Assembly: GCA_003223215.1 (NCBI GenBank)
Contig: QHYH01000079.1
Location: 62,001-126,000 of the forward strand
Source of the DNA: Acidobacteriota bacterium
GTDB taxonomy: Bacteria > Acidobacteriota > Terriglobia > Acidiferrales > UBA7541
DNA: 64,000 bases
Reading direction: 5' to 3'
Notes under the pieces: generated by a model
Told to the model about the DNA's origin: nothing
What the model saw: only the letters and a program-made list of their open reading frames with translations
The model's database searches: none
Part shown: positions 1-64,000 of the stretch, in pieces
How positions within the stretch are numbered: position 1 is the stretch's first letter
How the letters are laid out: every line of letters starts with the position of its first letter
Translations under genes and position numbers: made by a program

Positions 1-1
1 C

Positions 2-346
2 CCGCTGACGCTTCTCGGCGTTGGGATGTACGGAGAATCCCTGCCCAATCAGGATGGCGCGCCGGTGCGCATGGTGATTCCGTGGAAATACGGTTTCAAG
101 AGCATCAAGTCGCTGGTCAAGATCAAGTTTCAATCCAAAATGCCGCCGACCACCTGGAACCTCGCGGCACCAAACGAGTACGGTTTTTATTCGAACGTGA
201 ATCCCAACGTGGATCATCCGCGCTGGAGCCAGGCCAGGGAACGCCGCCTCGGCGAAATCTTCAAACGCGCCACGCTCATGTTCAACGGGTATGGCGATCA
301 GGTCGCGAGCTTGTACGCCGGCATGGACCTGAAGAAATACTATTAG
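2..346 (+). CDS. msrP: MsrP, periplasmic protein-methionine-sulfoxide reductase, catalytic subunit (3' part only)
   Basis: Only the last 114 codons are present; the gene enters from the left edge and the reading frame starts at base 2. MsrP is the molybdopterin-containing periplasmic subunit that reduces methionine sulfoxide in oxidised envelope proteins, receiving electrons from the membrane haem protein MsrQ. The C-terminal blocks of the family are easy to see: [40 protein letters not shown] and the terminal [17 protein letters not shown]. The Mo-binding region and the Tat signal lie outside the window. The stop is followed after 15 bases by msrQ, the normal partner gene, which makes the assignment very secure. 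Confidence 0.95.
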
Positions 347-361
347 ACCAGTCCTTTAGAA

Positions 362-1024
362 ATGCGCGCTCTACTCACCAACAAGTGGACGAAAGCGGCG
401 GTTTTCGTTGTCTGTTTGATGCCTTTAGGGGCGCTGGTCTGGCGCGGCTTCAACCACGGACTCGGCGCGAATCCCGTGGAGTTCATTCAGCTCGCGGCCG
501 GGGATTGGACGCTGCGTTTTCTCGTCATCACTCTTTCCGTCACGCCGTTCCGCAAGCTTTTGAATCTTCCCGACCTGATTCGTTTCCGGCGCATGCTTGG
601 CCTGTTCGCCTTTTCCTACCTCTCGATCCACTTTCTTACCTATCTTCTCCTCGATCAATCCTTCGATTTCGCCGCAATCTCGAAGGATGTAGCGAAGCGG
701 CCGTTCATTACCGTGGGCTTTCTGGGCTTCCTGCTCTTACTTCCCATGGCGATAACTTCCACCGCCGGGTGGATCCGCCGCCTCGGGGGCAGACGCTGGC
801 AGATGATTCATCGCGGCATCTACCTGGCGGCGATTTGCGGGGTGATTCATTACTACTGGAAGGTGAAGTCCGACGTGCGAATGCCGCTTTTTTACGGGGC
901 GCTCGTTGCTATTCTGCTTTTGTGGAGGTTGCGAGACTGGTTTTTCAAGCGGCGCTCCATGGCCGGCGCGAAGCTCTCGCCGCAACACGCTCCCGCGAAC
1001 CCGCCCAGCCGACTCATTTTCTAG
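362..1024 (+). CDS. msrQ: MsrQ, haem-binding membrane subunit of the MsrPQ system
   Basis: A 220-residue polytopic membrane protein of the YedZ/ferric reductase-like family, which passes electrons from the quinone pool through b haems to periplasmic MsrP. About six hydrophobic segments are visible. Candidate haem-ligand histidines sit in YLSIHFLTY, WQMIHRGIYL and GVIHYYWKVKSD, the places where the family carries them. Length is usual for MsrQ. It starts 15 bases after the msrP stop and is clearly co-transcribed with it. The 3' end overlaps the end of the convergent PilZ gene by four bases. Confidence 0.94.
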   Translation: MRALLTNKWTKAAVFVVCLMPLGALVWRGFNHGLGANPVEFIQLAAGDWTLRFLVITLSVTPFRKLLNLPDLIRFRRMLGLFAFSYLSIHFLTYLLLDQSFDFAAISKDVAKRPFITVGFLGFLLLLPMAITSTAGWIRRLGGRRWQMIHRGIYLAAICGVIHYYWKVKSDVRMPLFYGALVAILLLWRLRDWFFKRRSMAGAKLSPQHAPANPPSRLIF

Positions 1025-1368
1025 TTGATCTTGGCGGATGACGGCTCGTTCCGGAATTCCACGCCCCAGAAGCGCGGCGCCGGTGTCAGAAATTCGATTC
1101 CTACGCGCTGCCCTTTCTCCATCGGCTCACCCAGATAGACCACGCGGCATTCCTGCTCTTCCTGGGTGAGCGGATTCGTCAGCACCAGCATCTCGCTGTC
1201 ATCCACTTCGTGTTTGAGAAGCAGCAAGCCCCCGTGGGCACTCACCGCCACCGTTTCGCAGGTTTCTTTGAACTTCTTGCGGTCGTGGGTGCGCCCCTGG
1301 GCCTGCACTCGGATTTTGTGAAAGGCCCGCGCGCTGCGTCTTGGCGTTGCGGAAATCACGTCGCTCAT
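1021..1368 (-). CDS. PilZ-domain protein
   Basis: A 115-residue protein consisting of little more than one PilZ domain, the fold that binds cyclic di-GMP in many regulators. RRSAR near the N terminus fits the RxxxR motif. The second motif, usually [D/N]xSxxG, is here VSAHGG, so the aspartate or asparagine is absent and nucleotide binding is uncertain. The C-terminal block EEQECRVVYLGE followed by VGIEFLTPAPRFWGVEF is characteristic of a PilZ family frequent in acidobacteria. I chose the ATG at 1368 because it leaves a short leader before RRSAR as in relatives; the frame also stays open to a TTG at 1437. Its 3' end overlaps msrQ by four bases, tail to tail. A diguanylate cyclase is encoded about 55 kb away (56362-57729). 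Confidence 0.75.
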   Translation of the reverse strand: MSDVISATPRRSARAFHKIRVQAQGRTHDRKKFKETCETVAVSAHGGLLLLKHEVDDSEMLVLTNPLTQEEQECRVVYLGEPMEKGQRVGIEFLTPAPRFWGVEFRNEPSSAKIN

Positions 1369-1663
1369 AGGGCCATAATCGACGGCCGGCCCCGGGGCGT
1401 CAATCTGGCCCTCCGTACAGGTGTTCTCCAAAGACAAACGCTGGAGTCCCGGGACAAGGAAGCGGCTCGGTGCGGGCGGGATGGCTATGGATGGCTAGAC
1501 TCGTCTTGTCCCTGGGAAGGGGCAGTCATAAAATACAAGGCTGCGGCTAAGTGCGGGCGATCGCACGCTCAGTTCAGCAAATCATCCGCTGCCGCAACCA
1601 CTGTTTTCGAGCTTTGCGTAAGCAGAGTGAGATTTTGCTTTGGAAAGGACTCCGGAGTCCCTG

Positions 1664-3037
1664 ATGACCCCCGAAAACCTTACGGCATTCATCGAAGGTC
1701 GCCGCGACCAGCACCTTGCCGAACTATCTGAGTTTTTGCGTATCCCGAGCATCAGCGCCAAGAGCGAACACAAGCCGGATATCGAGCGAGGTGCTCGCTG
1801 GGTTGCCGACCACTTGCGCGCAGCCGGATTCAAGACGGTTCAGATCGTTCCGACGAACCTGCATCCTCTCGTCTATGCCGAATCTTTGGAGGCGCCGCGG
1901 CAGCCTACGATCCTTTTCTACGGACATTATGATGTGCAGCCTCCCGAACCTCTTGAGCTCTGGACTTCTCCTGCCTTCGAACCCACCGTGCGCGACGGCA
2001 ATCTTTTTGGTCGCGGCACCGCCGACGACAAAGGCCAGGTCCACATTCATATCAAGGCACTTGAATCGCTCCAAAAGGTCAACGGCAAGCTGCCCATCAA
2101 CGTCAAGGTGTTGATTGAAGGCGAAGAGGAAGTGGGCAGCGTAAGCCTTTGGGATTACGTGCAGAAGAACAAGGAAAAACTGAAGGCCGACGCGCTGGTG
2201 GTCTCCGACACTTCCATGCTTGGGAAAGGCGTGCCGTCGATTACCTACGGGCTTCGCGGTCTGAACTACTACCAGATTGAACTTACCGGCCCCGAGCGCG
2301 ATCTCCATTCCGGCGTCTACGGGGGAGCGGTTCCCAATCCGCTGACGATTCTCACCGAGCTTTTTGCCCGCCTCCACGACAAGAACTTTCGCGTCGGCGT
2401 CCCCGGCTTCTATAACCAGGTCGCCAAGCTTTCGAAAGGCGAGCGGAAAGCACTGAATGCGCTGCCATGGGAAAAGAAAGACTTCGAGAAAGCCGTGGGC
2501 GCGCCCGGCTACTGCGGCGAAAAAGGCTTTACCACTGTTGAGCGGCTCTGGACGCGGCCAACCCTGGAATTAAACGGCATCTGGGGCGGCTATCAAGGAG
2601 AGGGCGCCAAGACCGTCATTCCTTCTAAAGCGTTTGCGAAATTCTCGACGCGGCTGGTCCCCCATCAGGATCCGCAGAAAATCGCGCAACTCGTTGAGAA
2701 GCACATTCGCAAACTGCTGCCGAAAACAGTGCGCTGCAAATTCGACGTGTTGAGCACGGGAAAGCCGTGGGCTGCTCCTTACCACCATCCCATTTTCCAG
2801 AAAGCACAGGCGGCTTTGGAAAAAGGCTTCGGCAAAAAGGCCGTGTTCATCCGCGAAGGCGGCTCCATTCCCTTTGTCACTCAGATGTACGACACTTTTA
2901 AAGTCCCTTGCGTCCTAATCGGCTTCGGCTTGCCCGATGAAAACGCGCACGCCCCCGACGAGCACATTGCGCTGGAAAACTACTTCGGGGGAATCAAGGC
3001 CATCGCGCACTTTTACTCGGCCCTGGCCACGCGGTGA
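1664..3037 (+). CDS. M20-family metallopeptidase (dipeptidase-like)
   Basis: A 457-residue zinc hydrolase of the M20/M25/M40 family, probably a cytoplasmic dipeptidase or acylamino acid hydrolase. The metal-site blocks are all visible: FYGHYDVQP (His), GTADDKGQ (bridging Asp), EGEEEVGS (catalytic Glu plus Glu ligand), VVSDTSMLG (Asp ligand) and the late DENAHAPDEHI (His). The dimerisation or lid domain lies between roughly residues 200 and 320. No signal peptide is seen. The ATG at 1664 is preceded by GGAG at the right distance; an in-frame TTG at 1640 is an alternative. It is a single gene, divergent from the PilZ gene. The exact substrate cannot be read from sequence. Confidence 0.9.
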   Translation: MTPENLTAFIEGRRDQHLAELSEFLRIPSISAKSEHKPDIERGARWVADHLRAAGFKTVQIVPTNLHPLVYAESLEAPRQPTILFYGHYDVQPPEPLELWTSPAFEPTVRDGNLFGRGTADDKGQVHIHIKALESLQKVNGKLPINVKVLIEGEEEVGSVSLWDYVQKNKEKLKADALVVSDTSMLGKGVPSITYGLRGLNYYQIELTGPERDLHSGVYGGAVPNPLTILTELFARLHDKNFRVGVPGFYNQVAKLSKGERKALNALPWEKKDFEKAVGAPGYCGEKGFTTVERLWTRPTLELNGIWGGYQGEGAKTVIPSKAFAKFSTRLVPHQDPQKIAQLVEKHIRKLLPKTVRCKFDVLSTGKPWAAPYHHPIFQKAQAALEKGFGKKAVFIREGGSIPFVTQMYDTFKVPCVLIGFGLPDENAHAPDEHIALENYFGGIKAIAHFYSALATR

Positions 3038-3223
3038 CGCGGCTGTCCCTTCGCGAGGGAGCCCCTGTTTCATTTCTAGCCGTTAATTGAAGAATTTAGC
3101 CGGAAAGGCGCGATGGGGGTGTTCTGACACTCCCCGGAATGCGTTCCAGCCGCATTTTTAGCGGGGATTTCCACACCCCCAATCAAAAAACCCGCATTTT
3201 GCCGCTTTTTTTGCGATTTTTGC

Positions 3224-3252
3224 TTGCGTTCCCTGTTTTCCTTGGCTATAGT
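3224..3252 (+). promoter_or_regulatory. Likely sigma70 promoter of the HU gene
   Basis: TTGCGT (3224-3229) and TATAGT (3247-3252) are separated by 17 bases, a good match to the housekeeping consensus. Transcription would start near 3259 and give an untranslated leader of about 120 bases before the HU start. The rest of the 340-base gap between the M20 peptidase and HU (3038-3379) holds GC-rich inverted repeats but no convincing gene. Confidence 0.55.
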
Positions 3253-3379
3253 CCTTGCCGCCCGAGTATTTCACGGAAAATAGAGGGTTCACGCACACTC
3301 GGAGCCTGCTTCGATCGCATCGGGGCCTGCCCTGATTGCCTCGGGGTGGAAAGCAAAATCAGGAGGATAAGCAGACTAG

Positions 3380-3670
3380 ATGTCCAAGCCAATGAGCAAG
3401 ACGAAGGTTGTTGGGCACATCGCCGAGAAAGTCGGAACGCCGAAGAAAACCGCCACCACGTTCTTTGACGAGCTCTTTAAGCTCGCCGTCAGGGAAGCCA
3501 AAGGGGCAGCGGGCAAATTCGTGATTCCGGGGCTCGGCCGCTTGGTCAAGGCGCACCGCAAGGCGCGCATCGGCCGCAATCCGCAGACGGGCGAGCAAAT
3601 TAAGATCAAGGCGAAGACCGTGGTTCGCCTGCGTCCGTCGAAAGCGTTGAAAGACGCTGTCCTGAAATAG
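3380..3670 (+). CDS. hup: HU-family nucleoid DNA-binding protein
   Basis: A 96-residue histone-like HU/IHF-family protein that bends and compacts DNA. The helical N-terminal half (HIAEKVGTPKKTATTFFDEL) is followed by the beta-arm region, where GRNPQTGEQIKIKA carries the family signature RNPxTG with the arm-tip proline that intercalates into DNA. The basic C terminus (RLRPSKALKDAVLK) is typical. AGGAGG lies at 3361-3366; either the ATG at 3380 or the ATG at 3392 could be used, and the first is preferred because it is closer. The gene has its own promoter and a strong terminator, so it is a single highly expressed unit. Confidence 0.95.
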   Translation: MSKPMSKTKVVGHIAEKVGTPKKTATTFFDELFKLAVREAKGAAGKFVIPGLGRLVKAHRKARIGRNPQTGEQIKIKAKTVVRLRPSKALKDAVLK

Positions 3671-3696
3671 TTGTAATCTTTTGGAGGGAGTTTTGG

Positions 3697-3742
3697 CCCC
3701 CCGGTGGCCTGAGAAATCAGGCTCCTGGGGGTTTCTCTCTTT
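3697..3742 (+). terminator. Rho-independent terminator after the HU gene
   Basis: A GC-rich stem (CCCCC with GGGGG, then GCCTGA with TCAGGC) is closed by a GAAA tetraloop at 3713-3716 and followed by a T-rich run starting at 3732. It lies 26 bases after the HU stop codon. Confidence 0.85.
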
Positions 3743-3798
3743 GTGGCCTACGCAGACGACTGCCTCTAGAGGAATTCACTCGCTCACGGAAATACTTC

Positions 3799-4173
3799 TT
3801 ACAGCGTCTTGACGTACGCAACGACATCGCGGATTTGCGCCGCGTCGAGCACATCTTTCATTCCCGGCATCAGCGTATCGCCGGTTTCGATCCACTTTGT
3901 CAACGAGGCCGTGGTAACGGTGTTTCCGTTCACGGTAAACGTTCCCCGCTTGGAAATGCCTTTCAACCCGGGGCCGATTTTCTTCTGATCGCTCGTCGCA
4001 AAATGGCAGATGGCGCACTTTTGCTCGAACACTTCCTTGCCGCGCGTTACCGATCCCGCAGCGGGATGGCCCGTTGATTTTTTTGTGCCGTTACTTGCCG
4101 GTGGATCTTGCGCCGCCACGGCCGTCGCAATGGCCAGAACCGTGGTCCCGACTATCACTAAATTTCGCCTCAC
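3799..4173 (-). CDS. Secreted class I cytochrome c
   Basis: A 124-residue periplasmic mono-haem cytochrome c. Residues 1-21 form a Sec signal peptide ending in AVAA. The haem site CAICH is at about residues 53-57 and the distal Met is probably in DTLMPGMKDV. IGPGLKGISKRG and the terminal DVVAYVKTL are the usual class I cytochrome blocks. The GTG at 4173 is chosen because GAAGGAGAG precedes it at good distance and it begins the signal peptide exactly; the frame is open further upstream but that stretch does not look like protein. It probably carries electrons between respiratory complexes, but no partner gene is adjacent. Confidence 0.88.
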   Translation of the reverse strand: MRRNLVIVGTTVLAIATAVAAQDPPASNGTKKSTGHPAAGSVTRGKEVFEQKCAICHFATSDQKKIGPGLKGISKRGTFTVNGNTVTTASLTKWIETGDTLMPGMKDVLDAAQIRDVVAYVKTL

Positions 4174-4402
4174 GATTTCTCTCCTTCGTCTGCTGCAAAG
4201 TGAGCTTCCGGCAAACGCCGATTTCGATCTTGTCCCAAACGGCATCCATTTTCCCTTTTTGTTTGGCGAATTTCCACTCGCGCTCGGGCCCCGCTATCGA
4301 CGCGGAAGGAAGCACCCCGGCACAAAGGACAGGTTCCTTCCTGGCAATCTCCCCGACTTTCGTACTTTTGACCCCTGCGAAACGTTGTGATAACTATGCC
4401 TC

Positions 4403-4885
4403 ATGAGCATGGACGCCCACACGCGCGCCTGGGAAATCCTGCAAGACGCCTACCAGGCGCAGATGGAAGGCGATTACGATCGCGCCATCGAGCTTTACCG
4501 CTTTTCCCTCGAAATGCACCCCACCGCCGAGGCGCACACCTTTCTCGGTTGGACCTACCATTTCCAGGGCCGCGTCGACGAGGCCATCGCCGAATGCAAG
4601 CGCGCCATTAAAATCGATCCCGATTTTGGCAACCCCTACAACGACATCGGGGCCTACTTGATCGAACAGAATCGCTTTGACGAAGCGATTCCCTGGCTCG
4701 AGCGCGCCACCGAAGCGCGCCGCTACGAGCCGCGGCATTTTCCGCGTTACAATCTGGGACGCGCGTACCTCGGGAAAGAGATGTACTCGAACGCCATGCG
4801 CTGCTTCCAGGAAGCGCTGGAAATCGAGCCGCGCTATTCGCTCGCCCGGCAAGCGCTGGCTTCTCTCCGCCGCATGGTGAACTGA
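4403..4885 (+). CDS. TPR-repeat protein
   Basis: A 160-residue soluble protein made almost entirely of tetratricopeptide repeats. Three to four units can be seen, for example EGDYDRAIELYRFSLEMHP, GRVDEAIAECKRAIKIDP, NRFDEAIPWLERATEA and EMYSNAMRCFQEALEIEP. TPR arrays are protein-binding scaffolds, and nothing in the sequence or neighbourhood identifies the partner. No signal peptide or membrane segment is present. The preceding gene is divergent and the next is convergent, so it appears to be transcribed alone. Confidence 0.85.
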   Translation: MSMDAHTRAWEILQDAYQAQMEGDYDRAIELYRFSLEMHPTAEAHTFLGWTYHFQGRVDEAIAECKRAIKIDPDFGNPYNDIGAYLIEQNRFDEAIPWLERATEARRYEPRHFPRYNLGRAYLGKEMYSNAMRCFQEALEIEPRYSLARQALASLRRMVN

Positions 4886-4971
4886 ACTCCGATTTCTCTT
4901 GTAGAGGCCGGGCGTCGGTTTACCCTCCTGCCCCGAAGGGCCCGGAGCTTTTCTTCTCTCCTTGCTTATAA

Positions 4972-6246
4972 TCACTGCATCGGCTCCTGCACAGATGGCT
5001 TGACGACGCGGTCGTAAATCCATAAGAGAAGAACAGTGAGAACGCCAACGGCGGCAATCACCCACCAGACGTTCTCGGGCCGGCCAGATTCGCTCTGATG
5101 AACCAGATATCCCCCCAATGGTCCGGCGACGAAATATCCGATACCGATGGGAAGAAACGCATAGCCCATGTAAAGACCTTGCTGGCCGGAGGGCGCAAGG
5201 CGTGAGACATATTCGTAATACCGCGAAACCTGCGTAATTTCACCAAGCGCTACAAAGATGAGCGTAATAACGAACGTGAGCATGGAGGAGTGGATTGCCG
5301 GGATGATCCAAGCCAGGCCGGTGATCAGGGTTCCCAAATTCATTGCGGTGAAGGCGGGAAGCTTCCGCGTGAGAAATGTAACCGCAATTTGGAAGCAAAT
5401 CACAATAGTTGCGTCGACGGAGAGAAGTAGGTCAGTACTGGCGTTCGGGTCGATATGCTTGCGAATGAACAGGGGCACCGAAATATACTGCTGCCAGAAC
5501 ACCACAAAAAAGCCCGAAAAAATGATCAGGAAGGCAACGAAGCGGAAATTGCGAAGCACCACAAACATGTTCTTGATCGCGATCAGGATGCTTTCCACCT
5601 TTTGCTCTCCTGATCGCACAGGTTCACGATAGAAAAACAACGTCGTCCAGAACATCAAGAACACGCTTAGGGAAGCAACACGGAAGACGTTCTCGATGCC
5701 CCAGCCCAGTTGTTTGCGGACCAGAAAAGCCATGATGGGTCCCACCGCGCCGCCAACATTCACCAGCGTGTAATAAATGGAATAACCGATGGAACGCACC
5801 TTCTCCGTGGAGGCCCTGGCGGTTGTTCCAGCAACGCACGGCTTCACAACTCCAGGCCCGAGGGCGGGAATCATTAGAATGGCAAGGACCAGCCATTTGT
5901 CGGTGAGAGCCACACGTAAGGACTGCATCCACGGGGCGGTCAGTGAGCCCAGAAGGAAATATCCGATGGCCATGATAAGGTAGGCAAACATCAACGCCCG
6001 CCGGAAACCAAACCGATCAGCCAGCGTTCCGCCCAGGATCGGCAGGAACCAAACCACAAGACCAAACGTGCCGACAAGCCAGCCCGTAAGTTCACTCGAG
6101 AATCGGAGTTGCTCGCTAAGGTAGATCGCGAGCACGGCAGTGGTCCCGTAGTAGGCGACCCTTTCGAAAATCTCGGTGAAATTCGCGACCCAGAATGGCC
6201 GTTCGAACCCCTCGCGGATTTCCTTCAGCCTCTGCCCGAAGCTCAT
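4972..6246 (-). CDS. MFS transporter, POT/peptide transporter-like
   Basis: A 424-residue inner-membrane protein with about 12 hydrophobic segments. The N-terminal EIFERVAYYG resembles the ExxERFxYYG signature of proton-coupled oligopeptide transporters, and GTLADRFGFRR is the MFS loop 2-3 motif. PALGPGVVKPCVAGTTAR also fits the POT pattern. It may import small peptides with protons, which would fit the nearby peptidases, but the core substrate residues cannot be judged by eye and another MFS substrate is possible. The ATG at 6246 is the only reasonable start. It is transcribed alone, convergent with the TPR gene. Confidence 0.82.
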   Translation of the reverse strand: MSFGQRLKEIREGFERPFWVANFTEIFERVAYYGTTAVLAIYLSEQLRFSSELTGWLVGTFGLVVWFLPILGGTLADRFGFRRALMFAYLIMAIGYFLLGSLTAPWMQSLRVALTDKWLVLAILMIPALGPGVVKPCVAGTTARASTEKVRSIGYSIYYTLVNVGGAVGPIMAFLVRKQLGWGIENVFRVASLSVFLMFWTTLFFYREPVRSGEQKVESILIAIKNMFVVLRNFRFVAFLIIFSGFFVVFWQQYISVPLFIRKHIDPNASTDLLLSVDATIVICFQIAVTFLTRKLPAFTAMNLGTLITGLAWIIPAIHSSMLTFVITLIFVALGEITQVSRYYEYVSRLAPSGQQGLYMGYAFLPIGIGYFVAGPLGGYLVHQSESGRPENVWWVIAAVGVLTVLLLWIYDRVVKPSVQEPMQ

Positions 6247-6375
6247 GACGCCTCCCCGCTAGGCGCCGGGATCATAGTCGAGGTAAACACGGAAATAAAG
6301 GACGGAAAGAGGTCTTCCATGCATCTGCCGGCAAAGGGCGTTGCCTATAGAATGAAGCAGAAGAGGTGGAATGGT

Positions 6376-7173
6376 ATGAGGCGGAAATTCGGAGCGGTGA
6401 CGGCGGCTGCCGTGGCCGTGATCGTGCTTCGGGCGGGAGCCCAGGAGGCTGTGCCGCCGACTGCCGAGGCGCTTGCCGCGATCTCCGAGCGGGGCCAGCT
6501 GCTTTATGAGTACGACCAGGCGGCATGGCACGCCACCGACGCCGTACAGATGGCTAACCCGAAGACTGTCGAAGGGCAGCACTGCATTGCAAGAAAAGTG
6601 AACGGCAATTGGACCGTGGTTTTCGGGAAGTTGCATGAGGAGGGCAGTCGATTTGGAATCACCTACGAAGCAAACGAACAAGCAACGCTCCGAGACTTTG
6701 CCGTGAGGAAGGAGCCGGAAGAACGGGAGGACGAAGGATTCTTTCTTTATGCGGCGCGGGCCATCGAGGTGGCCACTAAAGATTTTGGCGTAGTAAAGCG
6801 ACCGTACAACGTTGCGGTGCTGCCGGCTCGAGCAGAGCAACTGTACGTGTATCTGTACCCTGCGCAAACCGGGGCTCGGCTGTATCCCCTGGGAGGTGAT
6901 GTGCGGTATCTGGTGGACGCCGACGGGACTAAACTTCTCGAAAAACGGCAGATGCATAAGGCCATCACGGAAATCGCCCTGCGACCCGGGAAGAGAGTCG
7001 CCTCCGGATTCCATACCCACGTTTTGAGCGATCTCGTGGAGGATACCGACGTGTTTCACGTCCTGACCGAAGACCCGCCCATTCCCGAGTTCATAGCCAC
7101 GCCGCATTTCCTGTACCAAGTGAAGACTGACGGTACGATTCAGCTCGAAAAGGAAAAGAAGCGAAGAAAATAG
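6376..7173 (+). CDS. Secreted protein of unknown function
   Basis: A 265-residue protein that I do not recognise. Residues 1-22 look like a Sec signal peptide (basic start, then AVTAAAVAVIVL, then AGAQ). The mature part is mixed alpha/beta with no obvious catalytic motif; DFGVVKRPYNVAVLPARAE and HKAITEIALRPGKR are its most distinctive blocks, and the C terminus is very basic (EKEKKRRK). The ATG at 6376 has a GAGGTGG about six bases ahead and starts the signal peptide directly. The open frame extends far upstream into the divergent MFS gene, but that extension is not protein-like. The next gene, an M1-type peptidase, is in the same direction about 160 bases later. Confidence 0.65.
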   Translation: MRRKFGAVTAAAVAVIVLRAGAQEAVPPTAEALAAISERGQLLYEYDQAAWHATDAVQMANPKTVEGQHCIARKVNGNWTVVFGKLHEEGSRFGITYEANEQATLRDFAVRKEPEEREDEGFFLYAARAIEVATKDFGVVKRPYNVAVLPARAEQLYVYLYPAQTGARLYPLGGDVRYLVDADGTKLLEKRQMHKAITEIALRPGKRVASGFHTHVLSDLVEDTDVFHVLTEDPPIPEFIATPHFLYQVKTDGTIQLEKEKKRRK

Positions 7174-7335
7174 AGCAGTTGAACTTTGTTTCGCGAGTTT
7201 TAGTGCTGTCCGCAAAGCATCGCGTGGCTTGGTATCAGGACGGTAAGGACGGTTTTTTCCTTTACGGGGCTTTGCGGTTCAGGTTTAAGCTGGGTGCGCG
7301 GGAATTTCACGACCATCCATTCCCGGGAGTCCGAC

Positions 7336-9819
7336 ATGAGACCTTCGCGTCGGCACGTTGTGTTTTTCGGCAGTATTCGTACCGATTCCTCCGCTCGTCG
7401 CACTTCCCATAGCGCCTCCTCTTTGCTCGCCTTTGCTCGTGGCTTCATGCCGGCACTTCTCGTTGCGGCGGCGGCTTTCGGTGCCGTCATTCCCGGCAGC
7501 GACGGGGAAACCGGCCCCAACTCCGATCCCAATTACCTCGCGCTGCGCAACATCACGCTCGGAAGCGAGGCTGTAAGCGTCACGAACTTCGATCTCAAGC
7601 GGGATGCTGGCACGTTTCATCTACATTCAGGCACAGTCTGCTTTGTTCCGCCGGTGAACGGCAGGGTCACCGGCGCCGTGTTCGCCGGCGATGGCAGTTT
7701 CGTTCTCAACCCTCCCACGGAAGCCGAACGCAAAAGCCTGAAATACCTGACCAAAGAAGACCAATTCAACGAAAAATTTGAGCGCCTCGTGCTGCGCTTT
7801 ACCGACTCTACTTACGACCAGATCAAAAAGGATGGCACTCCGGCCTCCGGCGGCTGCGACAGAGGACTACTGAAAGACAGCCAGAATACGACGCGACACA
7901 AAATAAAGACGAATTTGGAAGCCCACCTCCTTGGAGAGATTCTCAGTCCCGAGCCGCGAGGAATCTTTGTCGCCTTTGTGCACGGCAAGCGCTACGACGA
8001 CAAAGAGCTCTATGAGCTCGACCCCAACGCCAACTCGGACCAGGTGGATTTCTGGACCTATGACGAAAACAAGTTTGGCGATTGGGCCTCCTTCAACTTT
8101 ACCGAACCCCACGCGAGGGGCTCCGTGGGCCGGACGATCCGCATCGAGCACCACCAGCTCGACACAACGCTCGAAAAGAACGGCGCTCTCTCCGGCAAAG
8201 CGACCACTACGTTTGTCTCCGAGCGAAACGGGTTACGGGTCGTCCCGTTCTCCCTCTTCCACACCCTTCGCGTCCAGTCCGTTACCGCTGACGGCCAGCC
8301 CCTTTCTTTCATTCAAGAGGACAAGAATGACGATGCGGATTTCGCGGTGATTCTCCCGAAGCCTCTGGCGGCAGGTGAGAAATTTAGTGTTACAACAACC
8401 TACGGCGGCAAAGAGGCGGTGTCGAACGAGGGCGGCGGCAACTATTTTCCGATCGCGCGTGACAATTGGTATCCCAACGGCGTCGGTTCTTCGCTGGGGG
8501 AATACGCCTCTTATGACCTAACCTTTCACATTCCGAAAGGTATGAAGATTGCAGCCACCGGCGCGCTCGTCCGCGAATCCAACGAAGGCGGACAAAACAC
8601 GAGCGTGTGGAAGAGCGAGGCTCCGCAGACGGTTGCGGGGTTCAATTTCGGCCGATTCAAAGTCGAGGAGGCGAAACTCTCGAAACCCGAGATGCTCATC
8701 CAGTCTTTTGCCAACGAGGAACCGCCCAACTGGGTGCAGTCGTTGCAGCAGGCTGTCAGCAGCACGCTCCCGGGGGCCTTGGGCACCATGAGCACGACCT
8801 CCCTCAACAAAAAGGCGCTGGCCGAAGGCGAGCTTGCCGTCGCACTTTACACGGATTACTTCGGCCCACCGCTGTTTACCCACCTGGAGCTGACGCAGCA
8901 AACCGCCTGCAGCTTCGGTCAATCCTGGCCCGGACTGGTCTGGATTCCCATTTGCTATTACTTCGACACGACGGTTCGCCACCAGCTTGGCATCGATTGG
9001 GGCGACCGCGGCTACTGGAAAGTGGTTACGCCCCACGAAGTGGCGCATCAATGGTGGGGGCATACCGTGGGTTTCAGCTCCAGCCGCGATCAATGGATGA
9101 GCGAAGGCTTCGCGGACATGTCGGCGTCTCTTTACCTCAGCATGATCGAAAAGAATGCCAAGAAGTTCCTGACCTTCTGGAATGACGAACGCGAACTACT
9201 GCTGGAGCGCAACCCGCAGGGATTTCGGGCCATCGACGTCGGGCCGGTTACCATGGGCTACCGCGCCAGCAGCTCCCGCACCGGCGGAGACATCACGCGG
9301 CGGCTCATTTACCCGAAAGGCGCTTATATTCTCCACATGATCCGCATGATGATGTACGACCGGCAGAATGGGGACAAGCAGTTCAAGGAAACCATGCAGG
9401 ACTTCGTCAACACCTACCGCGGCAAAGCGGCCAGCACGGAAGACTTCAAGGCCATCGTTGAAAAGCACATGACTCCAGAGATGGATGCCGAAGAGAATCA
9501 CAAGATGGACTGGTTCTTCAACGAGTACGTCTATGGCACCGAACTCCCCAACTACAAGCTGGACTATTCCTTCGACACCGGCGCGGACGGCATGATCGTG
9601 ATGAACTTGAACGTCGCCGAGTCCGGCGTGGACGACAAGTTCCGCATGGTCGTTCCTGTTTACCTGGAATTGGATGACGGCCGCATTGTTTTCCTTGGAA
9701 GGATGCGCATCGTGGGAAACAAGTCCGAGGCAGCCAAGGTTCCGCTCAAGGGGCTAAAGGCCAAACCGCGCCGGGCGATGATCAACTACTACGACGACGT
9801 CCTCGCTTCTCCGGGCTAA
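7336..9819 (+). CDS. Secreted M1-family (gluzincin) metallopeptidase
   Basis: An 827-residue protein with an N-terminal hydrophobic segment (ALLVAAAAFGAV) that is probably a signal peptide, preceded by an unusually long basic leader. The zinc site is intact: HEVAHQWWGH with the third ligand Glu in WMSEGFAD 18 residues on. The usual M1 exopeptidase loop GxMEN is not found; at that place there is FGQSWPGLVW. So it is an M1-fold protease, but an aminopeptidase activity should not be assumed. The ATG at 7336 has GGGAG seven bases upstream; a GTG at 7294 is a less likely start. The C-terminal part (about residues 650-820) looks like the helical and beta domains of the family. Confidence 0.86.
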   Translation: MRPSRRHVVFFGSIRTDSSARRTSHSASSLLAFARGFMPALLVAAAAFGAVIPGSDGETGPNSDPNYLALRNITLGSEAVSVTNFDLKRDAGTFHLHSGTVCFVPPVNGRVTGAVFAGDGSFVLNPPTEAERKSLKYLTKEDQFNEKFERLVLRFTDSTYDQIKKDGTPASGGCDRGLLKDSQNTTRHKIKTNLEAHLLGEILSPEPRGIFVAFVHGKRYDDKELYELDPNANSDQVDFWTYDENKFGDWASFNFTEPHARGSVGRTIRIEHHQLDTTLEKNGALSGKATTTFVSERNGLRVVPFSLFHTLRVQSVTADGQPLSFIQEDKNDDADFAVILPKPLAAGEKFSVTTTYGGKEAVSNEGGGNYFPIARDNWYPNGVGSSLGEYASYDLTFHIPKGMKIAATGALVRESNEGGQNTSVWKSEAPQTVAGFNFGRFKVEEAKLSKPEMLIQSFANEEPPNWVQSLQQAVSSTLPGALGTMSTTSLNKKALAEGELAVALYTDYFGPPLFTHLELTQQTACSFGQSWPGLVWIPICYYFDTTVRHQLGIDWGDRGYWKVVTPHEVAHQWWGHTVGFSSSRDQWMSEGFADMSASLYLSMIEKNAKKFLTFWNDERELLLERNPQGFRAIDVGPVTMGYRASSSRTGGDITRRLIYPKGAYILHMIRMMMYDRQNGDKQFKETMQDFVNTYRGKAASTEDFKAIVEKHMTPEMDAEENHKMDWFFNEYVYGTELPNYKLDYSFDTGADGMIVMNLNVAESGVDDKFRMVVPVYLELDDGRIVFLGRMRIVGNKSEAAKVPLKGLKAKPRRAMINYYDDVLASPG

Positions 9820-9852
9820 CCGAGGCACCCTTGCGGCTCCACAAAGACGGCG

Positions 9853-10749
9853 TCAGAAGAACCGGGAATGGAAGGCGAGCGACGCGGAAATGTGCGCTGC
9901 GAAGTACGCGGGATCGTGGCGGCCGGGATAGATATGAGATTCGTGCGGGATTTTGCGGGCCGTCAGGATCTTGTCGAGCGCGGCGGCACCTGCCTCGAAG
10001 CCGAAATCGTCCTGGTCGCCACAATCGAAATAGATCTTCATGCCGGATAGATTTGCGGAGTGGGCCAGCACAAGAGGACTGTTCGCATCCCAGAAAGCAG
10101 TGTCCGGAGGGATCCCGAAAACGCCGCCGAGGACGCGCGCCCGCGGAGATTGCGGGGCGCTCATAAACGCAGGAAGTTTCTCGATGAGCGCGGCGCTGTG
10201 CGCGCTGACGGCGCTGAAGAGTTGCGGATGGCGGAAGGCGAGATGCAACGCGCCGTAGCCGCCCATGGAGACTCCGGAAATGGCGCGGTTGGCGCGCCCC
10301 GGTGACACCCGATACTTTCTTTCGATGAAGGAGAAAAATTCGCGCAGCAAGAAATCCTCGTAGCGGACTCGTCCATCCTTCGCGTTGATATAGAAACTCG
10401 CGCCGCCCGCGGGAGTGGCAATCACGAACTCTTTCAGCTTGCCGCCCTCCCATAAATCTTCGGCGAGATTCCACAAACCCGAATGCACAAGAAACTGTTC
10501 GTTGTCCCCGAGCCCGTGCAGCTCGTAAAGAATCGGGAAACGTTTGGCCTTATCAGCGTCAAACGAAGCGGGTAGGACGATGCAGTACGGAACATTGCGG
10601 CCGAGGATTTTGCTTGGAATGGTGTTGCATTCGGCCCGGCCGGACGCGAGGGAAGAAGGGGCGTAAACGAGGCAAAGGAAGTAAAGGAGAAAGCGGATTC
10701 CTCGCCGCGCTCGGAGAGACGTTTCCAGGGAGGCGTAGCGAAGAGTCAC
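9853..10749 (-). CDS. Secreted alpha/beta-hydrolase esterase (esterase D-like)
   Basis: A 298-residue protein with a probable signal peptide around residues 18-36 (FLLYFLCLVYAPSSLASG). It matches the esterase D / tributyrin esterase / S-formylglutathione hydrolase group: LHGLGDNE near the oxyanion region, nucleophile Ser in GVSMGGYGA, acid probably in FDCGDQDDFG, and catalytic His in YPGRHDPAYF. The secretion signal argues for an extracytoplasmic carboxylesterase rather than formaldehyde detoxification. Translation would start at a GTG at 10749. It is convergent with the M1 peptidase and followed by the ABC genes on the same strand, but with a gap of about 100 bases. Confidence 0.85.
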   Translation of the reverse strand: MTLRYASLETSLRARRGIRFLLYFLCLVYAPSSLASGRAECNTIPSKILGRNVPYCIVLPASFDADKAKRFPILYELHGLGDNEQFLVHSGLWNLAEDLWEGGKLKEFVIATPAGGASFYINAKDGRVRYEDFLLREFFSFIERKYRVSPGRANRAISGVSMGGYGALHLAFRHPQLFSAVSAHSAALIEKLPAFMSAPQSPRARVLGGVFGIPPDTAFWDANSPLVLAHSANLSGMKIYFDCGDQDDFGFEAGAAALDKILTARKIPHESHIYPGRHDPAYFAAHISASLAFHSRFF

Positions 10750-10855
10750 AAGAAGATTCTACTCCTATGAAAATAGCTGCCTATCGCGTTGAAAACAAAG
10801 CATAGGTGCCTGGGTCCATTTTCATCCTTCGTTGTGGCTCTCCGAGAGCCATGAG

Positions 10856-12193
10856 TTACTCGTAGCGAAGGGCTTGGACAGGATCGAGGCGCGCGGCGCG
10901 CAAGGCGGGATAAAGTCCTGCGGCAAGACTGACGAGAACTGCAAAACCGATTCCAAAAAGGACGAGCCACCAGGGGACGGAAGAAATGTCGACGCCGGGA
11001 AGATTCTGGCGATGCAGGTAGAGATTGGTGCCGAGAGTGAGCGAGCGGCCGATGAGCCAGCCGAGAAGCGTTCCAAGCATGCCGCCGAAAAAGCCCATGA
11101 CACCGGCTTCCACAAAGAAAAGCTCTTTGACGTCGCGGTCGGCGGCGCCAAGGGCTTTCAGGACGCCGATTTCGCGGCGGCGCTCGAGGATGGCCATGAC
11201 CAGCGTGTTGATGATTCCGAGCGTGGCCACGGCGAGAGCGAGACTGCCGAAGATGCCGAGAAGAAGATCGAAGACGGAGAAGAAAATGCGCAGGCTTTTC
11301 GAAGCGTCGAGAAGAGAGAACGCGCTGAAGCCAAGATCCTTGAGCCTCGCTTCCGTGGCCTCCACGAGCGCAGGGCTTTTAACGCGCACGGTGAGGCTCG
11401 AGTAAGTGGGCTTGTCGCTCGAAGAATCGCGAAGAATGTCGCGAAGGTCGTTGACCTGCGCGGCGCGGAGTGTTTCGGCGAGAGGGAGAGGGATGAGGAG
11501 ACGGCCGCTGCCAAAGCCGCCGAAGCCTGAGGCCGGCTCGGTTTCGACAACACCGATGATGCGAAGATGCATGTCCTTGGGGACGACGGAAAAGCCGCCG
11601 GAACTTTCCTCGCCGGGTTGTGCGGCAAGCGACTGGCGTTCCGCGTAGCGCAGGATCAAATCCTTGCCAATCAGCGAAGCGGTTTGCGGATTCAGTTCTT
11701 TGGCAAATTCCGCCTGCAAGATGGTTTCATCCGCATTCGGCGAAGAATAAAAGCTGCCCTGCATGCCGTCAAACGCGCCGCTCGACTTCGAGGATTCCGG
11801 CATGCCCGCAACCATGGTGGCAAAGGGCTTGCCTTCGTAGCGCACTTCGGTGAAGAAGCGGATTTGCGGATAGACCTCGATCACATGCGGCAGGTGCGAA
11901 ATTTCCGCACGGGCATCGGCGTCGAGCGGCCGGGCTCTCGCGTCTGGAGTGCGAGTGGCGGGAGGCCCTCCGCCCGGCCTGCGGAGATTCGTTTTCGGAG
12001 TGACGAAGATCGAGTCGAACAGACCGCTCTTCGCGAGGCGGCTGGAGGCGAGCTGCTGGAGTCCCACTCCCAGAGAAAGCATGGCCACCAGTGAAGCCAC
12101 GCCGACAGCGACGCCGAGAGTCGTGAGCGAATTGCGCAAAACACCTTCGCGAAGGTTGCGGAAAGCGAGGTCGCTGAGATCGCGGAACTTCAT
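10856..12193 (-). CDS. MacB/FtsX-type ABC transporter permease
   Basis: A 445-residue inner-membrane protein with the MacB topology: one N-terminal transmembrane helix (LTTLGVAVGVASLVAMLSLGV), a periplasmic domain of about 220 residues, then three C-terminal helices of the FtsX domain (around LLGIFGSLALAVATLGIINT, MGFFGGMLGTLLGWLIG and WWLVLFGIGFAVLVSLAAGL). The block ILERRREIGVLKALGA and the C terminus YPALRAARLDPVQALRYE are classical. Such permeases transmit ATP-driven movement to periplasmic export of lipids, peptides or drugs rather than forming a pore. Its start codon overlaps the end of the ATPase gene by four bases, so the two are translationally coupled. No membrane fusion protein or TolC-like gene is next to it. 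Confidence 0.9.
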   Translation of the reverse strand: MKFRDLSDLAFRNLREGVLRNSLTTLGVAVGVASLVAMLSLGVGLQQLASSRLAKSGLFDSIFVTPKTNLRRPGGGPPATRTPDARARPLDADARAEISHLPHVIEVYPQIRFFTEVRYEGKPFATMVAGMPESSKSSGAFDGMQGSFYSSPNADETILQAEFAKELNPQTASLIGKDLILRYAERQSLAAQPGEESSGGFSVVPKDMHLRIIGVVETEPASGFGGFGSGRLLIPLPLAETLRAAQVNDLRDILRDSSSDKPTYSSLTVRVKSPALVEATEARLKDLGFSAFSLLDASKSLRIFFSVFDLLLGIFGSLALAVATLGIINTLVMAILERRREIGVLKALGAADRDVKELFFVEAGVMGFFGGMLGTLLGWLIGRSLTLGTNLYLHRQNLPGVDISSVPWWLVLFGIGFAVLVSLAAGLYPALRAARLDPVQALRYE

Positions 12194-12891
12194 CGCGGGG
12201 CTCCATTTGAAAGGAGCTTGCCGTCGCCCATGACGGCAAAGCGGCCGGCAAAACGTTGGGCGAGAGTGCTCTCGTGAGTGACCATGACGATGGTCATGCC
12301 GGGATTTTCTTGGATTTCACGAAGCAGCGTCAGGATGGATTCGCCGGTGGCACTGTCGAGATTGCCGGTGGGCTCGTCGGCGAGAAGGATTTTCGGGCGA
12401 TTGACGAGCGCGCGGGCGATGGCGGTGCGCTGCTGCTCGCCGCCAGAAAGCTCGCTCGGGCGATGGCCGATGCGCTTCTCGAGTCCGACGCGCTCGAGGG
12501 CTTCGCGGACCCGCGCGGCGCGCTCGGAGCGGTCGACTTCCGCGAGACGCAGCGGGAGCTCGACGTTTTCTTCGAGCGTCATGCGCGGAAGAAGATTGAA
12601 TGATTGAAAAACCATCCCCACGGTTTGCCGCCGATAGCGAGCAAGTTCGAGGGAGGACATTTTCGAGAGGTCCTGGCCCTCGGCGATTACCGATCCGGAG
12701 GTGGGACGGTCGAGGCCGGCGATGAGATTGAGCAGCGTGGATTTTCCGGAACCGGAGCTGCCGAGCAGGGCGAGGAATTCACCCGTTGGAACCGTGAGAG
12801 AGACATCGTTGACGGCGCGGATGACGGATTCGCCCATGAGGTAGTGGCGGGAAACGGATTCAAGGCGGATGGCGGGAGGAAGCTCGGTCAT
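12190..12891 (-). CDS. ABC transporter ATP-binding protein, MacB/LolD type
   Basis: A 233-residue cytoplasmic ATPase partner of the downstream permease. Walker A is [12 protein letters not shown], the Q-loop lies in [16 protein letters not shown], the signature is [15 protein letters not shown], Walker B is [12 protein letters not shown], and the switch His is in VMVTHEST. The length and [11 protein letters not shown] block fit the LolD/MacB ATPase family. No clear ribosome binding site precedes the ATG at 12891, so the message may be nearly leaderless. It is divergent from the M28 peptidase gene across about 155 bases. Confidence 0.92.
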
Positions 12892-13047
12892 AAGATGTGA
12901 GGTCTATTCATGATACGACGGGCGGGGCCAGGAAATTTCAGGAAAGTTGCCTGCCGGCTGGGACGCGACGCCGAAGCGGAAGAAACAGGAGATGGACCGT
13001 GAAAAACCAAGAATCAGGAATAGAATGCGGGCGCGGAAGGAGACGCG

Positions 13048-15123
13048 ATGAAAAGAATGTGCCTTGGGATCGTGACGAGCTTGTTGCTGGACGGGGGGAT
13101 TTTGGCGCAGAAGCCGCCGCTCCTGCCGGAGAAAGAGGTTCGAGCGCTCGCGAACGAATTGAGCGGAGAGACGGCCAAGCGGAATCTGGAGGTGATTGCG
13201 ACCTCTCATAGGCAGCGCGGCTCGCAAGGGTTTCATGCAGCCGCGGAATTGGTGGCGGAGCGGGTGCGCGCGTATGGGCTCAGCAACGTTGAGATTTTCG
13301 AATTTCCGGCAGATGGAAAGATTTTTTATGGGACGCAGAGGTCCCGGCCGGCGTGGGACGCGGAGCTGGGCGAGCTCTCCGAGTTGCGACACCGAGGTTT
13401 GCCATCCAAAGACCGGAAGATTCCAGCTGAAGGGGAACAAACCATCAGGCTCTGCGACTACGCATCAGAACCGGTGGTGCTGGCAGAGGACAGCGAAAGC
13501 GCGGAGGTGACCGCCGATTTGGTGGACGTGGGCGAGGGAACAAAGGAGAGCGATTACGCGGGAAAAGATGTAAAGGGAAGGATTGTGCTGGTGAGCGCGC
13601 AGCCGGGAGCGGTCGAGGATTTGGCGGTGGGGAAGTTGGGTGCCGTAGGAATTGTCAGTTATGCGCAGAATCAGAAGACGGCTTGGTGGGGAGAGGACGA
13701 AAATTTGATCCGCTGGGGGCATCTGGAGACATTTTCGCCGAACAAAACGTTTGGGTTCATGGTGTCGTTGAAAACAGCGCGCGGATTACGGGAGCGGCTT
13801 CACAAGGGAGACAAGATTACGCTCGAGGCCGTGGTGAAGGCGGGCCAACATCCCGGGAATTATGAAGTGGTGACCGCGACGATTCCGGGAGCGGAAGGGA
13901 AATTCAAGGAAGAAGAGATCGCGTTCAGCTGCCACTTGGACCATCAACGGCCCGGAGCGAATGACAACGCGAGCGGCTGCGTGACGATTCTGGAAGTGGC
14001 GCGGACGCTCCAGAAGTTGATTGGCGAGGGGAAACTGGAGCGGCCGGCCCGGACGATCCGATTCATCTTTCCGCCGGAAATCGAAGGGACGCTCACGCTC
14101 CTCAATGCCAAGCCGGAATTCGCCAAGCGGACGAAAGCCGTCGTGCACATGGACATGGTAGGAGGCGGAGCCGAGACGAAAGCAGTGTTCCACGTGACAC
14201 GCGGGCCGATGAGCCTCCCGAGCTTTGCGCATGACGTGGCGTGGGCGTTCGCGGAGTGGGTCAACCAGGAGTCGTATCAATTTGCAGCCACAGGAAGGGC
14301 GGACTATCCGCTAGTGGCGCCGGAAGGGGACAAAGGGCCGCTGCGCGCGGAATATTCGGCGTACACGATGGGCAGCGACCACGATGTGTACCAGGATTCG
14401 TCGTTCAGGATTCCCGCGATTTATCTGAATGATTGGCCGGACCGCTATATTCACACGAATTTCGATTCGGCGGCGAACATCGATCCGACCAAGTTGAAAC
14501 GCGCAGCTTTCATTGGCGCGGCGAGCGGGTATTTTCTTGCAAATCTTCAAGACGCAAACGCAGAGCCTCTCAAGGAACTCAATGAACAAGGACGCTATCG
14601 TCGGGTTTCTCGGGCCCTGATTCGCAGAGAGGCTCTTCGGGATGAAAACTTGGCAAACTACACACAGTTCTGGACTCGAGAGGAACAAGCGGTGGGCGAT
14701 TCGTTGCTTGCATTCCTCTCGAGAGGAATCACCGAGGGCTTGCAGGCCTACTACGGAGTTTCTCTTATGGGCAACTCCTTAAACCCCTTGAAGGCTTTGC
14801 GTCCCATTCCAAGGGGTGAAGACTTGATTCGGTTTCAAAGGAAGACGGAGCCCAAGGGACCTCTGGCCGTGTTTGGGTATGACTATCTTGAGGATCATGC
14901 GAAAGCGGCAGGCGTGGCGACGCCGAAACTGCTGAACTATGAGGGATTGTGGGGAGGCGGCGAGGAATACGCCTATGAAGCGCTGAATTTTGCCGATGGG
15001 AAGCGGAGTGCGCAAGAAATTCGCGACGCGGTTTCGGCAGAATATGGACCGGTGCCCCTGGAATTGGTGCTCGAGTATTTGAGGGCACTCGTGAAGATTG
15101 GAGTCCTTGAACAGGTGAAATAG
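13048..15123 (+). CDS. Secreted M28-type metallopeptidase with PA-like insert and PqqD-like C terminus
   Basis: A 691-residue protein. Residues 1-20 are a signal peptide (CLGIVTSLLLDGGILAQ). A PA-like segment lies at about 150-210 (KGRIVLVSAQPGAVEDLAVG). The M28 zinc site follows: SCHLDHQRPGANDNASG (His and bridging Asp), FPPEIEG (catalytic Glu), HMDMVG (Asp) and a late RYIHTNFD (His). After the peptidase ends near residue 500 there are about 190 further residues whose last 60 (DGKRSAQEIRDAVSAEYG onwards) resemble the PqqD winged-helix fold. AGGAGA lies just ahead of the ATG. It is transcribed alone, divergent from the ABC genes. Substrate is unknown; aminopeptidase or carboxypeptidase activity is possible. 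Confidence 0.83.
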   Translation: MKRMCLGIVTSLLLDGGILAQKPPLLPEKEVRALANELSGETAKRNLEVIATSHRQRGSQGFHAAAELVAERVRAYGLSNVEIFEFPADGKIFYGTQRSRPAWDAELGELSELRHRGLPSKDRKIPAEGEQTIRLCDYASEPVVLAEDSESAEVTADLVDVGEGTKESDYAGKDVKGRIVLVSAQPGAVEDLAVGKLGAVGIVSYAQNQKTAWWGEDENLIRWGHLETFSPNKTFGFMVSLKTARGLRERLHKGDKITLEAVVKAGQHPGNYEVVTATIPGAEGKFKEEEIAFSCHLDHQRPGANDNASGCVTILEVARTLQKLIGEGKLERPARTIRFIFPPEIEGTLTLLNAKPEFAKRTKAVVHMDMVGGGAETKAVFHVTRGPMSLPSFAHDVAWAFAEWVNQESYQFAATGRADYPLVAPEGDKGPLRAEYSAYTMGSDHDVYQDSSFRIPAIYLNDWPDRYIHTNFDSAANIDPTKLKRAAFIGAASGYFLANLQDANAEPLKELNEQGRYRRVSRALIRREALRDENLANYTQFWTREEQAVGDSLLAFLSRGITEGLQAYYGVSLMGNSLNPLKALRPIPRGEDLIRFQRKTEPKGPLAVFGYDYLEDHAKAAGVATPKLLNYEGLWGGGEEYAYEALNFADGKRSAQEIRDAVSAEYGPVPLELVLEYLRALVKIGVLEQVK

Positions 15124-15319
15124 GAAGCAGCGCTGAACATTTCACAGTCGAAGTTCACAAAGAAAAAAGAACCCATCCCGAAAGCAAGACACGAGGAAAT
15201 GACCGGCAGGGCGGTGCGCAGCAGGCCTGCAGCATGCCGAGCATGCCGCCCCTCCAAAGACGGAACAATGGCGGTGTGTTAGCATCGAAAGCTTGCGTGT
15301 CGAACGAGGGCTCGAGCAG

Positions 15320-16375
15320 ATGGCAGCAACTATGAAAGCGTTGCGGAAGATGCAGGCCGCGCGGGGCTTGCAGATGGACACGGTCGCGGTGCCGGCGATT
15401 GGTCCGACCGACGTGCTGGTCGGCGTGAAGGCCGCTTCCATTTGCGGGACGGACCTGCATATTTACGGATGGGACCGTTGGTCGCAGGGGCGCATCAAGC
15501 CGCCGCTGACGCTCGGACATGAGTTTTGTGGAAACGTCGAACGCGTGGGAGACGAAGTCACGGCGGTCAAGCCGGGTGATTTTGTCAGTGCGGAGATGCA
15601 CGTCAACTGCGGGCATTGCCGCCAGTGCCGGCTGGGACAGGCGCACATTTGCCAAAATCTGCGGATTATCGGGATCGATCAGGACGGAGCCTTCGCAGAT
15701 TTTGTGAGGATTCCCGCTTCAAACATCATCAAGCTCGATCCGGGCATTCCCGAGCACTACGGGGCGATTCTCGATCCGTTGGGGAACGCCGTGCACACGG
15801 TGCTCGCCGGGCCGATTGCGGGGCAAACCGTTTTGGTGACGGGATGCGGGCCGATTGGATTGATGTCGATTGCGGTGGCGAAAGCCTGCGGAAGTTCTAC
15901 CGTATTTGCGACGGAGACGAACGAGGCACGGCGCGCCATGGCCAACAAAATGGGTGCGGACGTGGTGATTAATCCTGCGTCGGAAGACGCGGTAAAGCGG
16001 ATTCTCGGCGAAACGGGCGGCACCGGAGTGGATGCCTTGCTCGAAATGAGCGGGAATCCCATGGCGATTCAACAAGGTTTCAAGGCCCTGCGGGCGGGAG
16101 GGCGCGCGTCGTTGCTCGGGATTCCCACCGAGAATGTGCCGCTCGATCTGGTGAACGACGTGATTTTCAAGGGCGCGACGGTACAAGGGATTTACGGGCG
16201 GCGGATGTACGAAACGTGGGTCGAGATGACCGCGCTGCTGAAAGCCGGGCGGTTGAATCTGGAGCCGCTCTTCGGCCAGGGGGCGCCACTCGCACAATTC
16301 GAGGGCGCCTTTGCGAAGTTGCAGGAAGGATTGCCGGGCAAGATTTTACTTTATCCCAATGGAGTTCGTCGTTGA
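15320..16375 (+). CDS. tdh: L-threonine 3-dehydrogenase
   Basis: A 351-residue zinc-dependent medium-chain dehydrogenase that oxidises L-threonine with NAD+ to 2-amino-3-oxobutyrate. It parallels known Tdh proteins over its whole length: ICGTDLHIYGWDRWSQG (catalytic zinc Cys), GHEFCGNVERVG (His-Glu), structural-zinc cysteines in NCGHCRQCRLGQAHIC, Rossmann motif VTGCGPIGLMS, and the Tdh-specific ends MSGNPMAIQQGF and GIYGRRMYETW. The ATG at 15320 follows GAGGG at about nine bases; the ATG at 15332 (MKALRKM) matches the start of other Tdh proteins equally well, and a TTG at 15293 is unlikely. kbl, which uses the product, lies 540 bases downstream beyond a cupin pseudogene. Confidence 0.94.
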   Translation: MAATMKALRKMQAARGLQMDTVAVPAIGPTDVLVGVKAASICGTDLHIYGWDRWSQGRIKPPLTLGHEFCGNVERVGDEVTAVKPGDFVSAEMHVNCGHCRQCRLGQAHICQNLRIIGIDQDGAFADFVRIPASNIIKLDPGIPEHYGAILDPLGNAVHTVLAGPIAGQTVLVTGCGPIGLMSIAVAKACGSSTVFATETNEARRAMANKMGADVVINPASEDAVKRILGETGGTGVDALLEMSGNPMAIQQGFKALRAGGRASLLGIPTENVPLDLVNDVIFKGATVQGIYGRRMYETWVEMTALLKAGRLNLEPLFGQGAPLAQFEGAFAKLQEGLPGKILLYPNGVRR

Positions 16376-16432
16376 ACTGATTCCCTCTCGCTCTCTTTGC
16401 GAATCCAAGCTGCGTTTAGGCGGGTCAAATCA

Positions 16433-16827
16433 TGACTACAACGATGGTGGCTCCTCTCCTTCGAGGAAACACGCTAGGCTCCGGCACAGCCAGCTTTGTG
16501 ATTGCAGAGTGGCGCGATCCTGGAGGCTCGGTGAGTGAGCGGCGGTTGATTCCCCGCCGCGTGTCCATCACCGCGACGATGAAGCGTGGCCTGCGTGCAG
16601 GTGGGCGACCAAGAAGTTGAACTGCGGGCGGGCTCGGGCGTTCTGGTGCCCCGCGGCAGTCCACACACGTATTGGAATCCCGGCCCGGGGCCAACGCGCT
16701 ATCTGCTGATCATGACTGTCGAACATCTATCAGTTGATTCAGGGAAATTCACGCGATGAAGCAGCGCACTCCGGCAGCTCTGGAAGCGGTATTCTCGAAG
16801 CATGACTCCGAGCTTGTGAACGCTTAA
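16433..16827 (+). pseudogene. Decayed cupin-domain gene between tdh and kbl
   Basis: Pieces of one cupin protein are spread over different frames. The start MTTTMVAPLLRGNTL with FVIAEWRDPGGSV is read from 16433. The metal-binding box PPRVHHRDDEAWPAC is in another frame from about 16554. VQVGDQEVELRAGSGVLV, then PRGSPHTYWNPGPGPTRYLL, comes from about 16593 after an apparent deletion of a few codons, ending in a stop at 16757-16759. A tail RTPAALEAVFSKHDSEL, typical of the C terminus of such cupins, is in yet another frame and stops at 16827. At least three frame changes mean that no functional protein is made. The intact protein would have been a small single-domain cupin of about 130-140 residues. 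Confidence 0.72.
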
Positions 16828-16912
16828 AGAGCAATTCAGGGGTTTACCGTTGGGCCGCGCTGGAGGACAATAAAGACTCCCCCGGCCGATGCCTACCATC
16901 AGGAGCGACCTA

Positions 16913-18127
16913 ATGTCGGAGACTGCCACGCTGGCGACCAAGCAAAATCCTCTGCAGTACGTCACCGATCAGTTGAATGAGCTGCGCGCTAAAGGCGTTG
17001 CGCCGAAACTGCGCGTCCTCGAAGGCGAGCAGAGGGCCGTGTGCGTTTTCGATGGGCGGGAAGTGATCAACCTGGCTTCGAACAACTACCTGGGTCTGAC
17101 CACCCACAAAGCCTTGCGCAAGGCCGCGCTGGACGCGGTAAAGCGGTACGGGGCGGGCGCAGGAGCGGTTCGCACCATCGCCGGAACCATGAAGTTGCAC
17201 CTGGAATTGGAAGAGCAGATTGCGGCGTTCAAGAAAGTGGAGGCGTGCGTGGTGTTTCAGTCGGGCTTCACGGCAAATGCGGGAACGGTTTCTGCCGTGC
17301 TCGGCAAAGAGGACCTGATCGTTTCAGACGAATTGAATCACGCCTCGATCATTGACGGAGCGCGACTTTCAAAAGCGACCATCAAAATCTTCAAGCACAA
17401 GGATGTCGAGGACTGCGAGCGCATTCTGCAGGAACACGCGAGTTTGCCGGGGAAGAAGCTAATTATCACCGACGGCGTCTTTTCGATGGACGGCGACATC
17501 GCGCCGCTGCCGCAACTCTGCGATCTGGCGGAAAAATACAACTGCACCATGATGGTGGACGACGCCCACGGTTCGGGCGTGCTCGGCAGCAACGGCCGCG
17601 GCACGGTCGATCATCACCAGTGCCACGGGCGCGTGCACATCCAGGTGGGAACGTTGAGCAAGGCCATCGGCGCGATGGGCGGTTACGTTTGCGGCTCGCG
17701 CGACCTCATTGATTTTCTCTATTTGCGCGCGCGGCCGTTTCTTTTCTCGACTTCACACCCACCCGCCACGGTGGGCGCATGCCAGGCGGCCTTTACGCTG
17801 CTCTCTTCGCCGGAAGGCGAAAAGCTCCTGAAAAAGCTCTGGGCCAACACGAAGTTCTTCAAGCGCGAATTGAAAAAGCGCGGGTTCCAGTTCAGAGGCA
17901 GCGAGACGCCGATCGTTCCGATCCACGTGGGCGAGGCCGCGAAAGCGTTTGAATTTTCGAAAAGGCTGTTTGATGCCGGCGTTTTCGCCCCGGCCGTAGG
18001 TTATCCGATCGTTGCCGAGGACAAGGCGCGGCTGCGCGCCATGGTCAGCGCGGCTCATAAGCGCGAACAGTTACTGCGCGCCGCAAACATCCTCGGTGAA
18101 GTCGGAAAGTCCCTAGCCATCGTCTAG
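16913..18127 (+). CDS. kbl: 2-amino-3-ketobutyrate CoA ligase (glycine C-acetyltransferase)
   Basis: A 404-residue PLP enzyme of the alpha-oxoamine synthase family. With Tdh it converts threonine to glycine and acetyl-CoA: it cleaves 2-amino-3-oxobutyrate with CoA. Visible blocks are INLASNNYLGLTTH, GAGAGAVRTIAGTM, SDELNHASIIDG, VDDAHGSGVLG (Asp and His at the cofactor ring) and the Schiff-base Lys in GTLSKAIGAMGGY. The ATG at 16913 is chosen because AGGAG lies seven bases ahead; an upstream ATG at 16889 lacks a site. The related enzymes AONS (BioF) and ALAS are alternatives by fold, but the tdh neighbour decides for Kbl. Confidence 0.92.
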   Translation: MSETATLATKQNPLQYVTDQLNELRAKGVAPKLRVLEGEQRAVCVFDGREVINLASNNYLGLTTHKALRKAALDAVKRYGAGAGAVRTIAGTMKLHLELEEQIAAFKKVEACVVFQSGFTANAGTVSAVLGKEDLIVSDELNHASIIDGARLSKATIKIFKHKDVEDCERILQEHASLPGKKLIITDGVFSMDGDIAPLPQLCDLAEKYNCTMMVDDAHGSGVLGSNGRGTVDHHQCHGRVHIQVGTLSKAIGAMGGYVCGSRDLIDFLYLRARPFLFSTSHPPATVGACQAAFTLLSSPEGEKLLKKLWANTKFFKRELKKRGFQFRGSETPIVPIHVGEAAKAFEFSKRLFDAGVFAPAVGYPIVAEDKARLRAMVSAAHKREQLLRAANILGEVGKSLAIV

Positions 18128-18354
18128 AAAACCGCATACGGCCCGACCCAAGGGAGCCACCCTGTAAATCCTGCATGCTCCTGGTCATTTCGCAACGGTT
18201 GTAGCGGCCCAGCATGCTCATAACTTGAAGAAACAGAATGGCTTACCGATAGGCACAAGGTTTGCCTCTATCAACTCGCGTCTTGAACACCCTTTTTTAC
18301 CAGGGCAGTGGGTTCCGACTTTAATTCGCAATGTTAGAGGAGGTCTATTCGATC

Positions 18355-19320
18355 ATGGTTCGCATAGGAATCTCGATGGTGGTGGGCGCGCTTTTCACAG
18401 TTGGTGCACCGGCGCAATCGCAAACGGGTGCCGCAGCGCAGGCGAGCGGACAAGCGTCGGTCCAAGCCGGCAATACGCAGGCACAAGCAGGCGCTTCCAG
18501 CTCAACGTCCGCGGCGGCTACGGCACAGCACGGCCAAGCAAATGCCGGCTTGGCCAACGGAACGGCATTCAATGCTGCGCTGAGTTCTCCGGTGGACTCA
18601 AAAAAGTGCAAGCCGGGTGACGCAGTGAACGCACGTACGACGGAAGCGATCAAGTCCGAGGGCAAGATGGTCATCCCCAAAGGCTCGAAGCTCGTGGGAC
18701 ACGTGACCGAGGCTTCGGCACGTGGCAACGGGGAGACGGAATCTGCCCTGGGCATCGTATTTGACAAGGCCATTCTCAAGAACGGCCAGGAGATCCCGCT
18801 CAACGTTGCGATTCAGGCGCTGGCTTCGGCACAGGGCGGCCCGTCGATGGCCGGCGACGAGATGGACACGATGGGAGGCCTCAGCGGCTCCGCGGCTGGC
18901 TCGGGCATGGCGGGCGGGCGCGGCGCGATCGGTGGGGTCAGTTCCGCGGCGGGAGGCGCTGTGGGCACGGTGACGAACACCGCGGCGACAGCAGGCGGAG
19001 TCGCGAGCGGCACGGTCGACTCGGCAGCCAGCGCAGGCGGAAATGCTGCCGGCGCTTCTCGCCGAGCAACCGGCGGGCTGAATGCTGCCGGGCAGCTCAC
19101 CTCGAACAGCCAAGGCGTTTTTGGACTCAATGGCTTGAATTTGAGCGCCGCGGCTTCCAATTCGACCGAGGGCAGCGTGATCACTTCGGCGGGGAAGAAT
19201 GTGCATCTCGATGGCGGGACGCGCATGCTGCTGGTCACGCAAGCACAAGCTGGCAGGGCGGGCGAGTCGAAACGCGCTGCCGAGAGCAAGCCGGATCCCA
19301 AATCCAAGGAGAGGCCGTAG
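18355..19320 (+). CDS. Ala/Gly-rich secreted protein of unknown function
   Basis: A 321-residue protein with a signal peptide (RIGISMVVGALFTVGAPAQS) and strongly biased composition: Ala, Gly, Ser and Gln dominate. Between about residues 60 and 160 there is a more ordered domain with SSPVDSKKCKPGDAVNART, VIPKGSKLVGHV and GIVFDKAILKNGQEIPLNV. This looks like a beta-rich domain in which a stored or assembled component is described by a tunable strength, but I cannot name a family. Two low-complexity stretches follow and the tail is charged (AESKPDPKSKERP). AGGAGG lies 11 bases before the ATG at 18355. The gene is followed by a strong hairpin and terminator. Similar proteins occur in acidobacteria as far as I recall, without known role. 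Confidence 0.7.
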   Translation: MVRIGISMVVGALFTVGAPAQSQTGAAAQASGQASVQAGNTQAQAGASSSTSAAATAQHGQANAGLANGTAFNAALSSPVDSKKCKPGDAVNARTTEAIKSEGKMVIPKGSKLVGHVTEASARGNGETESALGIVFDKAILKNGQEIPLNVAIQALASAQGGPSMAGDEMDTMGGLSGSAAGSGMAGGRGAIGGVSSAAGGAVGTVTNTAATAGGVASGTVDSAASAGGNAAGASRRATGGLNAAGQLTSNSQGVFGLNGLNLSAAASNSTEGSVITSAGKNVHLDGGTRMLLVTQAQAGRAGESKRAAESKPDPKSKERP

Positions 19321-19332
19321 CGGGACAATCCT

Positions 19333-19356
19333 GAAGAACCGTAACCACGGTTCTTC
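19333..19356 (+). terminator. Perfect hairpin downstream of the Ala/Gly-rich protein gene
   Basis: GAAGAACCGT (19333-19342) and ACGGTTCTTC (19347-19356) form a ten-base-pair stem with the loop AACC, 12 bases after the stop codon. No T run follows directly, so it may protect the 3' end of the message or assist the terminator that comes right after it. Confidence 0.5.
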
Positions 19357-19368
19357 CTGATTAGAGAG

Positions 19369-19405
19369 GCCGCGCCTGAGGCGAAACTCCGGCGCGGCTT
19401 TTTAT
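19369..19405 (+). terminator. Rho-independent terminator between convergent genes
   Basis: GCCGCGCC (19369-19376) pairs with GGCGCGGC (19391-19398), followed by TTTTT. It ends transcription of the gene that stops at 19320. The T run overlaps the last codons of the convergent ester cyclase-like gene, whose stop codon is at 19402-19404. Confidence 0.8.
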
Positions 19406-19806
19406 TCCTGCGCAAGCTGGCGCTTCAAGGTTTCCGTGTCGCCCAGAACAAAACCTCTTACGATTTTCCCTTCCTTGCATCGAAAGACGGCGAGGCCCTG
19501 ATAGGTGATCTTCCTGCCCGTGCCTGGAAAGCCGAACAACTCTCCGTGGTGAGTCCCGGTGTAAGTCAAGTGGGCAGCGACTTTGTCGCCTTCGGCGATC
19601 AGCTCCTCGATGTGGTTGTGAAGATCGGGAAACGCCGAGCGGATGCGGTCCACGTACTGCTTGAATCCGGCGATTCCCACGACCGCCGTGCCGATGGAGC
19701 CGCGAAAAACAATGTCGGGAGAAAGGAGTTCTTCTAGCGCAGGCTCGCTCCAAGCATTCCAGATTTCGGAGTAGTACCGGCGCACAACGGATTTGTAATC
19801 CTGCAC
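19402..19806 (-). CDS. SnoaL-like ester cyclase / NTF2-fold protein
   Basis: A 134-residue protein of the SnoaL-like polyketide/ester cyclase group, a cone-shaped NTF2 fold with a deep pocket. Characteristic blocks are YYSEIWNAWSEPALEELL, FRGSIGTAVVGIAGFKQYV, IRSAFPDLHNHIEELIAEG, VAAHLTYTGTHHGELFG and GLAVFRCKEGKIVRGF. Members found outside antibiotic clusters mostly have no known substrate. I prefer the GTG at 19806 because AAAGG precedes it and the resulting length suits the family; the frame is open to a TTG at 19860. It is divergent from polA and convergent with the Ala/Gly-rich protein gene. Confidence 0.78.
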   Translation of the reverse strand: MQDYKSVVRRYYSEIWNAWSEPALEELLSPDIVFRGSIGTAVVGIAGFKQYVDRIRSAFPDLHNHIEELIAEGDKVAAHLTYTGTHHGELFGFPGTGRKITYQGLAVFRCKEGKIVRGFVLGDTETLKRQLAQE

Positions 19807-19942
19807 AAAGGCCTTTCTTGCTGCAGCTTGGCCTACACGTCGACCACCTGCAACCGCCAAATTGGTGCGGGTCGCGCATTCCCGATAGAAGCAGGTGTTG
19901 CTCTTCCCTGCCGCGTCCCCGTCCTTTGCTATACTCGCGCGG

Positions 19943-22570
19943 ATGGCTTCCGGATCGAAGAAACTCTTCCTTGTGGACGCGATGGCACACGTTTATCGGG
20001 CATTTTTTGCGCCCATGCCGCAGCGGCTGACCGGCCCCAACGGCACGCCCACGAACGTTCCTTTTCTTTTTGGAAATATTCTCAAGCGCTTGATCAAAGA
20101 CTACGATCCGAAATACATCGGCGTCGTTTTCGATCCGCCGGGGGCCACTTTTCGCGACAAGCTGTTTGAAAAATACAAGGCGCAGCGGCAGCCGATGCCG
20201 GACGACATGCGGGTGCAGATTCCTTTGGTACGCAGACTATGCGAAGCCATGCGTTTGCCGGTCCTCGAGGAGAGAGGCTACGAAGCGGATGACGTGATCG
20301 GGACCATCGCCACCGAAGCCGCCAGGCAAGGATTCGAAGTTCTCATCGTTAGCAACGACAAAGACATGATGCAACTGGTGGGCAAAAACGTCCGGACGCT
20401 CAAGACAGGTTCCGGGGGCGCAAAAGGCGACATTCTAGTCGATGAAGCAAAGGTTCAGGAGTTGCTCGGCGTGCCCGCGGAAAAAGTCGTCGACTATATG
20501 GCGCTTCTCGGCGACACCGTAGACAACATTCCCGGAGCCAAAGGCATCGGCGAGAAAGGCGCGGCGGAGCTGATCACCAAATATGGCAGCGTCGAAAAGG
20601 CGCTGGATCGCGCCGACGAGGTCGCCAACAAACGGTATCGCGAAGCTCTGCAGCAGCAGCGCGACCAGGTACTGATGTCCAAGCAGCTTGCGGCCATTTC
20701 GACCGACGTGCCCATGAAACTGGATTTCGAAGCGCTCGAGCGACGTGAACCGGACGTACCGGCGCTTGCCGCGCTCTATCGGGAGCTGGGGTTCAGCTCG
20801 CTATTGAAAGAGCTGGGGGCCGGCGCCGTCGCGGCCTCCCGACCGGCGGTATCGGAAGCGGGCGAGACCGATTATGCGCAGTTGGCAAATGCCGCGGAAT
20901 TTCGCGAGTATCTAGCAAAACTCTCCGCAAAGCAGTCGCTGGCGGTCTGGCTAAATCTGGACCAGGGTCAACGGGAATCGGAAGGATTTGGCACACGCAT
21001 CGCGGGGATTGAAGTTTCCGCAAAAGCCGGCGAGGGACGGTCGCTCTGGGCGGACGAAAAAGGCGAGGCGCTCAGTGCGCTCGCGCCGCTGCTGAAGGAT
21101 ACGAAGCGGTCCAAGATCGTCCACGACCCGAAAATCGTTTCCCTGCTGGCTGGTGAAACAAAAAACATCCAGCATGCCACCGAGCTCTATTCCTACCTGC
21201 TGCGGCCCACCACCGCGAACCACAACTTCGCCGACGTGGTCATGCGCCAGTTCAACGCCATGCTCGGCGGCGGCCCCGGAGAGCGCGCCGACTATTTGCA
21301 GCGGCTTGCGCCTCTGCTCCACGAGCAGGTGAAAGAGCGGCAGCTCGAAGGAGTCTACGAAAAGATTGACCTGCCGCTTGCGCCGGTGCTTGCGGGCATG
21401 GAACGTACCGGGATTCGCATCGAGCCTACCGAGCTGGAAAAAATGTCGGAAGCGATGGACGGGGAAGTCCGGCGACTGGAAAAGGAAATCTGGAAGCTGG
21501 CCGGCGTGGAGTTCAACGTCAATTCGCCACCGCAGCTCGCCGAGATTCTGTTTGACAAATTAAATTTGCAGGCCAATCCGAGGCGGGGGAAAGCAAAAGC
21601 ACGATCAACCGCAGCCGACGTTTTGGAGGAGCTCTCCGCACAGCATCCCTTGCCCGCAAAGGTCGTCGAATTCCGAGAAGTCTCCAAACTGAAATCTACC
21701 TATGTGGACGCGCTGCCCAAGCTCATCCATCCGGAGACCGGACGGCTGCACACCAGTTTTTCACAAACCGGCGCGGTAACCGGGCGGCTGAGCTCGAGCG
21801 ATCCCAACCTGCAAAACATTCCGATTCGCACCGAGCTTGGCCGGCAGATTCGGGCGGCGTTTGTCGCAGAAAAAGGCAACGTCCTGCTTTCCGCGGATTA
21901 CTCGCAAATCGAGCTGCGTGTGATGGCGCATTTCTCGAAGGATCCCGTACTGGTGGAGGCGTTTCGCAACGGCGAGGACATTCACGCGCGCACCGCGCAG
22001 GAAGTCTTCGGGGTGGGCCCGCTCGGGCAGACTGCGGAGCATCGCCGCGCCGCCAAGGCCATCAACTTTGGAATTATTTACGGACTTTCCCCTTTCGGTC
22101 TCGCGCAGCAACTGGGCATCGAACAGAAAGAAGCGGCGCAGTTCATCAATGCCTATTTCGCGCGGTATCGCGGCGTGAAGGAATACTTGGACAACGTTCT
22201 CGCCGAAACCCGCAAGACAGGAGTGGCCAAGACAATGTTCGGAAGAATCCGGCCGATTCCCGAGATTACTTCGCCACAGGTGCAACTGCGCAACTTTGCC
22301 GAACGCACCGCGCTGAATTCCCCGCTGCAGGGCACGGCCGCCGACCTTATTAAGCTGGCGATGATCAACATCGACCGGCGGCTCACCGAAGAGGAATTCG
22401 AGGCACAAATGATTTTGCAGGTGCATGACGAACTGCTTTTCGAATCACCCGCGAAGGAATCTGCCAGGCTGCGGAAGCTGGTGAAAGAAGAGATGGAAGG
22501 CGTCCACCAATTGGCGGTCCCGATCGTCGTGGAAATTGGCGTGGGCCCCAACTGGCGCGATCTGGATTAA
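19943..22570 (+). CDS. polA: DNA polymerase I
   Basis: An 875-residue replication and repair polymerase. Residues 1-290 are the 5' nuclease domain (LFLVDAMAHVYRAF, YEADDVIGTIA, SNDKDMMQL, GDTVDNIPGAKGIG). About 300-480 is the 3'-5' exonuclease fold, but the acidic DxE motif expected near AVWLNLDQG, and the later Asp positions, are missing, so proofreading is probably lost. The polymerase domain is complete: motif A DYSQIELRVMAHFS, motif B RRAAKAINFGIIYG and motif C QVHDELLFE. The ATG at 19943 gives the normal N terminus; a TTG at 19895 only adds a non-conserved extension. TATACT at 19930-19935 sits just ahead of the start and could be the -10 element of a nearly leaderless message. Confidence 0.95.
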   Translation: MASGSKKLFLVDAMAHVYRAFFAPMPQRLTGPNGTPTNVPFLFGNILKRLIKDYDPKYIGVVFDPPGATFRDKLFEKYKAQRQPMPDDMRVQIPLVRRLCEAMRLPVLEERGYEADDVIGTIATEAARQGFEVLIVSNDKDMMQLVGKNVRTLKTGSGGAKGDILVDEAKVQELLGVPAEKVVDYMALLGDTVDNIPGAKGIGEKGAAELITKYGSVEKALDRADEVANKRYREALQQQRDQVLMSKQLAAISTDVPMKLDFEALERREPDVPALAALYRELGFSSLLKELGAGAVAASRPAVSEAGETDYAQLANAAEFREYLAKLSAKQSLAVWLNLDQGQRESEGFGTRIAGIEVSAKAGEGRSLWADEKGEALSALAPLLKDTKRSKIVHDPKIVSLLAGETKNIQHATELYSYLLRPTTANHNFADVVMRQFNAMLGGGPGERADYLQRLAPLLHEQVKERQLEGVYEKIDLPLAPVLAGMERTGIRIEPTELEKMSEAMDGEVRRLEKEIWKLAGVEFNVNSPPQLAEILFDKLNLQANPRRGKAKARSTAADVLEELSAQHPLPAKVVEFREVSKLKSTYVDALPKLIHPETGRLHTSFSQTGAVTGRLSSSDPNLQNIPIRTELGRQIRAAFVAEKGNVLLSADYSQIELRVMAHFSKDPVLVEAFRNGEDIHARTAQEVFGVGPLGQTAEHRRAAKAINFGIIYGLSPFGLAQQLGIEQKEAAQFINAYFARYRGVKEYLDNVLAETRKTGVAKTMFGRIRPIPEITSPQVQLRNFAERTALNSPLQGTAADLIKLAMINIDRRLTEEEFEAQMILQVHDELLFESPAKESARLRKLVKEEMEGVHQLAVPIVVEIGVGPNWRDLD

Positions 22571-22814
22571 CTTCGACCCGCACTCCGATTGGCCCGATTT
22601 GTGCCCCCGGCGTGGCTTGGGCGTTGGGGTCTTTTACGGATAGCGCACGTCCGGCCAGTTGTGCCTAAATCTCCTTGGACGTCTTGATTCTTGTCTTGGT
22701 TCGCCAAGTCTAACGGGAAGTCTAACTGGGAACATGGCCCTCGGTCCCTCGAAATTTAACTGATTTCTCTACTGCTAAGAGAACGTTCCCCCCCAGTCCA
22801 CAGCGAGGTTGCTC

Positions 22815-23933
22815 ATGCGCCGTACGTTGCTCTTGTTTCCTGCTTGCGGTCTATTTCTTTGCCTGACGGGATGCGGCACGACTACCCAAATCGTCCGGCC
22901 AATCACGGTGGCGAAGTCCGGCCGCACCACGGGTTTGACCTGTTCGACGGTCGACGCCATGAACCGTGCCACGTCAGTTGCTTATACGACGAATTGTGAT
23001 GGAACGGGGACGCAGTTCACGGTGAACTACACGAATCAGGTGAGTGTGGTGGGCGGGGATTTTTCAAGCGCAGGAGATTCCGGCTCGCTGATCGTGACAC
23101 AGAATAATGCCAACCCGCTTGCGTTGCTCTACGCGGATTCGAGCACGGACACCGTTGGCAACCCCGTCTCGGATGTGCTGAGCTTCTTCGCTTTCCACGG
23201 CCATCCCGTCAACTTCGCTGGCGCCGCGCGCACTGCTCCCGTCATTGGTTGCACTTTGCCTGGGCCGCAAGCGGCGATGGCGGCGCGGCTGGCGGTCCAA
23301 AGGGTTACGCCGTCCGCGACGGCGCTGGCTCCGGCCACGGCGGTGAGGGATAAGCATGCCGCGGAGCTCCTCGCCTATCCCGAAGTGCAGGCGGTCGGGC
23401 TTGGCGCAAGCTATGACAATCCGTCCGAGGCGGCCATCTTGCTCTTCGTGATGAAGGGACAGTCGAGATCGAACTTGCCCCCCGAGGTCGCAGGAGTGCC
23501 CACACGCATCATCGAGGCGGAGCAGTTCCCGCAACACGGACTCCTTTCCCAGGAAGAGAGTGCTGCGCTCGAACAGTCCGCGCCGCCGCCGCAGCTTGTT
23601 TATCCTATTTCGGATTTGGAAGTCGCCCGCGCGAAAGTGGCGCATGCGGCGCACGTAGATGAATGGATGAAAATGAGCGGAGTCCAGGGCGTGGGCATCA
23701 CCTCAAGTATCGACTCCCCCGGGGAGGCGGCGCTCATAATCTTTCTCATCCAGGGGGTGCCGCATCCGGCGATCCCGCCGGTCATCGACCGATTGCGCAC
23801 GCGCGTCCGCGAATCGACGCGCTTCCGCGCGGGTCTTGATGGCTCAGGGCGAAACCGCGCGTGTTCCGTGTCAGACGGAACGAGAAAAGCGCTTTTGCGC
23901 GCGCAGCCGAATCATACAACTGCGAATCATTGA
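22815..23933 (+). CDS. Lipoprotein with half a trypsin-like domain and two copies of a C-terminal domain
   Basis: A 372-residue predicted lipoprotein (lipobox LTGC, Cys20). Residues 30-150 match the second half of the trypsin-like domain of the next gene, including SAGDSGSL (Ser89) and GNPVSDVLSFF, but the half with catalytic His and Asp is absent, so proteolysis is unlikely. Residues 180-235 (LLAYPEVQAVGLG, EAAILLFVMKG) and 280-335 (MKMSGVQGVGITSS, EAALIIFLIQG) are two copies of one domain, resembling the small domain in bacterial NAL1-like putative peptidases. GAGG lies six bases before the ATG at 22815. The paralogue at 24101 follows in the same direction; the two probably arose by tandem duplication with loss of the front half here. 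Confidence 0.75.
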   Translation: MRRTLLLFPACGLFLCLTGCGTTTQIVRPITVAKSGRTTGLTCSTVDAMNRATSVAYTTNCDGTGTQFTVNYTNQVSVVGGDFSSAGDSGSLIVTQNNANPLALLYADSSTDTVGNPVSDVLSFFAFHGHPVNFAGAARTAPVIGCTLPGPQAAMAARLAVQRVTPSATALAPATAVRDKHAAELLAYPEVQAVGLGASYDNPSEAAILLFVMKGQSRSNLPPEVAGVPTRIIEAEQFPQHGLLSQEESAALEQSAPPPQLVYPISDLEVARAKVAHAAHVDEWMKMSGVQGVGITSSIDSPGEAALIIFLIQGVPHPAIPPVIDRLRTRVRESTRFRAGLDGSGRNRACSVSDGTRKALLRAQPNHTTANH

Positions 23934-24100
23934 TTCCGGCATCGCGCTCCATGACGTCCAAGAGTCATTCGACCGCAAAGCGGCCGCTTGCTCGGGAGGC
24001 CGCGGTGCACGTCGCTTTTTCAATACGTGCGCAGGGAAACTCGTACCGTTTGAAAATACCTGTGCTAGCGTGGACACTCAGACCCTTTAACGGGGTTCCC

Positions 24101-25912
24101 ATGCGCTCTCGTGTTTTCTTGATCTTCGGGCTTCTTGCTTCGGTGTTCCTCGGCTCTTGCGGAGGGGCCAGCGCCCCGCCGCCTCCGCCGGTCTCGGTAA
24201 CCGTAACTCCGAACCCGATAAGCGTAGCCATCTTCACAACCCAGCAGTTTACGGCTACCGTGAATGGACAATCGAGCACCGCGGTGACATGGGAGGTCAA
24301 TGGTGTCACCGGCGGGAGCCAGGCCACGGGCTTTATCTCCACGTCCGGCCTCTTTGTTGCGCCTAGCGGTGTTCCCACGACTTCGAGCGGAAACGGCAAG
24401 GTGACCACCACGCCCGTGACGGTCAGCGCCGTTTCCACGGCAAATCCAAACTCTTCCGGATCGGCGACCGTCACCATCTTCCCGCCGAATCAAAATCCGC
24501 AGGGGGGTGTAATCAAGCTCGGGAGCTCCGGCGGGAATCAGAATGATTCAAGCACAAGCGGGAACCTCATTACTTGCTGCGGAGGCACGCTCGGCTCACT
24601 GGTGACGCGGGGCGGCACGCAATACATCCTGAGCGACAATCACGTGCTTGCGCGCACCGATCTTGCTGCTATTGGTGAGTCCATCATCCAGCCGGCACTT
24701 GTCGATACCAGCTGCGGACAAGGAGTCTTCGCGACCGTCGGGCAGCTTTCTCAGTTTTACAACCTGGAAATGGGGACGGCTCCCAAGATCGACGCGGCCA
24801 TCGCACAGGCGGTCACCGGAGCCGTGGACCCAAGCGGAAACATTCTCTTCCTCGGGGCCACGACAGATGCCAACAACGTTCCGCTGCCGGCAGCTCCGCA
24901 TGCCGGTTCCGGTGTCGCCGCTTCGCTCAGCATGGCCGTGACGAAGAGTGGCCGCTCGACAGGCCTCACGTGTTCCACGGTTCTGTCAACAAACGCGACG
25001 GCCTCGGTCCAGTATCAAAAAGGCTGCGGAACGGGAACGATGTTCAGCGAAACTTTTACCAATCAGGTGGACGTTGCCGGCGGCAGCTTCAGCGCTGCAG
25101 GGGATTCCGGATCGCTCATCGTTACGCAAAACACAGCCGATCCGGTGGCGCTGGTCTTCGCTGGTTCCGACGCCGATACCGTGGGCAATCCCGTGTCGGA
25201 CGTGCTGAATTTCTTCCAGAGTGGCGGCAACAGCGTCACGTTTGTAGGTGGTGCGACACATCAAGTCATTGGATGCACTCTGCCGGTTAAGCCTGCTTCG
25301 GCGACTTTAACGGTGCCGAGTTCGACGGCCTCAGCCGGAGGGCTACAAAAGGCCGTTGCCGCGCGTGATGCGCACGCCCGGGAACTCCTCGCCTACCCGG
25401 AAGTGCAGGCTGTCGGCGTGGGAGTGAGCTACGACAACCCGGCTGAGCCAGCGATTCTGCTTTTCGTAAACAAAGGGCAACCGCCGAGGAACCTCCCGGC
25501 GGCTGTCGATCGCATCCGCACACGCATGGTCGAAGGCGAACCTTTTTCCGAGCGCGGCGTTTTGTCGCCCGAGGAAAGCGCCACCCTAGAGCAATCCGCG
25601 GCGCTCCCGCAGCTTGTCTATTCCATCTCGGAGGCAGAGGTTTCGCGCGCCAAGATCGTGCATGAAGCGCACGTCGATGAACTGATGAAGATGGATGGCG
25701 TGCAGGGAGTGGGAATTACCTCAAGCGTGGATTCGCCCGGCGAGGCGGCGCTGATGATTTTCCTCATCCGTGGGGTGGCGCATCCAGCGATCCCGCCGGT
25801 CATCGACGGATTGCGCACACGCGTCCGCGAATCCACGCGCTTCCGTGCGGGTTTTGGCGACTCCCAGCCAAAGCGCGGTTGTTCCCTGCCAAGCCCAGGG
25901 AAAAAACCCTAA
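24101..25912 (+). CDS. Trypsin-like serine peptidase lipoprotein with Ig-like and duplicated C-terminal domains
   Basis: A 603-residue predicted lipoprotein (lipobox LGSC, Cys20). A proline run is followed by a bacterial Ig-like domain at about 30-127 (VTPNPISVAIFTTQQFTATV). The trypsin-like domain spans about 135-395 with a full apparent triad: His181 in ILSDNHVLA, Asp231 in APKIDAAIAQ and Ser336 in SAAGDSGSL. Two related domains follow at about 420-480 (YPEVQAVGVGVSYDNP) and 520-580 (MDGVQGVGITSSVDSP). The arrangement resembles bacterial NAL1-like putative peptidases. I chose the ATG at 24101 because it begins the signal peptide; the frame is open upstream to 23861, inside the previous gene. 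It is the complete paralogue of the gene at 22815. Substrate is unknown. Confidence 0.78.
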   Translation: MRSRVFLIFGLLASVFLGSCGGASAPPPPPVSVTVTPNPISVAIFTTQQFTATVNGQSSTAVTWEVNGVTGGSQATGFISTSGLFVAPSGVPTTSSGNGKVTTTPVTVSAVSTANPNSSGSATVTIFPPNQNPQGGVIKLGSSGGNQNDSSTSGNLITCCGGTLGSLVTRGGTQYILSDNHVLARTDLAAIGESIIQPALVDTSCGQGVFATVGQLSQFYNLEMGTAPKIDAAIAQAVTGAVDPSGNILFLGATTDANNVPLPAAPHAGSGVAASLSMAVTKSGRSTGLTCSTVLSTNATASVQYQKGCGTGTMFSETFTNQVDVAGGSFSAAGDSGSLIVTQNTADPVALVFAGSDADTVGNPVSDVLNFFQSGGNSVTFVGGATHQVIGCTLPVKPASATLTVPSSTASAGGLQKAVAARDAHARELLAYPEVQAVGVGVSYDNPAEPAILLFVNKGQPPRNLPAAVDRIRTRMVEGEPFSERGVLSPEESATLEQSAALPQLVYSISEAEVSRAKIVHEAHVDELMKMDGVQGVGITSSVDSPGEAALMIFLIRGVAHPAIPPVIDGLRTRVRESTRFRAGFGDSQPKRGCSLPSPGKKP

Positions 25913-26102
25913 AAACAGCCTGGCAAAGTCGCAACCAGTTAGCCGGGTAAAACCGGAGGTCAGCCCCAACCACCCCGTTTGCGCTCTTAACTTGACTGAC
26001 TTAACTTAAACCCTTTCCTTCCACATCGTGTGGGCGTAGAATTCGCTCAAAATCAAGCCGAGTGCGCTCCTTCGGCGGTGCTCGACCTGTCGGGAGGATG
26101 CT

Positions 26103-26576
26103 ATGCGTCGGACGATCTTCATTGCGAGTGCAGTGCTGCTCTGTGGAATTCTCTGCCCCAAGCCAAATTTCACTCAGGAAAAAACGGGCTCCTCGGAACC
26201 CAAGATGACGCCCGAGGATGCCGCAAAGAAAAACCCCATTACGCCCTCGCCAGAAGGACTGGCGGAAGCACGCAAGCAGTACGGGTATGACTGTGCCATG
26301 TGCCACGGCAAGGATGGAGGCGGTAAAGGCGACCTTGCCCAGGATATGAAACTGGAGCTTCATGACTGGCGTGATCCCTCGACGATTGAAAAGATGACGG
26401 ACGGCGAGCTCTTCTGGGTCATCAGCTACGGCAGGGGGAAAATGGTGGGAGGGGAAGCTGACCGGTCACCTGAAAAGATGCGCTGGAAACTCGTGAATCT
26501 GGTGCGCTCCTTTGGAAAGAAGGGCGCGGGGACGGCGGCAGCCGCGGACAAGCCCAAGACCGAGCCCCAACCTTAA
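26103..26576 (+). CDS. Secreted mono-haem cytochrome c
   Basis: A 157-residue protein with a signal peptide (IFIASAVLLCGILC) and one haem site CAMCH at about residues 64-68, followed by GKDGGGKGDLA as in small class I cytochromes. The distal Met is probably in YGRGKMVGGEAD near residue 110. GGGAGGATGCT ahead of the ATG serves as ribosome binding site. A cytochrome c located about 1.2 kb in front of the ACIII/oxidase operon could be its soluble electron carrier; this is inference from position. CTTAACTT occurs twice at 25986-25993 and 26000-26007 in the upstream region. Confidence 0.87.
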   Translation: MRRTIFIASAVLLCGILCPKPNFTQEKTGSSEPKMTPEDAAKKNPITPSPEGLAEARKQYGYDCAMCHGKDGGGKGDLAQDMKLELHDWRDPSTIEKMTDGELFWVISYGRGKMVGGEADRSPEKMRWKLVNLVRSFGKKGAGTAAAADKPKTEPQP

Positions 26577-26700
26577 CCCATCCAGGCGAGCTCCTCTCGG
26601 TGACTCGCAACGCCAGCTATATAGCAAGCCTGCCGATCACCTCCGGCCGCTCGTTGACTCGTGGTATGCTCGCTTGAAGAATTTTTTGAGGAGCACGTTC

Positions 26701-27072
26701 ATGGCCCACCCGCCGCAGTTTTTGAAGCTGGTCAACGAGGCGAAGAAGAACATTAAAGAGACGAATGTAGCCGAGGTCAAGCGCCGCCTCGATGCGGGAG
26801 AGAAATTGATCCTGGTGGATACTCGCGAGGACAGCGAGTGGGCCAACGGACACCTACCCGGAGCGATCCACTTGGGAAAAGGCGTCATCGAGCGCGACAT
26901 CGAACAGCAGGTGCCTGATACGAAGAGCAAACTCATTCTGTACTGTGGTGGCGGCTTCCGTTCCGCGCTGGCCGCGGAAAATCTTCAGAAAATGGGTTAC
27001 TCCAACGTGGAATCGATGGACGGCGGATGGAAGGGCTGGATTTCCGCCGGATTGCCTACGGCCAAGGGATAA
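26701..27072 (+). CDS. Single-domain rhodanese-like sulfurtransferase
   Basis: A 123-residue cytoplasmic rhodanese domain. LILVDTREDSEWANGHLPGA is the N-terminal signature (at most of its usual form) and Cys82 in LYCGGGFRSALAA is the active-site residue that would carry persulfide. SMDGGWKGW and AGLP close the domain as usual. GAGGAG seven bases before the ATG at 26701 fixes the start; an open frame runs upstream but has no protein character. The physiological partner is unknown. It ends 38 bases before the convergent tRNA-Asn gene. Confidence 0.9.
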   Translation: MAHPPQFLKLVNEAKKNIKETNVAEVKRRLDAGEKLILVDTREDSEWANGHLPGAIHLGKGVIERDIEQQVPDTKSKLILYCGGGFRSALAAENLQKMGYSNVESMDGGWKGWISAGLPTAKG

Positions 27073-27110
27073 CAACTTTTTGCGGTTTTGCTTTTCTGCT
27101 GGAAGAGAAT

Positions 27111-27186
27111 TGGCTGGGGCGGGAGGATTCGAACCTCCACCATCCTCATTAACAGTGAGGTGTCCTACCGGTTGGACCACGCCCCA
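27111..27186 (-). tRNA. tRNA-Asn (anticodon GTT)
   Basis: Reading the minus strand, TGGGGCG pairs with CGCCCCA as acceptor stem, the anticodon stem is CCTCA/TGAGG around the loop CTGTTAA with anticodon GTT, and the T arm is GGAGGTTCGAATCCTCC. The discriminator base is G, as expected for Asn, and CCA is encoded. Confidence 0.95.
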
Positions 27187-27701
27187 GCGGGCGCCAATTC
27201 CCCGACGATCGCGGGGAAATGAAGTAGGTGGGCTCTGCCGCAGGACCGGCCGGCAGGGTTATCTCTAAAATACCACGGAATCGACACAGGACGCTCGGCG
27301 GTTGTTCAAAAAATTTCCCAAAAATCTTTGCACCCATTGCCTCCCTCGTGCATCTAGAACCATGGAAGCCGACATTCAGAAGGGAGTGGAAGGGCATTCG
27401 CTTTTTTTTGAAGAAGCTGGAGAATCTGAACCGCACCAAGCCGGCGGACGATCCCCGCAGTAGCTGATCGAGACGGGCCACCGAGCGGGTCAGTGCAAAC
27501 GAACCTGCGTCAGGTTTTTTACGGATATGCGTGCCGCGAGCGATTTCATATTCTGGGAAGACGCCGCGAAGGAAAATGCGTTTGAAATTTGCGACATGAA
27601 AAAAGTTGAAGCAGAAGTCTAAGACCTGAAGTTCTTGAAGTTCTTGAGAAAGGTTGCAATCCAGAAAGTTTTGGTGGAAACTATGCGGTCGACTGGCCCG
27701 G
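27187..27701. other. Gene-free stretch before the ACIII operon
   Basis: About 515 bases between tRNA-Asn and the inverted repeat in front of actA. Short open frames occur on both strands, but none has a ribosome binding site together with protein-like composition. GAAGTTCTT is repeated in tandem near 27625-27642. It probably carries the promoter of the respiratory operon, but I could not pick a convincing -10/-35 pair. Confidence 0.5.
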
Positions 27702-27779
27702 GTTTTGCACTTCCCGGTTAACACGTGGGACGCCCTAGCCTAGGGCCCATTCAGCGCGCTCCCCGCCAAAGTGCAAAAC
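27702..27779 (+). promoter_or_regulatory. Nested inverted repeat immediately upstream of actA
   Basis: GTTTTGCACTT (27702-27712) and AAGTGCAAAAC (27769-27779) are perfect 11-base inverted arms. Between them, nearly in the centre, GCCCTAG-C-CTAGGGC (27732-27746) is a perfect 7-base palindrome. The right arm ends only four bases before the actA ATG and no Shine-Dalgarno sequence is visible there. It could be an operator for a dimeric repressor or an RNA fold that controls translation of the operon's first gene. Confidence 0.5.
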
Positions 27780-27783
27780 GAGC

Positions 27784-28443
27784 ATGGCGCAGATTTTTCA
27801 TCGAAGCACAAACTTCATCGCCCGATTTAGTGTCTTCTCGTTTATTTTTATCATGGGTTTTGCGGTCTTGGCGGTGCTCCAGGCGGCACGTTCTCCTTAC
27901 ATGACGCGCCAGAACATCACGCGCGAACAACCCGTGCAGTTCAGCCACAAACATCATGTGGGAGACGACGGAATCGATTGCCGCTACTGCCACACGAGCG
28001 TAGAGATTTCAGCGGTGGCGGGAATCCCACCGACCAAGACGTGCATGAACTGCCATTCCGTACTGTTCAGCAATGCGGGCTATCTCGATCCGGTGCGCGA
28101 AAGCTATCGCACCGACACCTCGATTGAATGGGTCAAGGTGCATCGGCTGGCGGACTTCGTGTATTTCAACCACAGCATACACGTCAACAAGGGCGTCGGC
28201 TGCACCACCTGTCACGGCCCGATCGACCAGATGCCGCTGGTCTTTCAGGCCAGCACCCTGCTCATGCAGTGGTGCGTAGATTGCCACAGGAATCCCGCGC
28301 CGAACCTCCGGTCAATGGACAAGGTATTTGCGATGGATTGGAAACCGGGAGCCGATCAGGAGGAATTGGGCGAGAAATTCATGAAGGAACGAAAGATTCG
28401 GACAGCCGCCGAGCTGACCAGTTGCTCGACCTGTCATCGCTAG
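27784..28443 (+). CDS. actA: ActA, penta-haem cytochrome c subunit of Alternative Complex III
   Basis: A 219-residue protein anchored by one N-terminal membrane helix (FSVFSFIFIMGFAVLAVL). Five CxxCH haem sites are present: CRYCH, CMNCH, CTTCH, CVDCH and CSTCH, the last at the very C terminus. QFSHKHHVGDDGIDC is a typical start of the haem domain. In ACIII, ActA with ActE carries electrons from quinol oxidation out to a cytochrome or directly to the oxidase. It is the first gene of a twelve-gene operon; actB starts eight bases after its stop. Confidence 0.95.
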   Translation: MAQIFHRSTNFIARFSVFSFIFIMGFAVLAVLQAARSPYMTRQNITREQPVQFSHKHHVGDDGIDCRYCHTSVEISAVAGIPPTKTCMNCHSVLFSNAGYLDPVRESYRTDTSIEWVKVHRLADFVYFNHSIHVNKGVGCTTCHGPIDQMPLVFQASTLLMQWCVDCHRNPAPNLRSMDKVFAMDWKPGADQEELGEKFMKERKIRTAAELTSCSTCHR

Positions 28444-28451
28444 CGGATCGT

Positions 28452-31621
<3,170 letters not shown>

Positions 31622-31625
<4 letters not shown>

Positions 31626-33007
31626 GCGCCGGGCAGCCGCCAATTGATTCCTCCGAAATCCGCCGCCTCACGCCAGTGCTAGGCCCGGGCTACACTTTTG
31701 GCTCGGTCACCGACAAAATCAGCTCCATCGTCCTCACGCGGCCGACTTCCTTCGGCTGGTACATGGGTTTTTTGATTGCCTTCGGCCTCACTGGCTTGAT
31801 GACCGTCGCCATCGGCTGGCTCTTCACCAAGGGCACGGGCATCTGGGGCATCAACATCCCCATCGGCTGGGGCTTCGCCATCGTGAATTTCGTCTGGTGG
31901 ATCGGTATCGGCCACGCCGGGACGCTCATTTCGGCCATCCTGTTCCTCTTGAACCAGAAGTGGCGCACCTCGATCAACCGATTTGCCGAAGCCATGACGC
32001 TCTTTGCGGTGGCCTGCGCGGGCATTTTCCCGCTGATTCACACCGGGCGCCCGTGGATGGCCTTTTATATGTTCCCCTATCCCAGCACCATGGGCCTCTG
32101 GCCGCAGTTTCGCAGCCCGCTGATCTGGGACGTTTTTGCGGTTTCCACATACGGAACGGTTTCGCTGATTTTCTGGTTCGTGGGCTTGATCCCGGACCTG
32201 GCCACGCTTCGCGATCACGCAGTTAAAAGGCCGGCGCAGATTATCTACGGCATGCTTTCCATGGGCTGGCGGGGTTCCGCACGGCACTGGCACCGCTACC
32301 AGTCCGCCTATCTTCTGCTGGCGGGCCTGGCCACGCCGCTCGTGCTCTCCGTGCACACCGTGGTGAGTTTCGATTTCGCCATCGCCATTGTTCCCGGCTG
32401 GCATACGACCATCTTCCCGCCGTACTTTGTCGCCGGGGCCATCTACTCCGGCTTCGCCATGGTCCTGACCATCGCCATCCCCTTGCGCAAAGCTTATGGC
32501 CTAGAAGATTTCATCACCATGAGGCACCTCGACAACATGGCCAAGGTCATGCTCGCGACCGGCCTGATCGTGGCCTACGGCTACTTCTTCGAAATGTTCC
32601 TGTCACTCTACAGCGGAAATAAATTTGATGTGTTCCTCGTCGAGCAGCGCCTGCACGGCCCGTATGCTCCGTTCTACTACGCGCTGATTCTTTGCAACAT
32701 CCTCATGCCGCAAATGCTGTGGTCTTACAGATTGCGCCACAACGTCGCGTTCTTGTTCTTTATGTCCATCGTGGTGAACGTCGGCATGTGGCTCGAGCGT
32801 TTCGTCATCGTGGTGATCAGCTTGACGCGCGATTTCGTTCCGTCCGCTTGGGGACGCTACTGGCCCACCTTCTGGGACTGGGCTACCTTCATCGGCACCA
32901 TCGGCATGTTTGTGACTTTACTGTTCCTGTTCGTCCGCGTTTTACCGGCGATTTCCATTGCAGAGATGCGCGAGCTTGTAGCGGAGACTTCTGAGGACAA
33001 AAAGTAA
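31622..33007 (+). CDS. actC: ActC, NrfD/PsrC-like quinol-binding membrane subunit of ACIII
   Basis: A 461-residue integral membrane protein with about ten helices of the NrfD/PolyS reductase family. In ACIII this subunit oxidises menaquinol and may couple to proton movement. Visible family blocks are WWIGIGHAGTLISAILFLL, IHTGRPWMAFYMFPYP, SVHTVVSFDFA and HTTIFPPYFVAGAI. It overlaps actB by ATGA at its start and actD by one base at its end, so all three are translationally coupled. ActF, encoded further on, is its paralogue. Confidence 0.95.
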
Positions 33008-33549
33008 TGGAGCAGCGTTCTCATATTTATGGGGTGCTGGCAGAGTTTGCTACTCCGGAACAGCTCCTCGAAGCCGTCAAGAAGGTGCGCGAGGCCGGCT
33101 ATCGCCACATAGACGCCTTTACGCCGTTTCCCGTCGAAGGCCTCTACGAAGCCATGGGTTTGAAGCGCAACAACGTGCCGCTCATTACCCTGCTCGGCGG
33201 TTTGGCCGGTGGTATTGGCGGTTTTGGTTTCCAATATTGGGTGAACACCTTGGCCTACCCCATGAATATCGGGGGCCGCCCGCTGAATAGCTGGCCGGCA
33301 TTTATTCCCGTGACCTTTGAGCTTACCGTCCTGGGCGCCTCTCTCTGTGCGGTCTTCGGCATGCTCGCGCTCAACCGCCTCCCGCATCCGCACCATCCCG
33401 TCTTCAACGTGCATCGCTTCAAGCACGCATCGTCGGACCGCTTTTTCCTTTGCATCGAGTCCAACGACGCAAAATTTCATGTGGAGGAATGCGCGCGTTT
33501 CCTGCACGACCTCCATGCGCATCATGTCACAGAGGTTGCCAATGATTAG
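33007..33549 (+). CDS. actD: ActD, DUF3341 membrane subunit of ACIII
   Basis: A 180-residue protein of the DUF3341 family. The N-terminal domain (YGVLAEFATPEQLLEAVKKV, then DAFTPFPVEGLYEAMG) faces the cytoplasm, followed by two membrane helices (LITLLGGLAGGIGGFGFQYW and FELTVLGASLCAVFGMLA). ActD is thought to hold the membrane part of ACIII together; no cofactor site is present. Its ATG overlaps the actC stop (TAATG) and its 3' end overlaps actE by eight bases. Confidence 0.94.
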   Translation: MEQRSHIYGVLAEFATPEQLLEAVKKVREAGYRHIDAFTPFPVEGLYEAMGLKRNNVPLITLLGGLAGGIGGFGFQYWVNTLAYPMNIGGRPLNSWPAFIPVTFELTVLGASLCAVFGMLALNRLPHPHHPVFNVHRFKHASSDRFFLCIESNDAKFHVEECARFLHDLHAHHVTEVAND

Positions 33550-34189
33550 CCGATCGCGCTTCCTGCTCGTCGGCTGCGCTGCGGCGGCCTTGCTCTCGAG
33601 CGCGGGCTGCCGGTATCTGCACCAAGACATGGCCGACCAGCCAAAGAACCGGCCGCTCTCTCCTTCGGATTTCTTCCCCGATGGCCGGTCCGAACGCCCG
33701 CCGGTTGAAAATACCGTGGCTCGCGGCGCCCCGGCCGACGATGACCTGTTCGCGCCCAAGGATTCCAACGCTTTCCCGTTGCCTGTGAACCAGGAACTGC
33801 TCGAACGCGGCGAGGAGCGTTACAAGATTTTCTGCTCTCCGTGTCACGGCCTGCAAGGCGACGGCAACGGCACGATTGCCATGCGCGGCATGAAGCGTCC
33901 GCCCACCTACCATCAGGACCGTCTTCGCCAGGCGCCTAACGGCTATTTCTACGACAACATCACCAACGGTTTTGGCGCCATGTACGGCTACTCGGCACAG
34001 ATTCCTCCGCGGGACCGCTGGGCCATCATTGCCTACGTTCGCGCATTGCAGCTCAGCCGCAACGCGAAGGTGGCGGATCTCCCGACCGCACTTCGCCAAA
34101 AGTTGGGCCAGGCCGGCTTCACCAAGCCGGGGTCCGAGCCGAAGCCAGAAACAAGCACGACGAAAGAATCCACCGGAGGGCGTAACTGA
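33542..34189 (+). CDS. actE: ActE, mono-haem cytochrome c lipoprotein subunit of ACIII
   Basis: A 215-residue lipoprotein: signal peptide with lipobox SAGC, then a class I cytochrome domain. The haem site is CSPCHGLQGDGNG and the distal Met is likely in MRGMKRPPTYH or further on in NGFGAMYGY. ActE is the electron exit side of ACIII together with ActA. The start ATG at 33542 lies inside the end of actD, and the stop overlaps the actF start (TGATG). The open frame extends upstream through actD, but only the part from 33542 is protein-like. Confidence 0.94.
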   Translation: MISRSRFLLVGCAAAALLSSAGCRYLHQDMADQPKNRPLSPSDFFPDGRSERPPVENTVARGAPADDDLFAPKDSNAFPLPVNQELLERGEERYKIFCSPCHGLQGDGNGTIAMRGMKRPPTYHQDRLRQAPNGYFYDNITNGFGAMYGYSAQIPPRDRWAIIAYVRALQLSRNAKVADLPTALRQKLGQAGFTKPGSEPKPETSTTKESTGGRN

Positions 34190-35376
34190 TGGCCGAGCAG
34201 CAATATTCTGCGCCCGAAAGCGTGACCCGTCTCGAGCAGCGTGCGTTTGTTGTTGGCGCCGTGGCCCTGGGGCTGGCCGCCTTAGGAGCCCTTCGTTCGC
34301 CAGAGACCTTTTATCCCTCCTATTTGATGAGTTTCCTGCTGGTATTGGGCCTGGCGCTCGGTTCCCTGGGGCTCGTGATGCTGCAACACCTAACTTCCGG
34401 CCACTGGGGCATCATCATCCGCCGTCCGCTCGAATCGGCTACGCGCACGCTGCCGCTGCTGGTTGTGCTCTTCCTGCCGATCGCCATCTCAGGCATGAAA
34501 CACCTGTATCGCGCGTGGCTCGATCCCGAGGAACTTCACAAAGAGCCGTTGTCAAAATTCCAGCAGGGCTATCTCACCCATAATGGCTATCTCGTGCGCG
34601 CCCTCATCTATTTTGCGGTGTGGCTGGCCCTGATGTTCATCTTTAACGGTTTGTCCAAGCAGCAGGACACCAACCGGGAGGATCGCGCCCTGCGCCGCAG
34701 GCTGAAAATGCTGGCCGGACCCGGAATCATCCTTTATGTATTCGCCATGAGTTTCGCGGCCATCGACTGGGTGATGTCTCTCTCTCCGCACTGGGCTTCG
34801 ACCATCTATGGGTTCCTGTTCGTCGCCGGCCAGCTCGTCTCCTCCATGTCCTTCATGATTTCGACGGTCGTGCTGCTGGCTCGAACGGAGCCCTTTTCGA
34901 ACGTGCTGCAGGCCCGCCATCTGCATGATCTCGGCAAGCTTCTTCTGGCCTTTGTCATGCTGTGGGCGTACTTCGATTTCTCGCAATTGCTCATCATCTG
35001 GTCGGGAAATCTGCCTGAAGAAATCACCTTTTACCGCACGCGCCTCTACGGAGAGTGGGGCGTCGTGGCCGTCATTGTGCTGGTGTTTCATTTCTTTGTT
35101 CCCTTCTTCCTGCTGCTTTCGCAGGACCTCAAACGCAATCGCAAAGTGCTGCCCAGAATCGCCATGTGGCTCATCCTGATGCGCCTGGTGGACCTTTTCT
35201 GGATGACCCGGCCGGAGTTCACCTCCCGCGCCGTACCCACTTGGCTCGATCTGCTCTTGCCCATCGCCCTGGGCGGCTTGTGGCTCGGCTTCTTTGCTTT
35301 CAACCTAAAGCAATGCCCGCTTTTGCCGCTCGGCGACCCGGGACTCGCGGAGGCCATTAAACATCATGAGCACTGA
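34189..35376 (+). CDS. actF: ActF, NrfD/PsrC-like membrane subunit of ACIII
   Basis: A 395-residue integral membrane protein with about ten helices, paralogous to ActC and forming the second half of the ACIII membrane core. Blocks such as YPSYLMSFLLVLGLALGSLG, MLQHLTSGHWGIIIRRPLE, MSFAAIDWVMSLSPHW and HFFVPFFLLLSQDLKR are typical of ActF. In known structures it lacks the quinol site found in ActC. Its 3' end overlaps the following small membrane protein gene by 11 bases. Confidence 0.94.
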   Translation: MAEQQYSAPESVTRLEQRAFVVGAVALGLAALGALRSPETFYPSYLMSFLLVLGLALGSLGLVMLQHLTSGHWGIIIRRPLESATRTLPLLVVLFLPIAISGMKHLYRAWLDPEELHKEPLSKFQQGYLTHNGYLVRALIYFAVWLALMFIFNGLSKQQDTNREDRALRRRLKMLAGPGIILYVFAMSFAAIDWVMSLSPHWASTIYGFLFVAGQLVSSMSFMISTVVLLARTEPFSNVLQARHLHDLGKLLLAFVMLWAYFDFSQLLIIWSGNLPEEITFYRTRLYGEWGVVAVIVLVFHFFVPFFLLLSQDLKRNRKVLPRIAMWLILMRLVDLFWMTRPEFTSRAVPTWLDLLLPIALGGLWLGFFAFNLKQCPLLPLGDPGLAEAIKHHEH

Positions 35377-35830
35377 GCCTCATTCGAGCGGTCAGCCGAC
35401 CGGCCGCGGGCCGCGGCACGCGGACGTCGCTTTCGAAGAACGCGACATCAAGCCCAGCACTATGTATTGGTACTTGTTGGCCTTGGGCCTGGCCACCGCC
35501 GGCGCTCTGCTCATCTGCATTTTTGTTTTGCGCTTTACCTCCAACCTCGCGGCTTCTTCCGAGGCCCCGCCCCCACCCTCCCGAGTGGCACAAAGCAAGG
35601 ATGCTCGCATGCCCCCCGAACCGCGGCTGCAAGGTGTTCCCGGGCACCCCAACGATCCGCAGAAGGACTTGCGGGAAAAACTGCAGGCGGATACGGCCGC
35701 CAACGAGAAGCTGGAATGGATCGACAAAAATGCCGGGATCGCCCAGATTCCCGTCAAAGAAGCGATGAAAATCATTGCCCAAAAGGGTTTGCCCACGGCC
35801 ACGGCGCCGCCGGCAGAAAATAAGAAATAA
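35366..35830 (+). CDS. Small single-helix membrane protein of the ACIII operon
   Basis: A 154-residue protein with one membrane helix (MYWYLLALGLATAGALLICI, about 33-55) preceded by a short cytoplasmic part (HADVAFEERDIKPS). A proline-rich linker follows, then an outward domain that ends with EWIDKNAGIAQIPVKEAMKI and LPTATAPP. I cannot assign a characterised family. The segment around GIAQIPVKEAM resembles the end of small proteins encoded with oxidase or ACIII genes in acidobacteria, as far as I recall. It overlaps actF by 11 bases and is five bases from sco1, so it is certainly made with the complex. It may be an accessory subunit (the place where ActG/ActH occur elsewhere) or an assembly factor. 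Confidence 0.75.
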   Translation: MSTEPHSSGQPTGRGPRHADVAFEERDIKPSTMYWYLLALGLATAGALLICIFVLRFTSNLAASSEAPPPPSRVAQSKDARMPPEPRLQGVPGHPNDPQKDLREKLQADTAANEKLEWIDKNAGIAQIPVKEAMKIIAQKGLPTATAPPAENKK

Positions 35831-35834
35831 AGAG

Positions 35835-36704
35835 ATGACGAGATCCGCTGAGATTCTCCTGATCGCCGTACTGCTGGCTCGGCCGCTGGCCTTGCCGGCG
35901 CAAACTACTCCGGGCGGGGTGGGCCGGCCGGCCGCGACCATGCCCCCCGTCTTGCAGAACGTGGGCTTCGAGCCCGAGCTCAACCGCCAGGTGCCCCTTG
36001 ACGTTCCGTTCCAGGACGAATCCGGCCGCAGCGTCCAGCTTCGCGACTACTTTCACCGCAAGCCGGTGGTCCTGGCCTTTGTCTATTACCGCTGCCCCAT
36101 GCTCTGCAATCAAGTGCAGCAGGGTGTGGTTGGCGCGCTGCGCATGCTTTCCTTCAACCCCGGCCACGACTACGAAGTGGCCTTCATCAGTTTTGATCCG
36201 CGTGATACGCCGGAAATGGCCGCGGAGAAAAAGCAAGCCGCACTCTCCCGCTTTGGCCGCCGCGAAACCGAATCGGGCTGGCATTTTCTAACGGGTGCTC
36301 GAGAATCCATCGATCGCGTCACCGAGGCCGCCAACTTTCGCTATAGCTTCAGCGCCAAAACAAATCTCTTCGCCCATGCGAGCGGCGTCCTCCTGCTCAC
36401 CCCGGACGGCCGCATCTCGCGCTACTTCTATGGGGTTGAATACCCTGGCCGGGACATGCGCCTCGGCCTCGTCGACGCCTCGGAGGGAAAAATCGGCACG
36501 CCCATCGACCACGTGCTCCTTTTTTGCTATCAATACGACCCCTCGACGGCCACCTATAGCGCGGCGATTCTCAAGCTGGTCCGGCTGGGCGGCGTGCTGA
36601 CGATTCTTTGCCTGGTCGGAGGAATTCTGATTGCGCGCCGGCGCGAGAAGTTGGCGGCCAGGAATTTCGACCGGCCGCTTTCCGCCGGAGGAACGAGGAG
36701 CTGA
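35835..36704 (+). CDS. sco1: SCO1/SenC copper chaperone for cytochrome c oxidase
   Basis: A 289-residue protein that delivers copper to the CuA site of oxidase subunit II. It has a signal peptide (ILLIAVLLARPLALPA), a thioredoxin-like domain with the copper-binding CPMLC in YYRCPMLCNQV and the conserved His in FAHASGV, and a C-terminal membrane helix (LGGVLTILCLVGGILIA) that is not found in all SCO proteins. ISFDPRDTPEMA is the family signature. It starts five bases after the preceding gene and ends eight bases before ctaC, fitting its role in assembling that subunit. Confidence 0.93.
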   Translation: MTRSAEILLIAVLLARPLALPAQTTPGGVGRPAATMPPVLQNVGFEPELNRQVPLDVPFQDESGRSVQLRDYFHRKPVVLAFVYYRCPMLCNQVQQGVVGALRMLSFNPGHDYEVAFISFDPRDTPEMAAEKKQAALSRFGRRETESGWHFLTGARESIDRVTEAANFRYSFSAKTNLFAHASGVLLLTPDGRISRYFYGVEYPGRDMRLGLVDASEGKIGTPIDHVLLFCYQYDPSTATYSAAILKLVRLGGVLTILCLVGGILIARRREKLAARNFDRPLSAGGTRS

Positions 36705-36711
36705 ATAGACC

Positions 36712-37695
36712 GTGCAGTCGCCATTGCCCATTTACCCCGAGCAAGCTTCCAACTTTGCGCCGCACGTCGACGCGCTGCTGATCTTCATCACCGGGATTTG
36801 CCTGCTCTTTGGGGCCATCATCACCACCGCCATTGTCTTTTGCTTCTTTAAGTATCATCGCAAGGAAGCGGGCGCGGTCGGGATCGTTACCTACGAGGAT
36901 CCGCTGGTCGAGGTGGCCTGGATCGTCGCTCCCCTGATTCTCGCCATGGTCATGTTTGCCTGGGGCGCAATCGTTTATGTCGACTATCGCAACGCGCCGC
37001 GCGACACGCTCGATATTTATGTAGTCGGCAAGCAGTGGATGTGGAAGGCGCAGCAGCCCAATGGATTAAAGGAAATCAACGAATTGCACGTTCCGGTGGG
37101 CCGCGATATCCGGCTGATCCTTGCCAGCGAGGACGTTATCCACGATTTCTTCGTCCCAGCGTTCCGCGTGAAGATGGACGTGGTTCCCGGCCACTACAAC
37201 ACCATGTGGTTCCGACCCACAAAGCCTGGCCGTTATCACTTTTTTTGCTCGCAGTATTGCGGCACCAATCACGCCGTTATGGGCGGGTGGGTTACGGTTA
37301 TGGAGCCTACCGATTACGCCGCGTGGCTTTCCGGGGTATCGGGCGGCGAGGCCAATCCCGTGGCTGCGGGTGAAAAGCTCTTCGCAGAAAAATCCTGCGT
37401 TACCTGCCATCTCGCCAACGGCACCGGCCGCGCTCCCTCGCTCAACGGCCTGTACGGCGGCCAAGTGCTGCTGGCTGACGGAAGCACGGTCACCGCCGAC
37501 GACGCCTACATCCGCGAATCCATTCTTCAGGCCAACGCGAAAATTGTGGCCCGCTATCAGCCGCTCATGCCCAACTACCAGGGCCAATTGACGGAAGAAC
37601 AGATTTTCGCGCTTATCGCGTACATTAAGTCTCTGCAGTCCCAGCCCGTGCCCGCCACGGGCTCCGGAATTGCCCCAGTCTCGGAGAAGAAGTAG
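36712..37695 (+). CDS. ctaC: Cytochrome c oxidase subunit II with fused cytochrome c (caa3 type)
   Basis: A 327-residue subunit II: two membrane helices (LLIFITGICLLFGAIITTAI and VEVAWIVAPLILAMVMFAW), a cupredoxin domain with the CuA site CSQYCGTNHAVM, and a C-terminal cytochrome c domain (about 215-310) with haem site CVTCH and distal Met in QPLMPNYQG. It receives electrons from ACIII or a cytochrome c and passes them to subunit I. Translation starts at GTG 36712, following GAGGAG. It lies between sco1 and ctaD with minimal gaps. Confidence 0.95.
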   Translation: MQSPLPIYPEQASNFAPHVDALLIFITGICLLFGAIITTAIVFCFFKYHRKEAGAVGIVTYEDPLVEVAWIVAPLILAMVMFAWGAIVYVDYRNAPRDTLDIYVVGKQWMWKAQQPNGLKEINELHVPVGRDIRLILASEDVIHDFFVPAFRVKMDVVPGHYNTMWFRPTKPGRYHFFCSQYCGTNHAVMGGWVTVMEPTDYAAWLSGVSGGEANPVAAGEKLFAEKSCVTCHLANGTGRAPSLNGLYGGQVLLADGSTVTADDAYIRESILQANAKIVARYQPLMPNYQGQLTEEQIFALIAYIKSLQSQPVPATGSGIAPVSEKK

Positions 37696-37698
37696 GTT

Positions 37699-39372
37699 AT
37701 GAACAACACGCCGCCAACACCATCCTACGAACCGCCTCGCGATCATTATTTGATCTCGGCTGGCGGCCACATCCGCTCCTGGCTGCTGACCACCGATCAC
37801 AAGCGCATCGCTTTGCTGTATCTCATCTCGGTGACGGTTTTCTTTTTCATCGGCGGCGTCTTCGCCACGATGATTCGCATCCATCTGCTGACCCCCGACG
37901 GGGTGCTCGTCACGCCCGAGACTTACAACAAGCTTTTCACCATGCATGGCGTGGCCATGATTTTCTTTTTCCTGATTCCATCCATCCCCGCCGTCCTGGG
38001 CAATTTCCTTATCCCCATGATGATCGGCGCGAAGGATCTGGCCTTCCCGAAAATCAATCTTTTGAGCTGGTACATTTACCTCATCGGCGGCAGCTTCGTG
38101 CTCTATTCCTTCAGCACCGGAGGCCTGGACACCGGCTGGACCTTCTACACGCCGCTCAGCAGCATCTATTCGAACTCCGCGGTCACGCCGGCGGTGCTCG
38201 GCATCTTCATCAACGGGTTTTCGTCGATTCTGACAGGCCTCAATTTCATCGTCACCATCCACACCATGCGCGCGCCGGGCATGACCTGGTTCCGCCTGCC
38301 GCTTTTTGTCTGGTCGCACTATGCCACCAGCCTGGTCATGATTCTGGGCACTCCCGTCGTGGCTATTACGCTCCTGCTTGCCGGCCTCGAACGCATGTTT
38401 CACCTGGGCTTTTTCAATCCGGCCATGGGCGGCGATCCCATTCTGTTCCAGCATCTGTTCTGGTTCTATTCCCACCCCGCGGTGTACATCATGGTTCTCC
38501 CGGCCATGGGAGTGGTCAGCGAAATCATTCCCACCTTCGCGCGCAAACCTATTTTCGGCTACTCCTTCATCGCCGCTTCAAGCATCGCCATCGCCGTCAT
38601 TGGCTTCTTGGTTTGGGCGCACCACATGTTTGTCACCGGTGAGTCCACCTATGCGGCATTGACCTTTTCCTTCCTGAGCTACCTGGTAGCCATCCCTTCG
38701 GCCGTCAAAGTTTTCAACTGGACGGCGACACTCTATAAAGGTTCGATTTCCTGGGACGCGCCAATGCTCTATGCTCTCGGGTTCATAGGCTTGTTCACCA
38801 TTGGCGGTCTTACCGGGCTGTTCCTGGCCTGCCTGGGCCTGGACATTCATATCCATGACACGTATTTCGTCATCGCGCACTTCCACTACATCATGGTTGG
38901 CGGCGCGGTGATGGGGTACGTCGGCGGACTGCACTATTGGTGGCCTAAAATTACCGGACGGCTTTATCCGGAGGCCCTGTCGCACTTCGCGGCCATCGTT
39001 CTCTTTCTCGGCTTCAACCTCACCTTCTTCCCGCAATTCATTCTTGGGTATCTCGGCATGCCGCGTCGCTATCACAGCTATCCGCCGGAGTTTCAAGTGC
39101 TCAACGTCCTGTCGACCGCGGGCGCTTCCATCCTGGCGCTCGGCTATCTCTTGCCAATGGCCTACCTGAGCTGGTCCATGCGTTACGGCAAAGTTGCCGG
39201 TCCGAATCCCTGGCCCGCCACGGGCCTCGAGTGGAAAACGGATTCGCCGCCTCCCACGGAGAATTTTCACGTTACCCCAGTTGTCGACTGGGAGCCCTAC
39301 GATTACCGGAATCGCCCGGATCTTGGTTTGGCTGCGGGAGCGCCGCTGGCGCCGGCTCACAGCGACGATTAG
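37699..39372 (+). CDS. ctaD: Cytochrome c oxidase subunit I, A2-type haem-copper oxidase
   Basis: A 557-residue core subunit with 12 membrane helices that reduces oxygen to water and pumps protons. Visible landmarks are the low-spin haem His in [32 protein letters not shown] (CuB His with the cross-linked Tyr), the CuB pair in [10 protein letters not shown] and the haem ligands in [16 protein letters not shown]. The YSHP form, in place of GHPE, puts it in the A2 subfamily, which uses Tyr-Ser instead of the Glu in the D channel. It starts three bases after ctaC. Confidence 0.96.
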
Positions 39373-39443
39373 GTTTGGCAGCTTGTATGAGACGGGGCGT
39401 GCTTTTTAACGCCACCTTCTCGGAAGCAAAACAGGAGCAGGGA

Positions 39444-40175
39444 GTGCATCGCACCGGAGAACTATACGGGCAATTTCAAACCCTGGACCAGCAGAAGGAA
39501 TCCGCCACCTTCGGCATGTGGATCTTTCTGGTCACCGAAGTGTTGTTCTTCGGCGGCATGTTTCTGACCTACACCATCAACCGCCACGAATACTTCACGG
39601 CGTTCGGCATCGGCAGCAACACCTTGGACATCACGCTCGGCACGGTCAACACCATCGTGCTGATCATGAGCAGCTTTACCATGGCCATGGCCGTGTGGTC
39701 CGCCGAAACGGGCAAGAAGAAGCTTGTTCCGCTTTTCCTGATTCTCACCTTAGGCCTCGGATGTGTCTTCCTCGGCATCAAGTTTGTCGAATACAAGCAG
39801 AAATTCGAGCACCATCTGATTCCCGGCCGCAATTTTGCTATCACCTATCGGTCGTCCCATCCCGCCCCGGGCGACGATCCCAAAGAAATTGCTCTGGAGA
39901 AGGAAGAGGTGGAGAAGGCCTTCGCGTCCGATCCCGATGCCAACTCTCATGCGCAGCTTTACTTTTCGCTCTATTTCGCCATGACCGGGCTTCACGCCCT
40001 GCACATGATCGTGGGCGCCGGCCTGATCGTCTGGCTGATCAAGGCTTCGCTCCGCGGCCGCTTCACGCCGCAGTACAACACGCCGGTCGAGATCGTCGGC
40101 TTGTACTGGCACTTCGTCGATATTGTGTGGATTTATCTTTTCCCGTTGCTATATCTGATTGACCGTCATCGTTAG
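39444..40175 (+). CDS. ctaE: Cytochrome c oxidase subunit III
   Basis: A membrane protein with five helices (MWIFLVTEVLFFGGMFLTY, TLGTVNTIVLIMSSFTMAMA, LVPLFLILTLGLGCVFLGI, FSLYFAMTGLHALHMIVGAG and YWHFVDIVWIYLFPLLYLI), the shorter form of subunit III. GLHALHMIVGAG and YWHFVDIVWIYLFP are invariant family blocks. The GTG at 39444 is preferred because AGGAG lies six bases ahead, giving 243 residues; an in-frame ATG at 39387 would add 19 residues but has no clear ribosome binding site. A charged loop at about 130-175 (DPKEIALEKEEVEKAF) is an unusual insertion. Confidence 0.9.
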   Translation: MHRTGELYGQFQTLDQQKESATFGMWIFLVTEVLFFGGMFLTYTINRHEYFTAFGIGSNTLDITLGTVNTIVLIMSSFTMAMAVWSAETGKKKLVPLFLILTLGLGCVFLGIKFVEYKQKFEHHLIPGRNFAITYRSSHPAPGDDPKEIALEKEEVEKAFASDPDANSHAQLYFSLYFAMTGLHALHMIVGAGLIVWLIKASLRGRFTPQYNTPVEIVGLYWHFVDIVWIYLFPLLYLIDRHR

Positions 40176-40190
40176 GGGGAGAAAAATCGC

Positions 40191-40523
40191 GTGCCTGAAC
40201 ATTCCGAACATGTCGTTTCCCCAAAGATCTACCTCAGCATCTTCCTCGCGCTCATTCTCGGCACGGGCCTCACGACCTGGGCGGCTTTCCGGAATTTTGG
40301 CCCGTTCAACATTGTCATTGCCCTGGCCATCGCCACCGCCAAGGCCACCCTCGTGGTTCTCTTCTTCATGCACGCTCGCTACGGCGAGCGACGTACCAGA
40401 CTCGTCATCGTTTGCGCGCTCTTCTGGCTGGCCATCATGCTTGCACTGACTCTTTCCGATTACCAGACCCGTCAGCCGCGCATGAGCCGCCTCCTTTCGC
40501 GAGCGGCCCATTACGCTGCCTGA
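40191..40523 (+). CDS. ctaF: Cytochrome c oxidase subunit IV (prokaryotic type)
   Basis: A 110-residue protein with three membrane helices (IYLSIFLALILGTGLTTW, IVIALAIATAKATLVVLFFMH and LVIVCALFWLAIMLALTLSD), matching the bacterial COX4/CtaF family, a small subunit that stabilises the oxidase. ATAKATLVVLFFMHARY is the family signature. GGGGGAG precedes the GTG start at 40191 by about seven bases. It is the last gene of the ACIII-oxidase operon. Confidence 0.92.
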   Translation: MPEHSEHVVSPKIYLSIFLALILGTGLTTWAAFRNFGPFNIVIALAIATAKATLVVLFFMHARYGERRTRLVIVCALFWLAIMLALTLSDYQTRQPRMSRLLSRAAHYAA

Positions 40524-40949
40524 TCATCTCTGACCCGACTTGACCTAAGCGCTCCGCTCGCCGACACGAGTTTCTCAAGCGCGCCGCTTGAGACGCTCAG
40601 ATCGCGCACACGCTCCTGCTCTTCGCGCGCTTGTGATATTTCTGGGAATGGCTTTCTTGGGGTGCTTGGTGAGGCTCAGGAGAACTCGACGCTGCTCACT
40701 GGAGGAAGTATCGGGGAGAAGCGAACCGGCCCAGCCCTCAATCCCCTAAAGGGATCCTCGGCTCGCCTCCCCCACGTCTCTTAAGAACTGCAACCTCCGC
40801 GCCATACCTAATCCATTTGTTTTCAACAAACTCCACACTATCTCCGAGTAAAAAAGCTCTAGTCCCCCGAAAAATTACCTGCCCCAAACGCCCGCGCGAG
40901 CGGCTTGTGGGGTAAACCCTTGAGAGGTAAACTTTTTTCCTGCACTTTT
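40524..40949. other. Gene-free stretch after the respiratory operon, with a hairpin
   Basis: About 430 bases hold no supportable gene. Near its start, 9-base arms at 40573-40581 and 40585-40593 (core CTCAAGCG/CGCTTGAG) form a hairpin 50 bases after the ctaF stop. It has no T run, so it may be a weak terminator or protect the 3' end of the operon message. The remainder should contain the promoter of the pyrimidine cluster, but no clear -10/-35 pair stands out. Confidence 0.45.
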
Positions 40950-40962
40950 AGGAGGTGTGGGC

Positions 40963-41865
40963 ATGCCTCGTGTCGTCCGCTGCGGCCTGATTCAAGCGCA
41001 TTGTGATTGGTCTCCGGAAAAATATTTGCTGCTAGACATAAAAAAGAAGATGATCGCCAAGCACGAGCACCTCATCGCCGCCGCCGCCAAGAAAAAAATA
41101 CGAATCCTCGGCCTCCAGGAGCTTTTTTATGGTCCTTATTTTTGCGCCGAACAGGAAACTCGCTGGTACGAGCTCACCGAGCGCGTCCCCAAAGGCCCCA
41201 CCATCTCGCTCATGCAGAAACTTGCGAAAAAATATCAAATGGCGCTTATCGTGCCAGTCTACGAAGTGGAAATGACCGGCGTTTATTACAACACCGCCGC
41301 GGTCATCGACGCTGACGGCCGCTATTTGGGCAAATACCGCAAGCACCACATACCTCATTGCCATCCCGGTTTTTGGGAAAAATTTTACTTCACGCCCGGA
41401 AACTCCGGTTATCCCGTCTTTCAAACGCGTTACGCCCGCGTCGGCGTGTACATTTGTTACGACCGCCACTTCCCGGAAGGCGCCCGCGTCCTTGGCCTCC
41501 ATGGCGCCGAAATCGTTTACAACCCTTCTGCCACCGTCTCCGGGCTCTCCGAGTACCTCTGGGAGCTAGAGCAGCCCGCTCACGCCGTCGCCAATACTTA
41601 TTTTGTTGCTGCCATCAACCGCGTCGGCACTGAGCATCCTTGGAAGATCGGCGAATTCTACGGCAAGAGCTATTTTTGCAATCCGCGCGGGAAAATTATT
41701 GCCCAGGCCAGCCGCGACAAGGATGAACTGCTCGTCGCCGACCTGGACCTCGATGAAATCCAAAAGGTCCGCGACACCTGGCAGTTTTATCGCGATCGCC
41801 GCCCCGAGTCCTATGGAGAAATTACACGCACGCTCACCGCGGCCTCTAGCGAAGCCGCCGATTAG
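40963..41865 (+). CDS. Beta-ureidopropionase-like amidase (nitrilase superfamily)
   Basis: A 300-residue carbon-nitrogen hydrolase with the Glu-Lys-Cys triad: Glu in LGLQELFYGPYFCAEQ, Lys in LGKYRKHHIPH and the nucleophile Cys in VGVYICYDRHFPEGARVLG. HHIPHCHPGFWEKFYFTPGN is typical of N-carbamoyl-beta-alanine amidohydrolases and N-carbamoylputrescine amidases. Because dihydropyrimidinase and a nucleobase permease follow, the likely reaction is N-carbamoyl-beta-alanine to beta-alanine, CO2 and ammonia, the third step of reductive pyrimidine breakdown; hydantoin-derived N-carbamoyl amino acids are an alternative. AGGAGGTG six bases ahead fixes the ATG at 40963 over the GTG at 40957. Confidence 0.88.
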   Translation: MPRVVRCGLIQAHCDWSPEKYLLLDIKKKMIAKHEHLIAAAAKKKIRILGLQELFYGPYFCAEQETRWYELTERVPKGPTISLMQKLAKKYQMALIVPVYEVEMTGVYYNTAAVIDADGRYLGKYRKHHIPHCHPGFWEKFYFTPGNSGYPVFQTRYARVGVYICYDRHFPEGARVLGLHGAEIVYNPSATVSGLSEYLWELEQPAHAVANTYFVAAINRVGTEHPWKIGEFYGKSYFCNPRGKIIAQASRDKDELLVADLDLDEIQKVRDTWQFYRDRRPESYGEITRTLTAASSEAAD

Positions 41866-42016
41866 GACATGTTGCGTGTCTAAATTTGAGACGGACTTGA
41901 AAGGACGGCCCGCCTGTGTATCATCCTGAGCTCATCCGAGCAAGATGGCCGGTGGATCTCGAGCGTCAACCCTCGTCGCAATCCATCGAGGTGGAGAGAA
42001 AAGGTCAAGGCTTCGA

Positions 42017-43450
42017 ATGAGCGAATCTCACGGCCAGGCGCTTCACGCGGACATCGTCGAATCTAGCTCTCTCTACAACAAGGACCTCGCGCCTGTTCGT
42101 TCCGAGCGCCGCCTCTGGCGTACCTACAACTACGCCGCTTTGTGGATCTCCATGAGCGTCAACATCCCGACCTACATGCTCGCCAGCGGAATGATTGCCG
42201 GCGGCATGAGCTGGAAACAGGCGCTTTTCACCGTTTTTCTCGGCAACGTCCTCGTGCTGATCCCCATGCTGCTCAACGCGCACGCCGGCGCGCAATACGG
42301 CATCCCGTTTCCCGTTTTTGCCCGCGCTTCTTTCGGTACACTCGGCGCGAATATTCCCGCGATTCTCCGAGCTCTGGTCGCTTGCGGCTGGTTTGGCATT
42401 CAAACCTGGATTGGCGGCGAAGCCATCAACGCCATGATCGTGGCCCTCGCTCCGGGCTGGGCCAAGGTCCACTCTGGCCCAGCCGGCTGCTTTGTGCTCT
42501 TCTGGCTTCTCAATGTCTTCGTCATCCTGCGGGGCATCGAGACCATCCGCTTCCTGCAAGGCATCTCCGCGCCCTTCTTGCTCCTCATCGGCCTGGTTCT
42601 TCTTCTCTGGGCGCGCAGCAAAGCCGGCGGTTTCGGCCCCATGCTTTCGACGCCCTCGAAATTTCAATCGTTCGGCGGTTTTTTCGAGTTCTTTGTCCCC
42701 TCGCTTACCGGCGTCGTCGGCTTTTGGGCCACCGTTTCTCTGAACATTCCCGATTTCACACGCTACGCCCGCAGCCAGCGGGACCAGATGATTGGCCAGG
42801 CCCTGGGCCTGCCCGCCACGATGACCTTCTACTCTTTCATCGGCATCGCCGTCACTTCCGCCACCATGATCATTTTCGGTCAAGCCATCTGGGATCCCGT
42901 CAAAGTCCTGGAGCGCCTCGGCCATCCCTGGGCCGTGGTGCTCGCCATGATCGGCTTGCTCATGGCCACGCTCAATGTCAACGTCGCCGCCAACGTCGTC
43001 TCTCCCGCCAACGACTTCTCCAATCTTTCCCCGCGCCGCATCAGTTTTCGTACCGGCGGCATGATCACCGCCGTTGTGGGCCTGCTCATGCAGCCCTGGA
43101 AGCTGCTGTCGAGCTATGGCAGCTACATTTTTACCTGGCTTGTTGGCTACTCCGGCTTTCTCGGCCCCATCGCCGGCGTTTTGATCTGCGATTATTTCGT
43201 GCTGCGGAAGAAAATTCTTTCGCTTGATGACCTTTACCGGCGCAGCGGCCAGTATGAATATTCCCGTGGCTTTCATTGGGCCGCCATCGTCGCGCTGGCG
43301 GCCGGCGCGGGCGTCGCGTTCGTCGGCCTGATCGTCCCGCCGCTACGGGCGCTCTACAACTACGCCTGGTTTGTCGGCTTCCTCGTCAGCTTTGTCGTCT
43401 ATTTCGCGTTCATGCCCAAGCCTGCGCCTGCCGTTGAGGCCGCGGACTAG
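42017..43450 (+). CDS. NCS1-family nucleobase/hydantoin permease
   Basis: A 477-residue inner-membrane symporter with about 12 helices of the nucleobase:cation symporter-1 family (uracil, allantoin, cytosine, hydantoin). The N-terminal SLYNKDLAPVRSERRLW and YNYAALWISMSVNIPTYMLA match the NCS1 signature; VACGWFGIQTWIGGEAI, NIPDFTRYARSQRDQMIGQ and VAANVVSPANDF are further family blocks. With the surrounding enzymes it probably imports uracil, thymine or a hydantoin. The ATG at 42017 is chosen as the first codon of the recognisable N terminus. Confidence 0.92.
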   Translation: MSESHGQALHADIVESSSLYNKDLAPVRSERRLWRTYNYAALWISMSVNIPTYMLASGMIAGGMSWKQALFTVFLGNVLVLIPMLLNAHAGAQYGIPFPVFARASFGTLGANIPAILRALVACGWFGIQTWIGGEAINAMIVALAPGWAKVHSGPAGCFVLFWLLNVFVILRGIETIRFLQGISAPFLLLIGLVLLLWARSKAGGFGPMLSTPSKFQSFGGFFEFFVPSLTGVVGFWATVSLNIPDFTRYARSQRDQMIGQALGLPATMTFYSFIGIAVTSATMIIFGQAIWDPVKVLERLGHPWAVVLAMIGLLMATLNVNVAANVVSPANDFSNLSPRRISFRTGGMITAVVGLLMQPWKLLSSYGSYIFTWLVGYSGFLGPIAGVLICDYFVLRKKILSLDDLYRRSGQYEYSRGFHWAAIVALAAGAGVAFVGLIVPPLRALYNYAWFVGFLVSFVVYFAFMPKPAPAVEAAD

Positions 43451-43563
43451 CAGTACGATGGAAAATGCCGCACGGTATCATTCCGAGGCCGCGTCTTTTG
43501 CGGCCGAAGGATCCGGAACTTTTGTGTTGCACAACCACGAATCACCTATAGGGAGCGCCGCCC

Positions 43564-44559
43564 ATGGACTTCGGCATCACCATCAAACCTGACATCTCCA
43601 TTGACCGCATCCTGCGTCTGACGCAGCAAGCCGAATCCGCCGGCTTCTCCTACGCCTGGATGTTCGATTCCCACGTTATCTGGAAAGATCCGTTCCCACT
43701 TCTCACGCTGATGGCCTCCAGCACGAGAACCATTCGCCTCGGCACCTGCGTCACCAATCCCGCCGTCCGTGACGTCACCGTTTCCTCGAGCCTGTTCGCC
43801 ACCCTCAACCTGGCCTCCCACGGCCGCATGGAACTCGGCATCGGCCGCGGCGACAGCTCGCGCCGCGTCCTCGGCAAGAAACCCACCACTCTCGAAACCC
43901 TCGAAGAATTCGTCCGCGTCTTCCGCAACTTAAACGCCGGCAAGACCGTCGACCTTGACGGCGTCCCCACGCGCTTTCCCTGGTCGAGCGGTGAAGTCCC
44001 GCGCGTCTGGGTTGCCGGCTATGGCCCGAAGGCCTTGCGCACCGCAGGCCGCATCGGGGACGGCGTGATTCTGCAGTTCGCCGATCCCGATCTCGTCGAA
44101 TGGTGTCTGGGCTTCGTTCGCGAAGGCGCCAAGGAAGCCGGCCGCGACTTCCGCAAAATGGAAGTCATGGCCGCCGCTCCGGTCTGGCCTTCCGACGACC
44201 TGCAAGCCGCGCGCGAGCACGTCCGCTGGTTTCCCGCGCTTGTCTCCAATCATGTGATGGACCTTATCTCTAAATACAAGCCGGAGGAATTGCCTGCTGC
44301 CCTGACTTCCTACGTCAAGAATCGCGGCCGGTACGACTATCACCATCACTGCGAAGTCGGGAGCGACAACGCCGATTTCGTCAGCGACGAAGTCGTTGAC
44401 CGCTTCTGCGTCCTTGGCTCGGTCGACGACCATCGGAAAAAGCTCGACCGCCTGCGCAACGCCGGCGTCACGCAATTCAACATCTACTTAATGTGCGGCG
44501 ACGAGGAGCAAACCCTTGAGGTCTACAAACACAAAATCCTCCCCCATTACCGCCATTAA
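43564..44559 (+). CDS. LLM-class flavin/F420-dependent oxidoreductase (TIGR03842-like)
   Basis: A 331-residue TIM-barrel enzyme of the luciferase-like family, using FMN or coenzyme F420. The start MDFGITIKPD, then YAWMFDSHVIWKDPFPLLTL, TIRLGTCVTNPAVRD and RMELGIGRGDSSRRVLG resemble the TIGR03842 group, which I recall as often neighbouring dihydropyrimidinase genes. WVAGYGPKALRTAGRIGDG is the usual C-terminal cofactor-side block. GGGAG lies ahead of the ATG. In this cluster it may act on a pyrimidine or hydantoin intermediate, but the reaction is unknown. Confidence 0.85.
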   Translation: MDFGITIKPDISIDRILRLTQQAESAGFSYAWMFDSHVIWKDPFPLLTLMASSTRTIRLGTCVTNPAVRDVTVSSSLFATLNLASHGRMELGIGRGDSSRRVLGKKPTTLETLEEFVRVFRNLNAGKTVDLDGVPTRFPWSSGEVPRVWVAGYGPKALRTAGRIGDGVILQFADPDLVEWCLGFVREGAKEAGRDFRKMEVMAAAPVWPSDDLQAAREHVRWFPALVSNHVMDLISKYKPEELPAALTSYVKNRGRYDYHHHCEVGSDNADFVSDEVVDRFCVLGSVDDHRKKLDRLRNAGVTQFNIYLMCGDEEQTLEVYKHKILPHYRH

Positions 44560-44934
44560 ACAGCAAACCGCGCATTGCGGACCTTGCCGAGCCCGTCCAG
44601 GTGAACCAGCCTCACGTGCTCACCGCGTCCCTGCGCGGCTCGGACCTCACCGTGACGGCGGACAAATTGGTCTGGTGGGGCGATCCGGGGCCAGCGGCCC
44701 TGGCCTTCAGCCGCCCCGTTGGCCTCCGCAGCGACAACGCAGGAAAACCCGGCTCTCGCAACTCTTTGCAAATCTGCATCTTGCGAGGTTGGTCGTCGCC
44801 GTGATACCCGCAGCCCTTTGGCATTTGCCCGGACGCAAAACACCGGCCGCGCTTACCGCAACGACTCGGGGTGCAGTTACTTTTTTCCATTCTGCAACCC
44901 ACCATCGTATAGTGCTCACCGGTGAGGAATCGCC
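44560..44934. promoter_or_regulatory. 375-base gap before dihydropyrimidinase, with a possible promoter
   Basis: Short open frames on both strands here have no family features or ribosome binding sites. TATAGT at 44908-44913 would place a transcription start near 44920, just ahead of GAGG (44924-44927) and the ATG at 44935, but a matching -35 element is poor (TTCCAT at 44885-44890). The dihydropyrimidinase gene may therefore have its own promoter. Confidence 0.35.
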
Positions 44935-46326
44935 ATGCGCTTTGACACCGTAATTCGCAACGCCACAGTGGTAACGGCCACCGACACTTACCGCGCCGAC
45001 GTCGGCATCACCGGCGATCGCGTCAGCGCCATCGCCGCGCAGCTGCCTACTGAGAACTCCGGCCGCGTCACCGATGCGACCGGCCTGCTCCTGATCCCCG
45101 GCGGCATCGACGTGCACACGCACCTCGACATGCCCTTCGGTGGCACCACCAGTTCCGACGACTTCGAGACCGGAACCATCGCGGCGGCTTTTGGCGGCAC
45201 GACCACGCTCATCGACTTCGCCATCCAGTACAAGGGCCAGTCGCTCCGCCAGGCCTTCGACACCTGGATGAAAAAGGCCCACGATAAGGCGGTCACCGAC
45301 TACGCCTTCCACTGCATCATCACCGACCTCGGTTCCGCACAGCTCGAGGAGATGGGCCAGCTTATCCGTGACGGTGTCACCAGCTTCAAGCTCTTCATGG
45401 CCTATCCCGGCGTCTTCATGCTCGATGACGCCACCATCTTCAAGGCCATGCGGCAAGCCGCCGAGCACAATGGTCTCATCTGCATGCACGCGGAAAATGG
45501 CGGCGCCATCGATGTGCTCGTGCAGCGCGCCCTCGCCGAAGGCAAACGCGCACCCAAGTATCACGCGCTCACTCGCCCCACCACTGCCGAAGCCGAAGCC
45601 ACTTCCCGCTCGATCGCGCTCGCGGAAATGGCCGGCGCGCCCGTGTATATCGTTCATCTCTCCTGCAACGACGCGCTCGAAAAAGTTCGCGAAGCGCGCG
45701 ACCGCGGCCTGCCCGCCTACGCCGAGACGTGTCCGCAATACTTATATCTCTCCATCGAGAATTTCGACGTTCCCGGCTTCGAGGGCGCGAAATACGTTTT
45801 CACCCCGCCGCTCCGGGAAAAGTGGCATCAGGAAAAACTTTGGCAGGGCCTCGCGAAAGACACGCTGCAAGTCGTCTCGACCGACCATTGCCCGTTCTGC
45901 TTCAAGGAGCAAAAGGAACTCGGCAAGGACGACTTCACGAAAATTCCTAACGGCGGACCAGGCATCGAGCACCGCCTCAGCCTGGTCTACACCGGCGGCG
46001 TCCACGGCAAGCACTTCTCGCCGAATCGCTTTGTCCAGCTCGTCTCCACCACGCCCGCAAAACTGTTTGGCCTCTACCCGCGCAAGGGCACTATCGCCGT
46101 GGGCTCGGACGCCGACCTCGTGCTCTTCGATCCCAACCACGAAGAACTCATCAGCGCGAAAACGCATCACATGCGCGTGGACTATTCCATGTTCGAAGGC
46201 ATCAAGATCAAGGGCGCGCCCAAAACCGTCTTCTGCCGCGGCCGCGCCGTTATTGACTCCGGAAAATTCGTCGGCCGAGCAGGCGCCGGCCAATTCCTCC
46301 GCCGCCAAACCTATTCCGGCCTGTGA
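44935..46326 (+). CDS. hydA: Dihydropyrimidinase / D-hydantoinase
   Basis: A 463-residue amidohydrolase with a binuclear metal centre that opens dihydrouracil or dihydrothymine to N-carbamoyl-beta-amino acids. Metal and catalytic blocks are GGIDVHTHLDMPFGG (HxH), TSFKLFMAYPGVFMLDD (carbamylated Lys and the stereochemistry-gate Tyr), MHAENGG (His), VYIVHLSC (His) and VSTDHCPF (Asp). IPNGGPGIEHRLSLVY is typical of dihydropyrimidinases. GAGG is seven bases before the ATG. Together with the amidase and permease it supplies two of the three reductive steps; dihydropyrimidine dehydrogenase is not in this window. Confidence 0.94.
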   Translation: MRFDTVIRNATVVTATDTYRADVGITGDRVSAIAAQLPTENSGRVTDATGLLLIPGGIDVHTHLDMPFGGTTSSDDFETGTIAAAFGGTTTLIDFAIQYKGQSLRQAFDTWMKKAHDKAVTDYAFHCIITDLGSAQLEEMGQLIRDGVTSFKLFMAYPGVFMLDDATIFKAMRQAAEHNGLICMHAENGGAIDVLVQRALAEGKRAPKYHALTRPTTAEAEATSRSIALAEMAGAPVYIVHLSCNDALEKVREARDRGLPAYAETCPQYLYLSIENFDVPGFEGAKYVFTPPLREKWHQEKLWQGLAKDTLQVVSTDHCPFCFKEQKELGKDDFTKIPNGGPGIEHRLSLVYTGGVHGKHFSPNRFVQLVSTTPAKLFGLYPRKGTIAVGSDADLVLFDPNHEELISAKTHHMRVDYSMFEGIKIKGAPKTVFCRGRAVIDSGKFVGRAGAGQFLRRQTYSGL

Positions 46327-46334
46327 TTTGCATT

Positions 46335-46372
46335 GGTAAAGCCCGGGCTGCAGCCCGGCTCCGCCGTTTACC
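46335..46372. repeat. REP-like nested palindrome
   Basis: CCGGGCTGCAGCCCGG (46343-46358) is a perfect palindrome flanked by GGTAAA (46335-46340) and TTTACC (46367-46372), another inverted pair. It lies between hydA and der. It resembles dispersed extragenic palindromes built around GGGCTNNAGCCC; a related core is at 48473-48484. Confidence 0.5.
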
Positions 46373-46428
46373 ATGCGGCCGATGCCAGGATGCGGTACAT
46401 TCTGAAGATTCAGCTGCAGCTGGAATTC

Positions 46429-47916
46429 ATGACTGCGCGACTGCCATCCCTGGTCATTGTCGGGCGCCCCAACGTGGGCAAGTCCACGCTCTTCAATCGC
46501 TTGACCGGCACGCGCCGCTCCATCGTCACGAGCGAACCCGGTATCACGCGCGACCGCATCTACGGCAAAGCGGAGTGGCGCGGCAAGACGCTGGAAGTGG
46601 TCGACACCGGCGGGATCATTCCCGACGAAAAGGCTCTGATCCCGCAGGAAATCCTTCGCCAGGCACAGGTTGCCATCAAAGGGGCGGCGCTGCTCGTTCT
46701 CGTCGTGGACAGCCAGGCTGGTCTCACGCCGCTCGATGAGGAGTTGGCGCGCCTCATGCGCACCACGGGAAAGCCGTTTGTGCTTGCCGTCAACAAAGTG
46801 GATTCGCCTTCGCAGGAGGCGAATGCCGCGCCGTTTCATTCGCTCGGCGTTCCGGTTTTTCCGATTACCGCCGAACATGGGACGGGCGTCGACGATCTTC
46901 TCGACCACGCCCTGGCACAGCTCCCTCGAGCGACCCCGTCACCACCCGCTACCGGTGCGGCACTCCCGCCGGTCGAACTGCCCACGGAATCGGCCCTTAT
47001 CGAGGTCGCCATCATCGGGCGGCCCAACGTCGGCAAATCCACGCTGTTGAACCAACTGGTGGACGAGGAACGCTCAATCGTTTCGCCCATTCCCGGCACC
47101 ACCATGGACAACGTGGACAGGGAAATCACGCGCGGCGGCCGCGACTATCGCTTTGTGGACACCGCCGGAATTCGCCGCAAAGGCAAAACCAAGCTGGTCG
47201 CGGAAAAGCTCAGCGTCGTGATGGCCCGCCGCGGCCTGGAGCGCTCTGACGTGGCCTTGCTGGTCATCGACGGAGAGCAAGGCGTCACGCAGGGCGATGC
47301 GACGATTGCCGGTTACGCCGAGCAATCCGGCCGCTCGATCATTCTGGTCGTCAACAAATGGGATCTCGCGCTCGCCGCCGCCCGCGAAGCGGCATTAAGT
47401 GACGCTGCGACCGCCAAAGGAAAATCCAGGCAGTCTTTGAGCGAGAATCGCGATCCCGCGAACATCGATCCCGGCAAGCTGATGTCCGACTACGAGAACA
47501 TGATTCGTGCGAAATTGAAATTCCTGAGCTACGCGCCTATCGTTTTTCTTTCCGCCAAAACCGGCCACCGCGCCGAGAAACTTCTGCCGCTCATCAACCA
47601 ATGCGCGGACGCACGCCGCCGCCGCATCCCCACGCCGGCCCTGAACGACTGGCTCAGGCAAGAAGTCGACCTCCAGCGCGGCAGCACGCCGAAATCGCGC
47701 CCCGTGCGCATCTACTACGTCACGCAGGCAAAAACCGCTCCGCCCACCTTTCTTCTGTTCACCAATCAAAAAACGCCGCTGCACTTCAGCTACGCCCGCT
47801 TCCTCGAAAACCAGCTTCGCGCCAAGTTCGACTTCACCGGCACCCCCGTGCGCTTCGTCCAGCGCCTGCGCAAACGCGAAAAACGCGCCCGCACCTCGTC
47901 TCGGGATGACCAATGA
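46429..47916 (+). CDS. der: GTPase Der (EngA), ribosome assembly
   Basis: A 495-residue essential GTPase with two consecutive G domains followed by a KH-like domain, needed for 50S subunit maturation. Both G1 motifs read GRPNVGKST (about residues 13 and 202); G3 is DTGGI in the first and DTAGI in the second; G4 is NKVD and NKWD. The linker is Pro/Ala-rich (ATPSPPATGAALPPVE). The C-terminal KH domain has TPALNDWL and PPTFLLFTNQ. An insertion rich in Ala/Ser/Lys (ATAKGKSRQSLSENRDPANI) after NKWD of G domain 2 makes it longer than usual. I took the ATG at 46429; the frame is open upstream to 46333, which is not conserved. Confidence 0.94.
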   Translation: MTARLPSLVIVGRPNVGKSTLFNRLTGTRRSIVTSEPGITRDRIYGKAEWRGKTLEVVDTGGIIPDEKALIPQEILRQAQVAIKGAALLVLVVDSQAGLTPLDEELARLMRTTGKPFVLAVNKVDSPSQEANAAPFHSLGVPVFPITAEHGTGVDDLLDHALAQLPRATPSPPATGAALPPVELPTESALIEVAIIGRPNVGKSTLLNQLVDEERSIVSPIPGTTMDNVDREITRGGRDYRFVDTAGIRRKGKTKLVAEKLSVVMARRGLERSDVALLVIDGEQGVTQGDATIAGYAEQSGRSIILVVNKWDLALAAAREAALSDAATAKGKSRQSLSENRDPANIDPGKLMSDYENMIRAKLKFLSYAPIVFLSAKTGHRAEKLLPLINQCADARRRRIPTPALNDWLRQEVDLQRGSTPKSRPVRIYYVTQAKTAPPTFLLFTNQKTPLHFSYARFLENQLRAKFDFTGTPVRFVQRLRKREKRARTSSRDDQ

Positions 47917-47985
47917 ACATGACCCTCTACAGCTATGGCCCGCAAACTGCTACGATAGCGGCGTCCCCTTCGGGCATGGAGGAGC

Positions 47986-48378
47986 ATGGCAGGCCACGTC
48001 ACCGCCACAAAAACCGCCACCGAAGAGCGCCTCTACACCATTGGCGAGGTCAGCCGCCTCGCGGACCTGAAAGCGTTTGTCCTGCGCTACTGGGAAACCG
48101 AGTTTCCCATGCTGCAGCCGACGAAAGACGAGGCGGGCCGCCGTGTTTATCGCCAGCAAGACGTCGACATGGTCTTCCGCATCAAGCGGCTGCTGTACGA
48201 CGAAGGGTTCACCATCGCCGGCGCGCGCCGCCATTTGCGCGAAAAGGGCGCTGTCGACGATCCTGCGTTTCGCGGCTCGAATCTCACAGACGGCGCGTCC
48301 CAGTTGCTCAGCCGCAGGGTGCTGCTCGATCTGCGCGATGCGTTGCGCGCTTTCTTGACGCTTCTCGAACGCCGGTGA
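47986..48378 (+). CDS. MerR-family transcriptional regulator
   Basis: A 130-residue DNA-binding protein. The winged helix-turn-helix is YTIGEVSRLADLKAFVLRYW, followed by TKDEAGRRVYRQQDVDMVFR and IKRLLYDEGFTIAGARRHL. The C-terminal part is short and lacks cysteines, so it is not a metal sensor of the MerR/CueR kind; it resembles the small MerR proteins often encoded beside ihfA and tRNA-Pro in other bacteria. GGAGGAGC just ahead of the ATG is a strong ribosome binding site. It lies between der and tRNA-Pro. Confidence 0.9.
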   Translation: MAGHVTATKTATEERLYTIGEVSRLADLKAFVLRYWETEFPMLQPTKDEAGRRVYRQQDVDMVFRIKRLLYDEGFTIAGARRHLREKGAVDDPAFRGSNLTDGASQLLSRRVLLDLRDALRAFLTLLERR

Positions 48379-48472
48379 TAGCCTTGTTATAGGAGAAGCT
48401 ATCGCGATTCGCTGCTTGAGCGCGTTTGTGGGTCGCCGGTTTAGCTGCGACATTAGGTAGCCTAATCTCCTT

Positions 48473-48484
48473 GGGCTTCAGCCC
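48473..48484. repeat. REP-like palindrome core
   Basis: GGGCTTCAGCCC is an inverted repeat related to the core of the element at 46335-46372 (GGGCTGCAGCCC). It is followed by TGAGGG and lies in the short gap between the MerR gene and tRNA-Pro. It could also act as a weak terminator stem for the MerR gene. Confidence 0.4.
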
Positions 48485-48525
48485 TGAGGGATGGGCGCCC
48501 TAGAAATCGTACCTTGTACACCGGT

Positions 48526-48602
48526 CGGGACGTAGCGCAGTCTGGTAGCGCGCACGCTTGGGGTGCGTGAGGTCGCGAGTTCAAATCTCGCCGTCCCGAC
48601 CA
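48526..48602 (+). tRNA. tRNA-Pro (anticodon GGG)
   Basis: CGGGACG pairs with CGTCCCG as acceptor stem; the D arm begins TAGCGCAG as in bacterial tRNA-Pro; the anticodon stem CACGC/GCGTG encloses TTGGGGT with anticodon GGG; the T arm is GCGAGTTCAAATCTCGC. The discriminator is A and CCA is encoded. Confidence 0.96.
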
Positions 48603-49018
48603 TTCTTCATGGGTGCTTCCTTTTCAGGAACCTGGAAGCCCACCCTTATATCACTTTTGAACGCCGCCGCCATTCCAAAGAAGTGCTAAATTTATCACAC
48701 GTTTGCGTGCCGCCGGAGAGGATCCGCCAAAAAAAGTCCGAAAATCGTCCGCTAGGGCCGACCATTTATCCCTGGCTCACCCGATTTTCTCCGATTCGAC
48801 TGCCACTGTGTTTGCTGGACCAAATGTGGGCCAAATCGAAGCCAGACCGTTGCGCTCGGCCCATTCTTGCCGACACGCGATATCGACCGAGCCACGTCAG
48901 TCGGAAGCGCCGGAATGCATGGATGCATGGACGCACGGGTTGACGGCCTTGCGTACCCGTAACACAAAGGGCCTTTCCCGGGCTCGTCGGAGCGCGGATT
49001 CATCGAAGCTGTTAATCG
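48603..49018. other. Gene-free stretch after tRNA-Pro
   Basis: About 415 bases with only short, unconvincing open frames. I looked for a second copy of the tRNA 3' end, as left by an integrated element, and saw none here or up to 51.5 kb. ATGGATGCATGGACGCA around 48919-48935 is a small repeat. Confidence 0.45.
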
Positions 49019-50137
49019 TCAGGCAATAAGCGGTCCGGGATCACCCATCGCGGCAAGCAAACTCTCCTTGGCCTCTTCCGCGGCGGGCAGGCGCTTGACC
49101 ATCCGCACGGCGAATCCAAGTTCCCTTGCCAACGACTCCAGGCATGCCTCCCACTGAAGGTGGCTTATTCGAACTTCGCGAGGAAGAAACCGCGCCGTCT
49201 CGATGGCGCTCAACACGGCGGTCGCTAGCATCTCTGACGTAGCCCGTTCCGGCATTCCCGCTTCCGGCGGAAAGACGAGTCCGGAATCCGCATCGGCCAC
49301 CAGGGCCAGGCGGACGATAGCTTTGCGTTCGTCTCTCTTCCCGACTGTTCCGCCGGCGTAGAAGTGCTCAGCCTCGAACGCGCCCCGAATTGGATAGTTT
49401 CTCCGGCGGATTTGCTCGATTCGGTTTTGATCGAGTCTGGCCGGCGCCGGAGTCGTGGCGAGTGGTGCTGTGATTTTCCGCATCTCGATGTCATATCCTA
49501 GTCGCTCCTGGCCGCGTTGGGTTGGCGCCAAGAAGGGATAAACGTCAGGCTGGTTCCAGTAATCCCGCGCACCGTTTCTAGCGATGCTTTCGCAAAGAGC
49601 GATTACCGCCTCGAGGCATTCCGCAAGAACGTTCCCTTCGTCCTCAGTGAGATACCAGGGCTGATATCCGGGCCGCATCGCTCGAAAGATGGGCGCCTTT
49701 AAGCCCCTTTTCAGAGGGTGGCCGAACACCCGCGCCAGTTCGCGGTCCGGCGGAGTCAACTGCGAGAGCCCCACGAATTCCACGTATACGCCGCGAAGGG
49801 AACCGTAAAATTCCCCGATCGAGATGGGCTCCCCTGCTGCCATTTTCCTGAAGTAAAGATAGCTTTCTCCTCCCACGTAGGCGTGCAACGAAAATACCTG
49901 TCCGAGCGCACCCATCACCGAGCAATAACAAGTTTCGTCGGAAAGCGGGCTTTTCAGGAGAATGAGGTCTTGATCCTCGAGGAATTGCCACGGCCTGATA
50001 GCCATCAGCTCGGCGGCCTTTTCGAACAGGCGCTTGGCGGTGGGAAAAGAAACGGGGACCTCCCCAGCCAGCTGTTTTTTGAAGAATTCACGCGGAGCCT
50101 CTGTTTCAGAGCTCGCGAAAGGCTTGGGGGCGGCCAT
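49019..50137 (-). CDS. Uncharacterised protein, DUF7309/DUF6930-like
   Basis: A 372-residue soluble protein with no signal peptide. The first half (WQFLEDQDLILLKSPLSDET, then YCSVMGALGQVFSLHAYVGG, FRAMRPGYQPWYLTEDEGNV) resembles the DUF7309 domain and the second half (EQIRRRNYPIRGAFEAEHFY, LVADADSGLVFPPE, LPREVRISHLQWEACLESLA) the DUF6930 domain. I base this on remembered family patterns and the function is unknown. The ATG at 50137 follows a GGAGGAAAA block, a good ribosome binding site. It stands alone between tRNA-Pro and a VapC remnant, a position that would suit an acquired gene, though its codon use looks like that of its neighbours. Confidence 0.7.
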   Translation of the reverse strand: MAAPKPFASSETEAPREFFKKQLAGEVPVSFPTAKRLFEKAAELMAIRPWQFLEDQDLILLKSPLSDETCYCSVMGALGQVFSLHAYVGGESYLYFRKMAAGEPISIGEFYGSLRGVYVEFVGLSQLTPPDRELARVFGHPLKRGLKAPIFRAMRPGYQPWYLTEDEGNVLAECLEAVIALCESIARNGARDYWNQPDVYPFLAPTQRGQERLGYDIEMRKITAPLATTPAPARLDQNRIEQIRRRNYPIRGAFEAEHFYAGGTVGKRDERKAIVRLALVADADSGLVFPPEAGMPERATSEMLATAVLSAIETARFLPREVRISHLQWEACLESLARELGFAVRMVKRLPAAEEAKESLLAAMGDPGPLIA

Positions 50138-50279
50138 AGTTTTCCTCCGGTCCGAAGCCCTTCTGCCGAGTGCCCCGGAGTACGCTGCTTCGGTGAAGTC
50201 TACCGCAGTTCTGTGATTCTTTTGAAACGGTTTGACCGGGTGGCTGGGACCTGGTCATACTAGCTTTGCATGGTGCGCC

Positions 50280-50658
50280 GCGATCCACTGTTGAACGACG
50301 CCGTGAAAACGCGCGGCTTTAAACCGAGTGGCTCGATCGCCAGGCGGACCAACAGAGACTCGGACTCGCCGATTTGATTTTATGTGAGGTCCTCGAAGCG
50401 ATAAGGAGCGATCAGCAATTCAACCGAGTTCGCGCGGAGCGTCTCAAGTTTCAGCTATTCGAGACCGGCGGAGAGCAACTCGGAATCGCAGCCGCACGAA
50501 ACTTTAGGCGCATCAGGGAGAGAGGTCGCACGGTCCGCAAAACGATCGATTGCTTAATCGCGACATTTTGCCTGGCCAATGCCCATACACTTTTGCATGG
50601 GGATCACCATTTTGACGTCTTTGAACAATACCTAGGCCTGGCGGTCCTTCATCCCTGA
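50280..50658 (+). pseudogene. Decayed VapC-type PIN-domain toxin
   Basis: From 50323 the frame reads TEWLDRQADQQRLGLADLIL and continues CEVLEAIRSDQQFNRV, then ELGIAAARNFRRIRERG-like sequence, RTVRKTIDCLIATFCLANAH and LLHGDHHFDVFEQYLGL, which is the middle and C terminus of a VapC ribonuclease. A stop lies just upstream (50320-50322) and the missing N terminus survives only as fragments such as LNDAV in another frame at about 50290-50310. The Asp-bearing N-terminal motif is lost, so the toxin should be inactive. No VapB antitoxin is visible upstream. It ends 68 bases before surE. Confidence 0.75.
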
Positions 50659-50726
50659 TAAGACAGGTGGCTGCCAGCGCTTAGCGTGACCCAGGCGTTC
50701 TGCGCGACAAAGTGCTCAAGCGACAT

Positions 50727-51494
50727 ATGAGACATGTACTTCTGACAAACGACGATGGATATCAGGCGGAAGGGCTGCGGGCGCTCGCGGAGGAGCTTGC
50801 GGATGTTGTAACACTGAGCATTGTTGCCCCTAGCCGCGAGCAGAGCGGCACGGCGCAATCGCTGACGCTCAGGCAGCCCATCGTGTGCAACCGCATTGCG
50901 GAGCGCGAGTGGGCCATTGACGGCACCCCCGCGGATTGCGTGATCGTGGCGCTGCACAAGCTTCTGCCGGAAAAGCCGGACCTGCTGATTTCCGGAATCA
51001 ACCACGGCGCGAACCTCGGTGAAAACGTGTACTACTCGGGGACCGTGGGGGCGGCGCGGGAAGGCGCGCTGCACCACATTCCATCGATGGCGGTCTCGCT
51101 GTGCGCGAAAAGAGAAAATGCGAAATTTGAAAATTCCGCGCGTGTAGCGCGGGCCACCGCGGAAATGATTTTCAAGGAAGGCCTGCCGGACCAGGTGCTG
51201 CTCAACGTGAACGTGCCGGAACCGTGGAACGGTAGTGTACAATTCACGCGGCAGTCCAAGAAAATCACGCGCAACCAGTTGAGCGAAGGCAAAGATCCGC
51301 GCGGTCGCAGCTATTTCTGGCTGTTCGAACAGCGCATCGAGAGGGACGTCGAGCCAGACACGGACTACGCCGCGATCTTCTCGAGCGCCGTTTCGATCAC
51401 GCCGCTGCACCTCGATCCCACGCACACCGAATCATTGAACCATCTTTCCCACTGGGCCAAGACCATTGCCGCGGCGTTTCCGAAACAAAGATAG
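50727..51494 (+). CDS. surE: 5'/3'-nucleotidase SurE
   Basis: A 255-residue survival protein that dephosphorylates nucleoside monophosphates. The N-terminal LLTNDDGYQAEGLRAL holds the metal-binding Asp pair; APSREQSGTAQSLTL (Ser) and SGINHGANLGENVYYSGTVG (Asn and the catalytic loop) complete the site, and GTPADCVIVAL is a further signature. LNVNVPEPWNG and the SITPLHLDPT end are normal. The ATG at 50727 gives the standard N terminus MRHVLLTNDDG. It is transcribed alone and convergent with the large propeller gene. Confidence 0.94.
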   Translation: MRHVLLTNDDGYQAEGLRALAEELADVVTLSIVAPSREQSGTAQSLTLRQPIVCNRIAEREWAIDGTPADCVIVALHKLLPEKPDLLISGINHGANLGENVYYSGTVGAAREGALHHIPSMAVSLCAKRENAKFENSARVARATAEMIFKEGLPDQVLLNVNVPEPWNGSVQFTRQSKKITRNQLSEGKDPRGRSYFWLFEQRIERDVEPDTDYAAIFSSAVSITPLHLDPTHTESLNHLSHWAKTIAAAFPKQR

Positions 51495-51579
51495 AGCGAT
51501 CGTCGTGTCGCTCCGCAAGGATGCGGCCTGAAGTCGCCGCAAGAAGGCGCAGCACTGCTGCGGACGGATGAGCGCGCGA

Positions 51580-54500
51580 TTATTTTGCGGGCGCTGCTGC
51601 CGGCGCGATGAATGCAATGTTGTTTTTGCGCATGGCGTCGTTGAGCGCGGGCACATCTTTTGCTAAGACGTCCCGCCATTTCCCGAGTTGCGCTTCGAGC
51701 CGCTGGTCGAGTTCTGCGAAGACTGCTTCTTCGGCAGAGGTCGGTGCGGCGTCCGCGCTGTCGGTGACGTTTTGCAGATAGGCCAGCTTACTCTCGAGCT
51801 TCGTGGGATAGTTGGCAAAATCCTCGGTGGACTTGCCGTTCACCTGAATGAGTTCTTCCTCGATCGCGCTGATTTTCTTGCGCAGATCCGTCGAAGCCAT
51901 CACCACCGGGTTAGGCGGATCGTTCGCATCGCCTTGCGAAGCTTGCGCCGGACCGAGGCGCTTTTCGAGCGTCTGAAGCTGACCGCGCAGGTCGCGAATC
52001 GCGACGATGGTTTTGTTCATCTCATCCTGGCGGTCGCGCATCTTGAGCAGCAGGTCAAACTGCTTGCGCAAGTCCTCGGCGGAAGTCTTCACGCGTGGAT
52101 CCATCTTGACTTCGAACGACCGAGTTTGCGCTTTGCCGCCCACGGTCAGCCGCACCTGGTACGTTCCCGGTAGAACGAGCGGGGCAATCGGTTCCCCCGC
52201 ATCGTAAACGACCCGCGTGATTTTCGTCGGAACTTCGTAGCGCAGATCCCAGGCGAACAGATTCAGGCCCGCCTTTACGGGAATGTGTTCTTCCGGATTA
52301 TCCCGCTCCCATTCTTGGGGCGCTTCTTCCGTTTTCTTTTCTTCGCTGGTGAACGTGCGAATCACTTTGCCCTGCACGTCAAGAATCTCGAGCTTGGCTG
52401 GCTGTTTCTGCTCTTCTTTCAGGTAGTAGTACAAGATCGCGCCATTCGGCGGATTTTCACCGACCGGATTGCGGCGCGGATTGAAGTGGCCGGTTCTCGT
52501 GCGCCACGCCGTGCGCGGCGTGAACAGATGCGCTTCTTCGGCGACTATCGGGGCAGCGGCTTGCCGAAGCGGGCTGATATCGTCGAGCACCCAGAACGAA
52601 CGGCCATGCGTGGCCACCACGAGATCGTCGTCATGAACAATCATGTCGTGAATCGGCGTGCTCGGCAGATGGAGCTCGAGCGGCTGCCAATTCGCGCCAT
52701 CGTTGAAGGAAACCCAGACGCCTGTTTCCGTACCGGCGTAAAGCAGGCCCTTGCGTTGGGGATCCTCGCGCACCGCGTGAACGTAAGAATTGTCGGGCAG
52801 ACCGCCAATAATTTTTGCCCACGTTTTGCCGAAGTCCACGGTCTTGAAAATATACGGCTTGAAATTGTCGAGCTTGTGCGCGTCCACGGCGGCGTAAGCG
52901 GTTCCCGCGTCGAACGGTGAAGCCTCGATGAGGCTGATCATCGCCCATTCGGGAACTTCCTTGGGCGTGACGTTGGCCCAGTTTTTGCCGCCGTCGCGCG
53001 TCAATTGAATCACGCCGTCGTCGGTGCCCGCCCAGAGCAGGCCTTCCTGTTGGGGCGACTCCGCGAGCGTGAAAACCGTGTCGTAGTACTCGACGGTGTA
53101 CTGGTCTTTGGTGAGCGGCCCGCCGGAATCCTGCTGCTTGGATTTGTCGTTGCGCGTGAGGTCCGGGCTGATGGTGCTCCAGGTGCGCCCGCCATCGCTC
53201 GAACGAAAAACATATTGCGAAGAGTGATAGATCACGTCCGGATTGTGCGAGGAAATGACAATCGGCATGGTCCACGTGTAGCGGTATTTTTGCGTGGCCG
53301 CCGGGTAGCCGTTGGGATCCTCCGGCCATTCTTGAATGCTTTGCGCCTGATTCGTGCGGCGATCGAAGCGCGAGAAGATAGGGCCTTCGTCGTCGGCGTA
53401 AACGATATTCGAATCGCGCGGATCGGGAACGATATAGCCGCTCTCCCCGCCGCCGACGGCGTCCCAGTCGCCGCGGTCAATAAAGCCGCGATCACTGCGC
53501 GTCTGGATGCCCACCGAAGAGTTGTCCTGCTGCGAGCCGTAAACACGATAGAGAAAATCGTTGTCCGCAGCGACGTGATAGAACTGCGCGGTCGGCTGGT
53601 TGTTTTGCGTGGACCAATTTCTGCCGCCGTCAACCGAGATGGTGGCACCGCCGTCGTTGCCGTTGATCAGGCGATTGGGATTCTCAGGATCGACCCACAA
53701 AGCGTGATGATCGCCGTGCGGCGCGTTGAGGCGCTCGAAAGTTTTGCCAGCGTCGATGGACCGATAAAGCCCGGTGTTGGCGATGTACACCTTGTTCGAA
53801 TCCTTCGGGTCCGCCCAAACGTGGGTGAAATACCACGCCCGCTGGCGGAAGCGGTGGTCGTCATTGACAAGCGACCACTTCGCACCGCCGTCATCGCTGC
53901 GATACAAACCGCCCTTCCGGGCTTCGATCAGCGCGTACACGACATTGTCATCGGACCCGGAAACCGACACCCCGATGCGGCCGAGCGGGCCTTCAGGGAG
54001 CCCTTCGCCTTCCAGGCGCTTCCACGTCGTGCCCTCGTCATTCGAACGGTAGAGGCCGTCTTTCGCGCCGCCGCTGTTGAGCGTCCAGGGCGTGCGCCAG
54101 CCTTCCCACATCGCGGCAAAAAGAATGTGCGGATTCTGCGGATCGAAGACCACGTCGATGGCGCCGGTGCGATCGTCAAGATAGAGAACCTTCTCCCAGG
54201 TCTTGCCGCCGTCGCGCGTGCGAAAAACCCCGCGATCCGTGTTGGGGCCGTAGGCGTGGCCGAGCGCGGCGACAAATACAATATCGGGATTCGCCGGATG
54301 AACAATGATCGCACCGATGTGCCGGGTGTCTTTCAAGCCGACGTTAGTCCAGGTCTTCCCGGCGTCGGTGGATTTGTAGACACCGTCTCCGAAAGAGATG
54401 TTGCCGCGGATGCAGGCTTCGCCGGTGCCGACATAGATGACGTTGGGATCAGAATCCGCCACGGCGACGGCGCCGATGGAAGAGACGGGTTGCTTATCGA

Positions 54501-54756
54501 AGAGCGGATCCCAGCTGATGCCGCCATCGGTGGTTTTCCAGACGCCTCCGCCGGTCGCGCCAAAGTAGTAGGTGTTCGGCTGGCTCGGCACCCCGGTCAC
54601 CGCCAGCACGCGGCCGCCACGGAACGGCCCAATAAGACGCCACTTCATCCCGCCATAGGTTTTCGGATCAATCTGCTGCGCATTCGAAACGAGAGCGGTC
54701 AGCAGCAACATCCCGAGAGAGGCCAGCAAGCGGGCTAGGACACGATCACGATTCAC
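51580..54756 (-). CDS. Large secreted Asp-box beta-propeller protein (VPS10/sortilin-like)
   Basis: A 1058-residue exported protein. A signal peptide (LARLLASLGMLLLTALVSNA) is followed by about 700 residues with eleven Asp-box-type repeats, for example KTTDGGISW, KSTDAGKTW, RTRDGGKTW, RSNDEGTTW, RSSDGGRTW and KTVDFGKTW, which form one or two beta-propellers like sortilin and BNR glycosidases. The C terminus has a beta domain (LVLPGTYQVRLTVGGKAQTR) and a helical coiled region (MRDRQDEMNKTIVAIRDLRG). Such proteins are often named glycosyl hydrolase, but no sialidase catalytic set is seen; binding of glycans or peptides is as likely. GGAGG five bases before the GTG at 54756 fixes the start, although the frame is open to 54930. 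Confidence 0.85.
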   Translation of the reverse strand: MNRDRVLARLLASLGMLLLTALVSNAQQIDPKTYGGMKWRLIGPFRGGRVLAVTGVPSQPNTYYFGATGGGVWKTTDGGISWDPLFDKQPVSSIGAVAVADSDPNVIYVGTGEACIRGNISFGDGVYKSTDAGKTWTNVGLKDTRHIGAIIVHPANPDIVFVAALGHAYGPNTDRGVFRTRDGGKTWEKVLYLDDRTGAIDVVFDPQNPHILFAAMWEGWRTPWTLNSGGAKDGLYRSNDEGTTWKRLEGEGLPEGPLGRIGVSVSGSDDNVVYALIEARKGGLYRSDDGGAKWSLVNDDHRFRQRAWYFTHVWADPKDSNKVYIANTGLYRSIDAGKTFERLNAPHGDHHALWVDPENPNRLINGNDGGATISVDGGRNWSTQNNQPTAQFYHVAADNDFLYRVYGSQQDNSSVGIQTRSDRGFIDRGDWDAVGGGESGYIVPDPRDSNIVYADDEGPIFSRFDRRTNQAQSIQEWPEDPNGYPAATQKYRYTWTMPIVISSHNPDVIYHSSQYVFRSSDGGRTWSTISPDLTRNDKSKQQDSGGPLTKDQYTVEYYDTVFTLAESPQQEGLLWAGTDDGVIQLTRDGGKNWANVTPKEVPEWAMISLIEASPFDAGTAYAAVDAHKLDNFKPYIFKTVDFGKTWAKIIGGLPDNSYVHAVREDPQRKGLLYAGTETGVWVSFNDGANWQPLELHLPSTPIHDMIVHDDDLVVATHGRSFWVLDDISPLRQAAAPIVAEEAHLFTPRTAWRTRTGHFNPRRNPVGENPPNGAILYYYLKEEQKQPAKLEILDVQGKVIRTFTSEEKKTEEAPQEWERDNPEEHIPVKAGLNLFAWDLRYEVPTKITRVVYDAGEPIAPLVLPGTYQVRLTVGGKAQTRSFEVKMDPRVKTSAEDLRKQFDLLLKMRDRQDEMNKTIVAIRDLRGQLQTLEKRLGPAQASQGDANDPPNPVVMASTDLRKKISAIEEELIQVNGKSTEDFANYPTKLESKLAYLQNVTDSADAAPTSAEEAVFAELDQRLEAQLGKWRDVLAKDVPALNDAMRKNNIAFIAPAAAPAK

Positions 54757-55099
54757 ACACACCTCCGAACCATCCACAATCGAAACGTTCGATACTATCA
54801 CTGGCAATGCGTGGGGGCCATTGCACCTTAATGCTTTTTCCCGGTGCTTGCGGCAGGTAACCTCGGAATGCCAGCGAAATCCAAGACCATGCCAAACTTG
54901 CATTTTCATCAAACCGCGCCAGGGCATCAAGATTCATCAAGATAACTGTCCGGCGCAAGCAGATGCAAACTGCCCCCAGAGGATAATTGTGTGTTTTTCG
55001 TCTTTTTCCGCACACGGTATAAAGCCGTCTGGCGAACTTCAAGTGCAGCGCGAAACGACAGGTTGCGATAGGATTCGGGCGGGATGGGTTTGCACCAAG
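54757..55099. other. Divergent intergenic region
   Basis: About 340 bases between the propeller gene (leftward) and the flavoprotein gene (rightward). It must hold both promoters. No pair of promoter elements close to consensus and no further gene can be supported. Open frames of both neighbours extend into it but without conserved sequence. Confidence 0.4.
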
Positions 55100-56248
55100 A
55101 TGCAGAAAACATACGACGTGGCAGTGATTGGTGCCGGAGTCTTTGGCGCGTGGACAGCGTGGCACCTCGCGAAACGCGGGCAGAGCGTGGCGCTTCTCGA
55201 AGCGTACGGCCCGGGGCACTCGCGAGCCAGCTCGGGGGGCGAGACGCGCATCCTTCGCATGGGATACGGCGCGGACGAGCTGTACACGCGCTCGTCGCAG
55301 CGATCGCTCATCGAGTGGAGAGATTTCTTTCGGGCGGTGAGGCAGCCGCTGTTTCTAGAAACGGGCGTGCTGTGGATGGCCGGAAAAGGCGACGCGCGTT
55401 TAGGTGACACGTCTGCGACGCTAAAGCGATGCGGGGTACACTTTGTGGAATACGACCGCGCGTCCCTGGAGAAAAGGTATCCGCAAATCGCGTTCGAAGA
55501 GATTCACAAGGGGATCTTCGAACCCGAGAGCGGGGTGCTCCTGGCGCGGCGGGCCGTGGCCGCCGTGGTTGAGGACGCCCTGCGGCGGGGCGTTGCCTAT
55601 CGCTCCGCGCAAGCGACGAATCCGAGAGAAGCCGGGCGCATCGAGCATGTCACCACGAACCAGGGCGAACGGATTGCGGCCGGGCAATTTGTTTTTGCAT
55701 GCGGCGCTTGGCTCGGCAAGGTCTTCCCGGATGTGCTGGGCGCGCGCATTTTTCCATCGCGGCAGGAAGTTTTCTTTTTCGGGATACCTGCGGGAGAAAC
55801 GCGGTTTGCTCCGCCGGCGTTGCCAACGTGGCTGTTTCAGGAGGATCTGGTGTACGGCATGCCGGACATCGAGGGCCGCGGGCTGAAAATTGCCTTCGAC
55901 GAGCACGGCGAACGTGTGGATCCGGACACGCAATCCCGAATCGTTTCGCCGGAAATGACCAAAGCAGTGCGCGCGTACGTGGCGCGGCGGTTTCCCTCGC
56001 TCGGCGACGCGCCCATTGTAGAAACGCGTGTCTGCCAGTACGAAAACACCTCGAGCGGCGATTTCCTGATTGATCGGCACCCGGAAATGGAGAACGTGTG
56101 GTTTGCGGGCGGCGGCTCGGGCCACGGATTCAAGCATGGCCCGGCCGTGGGCAACTATCTCGCCGGGCAACTTCTGGACGGAGCAAAACCGGAGCCGCGA
56201 TTCTCGCTGAAAACCAAGGAAACCACGGAAAAACGCGCGGTGTACTAA
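55100..56248 (+). CDS. FAD-dependent amine oxidase, monomeric sarcosine oxidase-like (DAO family)
   Basis: A 382-residue flavoprotein. The N-terminal FAD-binding motif is VAVIGAGVFGAWTAWHLAKRG with the Glu of LLEAYGPGHS binding ribose; SSGGETRILRMGY is the sarcosine oxidase/N-methyltryptophan oxidase block where the Arg contacts the flavin, and the C-terminal WFAGGGSGHGFKHGPAVG is the pyrophosphate-side signature. TRVCQYENTSSGDFLIDRHP includes the conserved Cys that may bind FAD covalently. The likely reaction is oxidation of a secondary amine or N-methyl amino acid. The ATG at 55100 gives the canonical N terminus; upstream open frame is not conserved. Confidence 0.88.
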   Translation: MQKTYDVAVIGAGVFGAWTAWHLAKRGQSVALLEAYGPGHSRASSGGETRILRMGYGADELYTRSSQRSLIEWRDFFRAVRQPLFLETGVLWMAGKGDARLGDTSATLKRCGVHFVEYDRASLEKRYPQIAFEEIHKGIFEPESGVLLARRAVAAVVEDALRRGVAYRSAQATNPREAGRIEHVTTNQGERIAAGQFVFACGAWLGKVFPDVLGARIFPSRQEVFFFGIPAGETRFAPPALPTWLFQEDLVYGMPDIEGRGLKIAFDEHGERVDPDTQSRIVSPEMTKAVRAYVARRFPSLGDAPIVETRVCQYENTSSGDFLIDRHPEMENVWFAGGGSGHGFKHGPAVGNYLAGQLLDGAKPEPRFSLKTKETTEKRAVY

Positions 56249-56361
56249 CGCCGCTGGTTTCAAACCAAACCGGCTTGAGACCAACGCTTATGCCGGGATG
56301 CTTCGCTCGCGCCTGTCTTCTGCAGGCCCGCCGAGCACGACAAGTCAGGTTGGCGGCAACG

Positions 56362-57729
56362 TTAGGCTCTGGGGGTGCGGCCGCGAAGATTCAGCATGGC
56401 GGGAGTGTGCTGGGCTCGCTTGGCTTTTTCGGCATAGAGCTGTTGATCGGCCTCGGCCAGCAGCTTTTCGATGCGCTCGCCGTCCCCCCGGTACACCGCC
56501 ATGCCGATGCTCGCTGAAAGCCGCGGCGGCTCATCATCGTTGGCCATCACCTGGCGAATACGGTTGACGACACGATGGGCTTCGTCTTCCTGCGATTCTG
56601 GAAGGACCAGTGCAAACTCGTCTCCGCCGTAGCGCGCCGCGGTGTCAATGGCGCGGCAGTGAATGCGCAGAATATCGGCGACACGGCAGATGGCGCGGCT
56701 GCCTACAAGATGGCCGTAACTGTCGTTAATGGCCTTCAGACCATCGAGGTCCAGAAGCAGCACGGCAAAAGGACGGCCGGAACGGTCGGTGCGCTCGGTT
56801 TCGTTTTCCAGAACGTCGAGCAAACGGCGATAGTTGGCAAGGCCCGTGAGGGGATCGCTGACCGCCATGTGGCGGACGCGCTCAAAGAGACGGGCATTGT
56901 CGAGAAGCGCGCCGCCAAGCGCGACGGTGTAGCCCAACACCATGAGGCCCTGAGCAAACACGAAGGGAGCATCCATAAGGCGCGCGGACTGCGCCGCGGC
57001 CAACTGGGCGGCAACGTTCAACCAGACCGCCGCATACATGGTGCGGTCAAACGAGGAGTCTTCCACGACTAAGCGGCGGCGGTACCAGAACAAGCTCACC
57101 ACGAAGATCGCGCCGGGCAGCAACTGTTGCGGACTGGGAAAGAACGCGCTCGGATGGGGCGAGACTTGGGGCGGCAAGTGGCGAAGCGCAGCGGCCAAGC
57201 TATAAGTGACGGCCACGGCAGCCACCAGCGCGCCGGCAATTTCCCGCTTCGGATGACGCGAACGGGGAATGAAGTGTTCGACCAGGAGCGCGCCGACCAC
57301 CAGGACCGCCAGAATGAGGCGGCCAATCCACCACGCGATGGGCGCCGAGGGCAGACGCAGAGACGTTTCCGGCAGGAACTGAAAGAAGAGCACGCTGGTG
57401 GCGAGCAGCACCGCGCCGCAAAGAAAGAAACCGGCACCCAAAATCAGGGAAATGCGGTCCTGGGTGCCCTGGAAACGAACCAGAGTCACGGCGGCGAAAA
57501 CAAAGGCCAGCAAACTGCTGATCACTTGGAGATAGCCCTGAAGCAGGCTGTCGGTGGCCCCGGGCAAGGTGCGCAGCCAATACGCACCAAGAATCACAAG
57601 CAGAAAAGCCGCGACGTGCGACAAGAAGATTGTCGTGCGTGTGCGTGCGTGCGAAAGCGAAGTTTGGCCCATAGCCTCTTTCGGTCTCAGCTTTTTGCGA
57701 TGCTCGAACCCGGTTGTCCGGGCTGCCAT
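56362..57729 (-). CDS. Membrane-bound diguanylate cyclase (GGDEF)
   Basis: A 455-residue protein. The first 270 residues contain about eight hydrophobic helices forming an unclassified membrane sensor region; residues 285-450 are a GGDEF domain (DPLTGLANYRRLLDVL, LLDLDGLKAINDSYGH). The active motif GGDEF is intact in ARYGGDEFALVLP, and RAID five residues before it fits the RxxD inhibitory site, so product feedback is likely. No EAL domain is present. It makes cyclic di-GMP, the ligand that PilZ proteins bind. The start could also be the ATG at 57672, just after the basic leader. Confidence 0.92.
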   Translation of the reverse strand: MAARTTGFEHRKKLRPKEAMGQTSLSHARTRTTIFLSHVAAFLLVILGAYWLRTLPGATDSLLQGYLQVISSLLAFVFAAVTLVRFQGTQDRISLILGAGFFLCGAVLLATSVLFFQFLPETSLRLPSAPIAWWIGRLILAVLVVGALLVEHFIPRSRHPKREIAGALVAAVAVTYSLAAALRHLPPQVSPHPSAFFPSPQQLLPGAIFVVSLFWYRRRLVVEDSSFDRTMYAAVWLNVAAQLAAAQSARLMDAPFVFAQGLMVLGYTVALGGALLDNARLFERVRHMAVSDPLTGLANYRRLLDVLENETERTDRSGRPFAVLLLDLDGLKAINDSYGHLVGSRAICRVADILRIHCRAIDTAARYGGDEFALVLPESQEDEAHRVVNRIRQVMANDDEPPRLSASIGMAVYRGDGERIEKLLAEADQQLYAEKAKRAQHTPAMLNLRGRTPRA

Positions 57730-57820
57730 GCTCTACTAAATTAGACTACAAAGCGCCGGTGAATGTTGCGGGTAAATCAAGGAGGGAGTGAGACAAACGA
57801 TACGTGCCCCTGAATCTTGG

Positions 57821-57842
57821 TACCTGTCCGAATGGACAGGTA
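57821..57842. promoter_or_regulatory. 22-base perfect inverted repeat between the cyclase and permease genes
   Basis: TACCTGTCC (57821-57829) and GGACAGGTA (57834-57842) are perfect nine-base arms around GAAT. It lies about 90 bases before the start of the leftward cyclase gene and 160 bases before the rightward permease-LacI pair, so it is a candidate operator; a hairpin in the leader is the other reading. Confidence 0.45.
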
Positions 57843-58001
57843 AAACATTCGCTGGCAAGACGCAGGCGACGCCAGGTGAGGCGGACGGAAATTTTAGTTG
57901 TTGCGGCGAAAGGCCAGACTGCGCAGAATGATCTGCCTTGAAACGATTCAAACAACGGAACCCCGTTTCATCCAAAACCCCTTTGGCAAAAGGAGAACAG
58001 C

Positions 58002-59345
58002 TTGGAAAGAGAAAGCGGCCTAAGCGCAGGACCGCGACTGAGACGGTCGCTGACACTGTGGGATTTGATCCTCTATGGGGCGATTGTGCTGCAGCCAGTC
58101 GCGCCGATGTCGGCTTTTGGAGCCCTGAGCAACCGCGGCCGCGGGCACGTGGTGACCGCCGTGCTGATCGCCATGGTGGCGATGCTGTGCACCGCGTTCA
58201 GTTACGGCAAGATGGCCAGCGTTTACCCGAGCGCCGGTTCGGCTTTCACCTATGTGGCGCAGGAGATTCATTCTTCGGCCGGATACATCACCGGTTGGAG
58301 CATGGTCATGGATTACATCGTGAATCCCTTGATCTGCACCATCTGGTGTGCTGGGCAGGCGCACGAATTTGCGCCGGGCATCCCTGTTTGGGGCTGGAAG
58401 GTATTTTTTGCCGTCGTGTTCACGCTGCTGAATCTTCAGGGAATCAAAACTTCGGCGCGCGTGAATGCCGGGCTGGCCGCGGCGATGAGCGCGGTGGTGG
58501 TGGTCGTCTTTGTGACGGCGATTCGCTATATCCTTGGCCACCCTCACGCCGAGCCGGGCTTCTTTACGCGGCCGTTTTACGACCCGACGACCTTCACGTT
58601 TGACAATTTGTTCGGTTGCACGTCGCTGGCGGTGCTGACCTACATTGGGTTTGACGCCATCTCCACGCTTTCCGAAGAGGCGGAGAATCCCAAACGGAAC
58701 ATTCTGGTGGCCACGGTGATGACCTGCGTGGTCATCGGATTTCTGTCGGCGGCGGAGGTCTACGTCGCGCAACTGGTCTGGCCGGCCTCGCAGCCGTTTC
58801 CAAACGAGGATACCGCGTACGTTTACGCGGCGGCGCGAACGTGGGCGCCGCTTTTCAGCATCGTCGGATTTACTTTGCTGGTGGCCAACTTTGGGTCGGG
58901 CATGGGCGCCCAGATCGGCGCGGCGCGGCTGCTGTATGGCATGGGAAGGAGCAACGCACTGCCGAGCTCGTTCTTTGGCCAAGTGGACCCGAAACACCAT
59001 ATCCCGCGAAATAATGTAATCTTAATCGGCGCGATTGTCCTGGTTGGCTCTTTCTTCCTGACCTACGGGCGGGGAATCGAGCTGCTGAATTTTGGGGCGC
59101 TCATCGCGTTTATGGGCGTGAACGCCTCCGCATTCGTGCGCTATTTTGTCAGGGCGGAGCAAAAGAAGGTTATGAACTTTGTTTCGCCGTCTGCAGGCTT
59201 TTTCATCTGCCTGGGATTGTGGTGGAATCTGAGCCAGCCGGCCAAAATTGTGGGCTCGATCTGGATGCTTGCGGGGATAGCCTTCGGCGTGTGGAAGACG
59301 CGCGGATTCCGGGAACAGCTTTCGTTTGAGGTGCCGTCGGAATGA
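58002..59345 (+). CDS. APC-family amino acid permease
   Basis: A 447-residue transporter with about 12 helices of the amino acid-polyamine-organocation family. LTLWDLILYGAIVLQPVAPM is the first helix with its unwound substrate-binding segment; YPSAGSAFTYVAQEIHSSAG and TYIGFDAISTLSEEAENPKR are hallmark blocks. AGGAG six bases ahead of the TTG at 58002 decides this start, giving MERESG; no ATG is better placed. Its stop overlaps the LacI-type regulator by four bases, so the regulator probably controls this permease. The neighbouring flavin amine oxidase suggests, weakly, an amine or amino acid substrate. Confidence 0.92.
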   Translation: MERESGLSAGPRLRRSLTLWDLILYGAIVLQPVAPMSAFGALSNRGRGHVVTAVLIAMVAMLCTAFSYGKMASVYPSAGSAFTYVAQEIHSSAGYITGWSMVMDYIVNPLICTIWCAGQAHEFAPGIPVWGWKVFFAVVFTLLNLQGIKTSARVNAGLAAAMSAVVVVVFVTAIRYILGHPHAEPGFFTRPFYDPTTFTFDNLFGCTSLAVLTYIGFDAISTLSEEAENPKRNILVATVMTCVVIGFLSAAEVYVAQLVWPASQPFPNEDTAYVYAAARTWAPLFSIVGFTLLVANFGSGMGAQIGAARLLYGMGRSNALPSSFFGQVDPKHHIPRNNVILIGAIVLVGSFFLTYGRGIELLNFGALIAFMGVNASAFVRYFVRAEQKKVMNFVSPSAGFFICLGLWWNLSQPAKIVGSIWMLAGIAFGVWKTRGFREQLSFEVPSE

Positions 59346-60424
59346 GCGGAAAAGTCGAAATGGTCACCATGCGAGACGTAGCGCAGGCCAGCGGCTTCTC
59401 GCCGGCCACGGTTTCCATCGTATTGAACAACGCGCCGCTCGCGCGGTACATCGCCCCGGCCACGAAGAAGCGGATTGAAGACGCGGCGAGGAAGCTGGGC
59501 TACCGGCCGAACGCGATGGCGCGCTTCCTGCGCAGCCGACGAAGCCAGACCGTGGGCGTGATGATCTTCGACATCACCGATCCTTTCTGCACGCCGGTTC
59601 TGCGCGGCATCGAGAACGCGCTGTACCAGTCTTCCTACGTCCCGATTTTTGCCGATGCGCACAACCAGAGAAGCCGATTCGAGCGCTATCTCGAAATGCT
59701 CCTGGAGCATCACGTGGAAGCGTTGATCGTGGTGGCCAACTGGCTCTTCGTCGACATTCAGCTCCTGGCGGATCTGAGCAAGCGAAACATCACCGCGGCC
59801 ACCATCGGCTGGGAGGTGCCCGGGGACTCGGTCAGCTCGGTGATGGTGGACAACGAAGCGGGAGGCCGGCTGGCCCTCGAGCATCTCTATCACCTGGGTC
59901 ACCGCAAGATCGCGGTCATCCGTGGACCAAAAATGCTGATTGACAGCGGGCCGCGATGGAAAGGCGTCCAGAAATTCGCGCACTCGGTGAGCTTGGAACT
60001 CGATCCCTCGCTGGTGGCGCAGTTGCCGGATGAATTGGAAGCCAACTCAGGATTCGAGGGCGGCTACCGATTCACGGAAGAATTGCTGGAACGCAAAAAG
60101 AAGTTCACGGCGGTGCTGGCCTTTGACGACTTGACGGCGCTCGGAGCGATCCGCGCGCTGACCAAGGCCGGGATCAAAGTGCCAGAACAATGCTCGGTGG
60201 TCGGCTTCGACGACGTGCCGCTTTCCGCTTTGGCGGCTCCTTCCTTGACGACCGTGCGTCAGCCTCTGGAGGCCATGGGAAACCTGGCCGCGAGTACCGT
60301 GGTCGAGGGCATCAAGGCGGGGCTGGAGAAGCGCGACTGGAGCATCTCGCGGCATAAGATGCCCCCCGAGCTGGTGATTCGTGACTCCACGAAGGCGGTG
60401 CCGGCAGCTGCGACGATGGGCTGA
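59342..60424 (+). CDS. LacI-family transcriptional regulator
   Basis: A 360-residue repressor. Residues 9-60 form the helix-turn-helix and hinge (TMRDVAQASGFSPATVSIVL, then ARKLGYRPNAMARFLRSRR). The rest is a periplasmic binding protein-like sensor domain (GVMIFDITDPFCTPVLRGIE, VMVDNEAGGRLALEHLYHLG, VVGFDDVPLSALAAPSLTTV). It overlaps the permease gene by ATGA and is translationally coupled to it, an arrangement that suggests autoregulation of a transport unit. LacI proteins usually bind sugars, so a link to an amino acid permease is unusual; the inverted repeat at 57821-57842 is a candidate site. Confidence 0.93.
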   Translation: MSGKVEMVTMRDVAQASGFSPATVSIVLNNAPLARYIAPATKKRIEDAARKLGYRPNAMARFLRSRRSQTVGVMIFDITDPFCTPVLRGIENALYQSSYVPIFADAHNQRSRFERYLEMLLEHHVEALIVVANWLFVDIQLLADLSKRNITAATIGWEVPGDSVSSVMVDNEAGGRLALEHLYHLGHRKIAVIRGPKMLIDSGPRWKGVQKFAHSVSLELDPSLVAQLPDELEANSGFEGGYRFTEELLERKKKFTAVLAFDDLTALGAIRALTKAGIKVPEQCSVVGFDDVPLSALAAPSLTTVRQPLEAMGNLAASTVVEGIKAGLEKRDWSISRHKMPPELVIRDSTKAVPAAATMG

Positions 60425-60463
60425 GGACCGGCGACAGAAGGCGGCGGAAGGATAACCCCCGCA

Positions 60464-60504
60464 GAAAAAAGGCCCGCCTCTCAAAATGCGGAGACGGGCT
60501 TTTG
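60464..60504. terminator. Bidirectional Rho-independent terminator
   Basis: GCCCG (60472-60476) and CTC (60478-60480) pair with GAG (60491-60493) and CGGGC (60495-60499). An A run precedes and TTTT follows the stem, so it can stop the LacI gene transcript and the convergent VWFA gene transcript. Confidence 0.75.
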
Positions 60505-60578
60505 GCTGGGATCGGGCGTCGGGCCGCGCCCCTACCGGGGAGAAAAGGCCTTCGCGTAGCTTCTCGAGCCCCACCGGA

Positions 60579-61493
60579 TTATTTCTCCGGCGGCAGGAAG
60601 GCCTCGGGAGCCTGGAGAAACTGCACGTTGGGAAGCTCGGTGGCCAACTTCACGCGTTCAAAGCGGCCTTTTCCTCCGCCACTGCCCTTGAAGGTCAACA
60701 GATACTGGTTGCGGAGGTGCATGGCCAGTTCGTCCAGGTAAGGTTTGAAAGTCACCGCTTCATTAACGCCCAGATAATAGGATTCGGCTCCGCTAGACTC
60801 GCCGAGCCGGCTCAAATCATTCTGTCCGCGGAAAGCGCGAAACCCGCGGCTGCCCAAGTGCCCGGCATCGGGGTAGTAGATGGACCAAATATTGATGTTT
60901 TCTTTCTGGGCGCGCTCGTAGGTGGACTGCAGGTCCGGACTCTCCGGGAAATTGCCGTGGAAATAATCGATGCCCGAAGAAATCAGCAGAATGGAGCGGC
61001 GCTCCGTGGGCCCGGATGGCAAGCGCTTCATCAGATCGAGAAGCGTGAAATACGGACTCGAGAACGCGCCAGGACCGATGGGCAAGCGCAAGGCGTTGGC
61101 GGCCAGTTCATGGTCGTTGGTGAAATCCTGGGCTACCATGGCCGTACCGTTGCGAGCATAAGACACGGAAATGTAAGTGGTGGAAGGCTGCTGTTTGAAA
61201 AACTCCTTCAAAACGCTCCACTGGGAGGCCACGTCGCTATCCAGAGAATCGTCGATCAAGACAGCCAGATAGAGTTTCTCGCCGCGCTGCCAGTCTGCGA
61301 TCTGCGTGCGGTCTTTGTTGACGTAAAGCTGCACGTCTTCCCTCTTGACCGCGGGTGGCTCGGCATCTTTCTTGACCGCGGTTACCGTCATGGTGACGGT
61401 GCCCGGCTCCGCGGCAACCGCGTCGGGCGCCGCGGATAGGAGCAAGAAAGCGGACAGTCCGACAAAAAGCAGAAAAGAGCTGCGTCTCAACAT
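60579..61493 (-). CDS. Secreted VWFA-related protein (acidobacterial type)
   Basis: A 304-residue exported protein with signal peptide (SSFLLFVGLSAFLLLSAAPD). It has the von Willebrand factor A-like fold seen in the VWFA-related family abundant in acidobacteria: KREDVQLYVNKDRTQIADWQ, the degenerate MIDAS start LAVLIDDSLDSDV, RRSILLISSGIDYF and SESGAESYYL-like strands late in the domain (SSGAESYYLGV). The MIDAS DxSxS is altered to DDSLDS, so metal binding is uncertain. GGGAG seven bases before the ATG at 61493 favours it over the ATG at 61499. Function is unknown; it is a useful taxonomic marker. Confidence 0.85.
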   Translation of the reverse strand: MLRRSSFLLFVGLSAFLLLSAAPDAVAAEPGTVTMTVTAVKKDAEPPAVKREDVQLYVNKDRTQIADWQRGEKLYLAVLIDDSLDSDVASQWSVLKEFFKQQPSTTYISVSYARNGTAMVAQDFTNDHELAANALRLPIGPGAFSSPYFTLLDLMKRLPSGPTERRSILLISSGIDYFHGNFPESPDLQSTYERAQKENINIWSIYYPDAGHLGSRGFRAFRGQNDLSRLGESSGAESYYLGVNEAVTFKPYLDELAMHLRNQYLLTFKGSGGGKGRFERVKLATELPNVQFLQAPEAFLPPEK

Positions 61494-61719
61494 GTTCATT
61501 CTCCCTTTTTCCCTAATTAGTTAGATGCGGCGCGGGACTGCAAAGAAACATGCGCCCGAGTCGGGCCTTATCGGTTCTGTTTGCCACTCCGGCGGCGCTC
61601 TACTCGCTTCCTCGAAAGCACCAAAACGGACCTCGCGGGCCGCTTGGTCGGGGATTTCCCTGCTCCCAAAATTAGCGATGCGTAGTATGCTGCGACGCGG
61701 CAAAAAGAGGCGGCCCAGG

Positions 61720-63222
61720 GTGAAAGACTACGTCGGAGCAATCGATCAGGGAACCACCAGCACGCGCTTCATGGTGTTCGACCAAGCCGGGCGCGCGGTA
61801 GCGGTGGCCCAGAAGGAACACGAACAGATCTACCCGAAACCGGGATGGGTGGAGCACGATCCGCAGGAGATCCTGCGGCGCACCGAAGACGTCATTGCCG
61901 ATGCTCTCGGCCAACGGGGTTTGCACGCTTCGGACCTCGCGGCGATTGGAATTACCAATCAGCGCGAAACCACCGTGGTTTGGGATCGTAAAACCGGAAA
62001 GCCGGTTGCCCATGCCATCGTTTGGCAAGACACGCGCGTGGCCGATGACGTGAAGCGATTTTCCGCGACGGGCGGGCAAGACCGCTTCCGCCCGGAAACC
62101 GGCCTCCCGCTCAGCACCTACTTCAGTGGGCTGAAGCTGCGCTGGCTGCTCGAAAACGTGCCCGGAGGGCGAGCAAAAGCCGCAGCGGGCGAACTGCTTT
62201 TCGGAAATGTCGATACGTTTCTCCTCTGGAACCTCACCGGCGGAGCGCGGGGCGGCGTGCATGCCACAGACGTGACCAATGCGAGCCGCACGCAACTCCT
62301 CAATATAAAAACACTGGATTGGGACGAAAAGTTGCTGGCGGCCTTCGAGGTGCCGCGCGGCATGCTGCCCGAAGTGCGCTCGAGCAGCGAAATCTATGGA
62401 GAAGCGTCGCTGGCGGCGATCGCGGGAGTGCCGGTAGCGGGAATACTGGGAGATCAGCAGGCAGCGCTGGTCGGGCAAGCTTGTTTTCGAGCGGGCGAGG
62501 TGAAGAACACCTACGGCACGGGATGTTTTTTGCTGATGAACACGGGCGAGCGGATGGTGCCATCGAGCTTTGGATTGCTCACCACGCTGGCGTACAAGTT
62601 CGGCAACGCGCCGGCACACTACGCGCTGGAAGGGAGCGTAGCGATTGCGGGAGCGCTGGTGCAATGGCTGCGCGACAATCTGGGGATCATCGCGAAGAGT
62701 CCGGACGTGGAAGTGCTGGCGCGAACAGTCAACGACAATGGCGGAGTGTACTTTGTGCCGGCGTTTTCGGGATTGTTTGCGCCGTACTGGAAGGAGACGG
62801 CGCGCGGTGTGATTGCGGGCCTGACGGGATTTGCCAATAAGGGACACCTGGCGCGCGCGGTGCTGGAGGCCAGCGCCTTTCAGACGCGCGAGGTGATTGA
62901 GGCGATGGAAAAGGATTCGCAGATTTCGCTCGAAAGTTTGCGCGTGGACGGCGGAATGGTGGTTAACGAACTTCTGATGCAGTTTCAGGCGGACATTTTG
63001 AACCGCGAGGTGGTGCGCCCGGTGATTCAGGAAACGACAGCGCTCGGGGCGGCCTATGCAGCGGGCCTGGCGGTCGAATTCTTTTCCGGGTTGGAAGAAT
63101 TGCGCGCGAAGTGGGCGGTGGACCGGAGGTGGAAGCCGTGCCTGGCGGAAGCGGAGCGCGAGCGGCTCTATGAGCGATGGAAGAAGGCCGTGACGCTCTC
63201 TTTCGATTGGGTGGAATCTTGA
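61720..63222 (+). CDS. glpK: Glycerol kinase
   Basis: A 500-residue FGGY-family kinase that phosphorylates glycerol to sn-glycerol 3-phosphate. [15 protein letters not shown] is the N-terminal phosphate-binding block, [19 protein letters not shown] is the glycerol kinase signature, and [13 protein letters not shown] and the late [20 protein letters not shown] complete the nucleotide site. The GTG at 61720 follows AAGAGG at about nine bases and gives the usual family length; in-frame ATGs at 61678 and 61687 would only add a basic stretch. glpF starts 135 bases downstream with the glycerol facilitator, forming the uptake-and-trapping pair. Confidence 0.94.
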
Positions 63223-63357
63223 GCGGCTTGTCGAAAAAAACCGGCCCGCTAGCGATGAGCGTGACCGAGGCGGTCGCTTCAGCTTGCCTGTTTTAAGCTA
63301 GAGGGATTCCGATCAAAGGCTTTTTTTGAACCAACTTCTCGTAGGAGGCCTCGATCT

Positions 63358-64000
63358 ATGACTTCACCGTGGCTCGGTGAATTTCTTGGCACCATGATTC
63401 TGATTTTGCTGGGTGACGGAGTCGTCGCGGCGGTGCTGCTCAAACGGTCGAAAGCAGAGAGCGGCGGCTGGATGGTGATTACGGCAGGATGGGCGTTCGC
63501 GGTGATGGCCGGGGTATTCACGGCGATCGCTTGCGGAAGCAGCGACGCGCATTTGAATCCCGCGGTGACACTGGGCTTCGCCGTGCGCGACGGAAATTTT
63601 GCAAAACTCGCGCCGTATTTCGCCGCCCAGATGCTGGGAGCAATGGCCGGCGCGGCGCTGGTATGGCTCCATTACCTTCCGCATTGGAAAGAAACGCAGG
63701 ACGCGGCGATGAAACTCCTGTGCTTCTCGACGGCGCCGGCGATTCGCAAGATGCTGGCAAATTTGGTGAGCGAATTAATCGGGACGTTCGTGCTCGTCTT
63801 TGTTGTGGGCGCGATTTTCTCGAAGAGCGTGGCCGCATCGGGACCGGCGGCCGGCTTGGCGCCTTATCTCGTGGGCAGTCTGGTTTGGGGCATCGGACTT
63901 TCGCTCGGCGGCACGACCGGCTATGCGATCAACCCCGCGCGGGACCTGGGGCCGCGCATTGTGCACGCGATTTTCCCCGTGGCCGGCAAAGCAGGCTCGG
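63358..64000 (+). CDS. glpF: Glycerol facilitator / aquaglyceroporin (3' end beyond window)
   Basis: The first 214 codons of a MIP-family channel; the gene runs off the right edge. Both pore loops are visible: HLNPAVTLGFAV (about residue 63) and YAINPARDLGPRI (about residue 192). The Asp directly after the second NPAR is the mark of glycerol-conducting members rather than strict water channels. Six helices can be assigned. AGGAGG nine bases before the ATG at 63358 gives a strong start. Position after glpK supports glycerol uptake by facilitated diffusion. Confidence 0.93.
   Translation, partial: MTSPWLGEFLGTMILILLGDGVVAAVLLKRSKAESGGWMVITAGWAFAVMAGVFTAIACGSSDAHLNPAVTLGFAVRDGNFAKLAPYFAAQMLGAMAGAALVWLHYLPHWKETQDAAMKLLCFSTAPAIRKMLANLVSELIGTFVLVFVVGAIFSKSVAASGPAAGLAPYLVGSLVWGIGLSLGGTTGYAINPARDLGPRIVHAIFPVAGKAGS

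Follow-up and report, generated by a model that had tools for sequence, protein, structure and literature searches.

A truncated serine protease lipoprotein derived by in-frame deletion beside an intact NAL1-like paralogue in an Acidobacteriota genome

Results

Genes at the locus

The window (the whole stretch of 64 000 nucleotides that was analysed, from an Acidobacteriota genome assembled as a draft of 279 contigs) contains two adjacent genes, here called P1 and P2, in a slot flanked by polA on one side and a cytochrome c/rhodanese pair on the other (Table 1). The family to which they belong occupies this slot in most members of the genus, as one or two copies of a lipoprotein protease, and it is common across the class, with an N-terminal stalk of varied length. 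P1 and P2 are its sole members in the source genome; other matches there were to the Ig-like domains of unrelated proteins. The close relatives of this genome include the gp2 MAGs AA90, AA91 and AA92. An Rfam scan of 22400-26200 gave no match, and no NCBIfam model scored above its cut-off. An M28-family peptidase of 691 aa is also encoded in the window (13048-15123).

Table 1. Coordinates of the features at the polA–cytochrome c slot, numbered from the first base of the window
Feature	Position	Strand	Evidence or remark
polA, conserved upstream flank of the slot	19943..22570	+	
P1, half copy, 372 aa: lipoprotein, Ser half-barrel, two small domains	22815..23933	+	ORF (start codon ATG 22815), alignment, profile, AF2
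P1 signal peptide and lipobox LTGC, Cys20 (residues 17-20)	22815..22874	+	homologous to leader of 1011-aa copy A
P1 second protease barrel, residues 30-150	22902..23264	+	alignment, AF2, structure match; Ser89 codon 23079-23081
P1 deletion join, microhomology TCRCGGTRRCG	22903..22913	+	about 1.9 kb (about 637 codons) absent relative to L036/L037
P1 small domain, copy 1	23331..23528	+	profile
P1 small domain, copy 2	23625..23831	+	profile
P2, complete lipoprotein protease, 603 aa	24101..25912	+	ORF (start codon ATG 24101), AF2 model
P2 signal peptide and lipobox LGSC, Cys20 (residues 17-20)	24101..24160	+	motif comparison with relatives
P2 Ig-like stalk domain, residues 31-127	24191..24481	+	weak Big_2 match, AF2 beta-sandwich
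P2 S1-fold protease domain, residues 137-385	24509..25255	+	profile, structure match, alignment
P2 triad codon, His181	24641-24643	+	
P2 triad codon, Asp231	24791-24793	+	
P2 triad codon, Ser336	25106-25108	+	
P2 small domain, copy 1	25346..25549	+	profile
P2 small domain, copy 2	25646..25849	+	profile
Cytochrome c protein, conserved downstream flank, followed by rhodanese	26103..26576	+	

The complete protease and the half copy

P2 has the triad order His-Asp-Ser and the two-barrel fold of S1-type proteases, and its His181, Asp231 and Ser336 are conserved without exception in the 50 full-length relatives that were aligned. The AF2 model (pLDDT 88.8, pTM 0.87, from a 50-sequence alignment) lays out an Ig-like domain at residues 32-127, a two-barrel protease at about residues 137-385 and helix-plus-three-strand domains at 412-479 and 511-578. 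The protease part of the model (residues 138-382) matches PDB 2sfa with Z 21.2 and an rmsd of 2.0 over 185 residues. The Ig-like domain is a beta-sandwich in the model and gives a weak match to Big_2. In both P1 and P2 the lipobox Cys closes the signal peptide, from which motif lipidation is predicted; lipobox-like motifs are also found in most relatives. P2 is most likely a working endopeptidase, anchored outside the cytoplasm.

Residues 30-358 of P1 align with residues 278-602 of P2 at 64 % identity (E 1e-137). P1 retains GDSG (Ser89), and its start lies beyond the part that would hold the His/Asp half; the triad is incomplete and one barrel is missing, leaving the Ser half only. As judged from its sequence, P1 is a derivative of the protease family and not an active member, and cannot carry out proteolysis on its own. 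AF2 folded residues 31-335 with confidence; over residues 31-150 the ten-residue means were 74-95, mostly above 87, with strands as in P2, and the structure match of this half-barrel was to the second barrel only (Z 7-8). The rows of the alignment used for P1 are complete proteins, and the model therefore shows the fold that is encoded rather than its stability without the first barrel. If made, P1 would be a lipid-anchored protein in which both small domains are intact and the half-barrel is exposed.

The small domain and its kinship to NAL1

P1 and P2 each carry two small domains of about 65 residues, with profile E values of 1e-24 to 1e-28 per copy, and these four are the only copies in the source genome. 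Pfam holds no model specific to this domain, and searches with the domain alone against PDB sequences gave chance-level matches or none. Pro_Al_protease (PF02983) was tried as a candidate and rejected, as it was unmatched in P1, P2 and their small domains; in 149 genomes it gave one weak match, in a protein without this protease.

Resemblance to NAL1 is seen in both parts of the protein. By sequence profile the best solved relatives of the protease are the NAL1 chains (E 1e-6), the AF2 protease of P2 matches rice NAL1 with Z 17.7, and Nal1_C is matched by 41 of the 50 family members at E 0.1 or better; P2 alone scores 17.7 bits against the NAL1-family Pfam model, under its cut-off of 26.1. In a profile comparison with three NAL1_N-type domains, taken from NAL1-like proteases of bacteria, the small domain scores hhalign 91.5 % (A3 versus A5). 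A higher value (98 %, A4 versus A5) was left out because one sequence was present on both sides, the A3 comparison being clean. At the level of sequence profiles, the small domain of P1 and P2 is a remote relative of NAL1_N, and the protease is probably related to NAL1. To our knowledge, the role of the NAL1_N domain is not settled.

Much of the original prediction agrees with these results: tandem lipoproteins, one a full trypsin-like protease with a His181-Asp231-Ser336 triad and an Ig-like domain, the other beginning behind its lipobox past the His/Asp half and keeping GDSG, both with a duplicated small domain that resembles one in NAL1-like proteins. The doubled C-terminal placement, which it had presented as a departure, is indeed present but is the rule in the class (46 of 50 family members). 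It had also raised the possibility that structure prediction would show residues 30-150 of P1 to be unable to fold; AF2 instead gave residues 31-150 a confident half-barrel.

Arrangements of the domain vary more widely. Other Acidobacteriota NAL1-like proteases have a single small domain, N-terminal at two of the loci compared and C-terminal at three. Four proteins (L079, L080, L081 and L083) have one small domain with a NAL1-like protease, compared with two in P1 and P2; the first three, from G093, G028 and G032, are short forms of 389-401 aa without an Ig stalk, and those of G028 and G032 are additional copies located away from the polA slot.

In addition, a search of the phylum identified nine ORFs of fewer than 160 codons consisting of the small domain only, spread over eight genomes from other families of the Acidobacteriota. 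Each of the nine (73-88 aa) is the immediate neighbour, on one side or the other, of a NAL1-like protease gene. Two of them weakly match NAL1_N, and by inspection none has an obvious leader. It is possible that these free-standing proteins act as inhibitor, chaperone or subunit of the neighbouring protease.

Origin of the half copy

Two complete copies are present in the slots of AA91 (L036) and AA92 (L037), in the order polA, copy A (1011 aa), copy B (697-698 aa), cytochrome c. Residues 1-35 of P1 share 74-80 % identity with the beginning of copy A in these genomes, and residues 30-350 share 72 % protein identity with its second half. The homology extends into about 190 bp of DNA upstream of P1, with 75 % DNA identity over the block. 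The leader, start and upstream DNA of P1 are thus those of the start of copy A, and the remainder is the second half of A; P1 is therefore copy A minus about 1.9 kb. The join in P1 (ATCACGGTGGCGAAGTC) combines a 5′ side (ATCACGGTGACG) with a 3′ side (CTCGCGGTAGCGAAGTC), and the loss is in frame. Trees of the shared half place P1 in clade A, with G024, G030A, G018A and G012, and P2 in clade B. Since the full triad is present in all 50 aligned relatives, all of which are full-length, the short state of P1 is derived. The stalk of copy A (L036:4861-7896 and L037:4861-7896) contains several Ig-like repeats; that of P2 has one.

No second half copy was found in 36 genomes of the genus or in 399 of the class, the latter being a sample in which extra copies per genome are possibly under-represented; likewise, in the same genomes, there was no second case of a protease and a pseudoprotease recurring as neighbours. 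The candidates for a wider half-copy family proved to be a split copy (G029) or to lie at contig ends (G367) and were rejected. In G029 (L031:1456-3266) the only full-length copy is broken by a stop into two frames, due to turnover or to sequencing error. In the slot of G001 (L065:1498-1700) the last small domain survives as a remnant of about 65 residues, shortly behind polA, and in that of G018/AA92 (L037:10361-10699) a remnant of the same domain lies in a 113-codon stretch without a leader; the two show repeated loss by deletion in the polA–cytochrome c slot. P1 differs from these remnants in retaining a start, a leader and an open frame.

Selection on the half copy

Signs of decay were sought in P1 and none were found, the ORF, start and lipobox being intact and one of 30 near-invariant half-barrel residues being changed. 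In a codon model, omega was 0.133 (about 0.08-0.21) on the P1 branch, compared with 0.104 elsewhere (2 delta lnL 0.96); neutrality on the branch was disfavoured (2 delta lnL 54). For the half-barrel alone the values were 0.13 and 0.08, a difference that was not significant. Synonymous sites on this branch are near saturation, making all of these omega values rough. Supposing that P1 was useless from the deletion onward, a neutral phase of more than about 7 % of the branch is disfavoured. The absence of decay points either to a recent deletion or to continuing constraint on P1, the branch also covering the time that preceded the deletion.

Discussion

P1 and P2 are very probably an internally deleted and an intact copy of the same predicted surface protease, with P1 a side product of turnover at the slot and not a purpose-made decoy. 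The ancestral slot would have held tandem copies of a protein with an Ig-like stalk, a NAL1-like S1 protease and two C-terminal small domains. The upstream, clade A copy would then have lost about 1.9 kb in frame, by a deletion between short microhomologies. Its front two-thirds, with the Ig stalk and the His- and Asp-bearing first barrel, would thereby have been removed and the original leader fused straight to the second barrel. The resulting P1 may be recent, or may have been kept for binding by its small domains. Most likely, it has no dedicated function.

Two other accounts of the short form concern its history. Were it an assembly error, the genome would truly have two full-length proteases, as close relatives do; the sequence is from a draft, and the long, similar Ig repeats of the upstream copy are of a kind that assembles poorly. 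However, the join lies within a 214-kb contig, away from any long repeat, at a microhomology of about 11 bases; it preserves the frame, and the missing part did not turn up in the rest of the assembly, so that this account is improbable. That P1 is instead an older, minimal form from which the full protease was built later has in its favour its shorter length only, and its probability is negligible: its leader and the DNA in front of it are those of the long upstream copy, every sampled family member across the class has the triad, and the idea is refuted by the position of P1 within clade A, surrounded by copies of full length.

The original prediction had proposed that the truncated form is a decoy, inhibitor or binding partner of the full protease. 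In such a case P1 would be maintained to act in trans, its small domains, alone or together with the half-barrel, binding P2 or its substrate so as to inhibit, chaperone or tether. The retained leader and ORF, the purifying selection averaged over the branch and the confident fold of residues 31-335 are consistent with this, as are the nine loci, in eight genomes, at which small-domain genes stand free beside NAL1-like proteases. The separate existence of the domain beside proteases in other lineages makes a trans-acting role for P1 possible, though unlikely. P2 already has two small domains in cis, the free-standing neighbours are single domains without a half-barrel or lipobox, and the selection measured covers an unknown time before the deletion. 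Half and full copies occur together nowhere else searched, so that the survey of such neighbours that had been suggested found no recurrence, and the relatives point to internal deletion; the proposed role is therefore unsupported. Within the sample the half copy is, as had been considered, unique to this genome, but the decay that was to accompany this is absent. It is likewise doubtful that P1 is kept as a lipid-anchored, catalytically dead regulator acting on P2 in trans via its NAL1_N-like domains, as a fused counterpart of the free-standing proteins.

With origin by deletion as the preferred reading, intact relatives at the same locus show how a half-protease lipoprotein can arise in a single in-frame step with the frame left open, and P1 is a caution against taking truncated paralogues for decoys. 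Of greater importance than the origin of P1 is the mobility, around one protease, of the domain that in plants goes by the name NAL1_N; it is found N-terminal, C-terminal and single, C-terminal and double, or as a separate neighbour. The free-standing versions open its role to simple tests by mixing.

Comparison with known systems

P2 shares the two-barrel fold (Z 20-21, rmsd about 2), the His-Asp-Ser order and the GDSG motif with secreted S1 proteases such as alpha-lytic protease and those of Streptomyces (PDB 2sfa, 1hpg and 2alp). Unlike them, it is predicted to be lipid-anchored, has an Ig-like stalk and two C-terminal small domains, and has no detected Pro_Al_protease domain. As to NAL1 and the NAL1-like peptidases (NAL1_N, PF25608; Nal1_C, PF25819), the match of P2 to NAL1 chains covers its region of KSGRTTGLT and GDSGSL. 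In NAL1 proper the NAL1_N domain is at the N terminus, where P1 and P2 have none; it is single and N-terminal, as its Pfam name and two of the loci compared (L138 and L139) indicate, whereas the counterpart in P1 and P2 is doubled and C-terminal. The free-standing small-domain proteins differ from P1 in having one domain, no protease half and no lipobox. Among 966 prokaryotic serine proteases, 42 lack catalytic residues or have substitutions there (PMC2605481). P1 would be another such case, differing from those surveyed (PMC2605481) in that a whole barrel is gone, through a deletion that is traceable at the locus.

Follow-up and report, generated by a model that had tools for sequence, protein, structure and literature searches.

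The actA-led operon

The window, a stretch of 64,000 nucleotides of acidobacterial DNA, contains a twelve-gene ACIII-oxidase operon led by actA. Behind actA follow, in this order, actB, actC (NrfD), actD, actE, actF, a small ORF, SCO1, COX2, COX1, an ORF in the place of COX3 and COX4_pro. Pfam matches and gene order agree with the twelve-gene respiratory operon proposed in a preliminary description of the locus, the ORF in the COX3 place being without a Pfam match. The gene in the actE place is a cytochrome c gene; the names actE and actF rest on position, and the start of actB at 28453 on the ATG seen there. Start and stop codons overlap or lie close together in most cases. Upstream on the same strand, at 26103-27072, are a small c-type cytochrome ORF and a rhodanese-domain ORF. 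Downstream of the operon, at 40957-43450, are a carbon-nitrogen hydrolase and a permease of the cytosine/purine/allantoin type. The features discussed below are collected in Table 1.

Table 1. Features of the actA leader and operon, in window coordinates
Feature	Position	Strand	Basis or remark
Conserved block GTTGCA..TTTT..GGAAACTA....GTC, candidate promoter/operator	27653..27690	+	Conservation peak
P1 5' strand CCGGG	27698..27702	+	RNAalifold; 95.0% of cells paired vs 89.2% in tree-aware null, p=0.005
Loop L1 UUUU	27703..27706	+	3-5 nt in 31/32 leaders
Pseudoknot 5' strand GCACUU (P1 loop; inner left arm)	27707..27712	+	Pairs with 27769-27774
P1 3' strand CCCGG, directly after pseudoknot strand	27713..27717	+	RNAalifold; gap 0 nt in 31/32
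P2 5' strand GTGGGACGC	27725..27733	+	Pair 27729-27762 E=0.05; P2 paired above null
7-nt palindrome, competes with inner P2	27732..27746	+	In 6/32 leaders
P2 3' strand GCTCCCCGC	27758..27766	+	Covariation tests
Pseudoknot 3' strand AAGUGC, at expected Shine-Dalgarno place	27769..27774	+	Spacer to AUG mostly 9 nt
A-rich spacer to start codon	27775..27783	+	Sequence
actA, multihaem cytochrome subunit of ACIII	27784..28443	+	Pfam; relatives at 52-98% identity
Remaining operon genes	28453..40523	+	Pfam, gene order

The same description had seen no Shine-Dalgarno (SD) sequence before actA, and the calculation bears this out. Predicted pairing with the anti-SD sequence is only -0.4 kcal/mol for actA vs -3.8 to -10.0 kcal/mol for the eight other operon genes compared (actC, actD, actF, the small ORF, COX2, COX1, the ORF in the COX3 place and COX4_pro). 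Among the 32 distinct leaders, none has a clear SD sequence before actA; the strongest value is -4.0 (L052).

Paired arms before the start codon

The leader carries a perfect inverted repeat. Its left arm, 27702-27712, reads GTTTTGCACTT and its right arm, 27769-27779, reads AAGTGCAAAAC; both are 11 nt long, 100% complementary and 56 nt apart, and four bases (27780-27783) separate the right arm from the actA ATG at 27784. The arms thus lie where they had been described, as does the 7-base palindrome between them, whose strands are 27732-27738 and 27740-27746. First-order Markov shuffling of 27661-27790 produced perfect arms of at least 11 nt in 12 of 3000 runs, and 3 of 1065 pieces of 120 bp cut from the window contain such arms. 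Chance is therefore only moderately unlikely for the arms by themselves, which are unusual and suggestive but not decisive. The whole leader is no more stable than its dinucleotide shuffles (z -0.13). Perfect inverted repeats of at least 10 nt also occur in the 120-bp pieces that start at window positions 1081, 5521, 14521, 14641, 15601, 19261, 19321 and 42421. A third copy of AGTGCAAA lies at 27492-27499, about 200 bp upstream of the arms and outside the most conserved region; it is probably due to chance.

A probable pseudoknot in the leaders of relatives

Alignment A1 comprises 30 leaders: 33 loci with at least 65% ActA identity, minus five, plus the window and L018. Left out were L040 and L059, which have too little upstream sequence, and L061, L063 and L064, which have diverged. 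The tree tests used 32 leaders, namely 37 matches minus the duplicates L134 and L136 and minus L061, L063 and L064; paired fractions would be lower with these three outliers included. The outliers were matched to genomes G024, G028 and G005, respectively, by their ActA identity values. In two further alignments, A2 and A3, P1 or P2 of some rows is out of register; A3 was used for model R2, and A2 was unused.

Unguided RNAalifold on the 30 leaders found P1, a helix of 5 bp around the left arm, together with P2. In the consensus, GCRCUU in the P1 loop pairs with AAGYGC across P2, which is clearest in L057 and L060, where it has 11 bp and a bulged pyrimidine. The spacer from the pseudoknot to the AUG is 9 nt in 25 of 32 leaders (range 8-12), and the stretch containing P2 varies from 51 to 57 nt. 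L1, the gap before the P1 3' strand and the spacer to the AUG are nearly fixed, and these distances match a compact H-type pseudoknot. Our best reading of the fold conserved across the 32 distinct leaders is, on comparative grounds, a pseudoknot and not a nested hairpin.

Pairing was compared with a tree-aware null in which the number of changes per column is kept and the changes are put on random branches (1000 runs). On the actA tree, 88.9% of cells of the 18-pair structure are paired vs 75.5% in the null (p=0.001), and compensatory double changes fall on 7 branches vs 1.08 (p=0.001). Taken separately, the paired fractions of P1, the pseudoknot and P2 give p=0.005, 0.001 and 0.001 on the actA tree, and 0.007, 0.037 and 0.001 on the leader's own tree. 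In P2, 82.1% of cells are paired vs 62.7%, with double changes on 4 branches vs 0.60, and in P1 compensatory changes occur in 2 of 5 pairs; the choice of both helices drew in part on these same sequences, and the alignment was fitted to the helices, which limits the independence of their tests. The source of the arms was the window alone, and the model does not contain them. Because they were proposed in this way, their test in relatives was set beforehand, and aligning the leaders, as the preliminary description had suggested, finds the arm pairing kept: 91.7% of cells of the pseudoknot helix are paired vs 78.9% in the null.

Individual pairs carry less signal. Double changes within the pseudoknot only lie on one branch of the actA tree (p=0.27) and on two of the leader tree (p=0.004). 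When all column pairs are put through the tree-aware test, the P2 pair 27729-27762 is the only one to reach E=0.05; the pseudoknot pair 27709-27772 has E=93, and many column pairs outside the fold rank higher. One-sided changes, with G-U vs A-C serving as a strand test, show no excess over the null, and the folding energy of the P2 region has a median z of -0.99. In the MAFFT alignment, the three helices are 91.0% paired, compared with 84.9% in shuffles and at most 60.7% when partners are slid by 1-3 columns, and 33 cells have changed on both sides vs 11.6 in shuffles.

All six pseudoknot pairs can form in 19 of the 32 leaders, five in 10 and four in 3. Six leaders have a mismatch within these pairs: A.C in L045 and L018, A.G in L053, U.U in L037 and L039, and two breaks in L062. 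The third pair is AU in 20 leaders, GC in 9, GU in 1 and AC in 2; on the actA tree its G-C forms group in two places, which makes about two events and not nine. Duplexes between the loop and the 3' strand beat shuffles at p<0.05 in 26 of 32 leaders. Statistically, then, the loop is paired with a strand at the ribosome-binding region, which is consistent with an element that acts on translation as a pseudoknot leader.

The same data bear on the hairpin at the translation start that had been proposed for this site. Conservation in the genus gives good support to a structured control point there, but with the fold of a pseudoknot. A nested long-range hairpin, in which the 11-nt arms form a single long stem enclosing P2 or the palindrome, without P1, is the minimum-energy fold of the window's leader (-30.8 kcal/mol), the arms there forming a nested helix in place of P1. 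We nevertheless consider it very unlikely to be the conserved form: 95% of cells retain P1, with the compensatory changes given above, and its 3' strand follows the arm with no gap in 31 of 32 leaders. Since both folds share the arm pairing, the hairpin may represent an alternative state of one switch. As for the nested pattern, the arms hold their pairing in relatives but the central palindrome does not; it is limited to the window's nearest kin (6 of 32 leaders), and 100 of 224 cells pair. It is an incidental, local feature that competes with the conserved P2.

A double operator had been named as the alternative. In the form considered here, GTTTTGCACTT and AAGTGCAAAAC would be inverted half-sites of a transcription factor that loops the DNA between them. 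The arm core is nearly invariant, as a binding site would be (GC.CT in 29 of 30 leaders), and related half-sites can change together. However, the distance between the arms spans 68-74 bases without a fixed phase, and P1 and P2, for which an operator has no use, stay paired more often than the null predicts. Control at the DNA level is accordingly an improbable account of these arms.

Distribution across genomes

ActA is present in 83 of 89 genomes of the family, and 80 loci were kept from a second set of genome contigs. A covariance search with the leader plus its flanks gave a match in all 36 genomes of the genus at E<=0.01; three of these are weak (E 7.9e-5 to 0.007), one of them at a contig end. 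Nothing scored below E=0.2 in the 53 other genomes of the family. Across 299 genomes of the class, 30 of the 31 with matches at E<=0.05 belong to the genus, the one match outside it being G099 (E=0.025). With the leader alone, 33 of the 36 genus genomes match at E<=1.4e-8, with ends at the actA places (compared by eye); these 33 score at least 39.9 bits and the next at most 24.6 bits. Leaders from many of the same genomes went into building both models, so those matches arise by construction; the searches contribute the copy number, one per genome, and the bounds of the range. Three genus members, L061, L063 and L064, keep the upstream block and not the leader.

No convincing copy of the leader was found elsewhere, the second match in its own genome having E=0.21. 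The best of 297 genomes of the phylum besides its own, L145 (27.5 bits, E=4.7e-5 for one genome), was counted as chance; that match lies at the end of an ORF, before the ATG of an ABC transporter-like ORF, and is without the pseudoknot strand. Seven further matches in the phylum scored lower. A leader-peptide attenuator was rejected as well, the reading frames, read by eye, differing among the 32 leaders with none shared. Scanning the 4227 models of Rfam release 15 put no family above its gathering threshold, and the only rows up to E=10 were bxd_4 (12.9 bits, gathering 40) and Six3os1_3 (9.2 bits, gathering 40).

A putative translational control element

Position and pairing lead us to lean, somewhat beyond an even chance, towards a new leader RNA, restricted to one genus, that controls translation of the ACIII-oxidase operon. 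Transcription of the actA-led mRNA would begin just after the block at 27653-27690. The leader would then form P1 in the cell, and its loop GCRCUU would pair with AAGYGC beyond P2 to give an H-type pseudoknot, from hairpin loop to outside. As 9 nt separate the 3' strand from an AUG without an SD sequence, the closed pseudoknot is predicted to block loading of the 30S subunit on actA, and such a block would lower the whole operon through its closely packed genes. Opening of the pseudoknot by some ligand, protein or condition would permit initiation. One report describes strong plasmid expression of actA as lethal in Flavobacterium johnsoniae (PMC8552683), and this lethality could be a motive for tight control of actA.

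A leader whose structure tunes only mRNA stability, or a constant low level of SD-less initiation, without any signal, would also be present in a single copy per genome before one gene, and the toxicity of excess ActA in another phylum, as described in the same report (PMC8552683), would suit it too. The left strand, however, reads GC.CT in 29 of 30 leaders and is nearer to invariant than pairing demands, which suggests a bound partner. We regard a purely passive leader as unlikely, though it deserves some weight. The translational control that we favor could be taken one step further, to a new natural RNA sensor class, found in a single genus of soil acidobacteria, in which binding of a respiratory signal to the pseudoknot would switch the whole operon's translation at its SD-less start. 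This is a doubtful extension; the signal might, for instance, be a small molecule linked to haem or redox state, or a protein of ACIII assembly.

Known leaders offer partial parallels. According to a review on preQ1 riboswitches, such folds act on translation, the preQ1-II class has an HLout pseudoknot with four pairing regions and a fully occluded SD, and in one group of these riboswitches pseudoknot formation can outweigh SD sequestration (PMC11625349). Shared with preQ1-II and other pseudoknot riboswitches of translation are a pseudoknot in the leader and a 3' strand at the ribosome-binding site; in contrast, the actA leader has no SD to occlude, precedes a respiratory gene and is found in one genus only. 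In the Rfam scan, the preQ1-II covariance model gave no row at E<=10 for the actA leader.

Autogenous pseudoknot leaders precede ribosomal-protein operons in E. coli, those of rpsO and the alpha operon. The actA element resembles them in being a structured leader that occurs once per genome, ahead of an operon's first gene and at its start codon, but the ACIII operon has no known RNA-binding protein and no evidence of feedback. Structured RNA candidates from acidobacteria have become Rfam families through comparative genomics, including Acido-1, Acido-Lenti-1 and similar motifs, none of which is matched by the actA leader in the Rfam scan. Literature listings (promoter, sigma-54, operon, riboswitch, 5 UTR) gave no report of RNA-level control of ACIII operons and no description of the actA leader element. 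If the proposal is true, an entire electron-transport chain in a soil lineage has its output set by one compact RNA, and six base pairs beside one start codon are a concrete, mutable target.

The conserved upstream block

Among genus members, conservation upstream of actA sets in abruptly at -131, peaks from -131 to -95 and extends to the ATG. This pattern suggests that the block at the peak is a promoter region. A consensus scan found no standard sigma-70 promoter at TTGCA..GGAAACTA (27654-27683). Written as TTGCA-N(17-21)-GGAAACTA, the block occurs once in the 8.8-Mb genome, at this locus; a first version, whose range of spacer lengths did not suit the window, gave zero matches.

A sigma-54 promoter would place the start of transcription elsewhere. 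TGGCCCG-N4-TTGCA at 27694-27709 is a near match to the -24/-12 consensus, and RpoN is encoded in the genome; transcription would then start near 27720 and leave the left arm untranscribed. However, GG-N10-GC with TTGC is present in only 3 of 32 leaders, the overlapping P1 pairs in 95% of cells, and conservation begins far upstream, at -131. Such a promoter is highly improbable here.

L061, L063 and L064 keep the block although their leaders have diverged; the two elements are separable modules. In L064, the block (L064:2804-2873) lies about 75 nt farther from actA than in the window, with an unrelated leader between.
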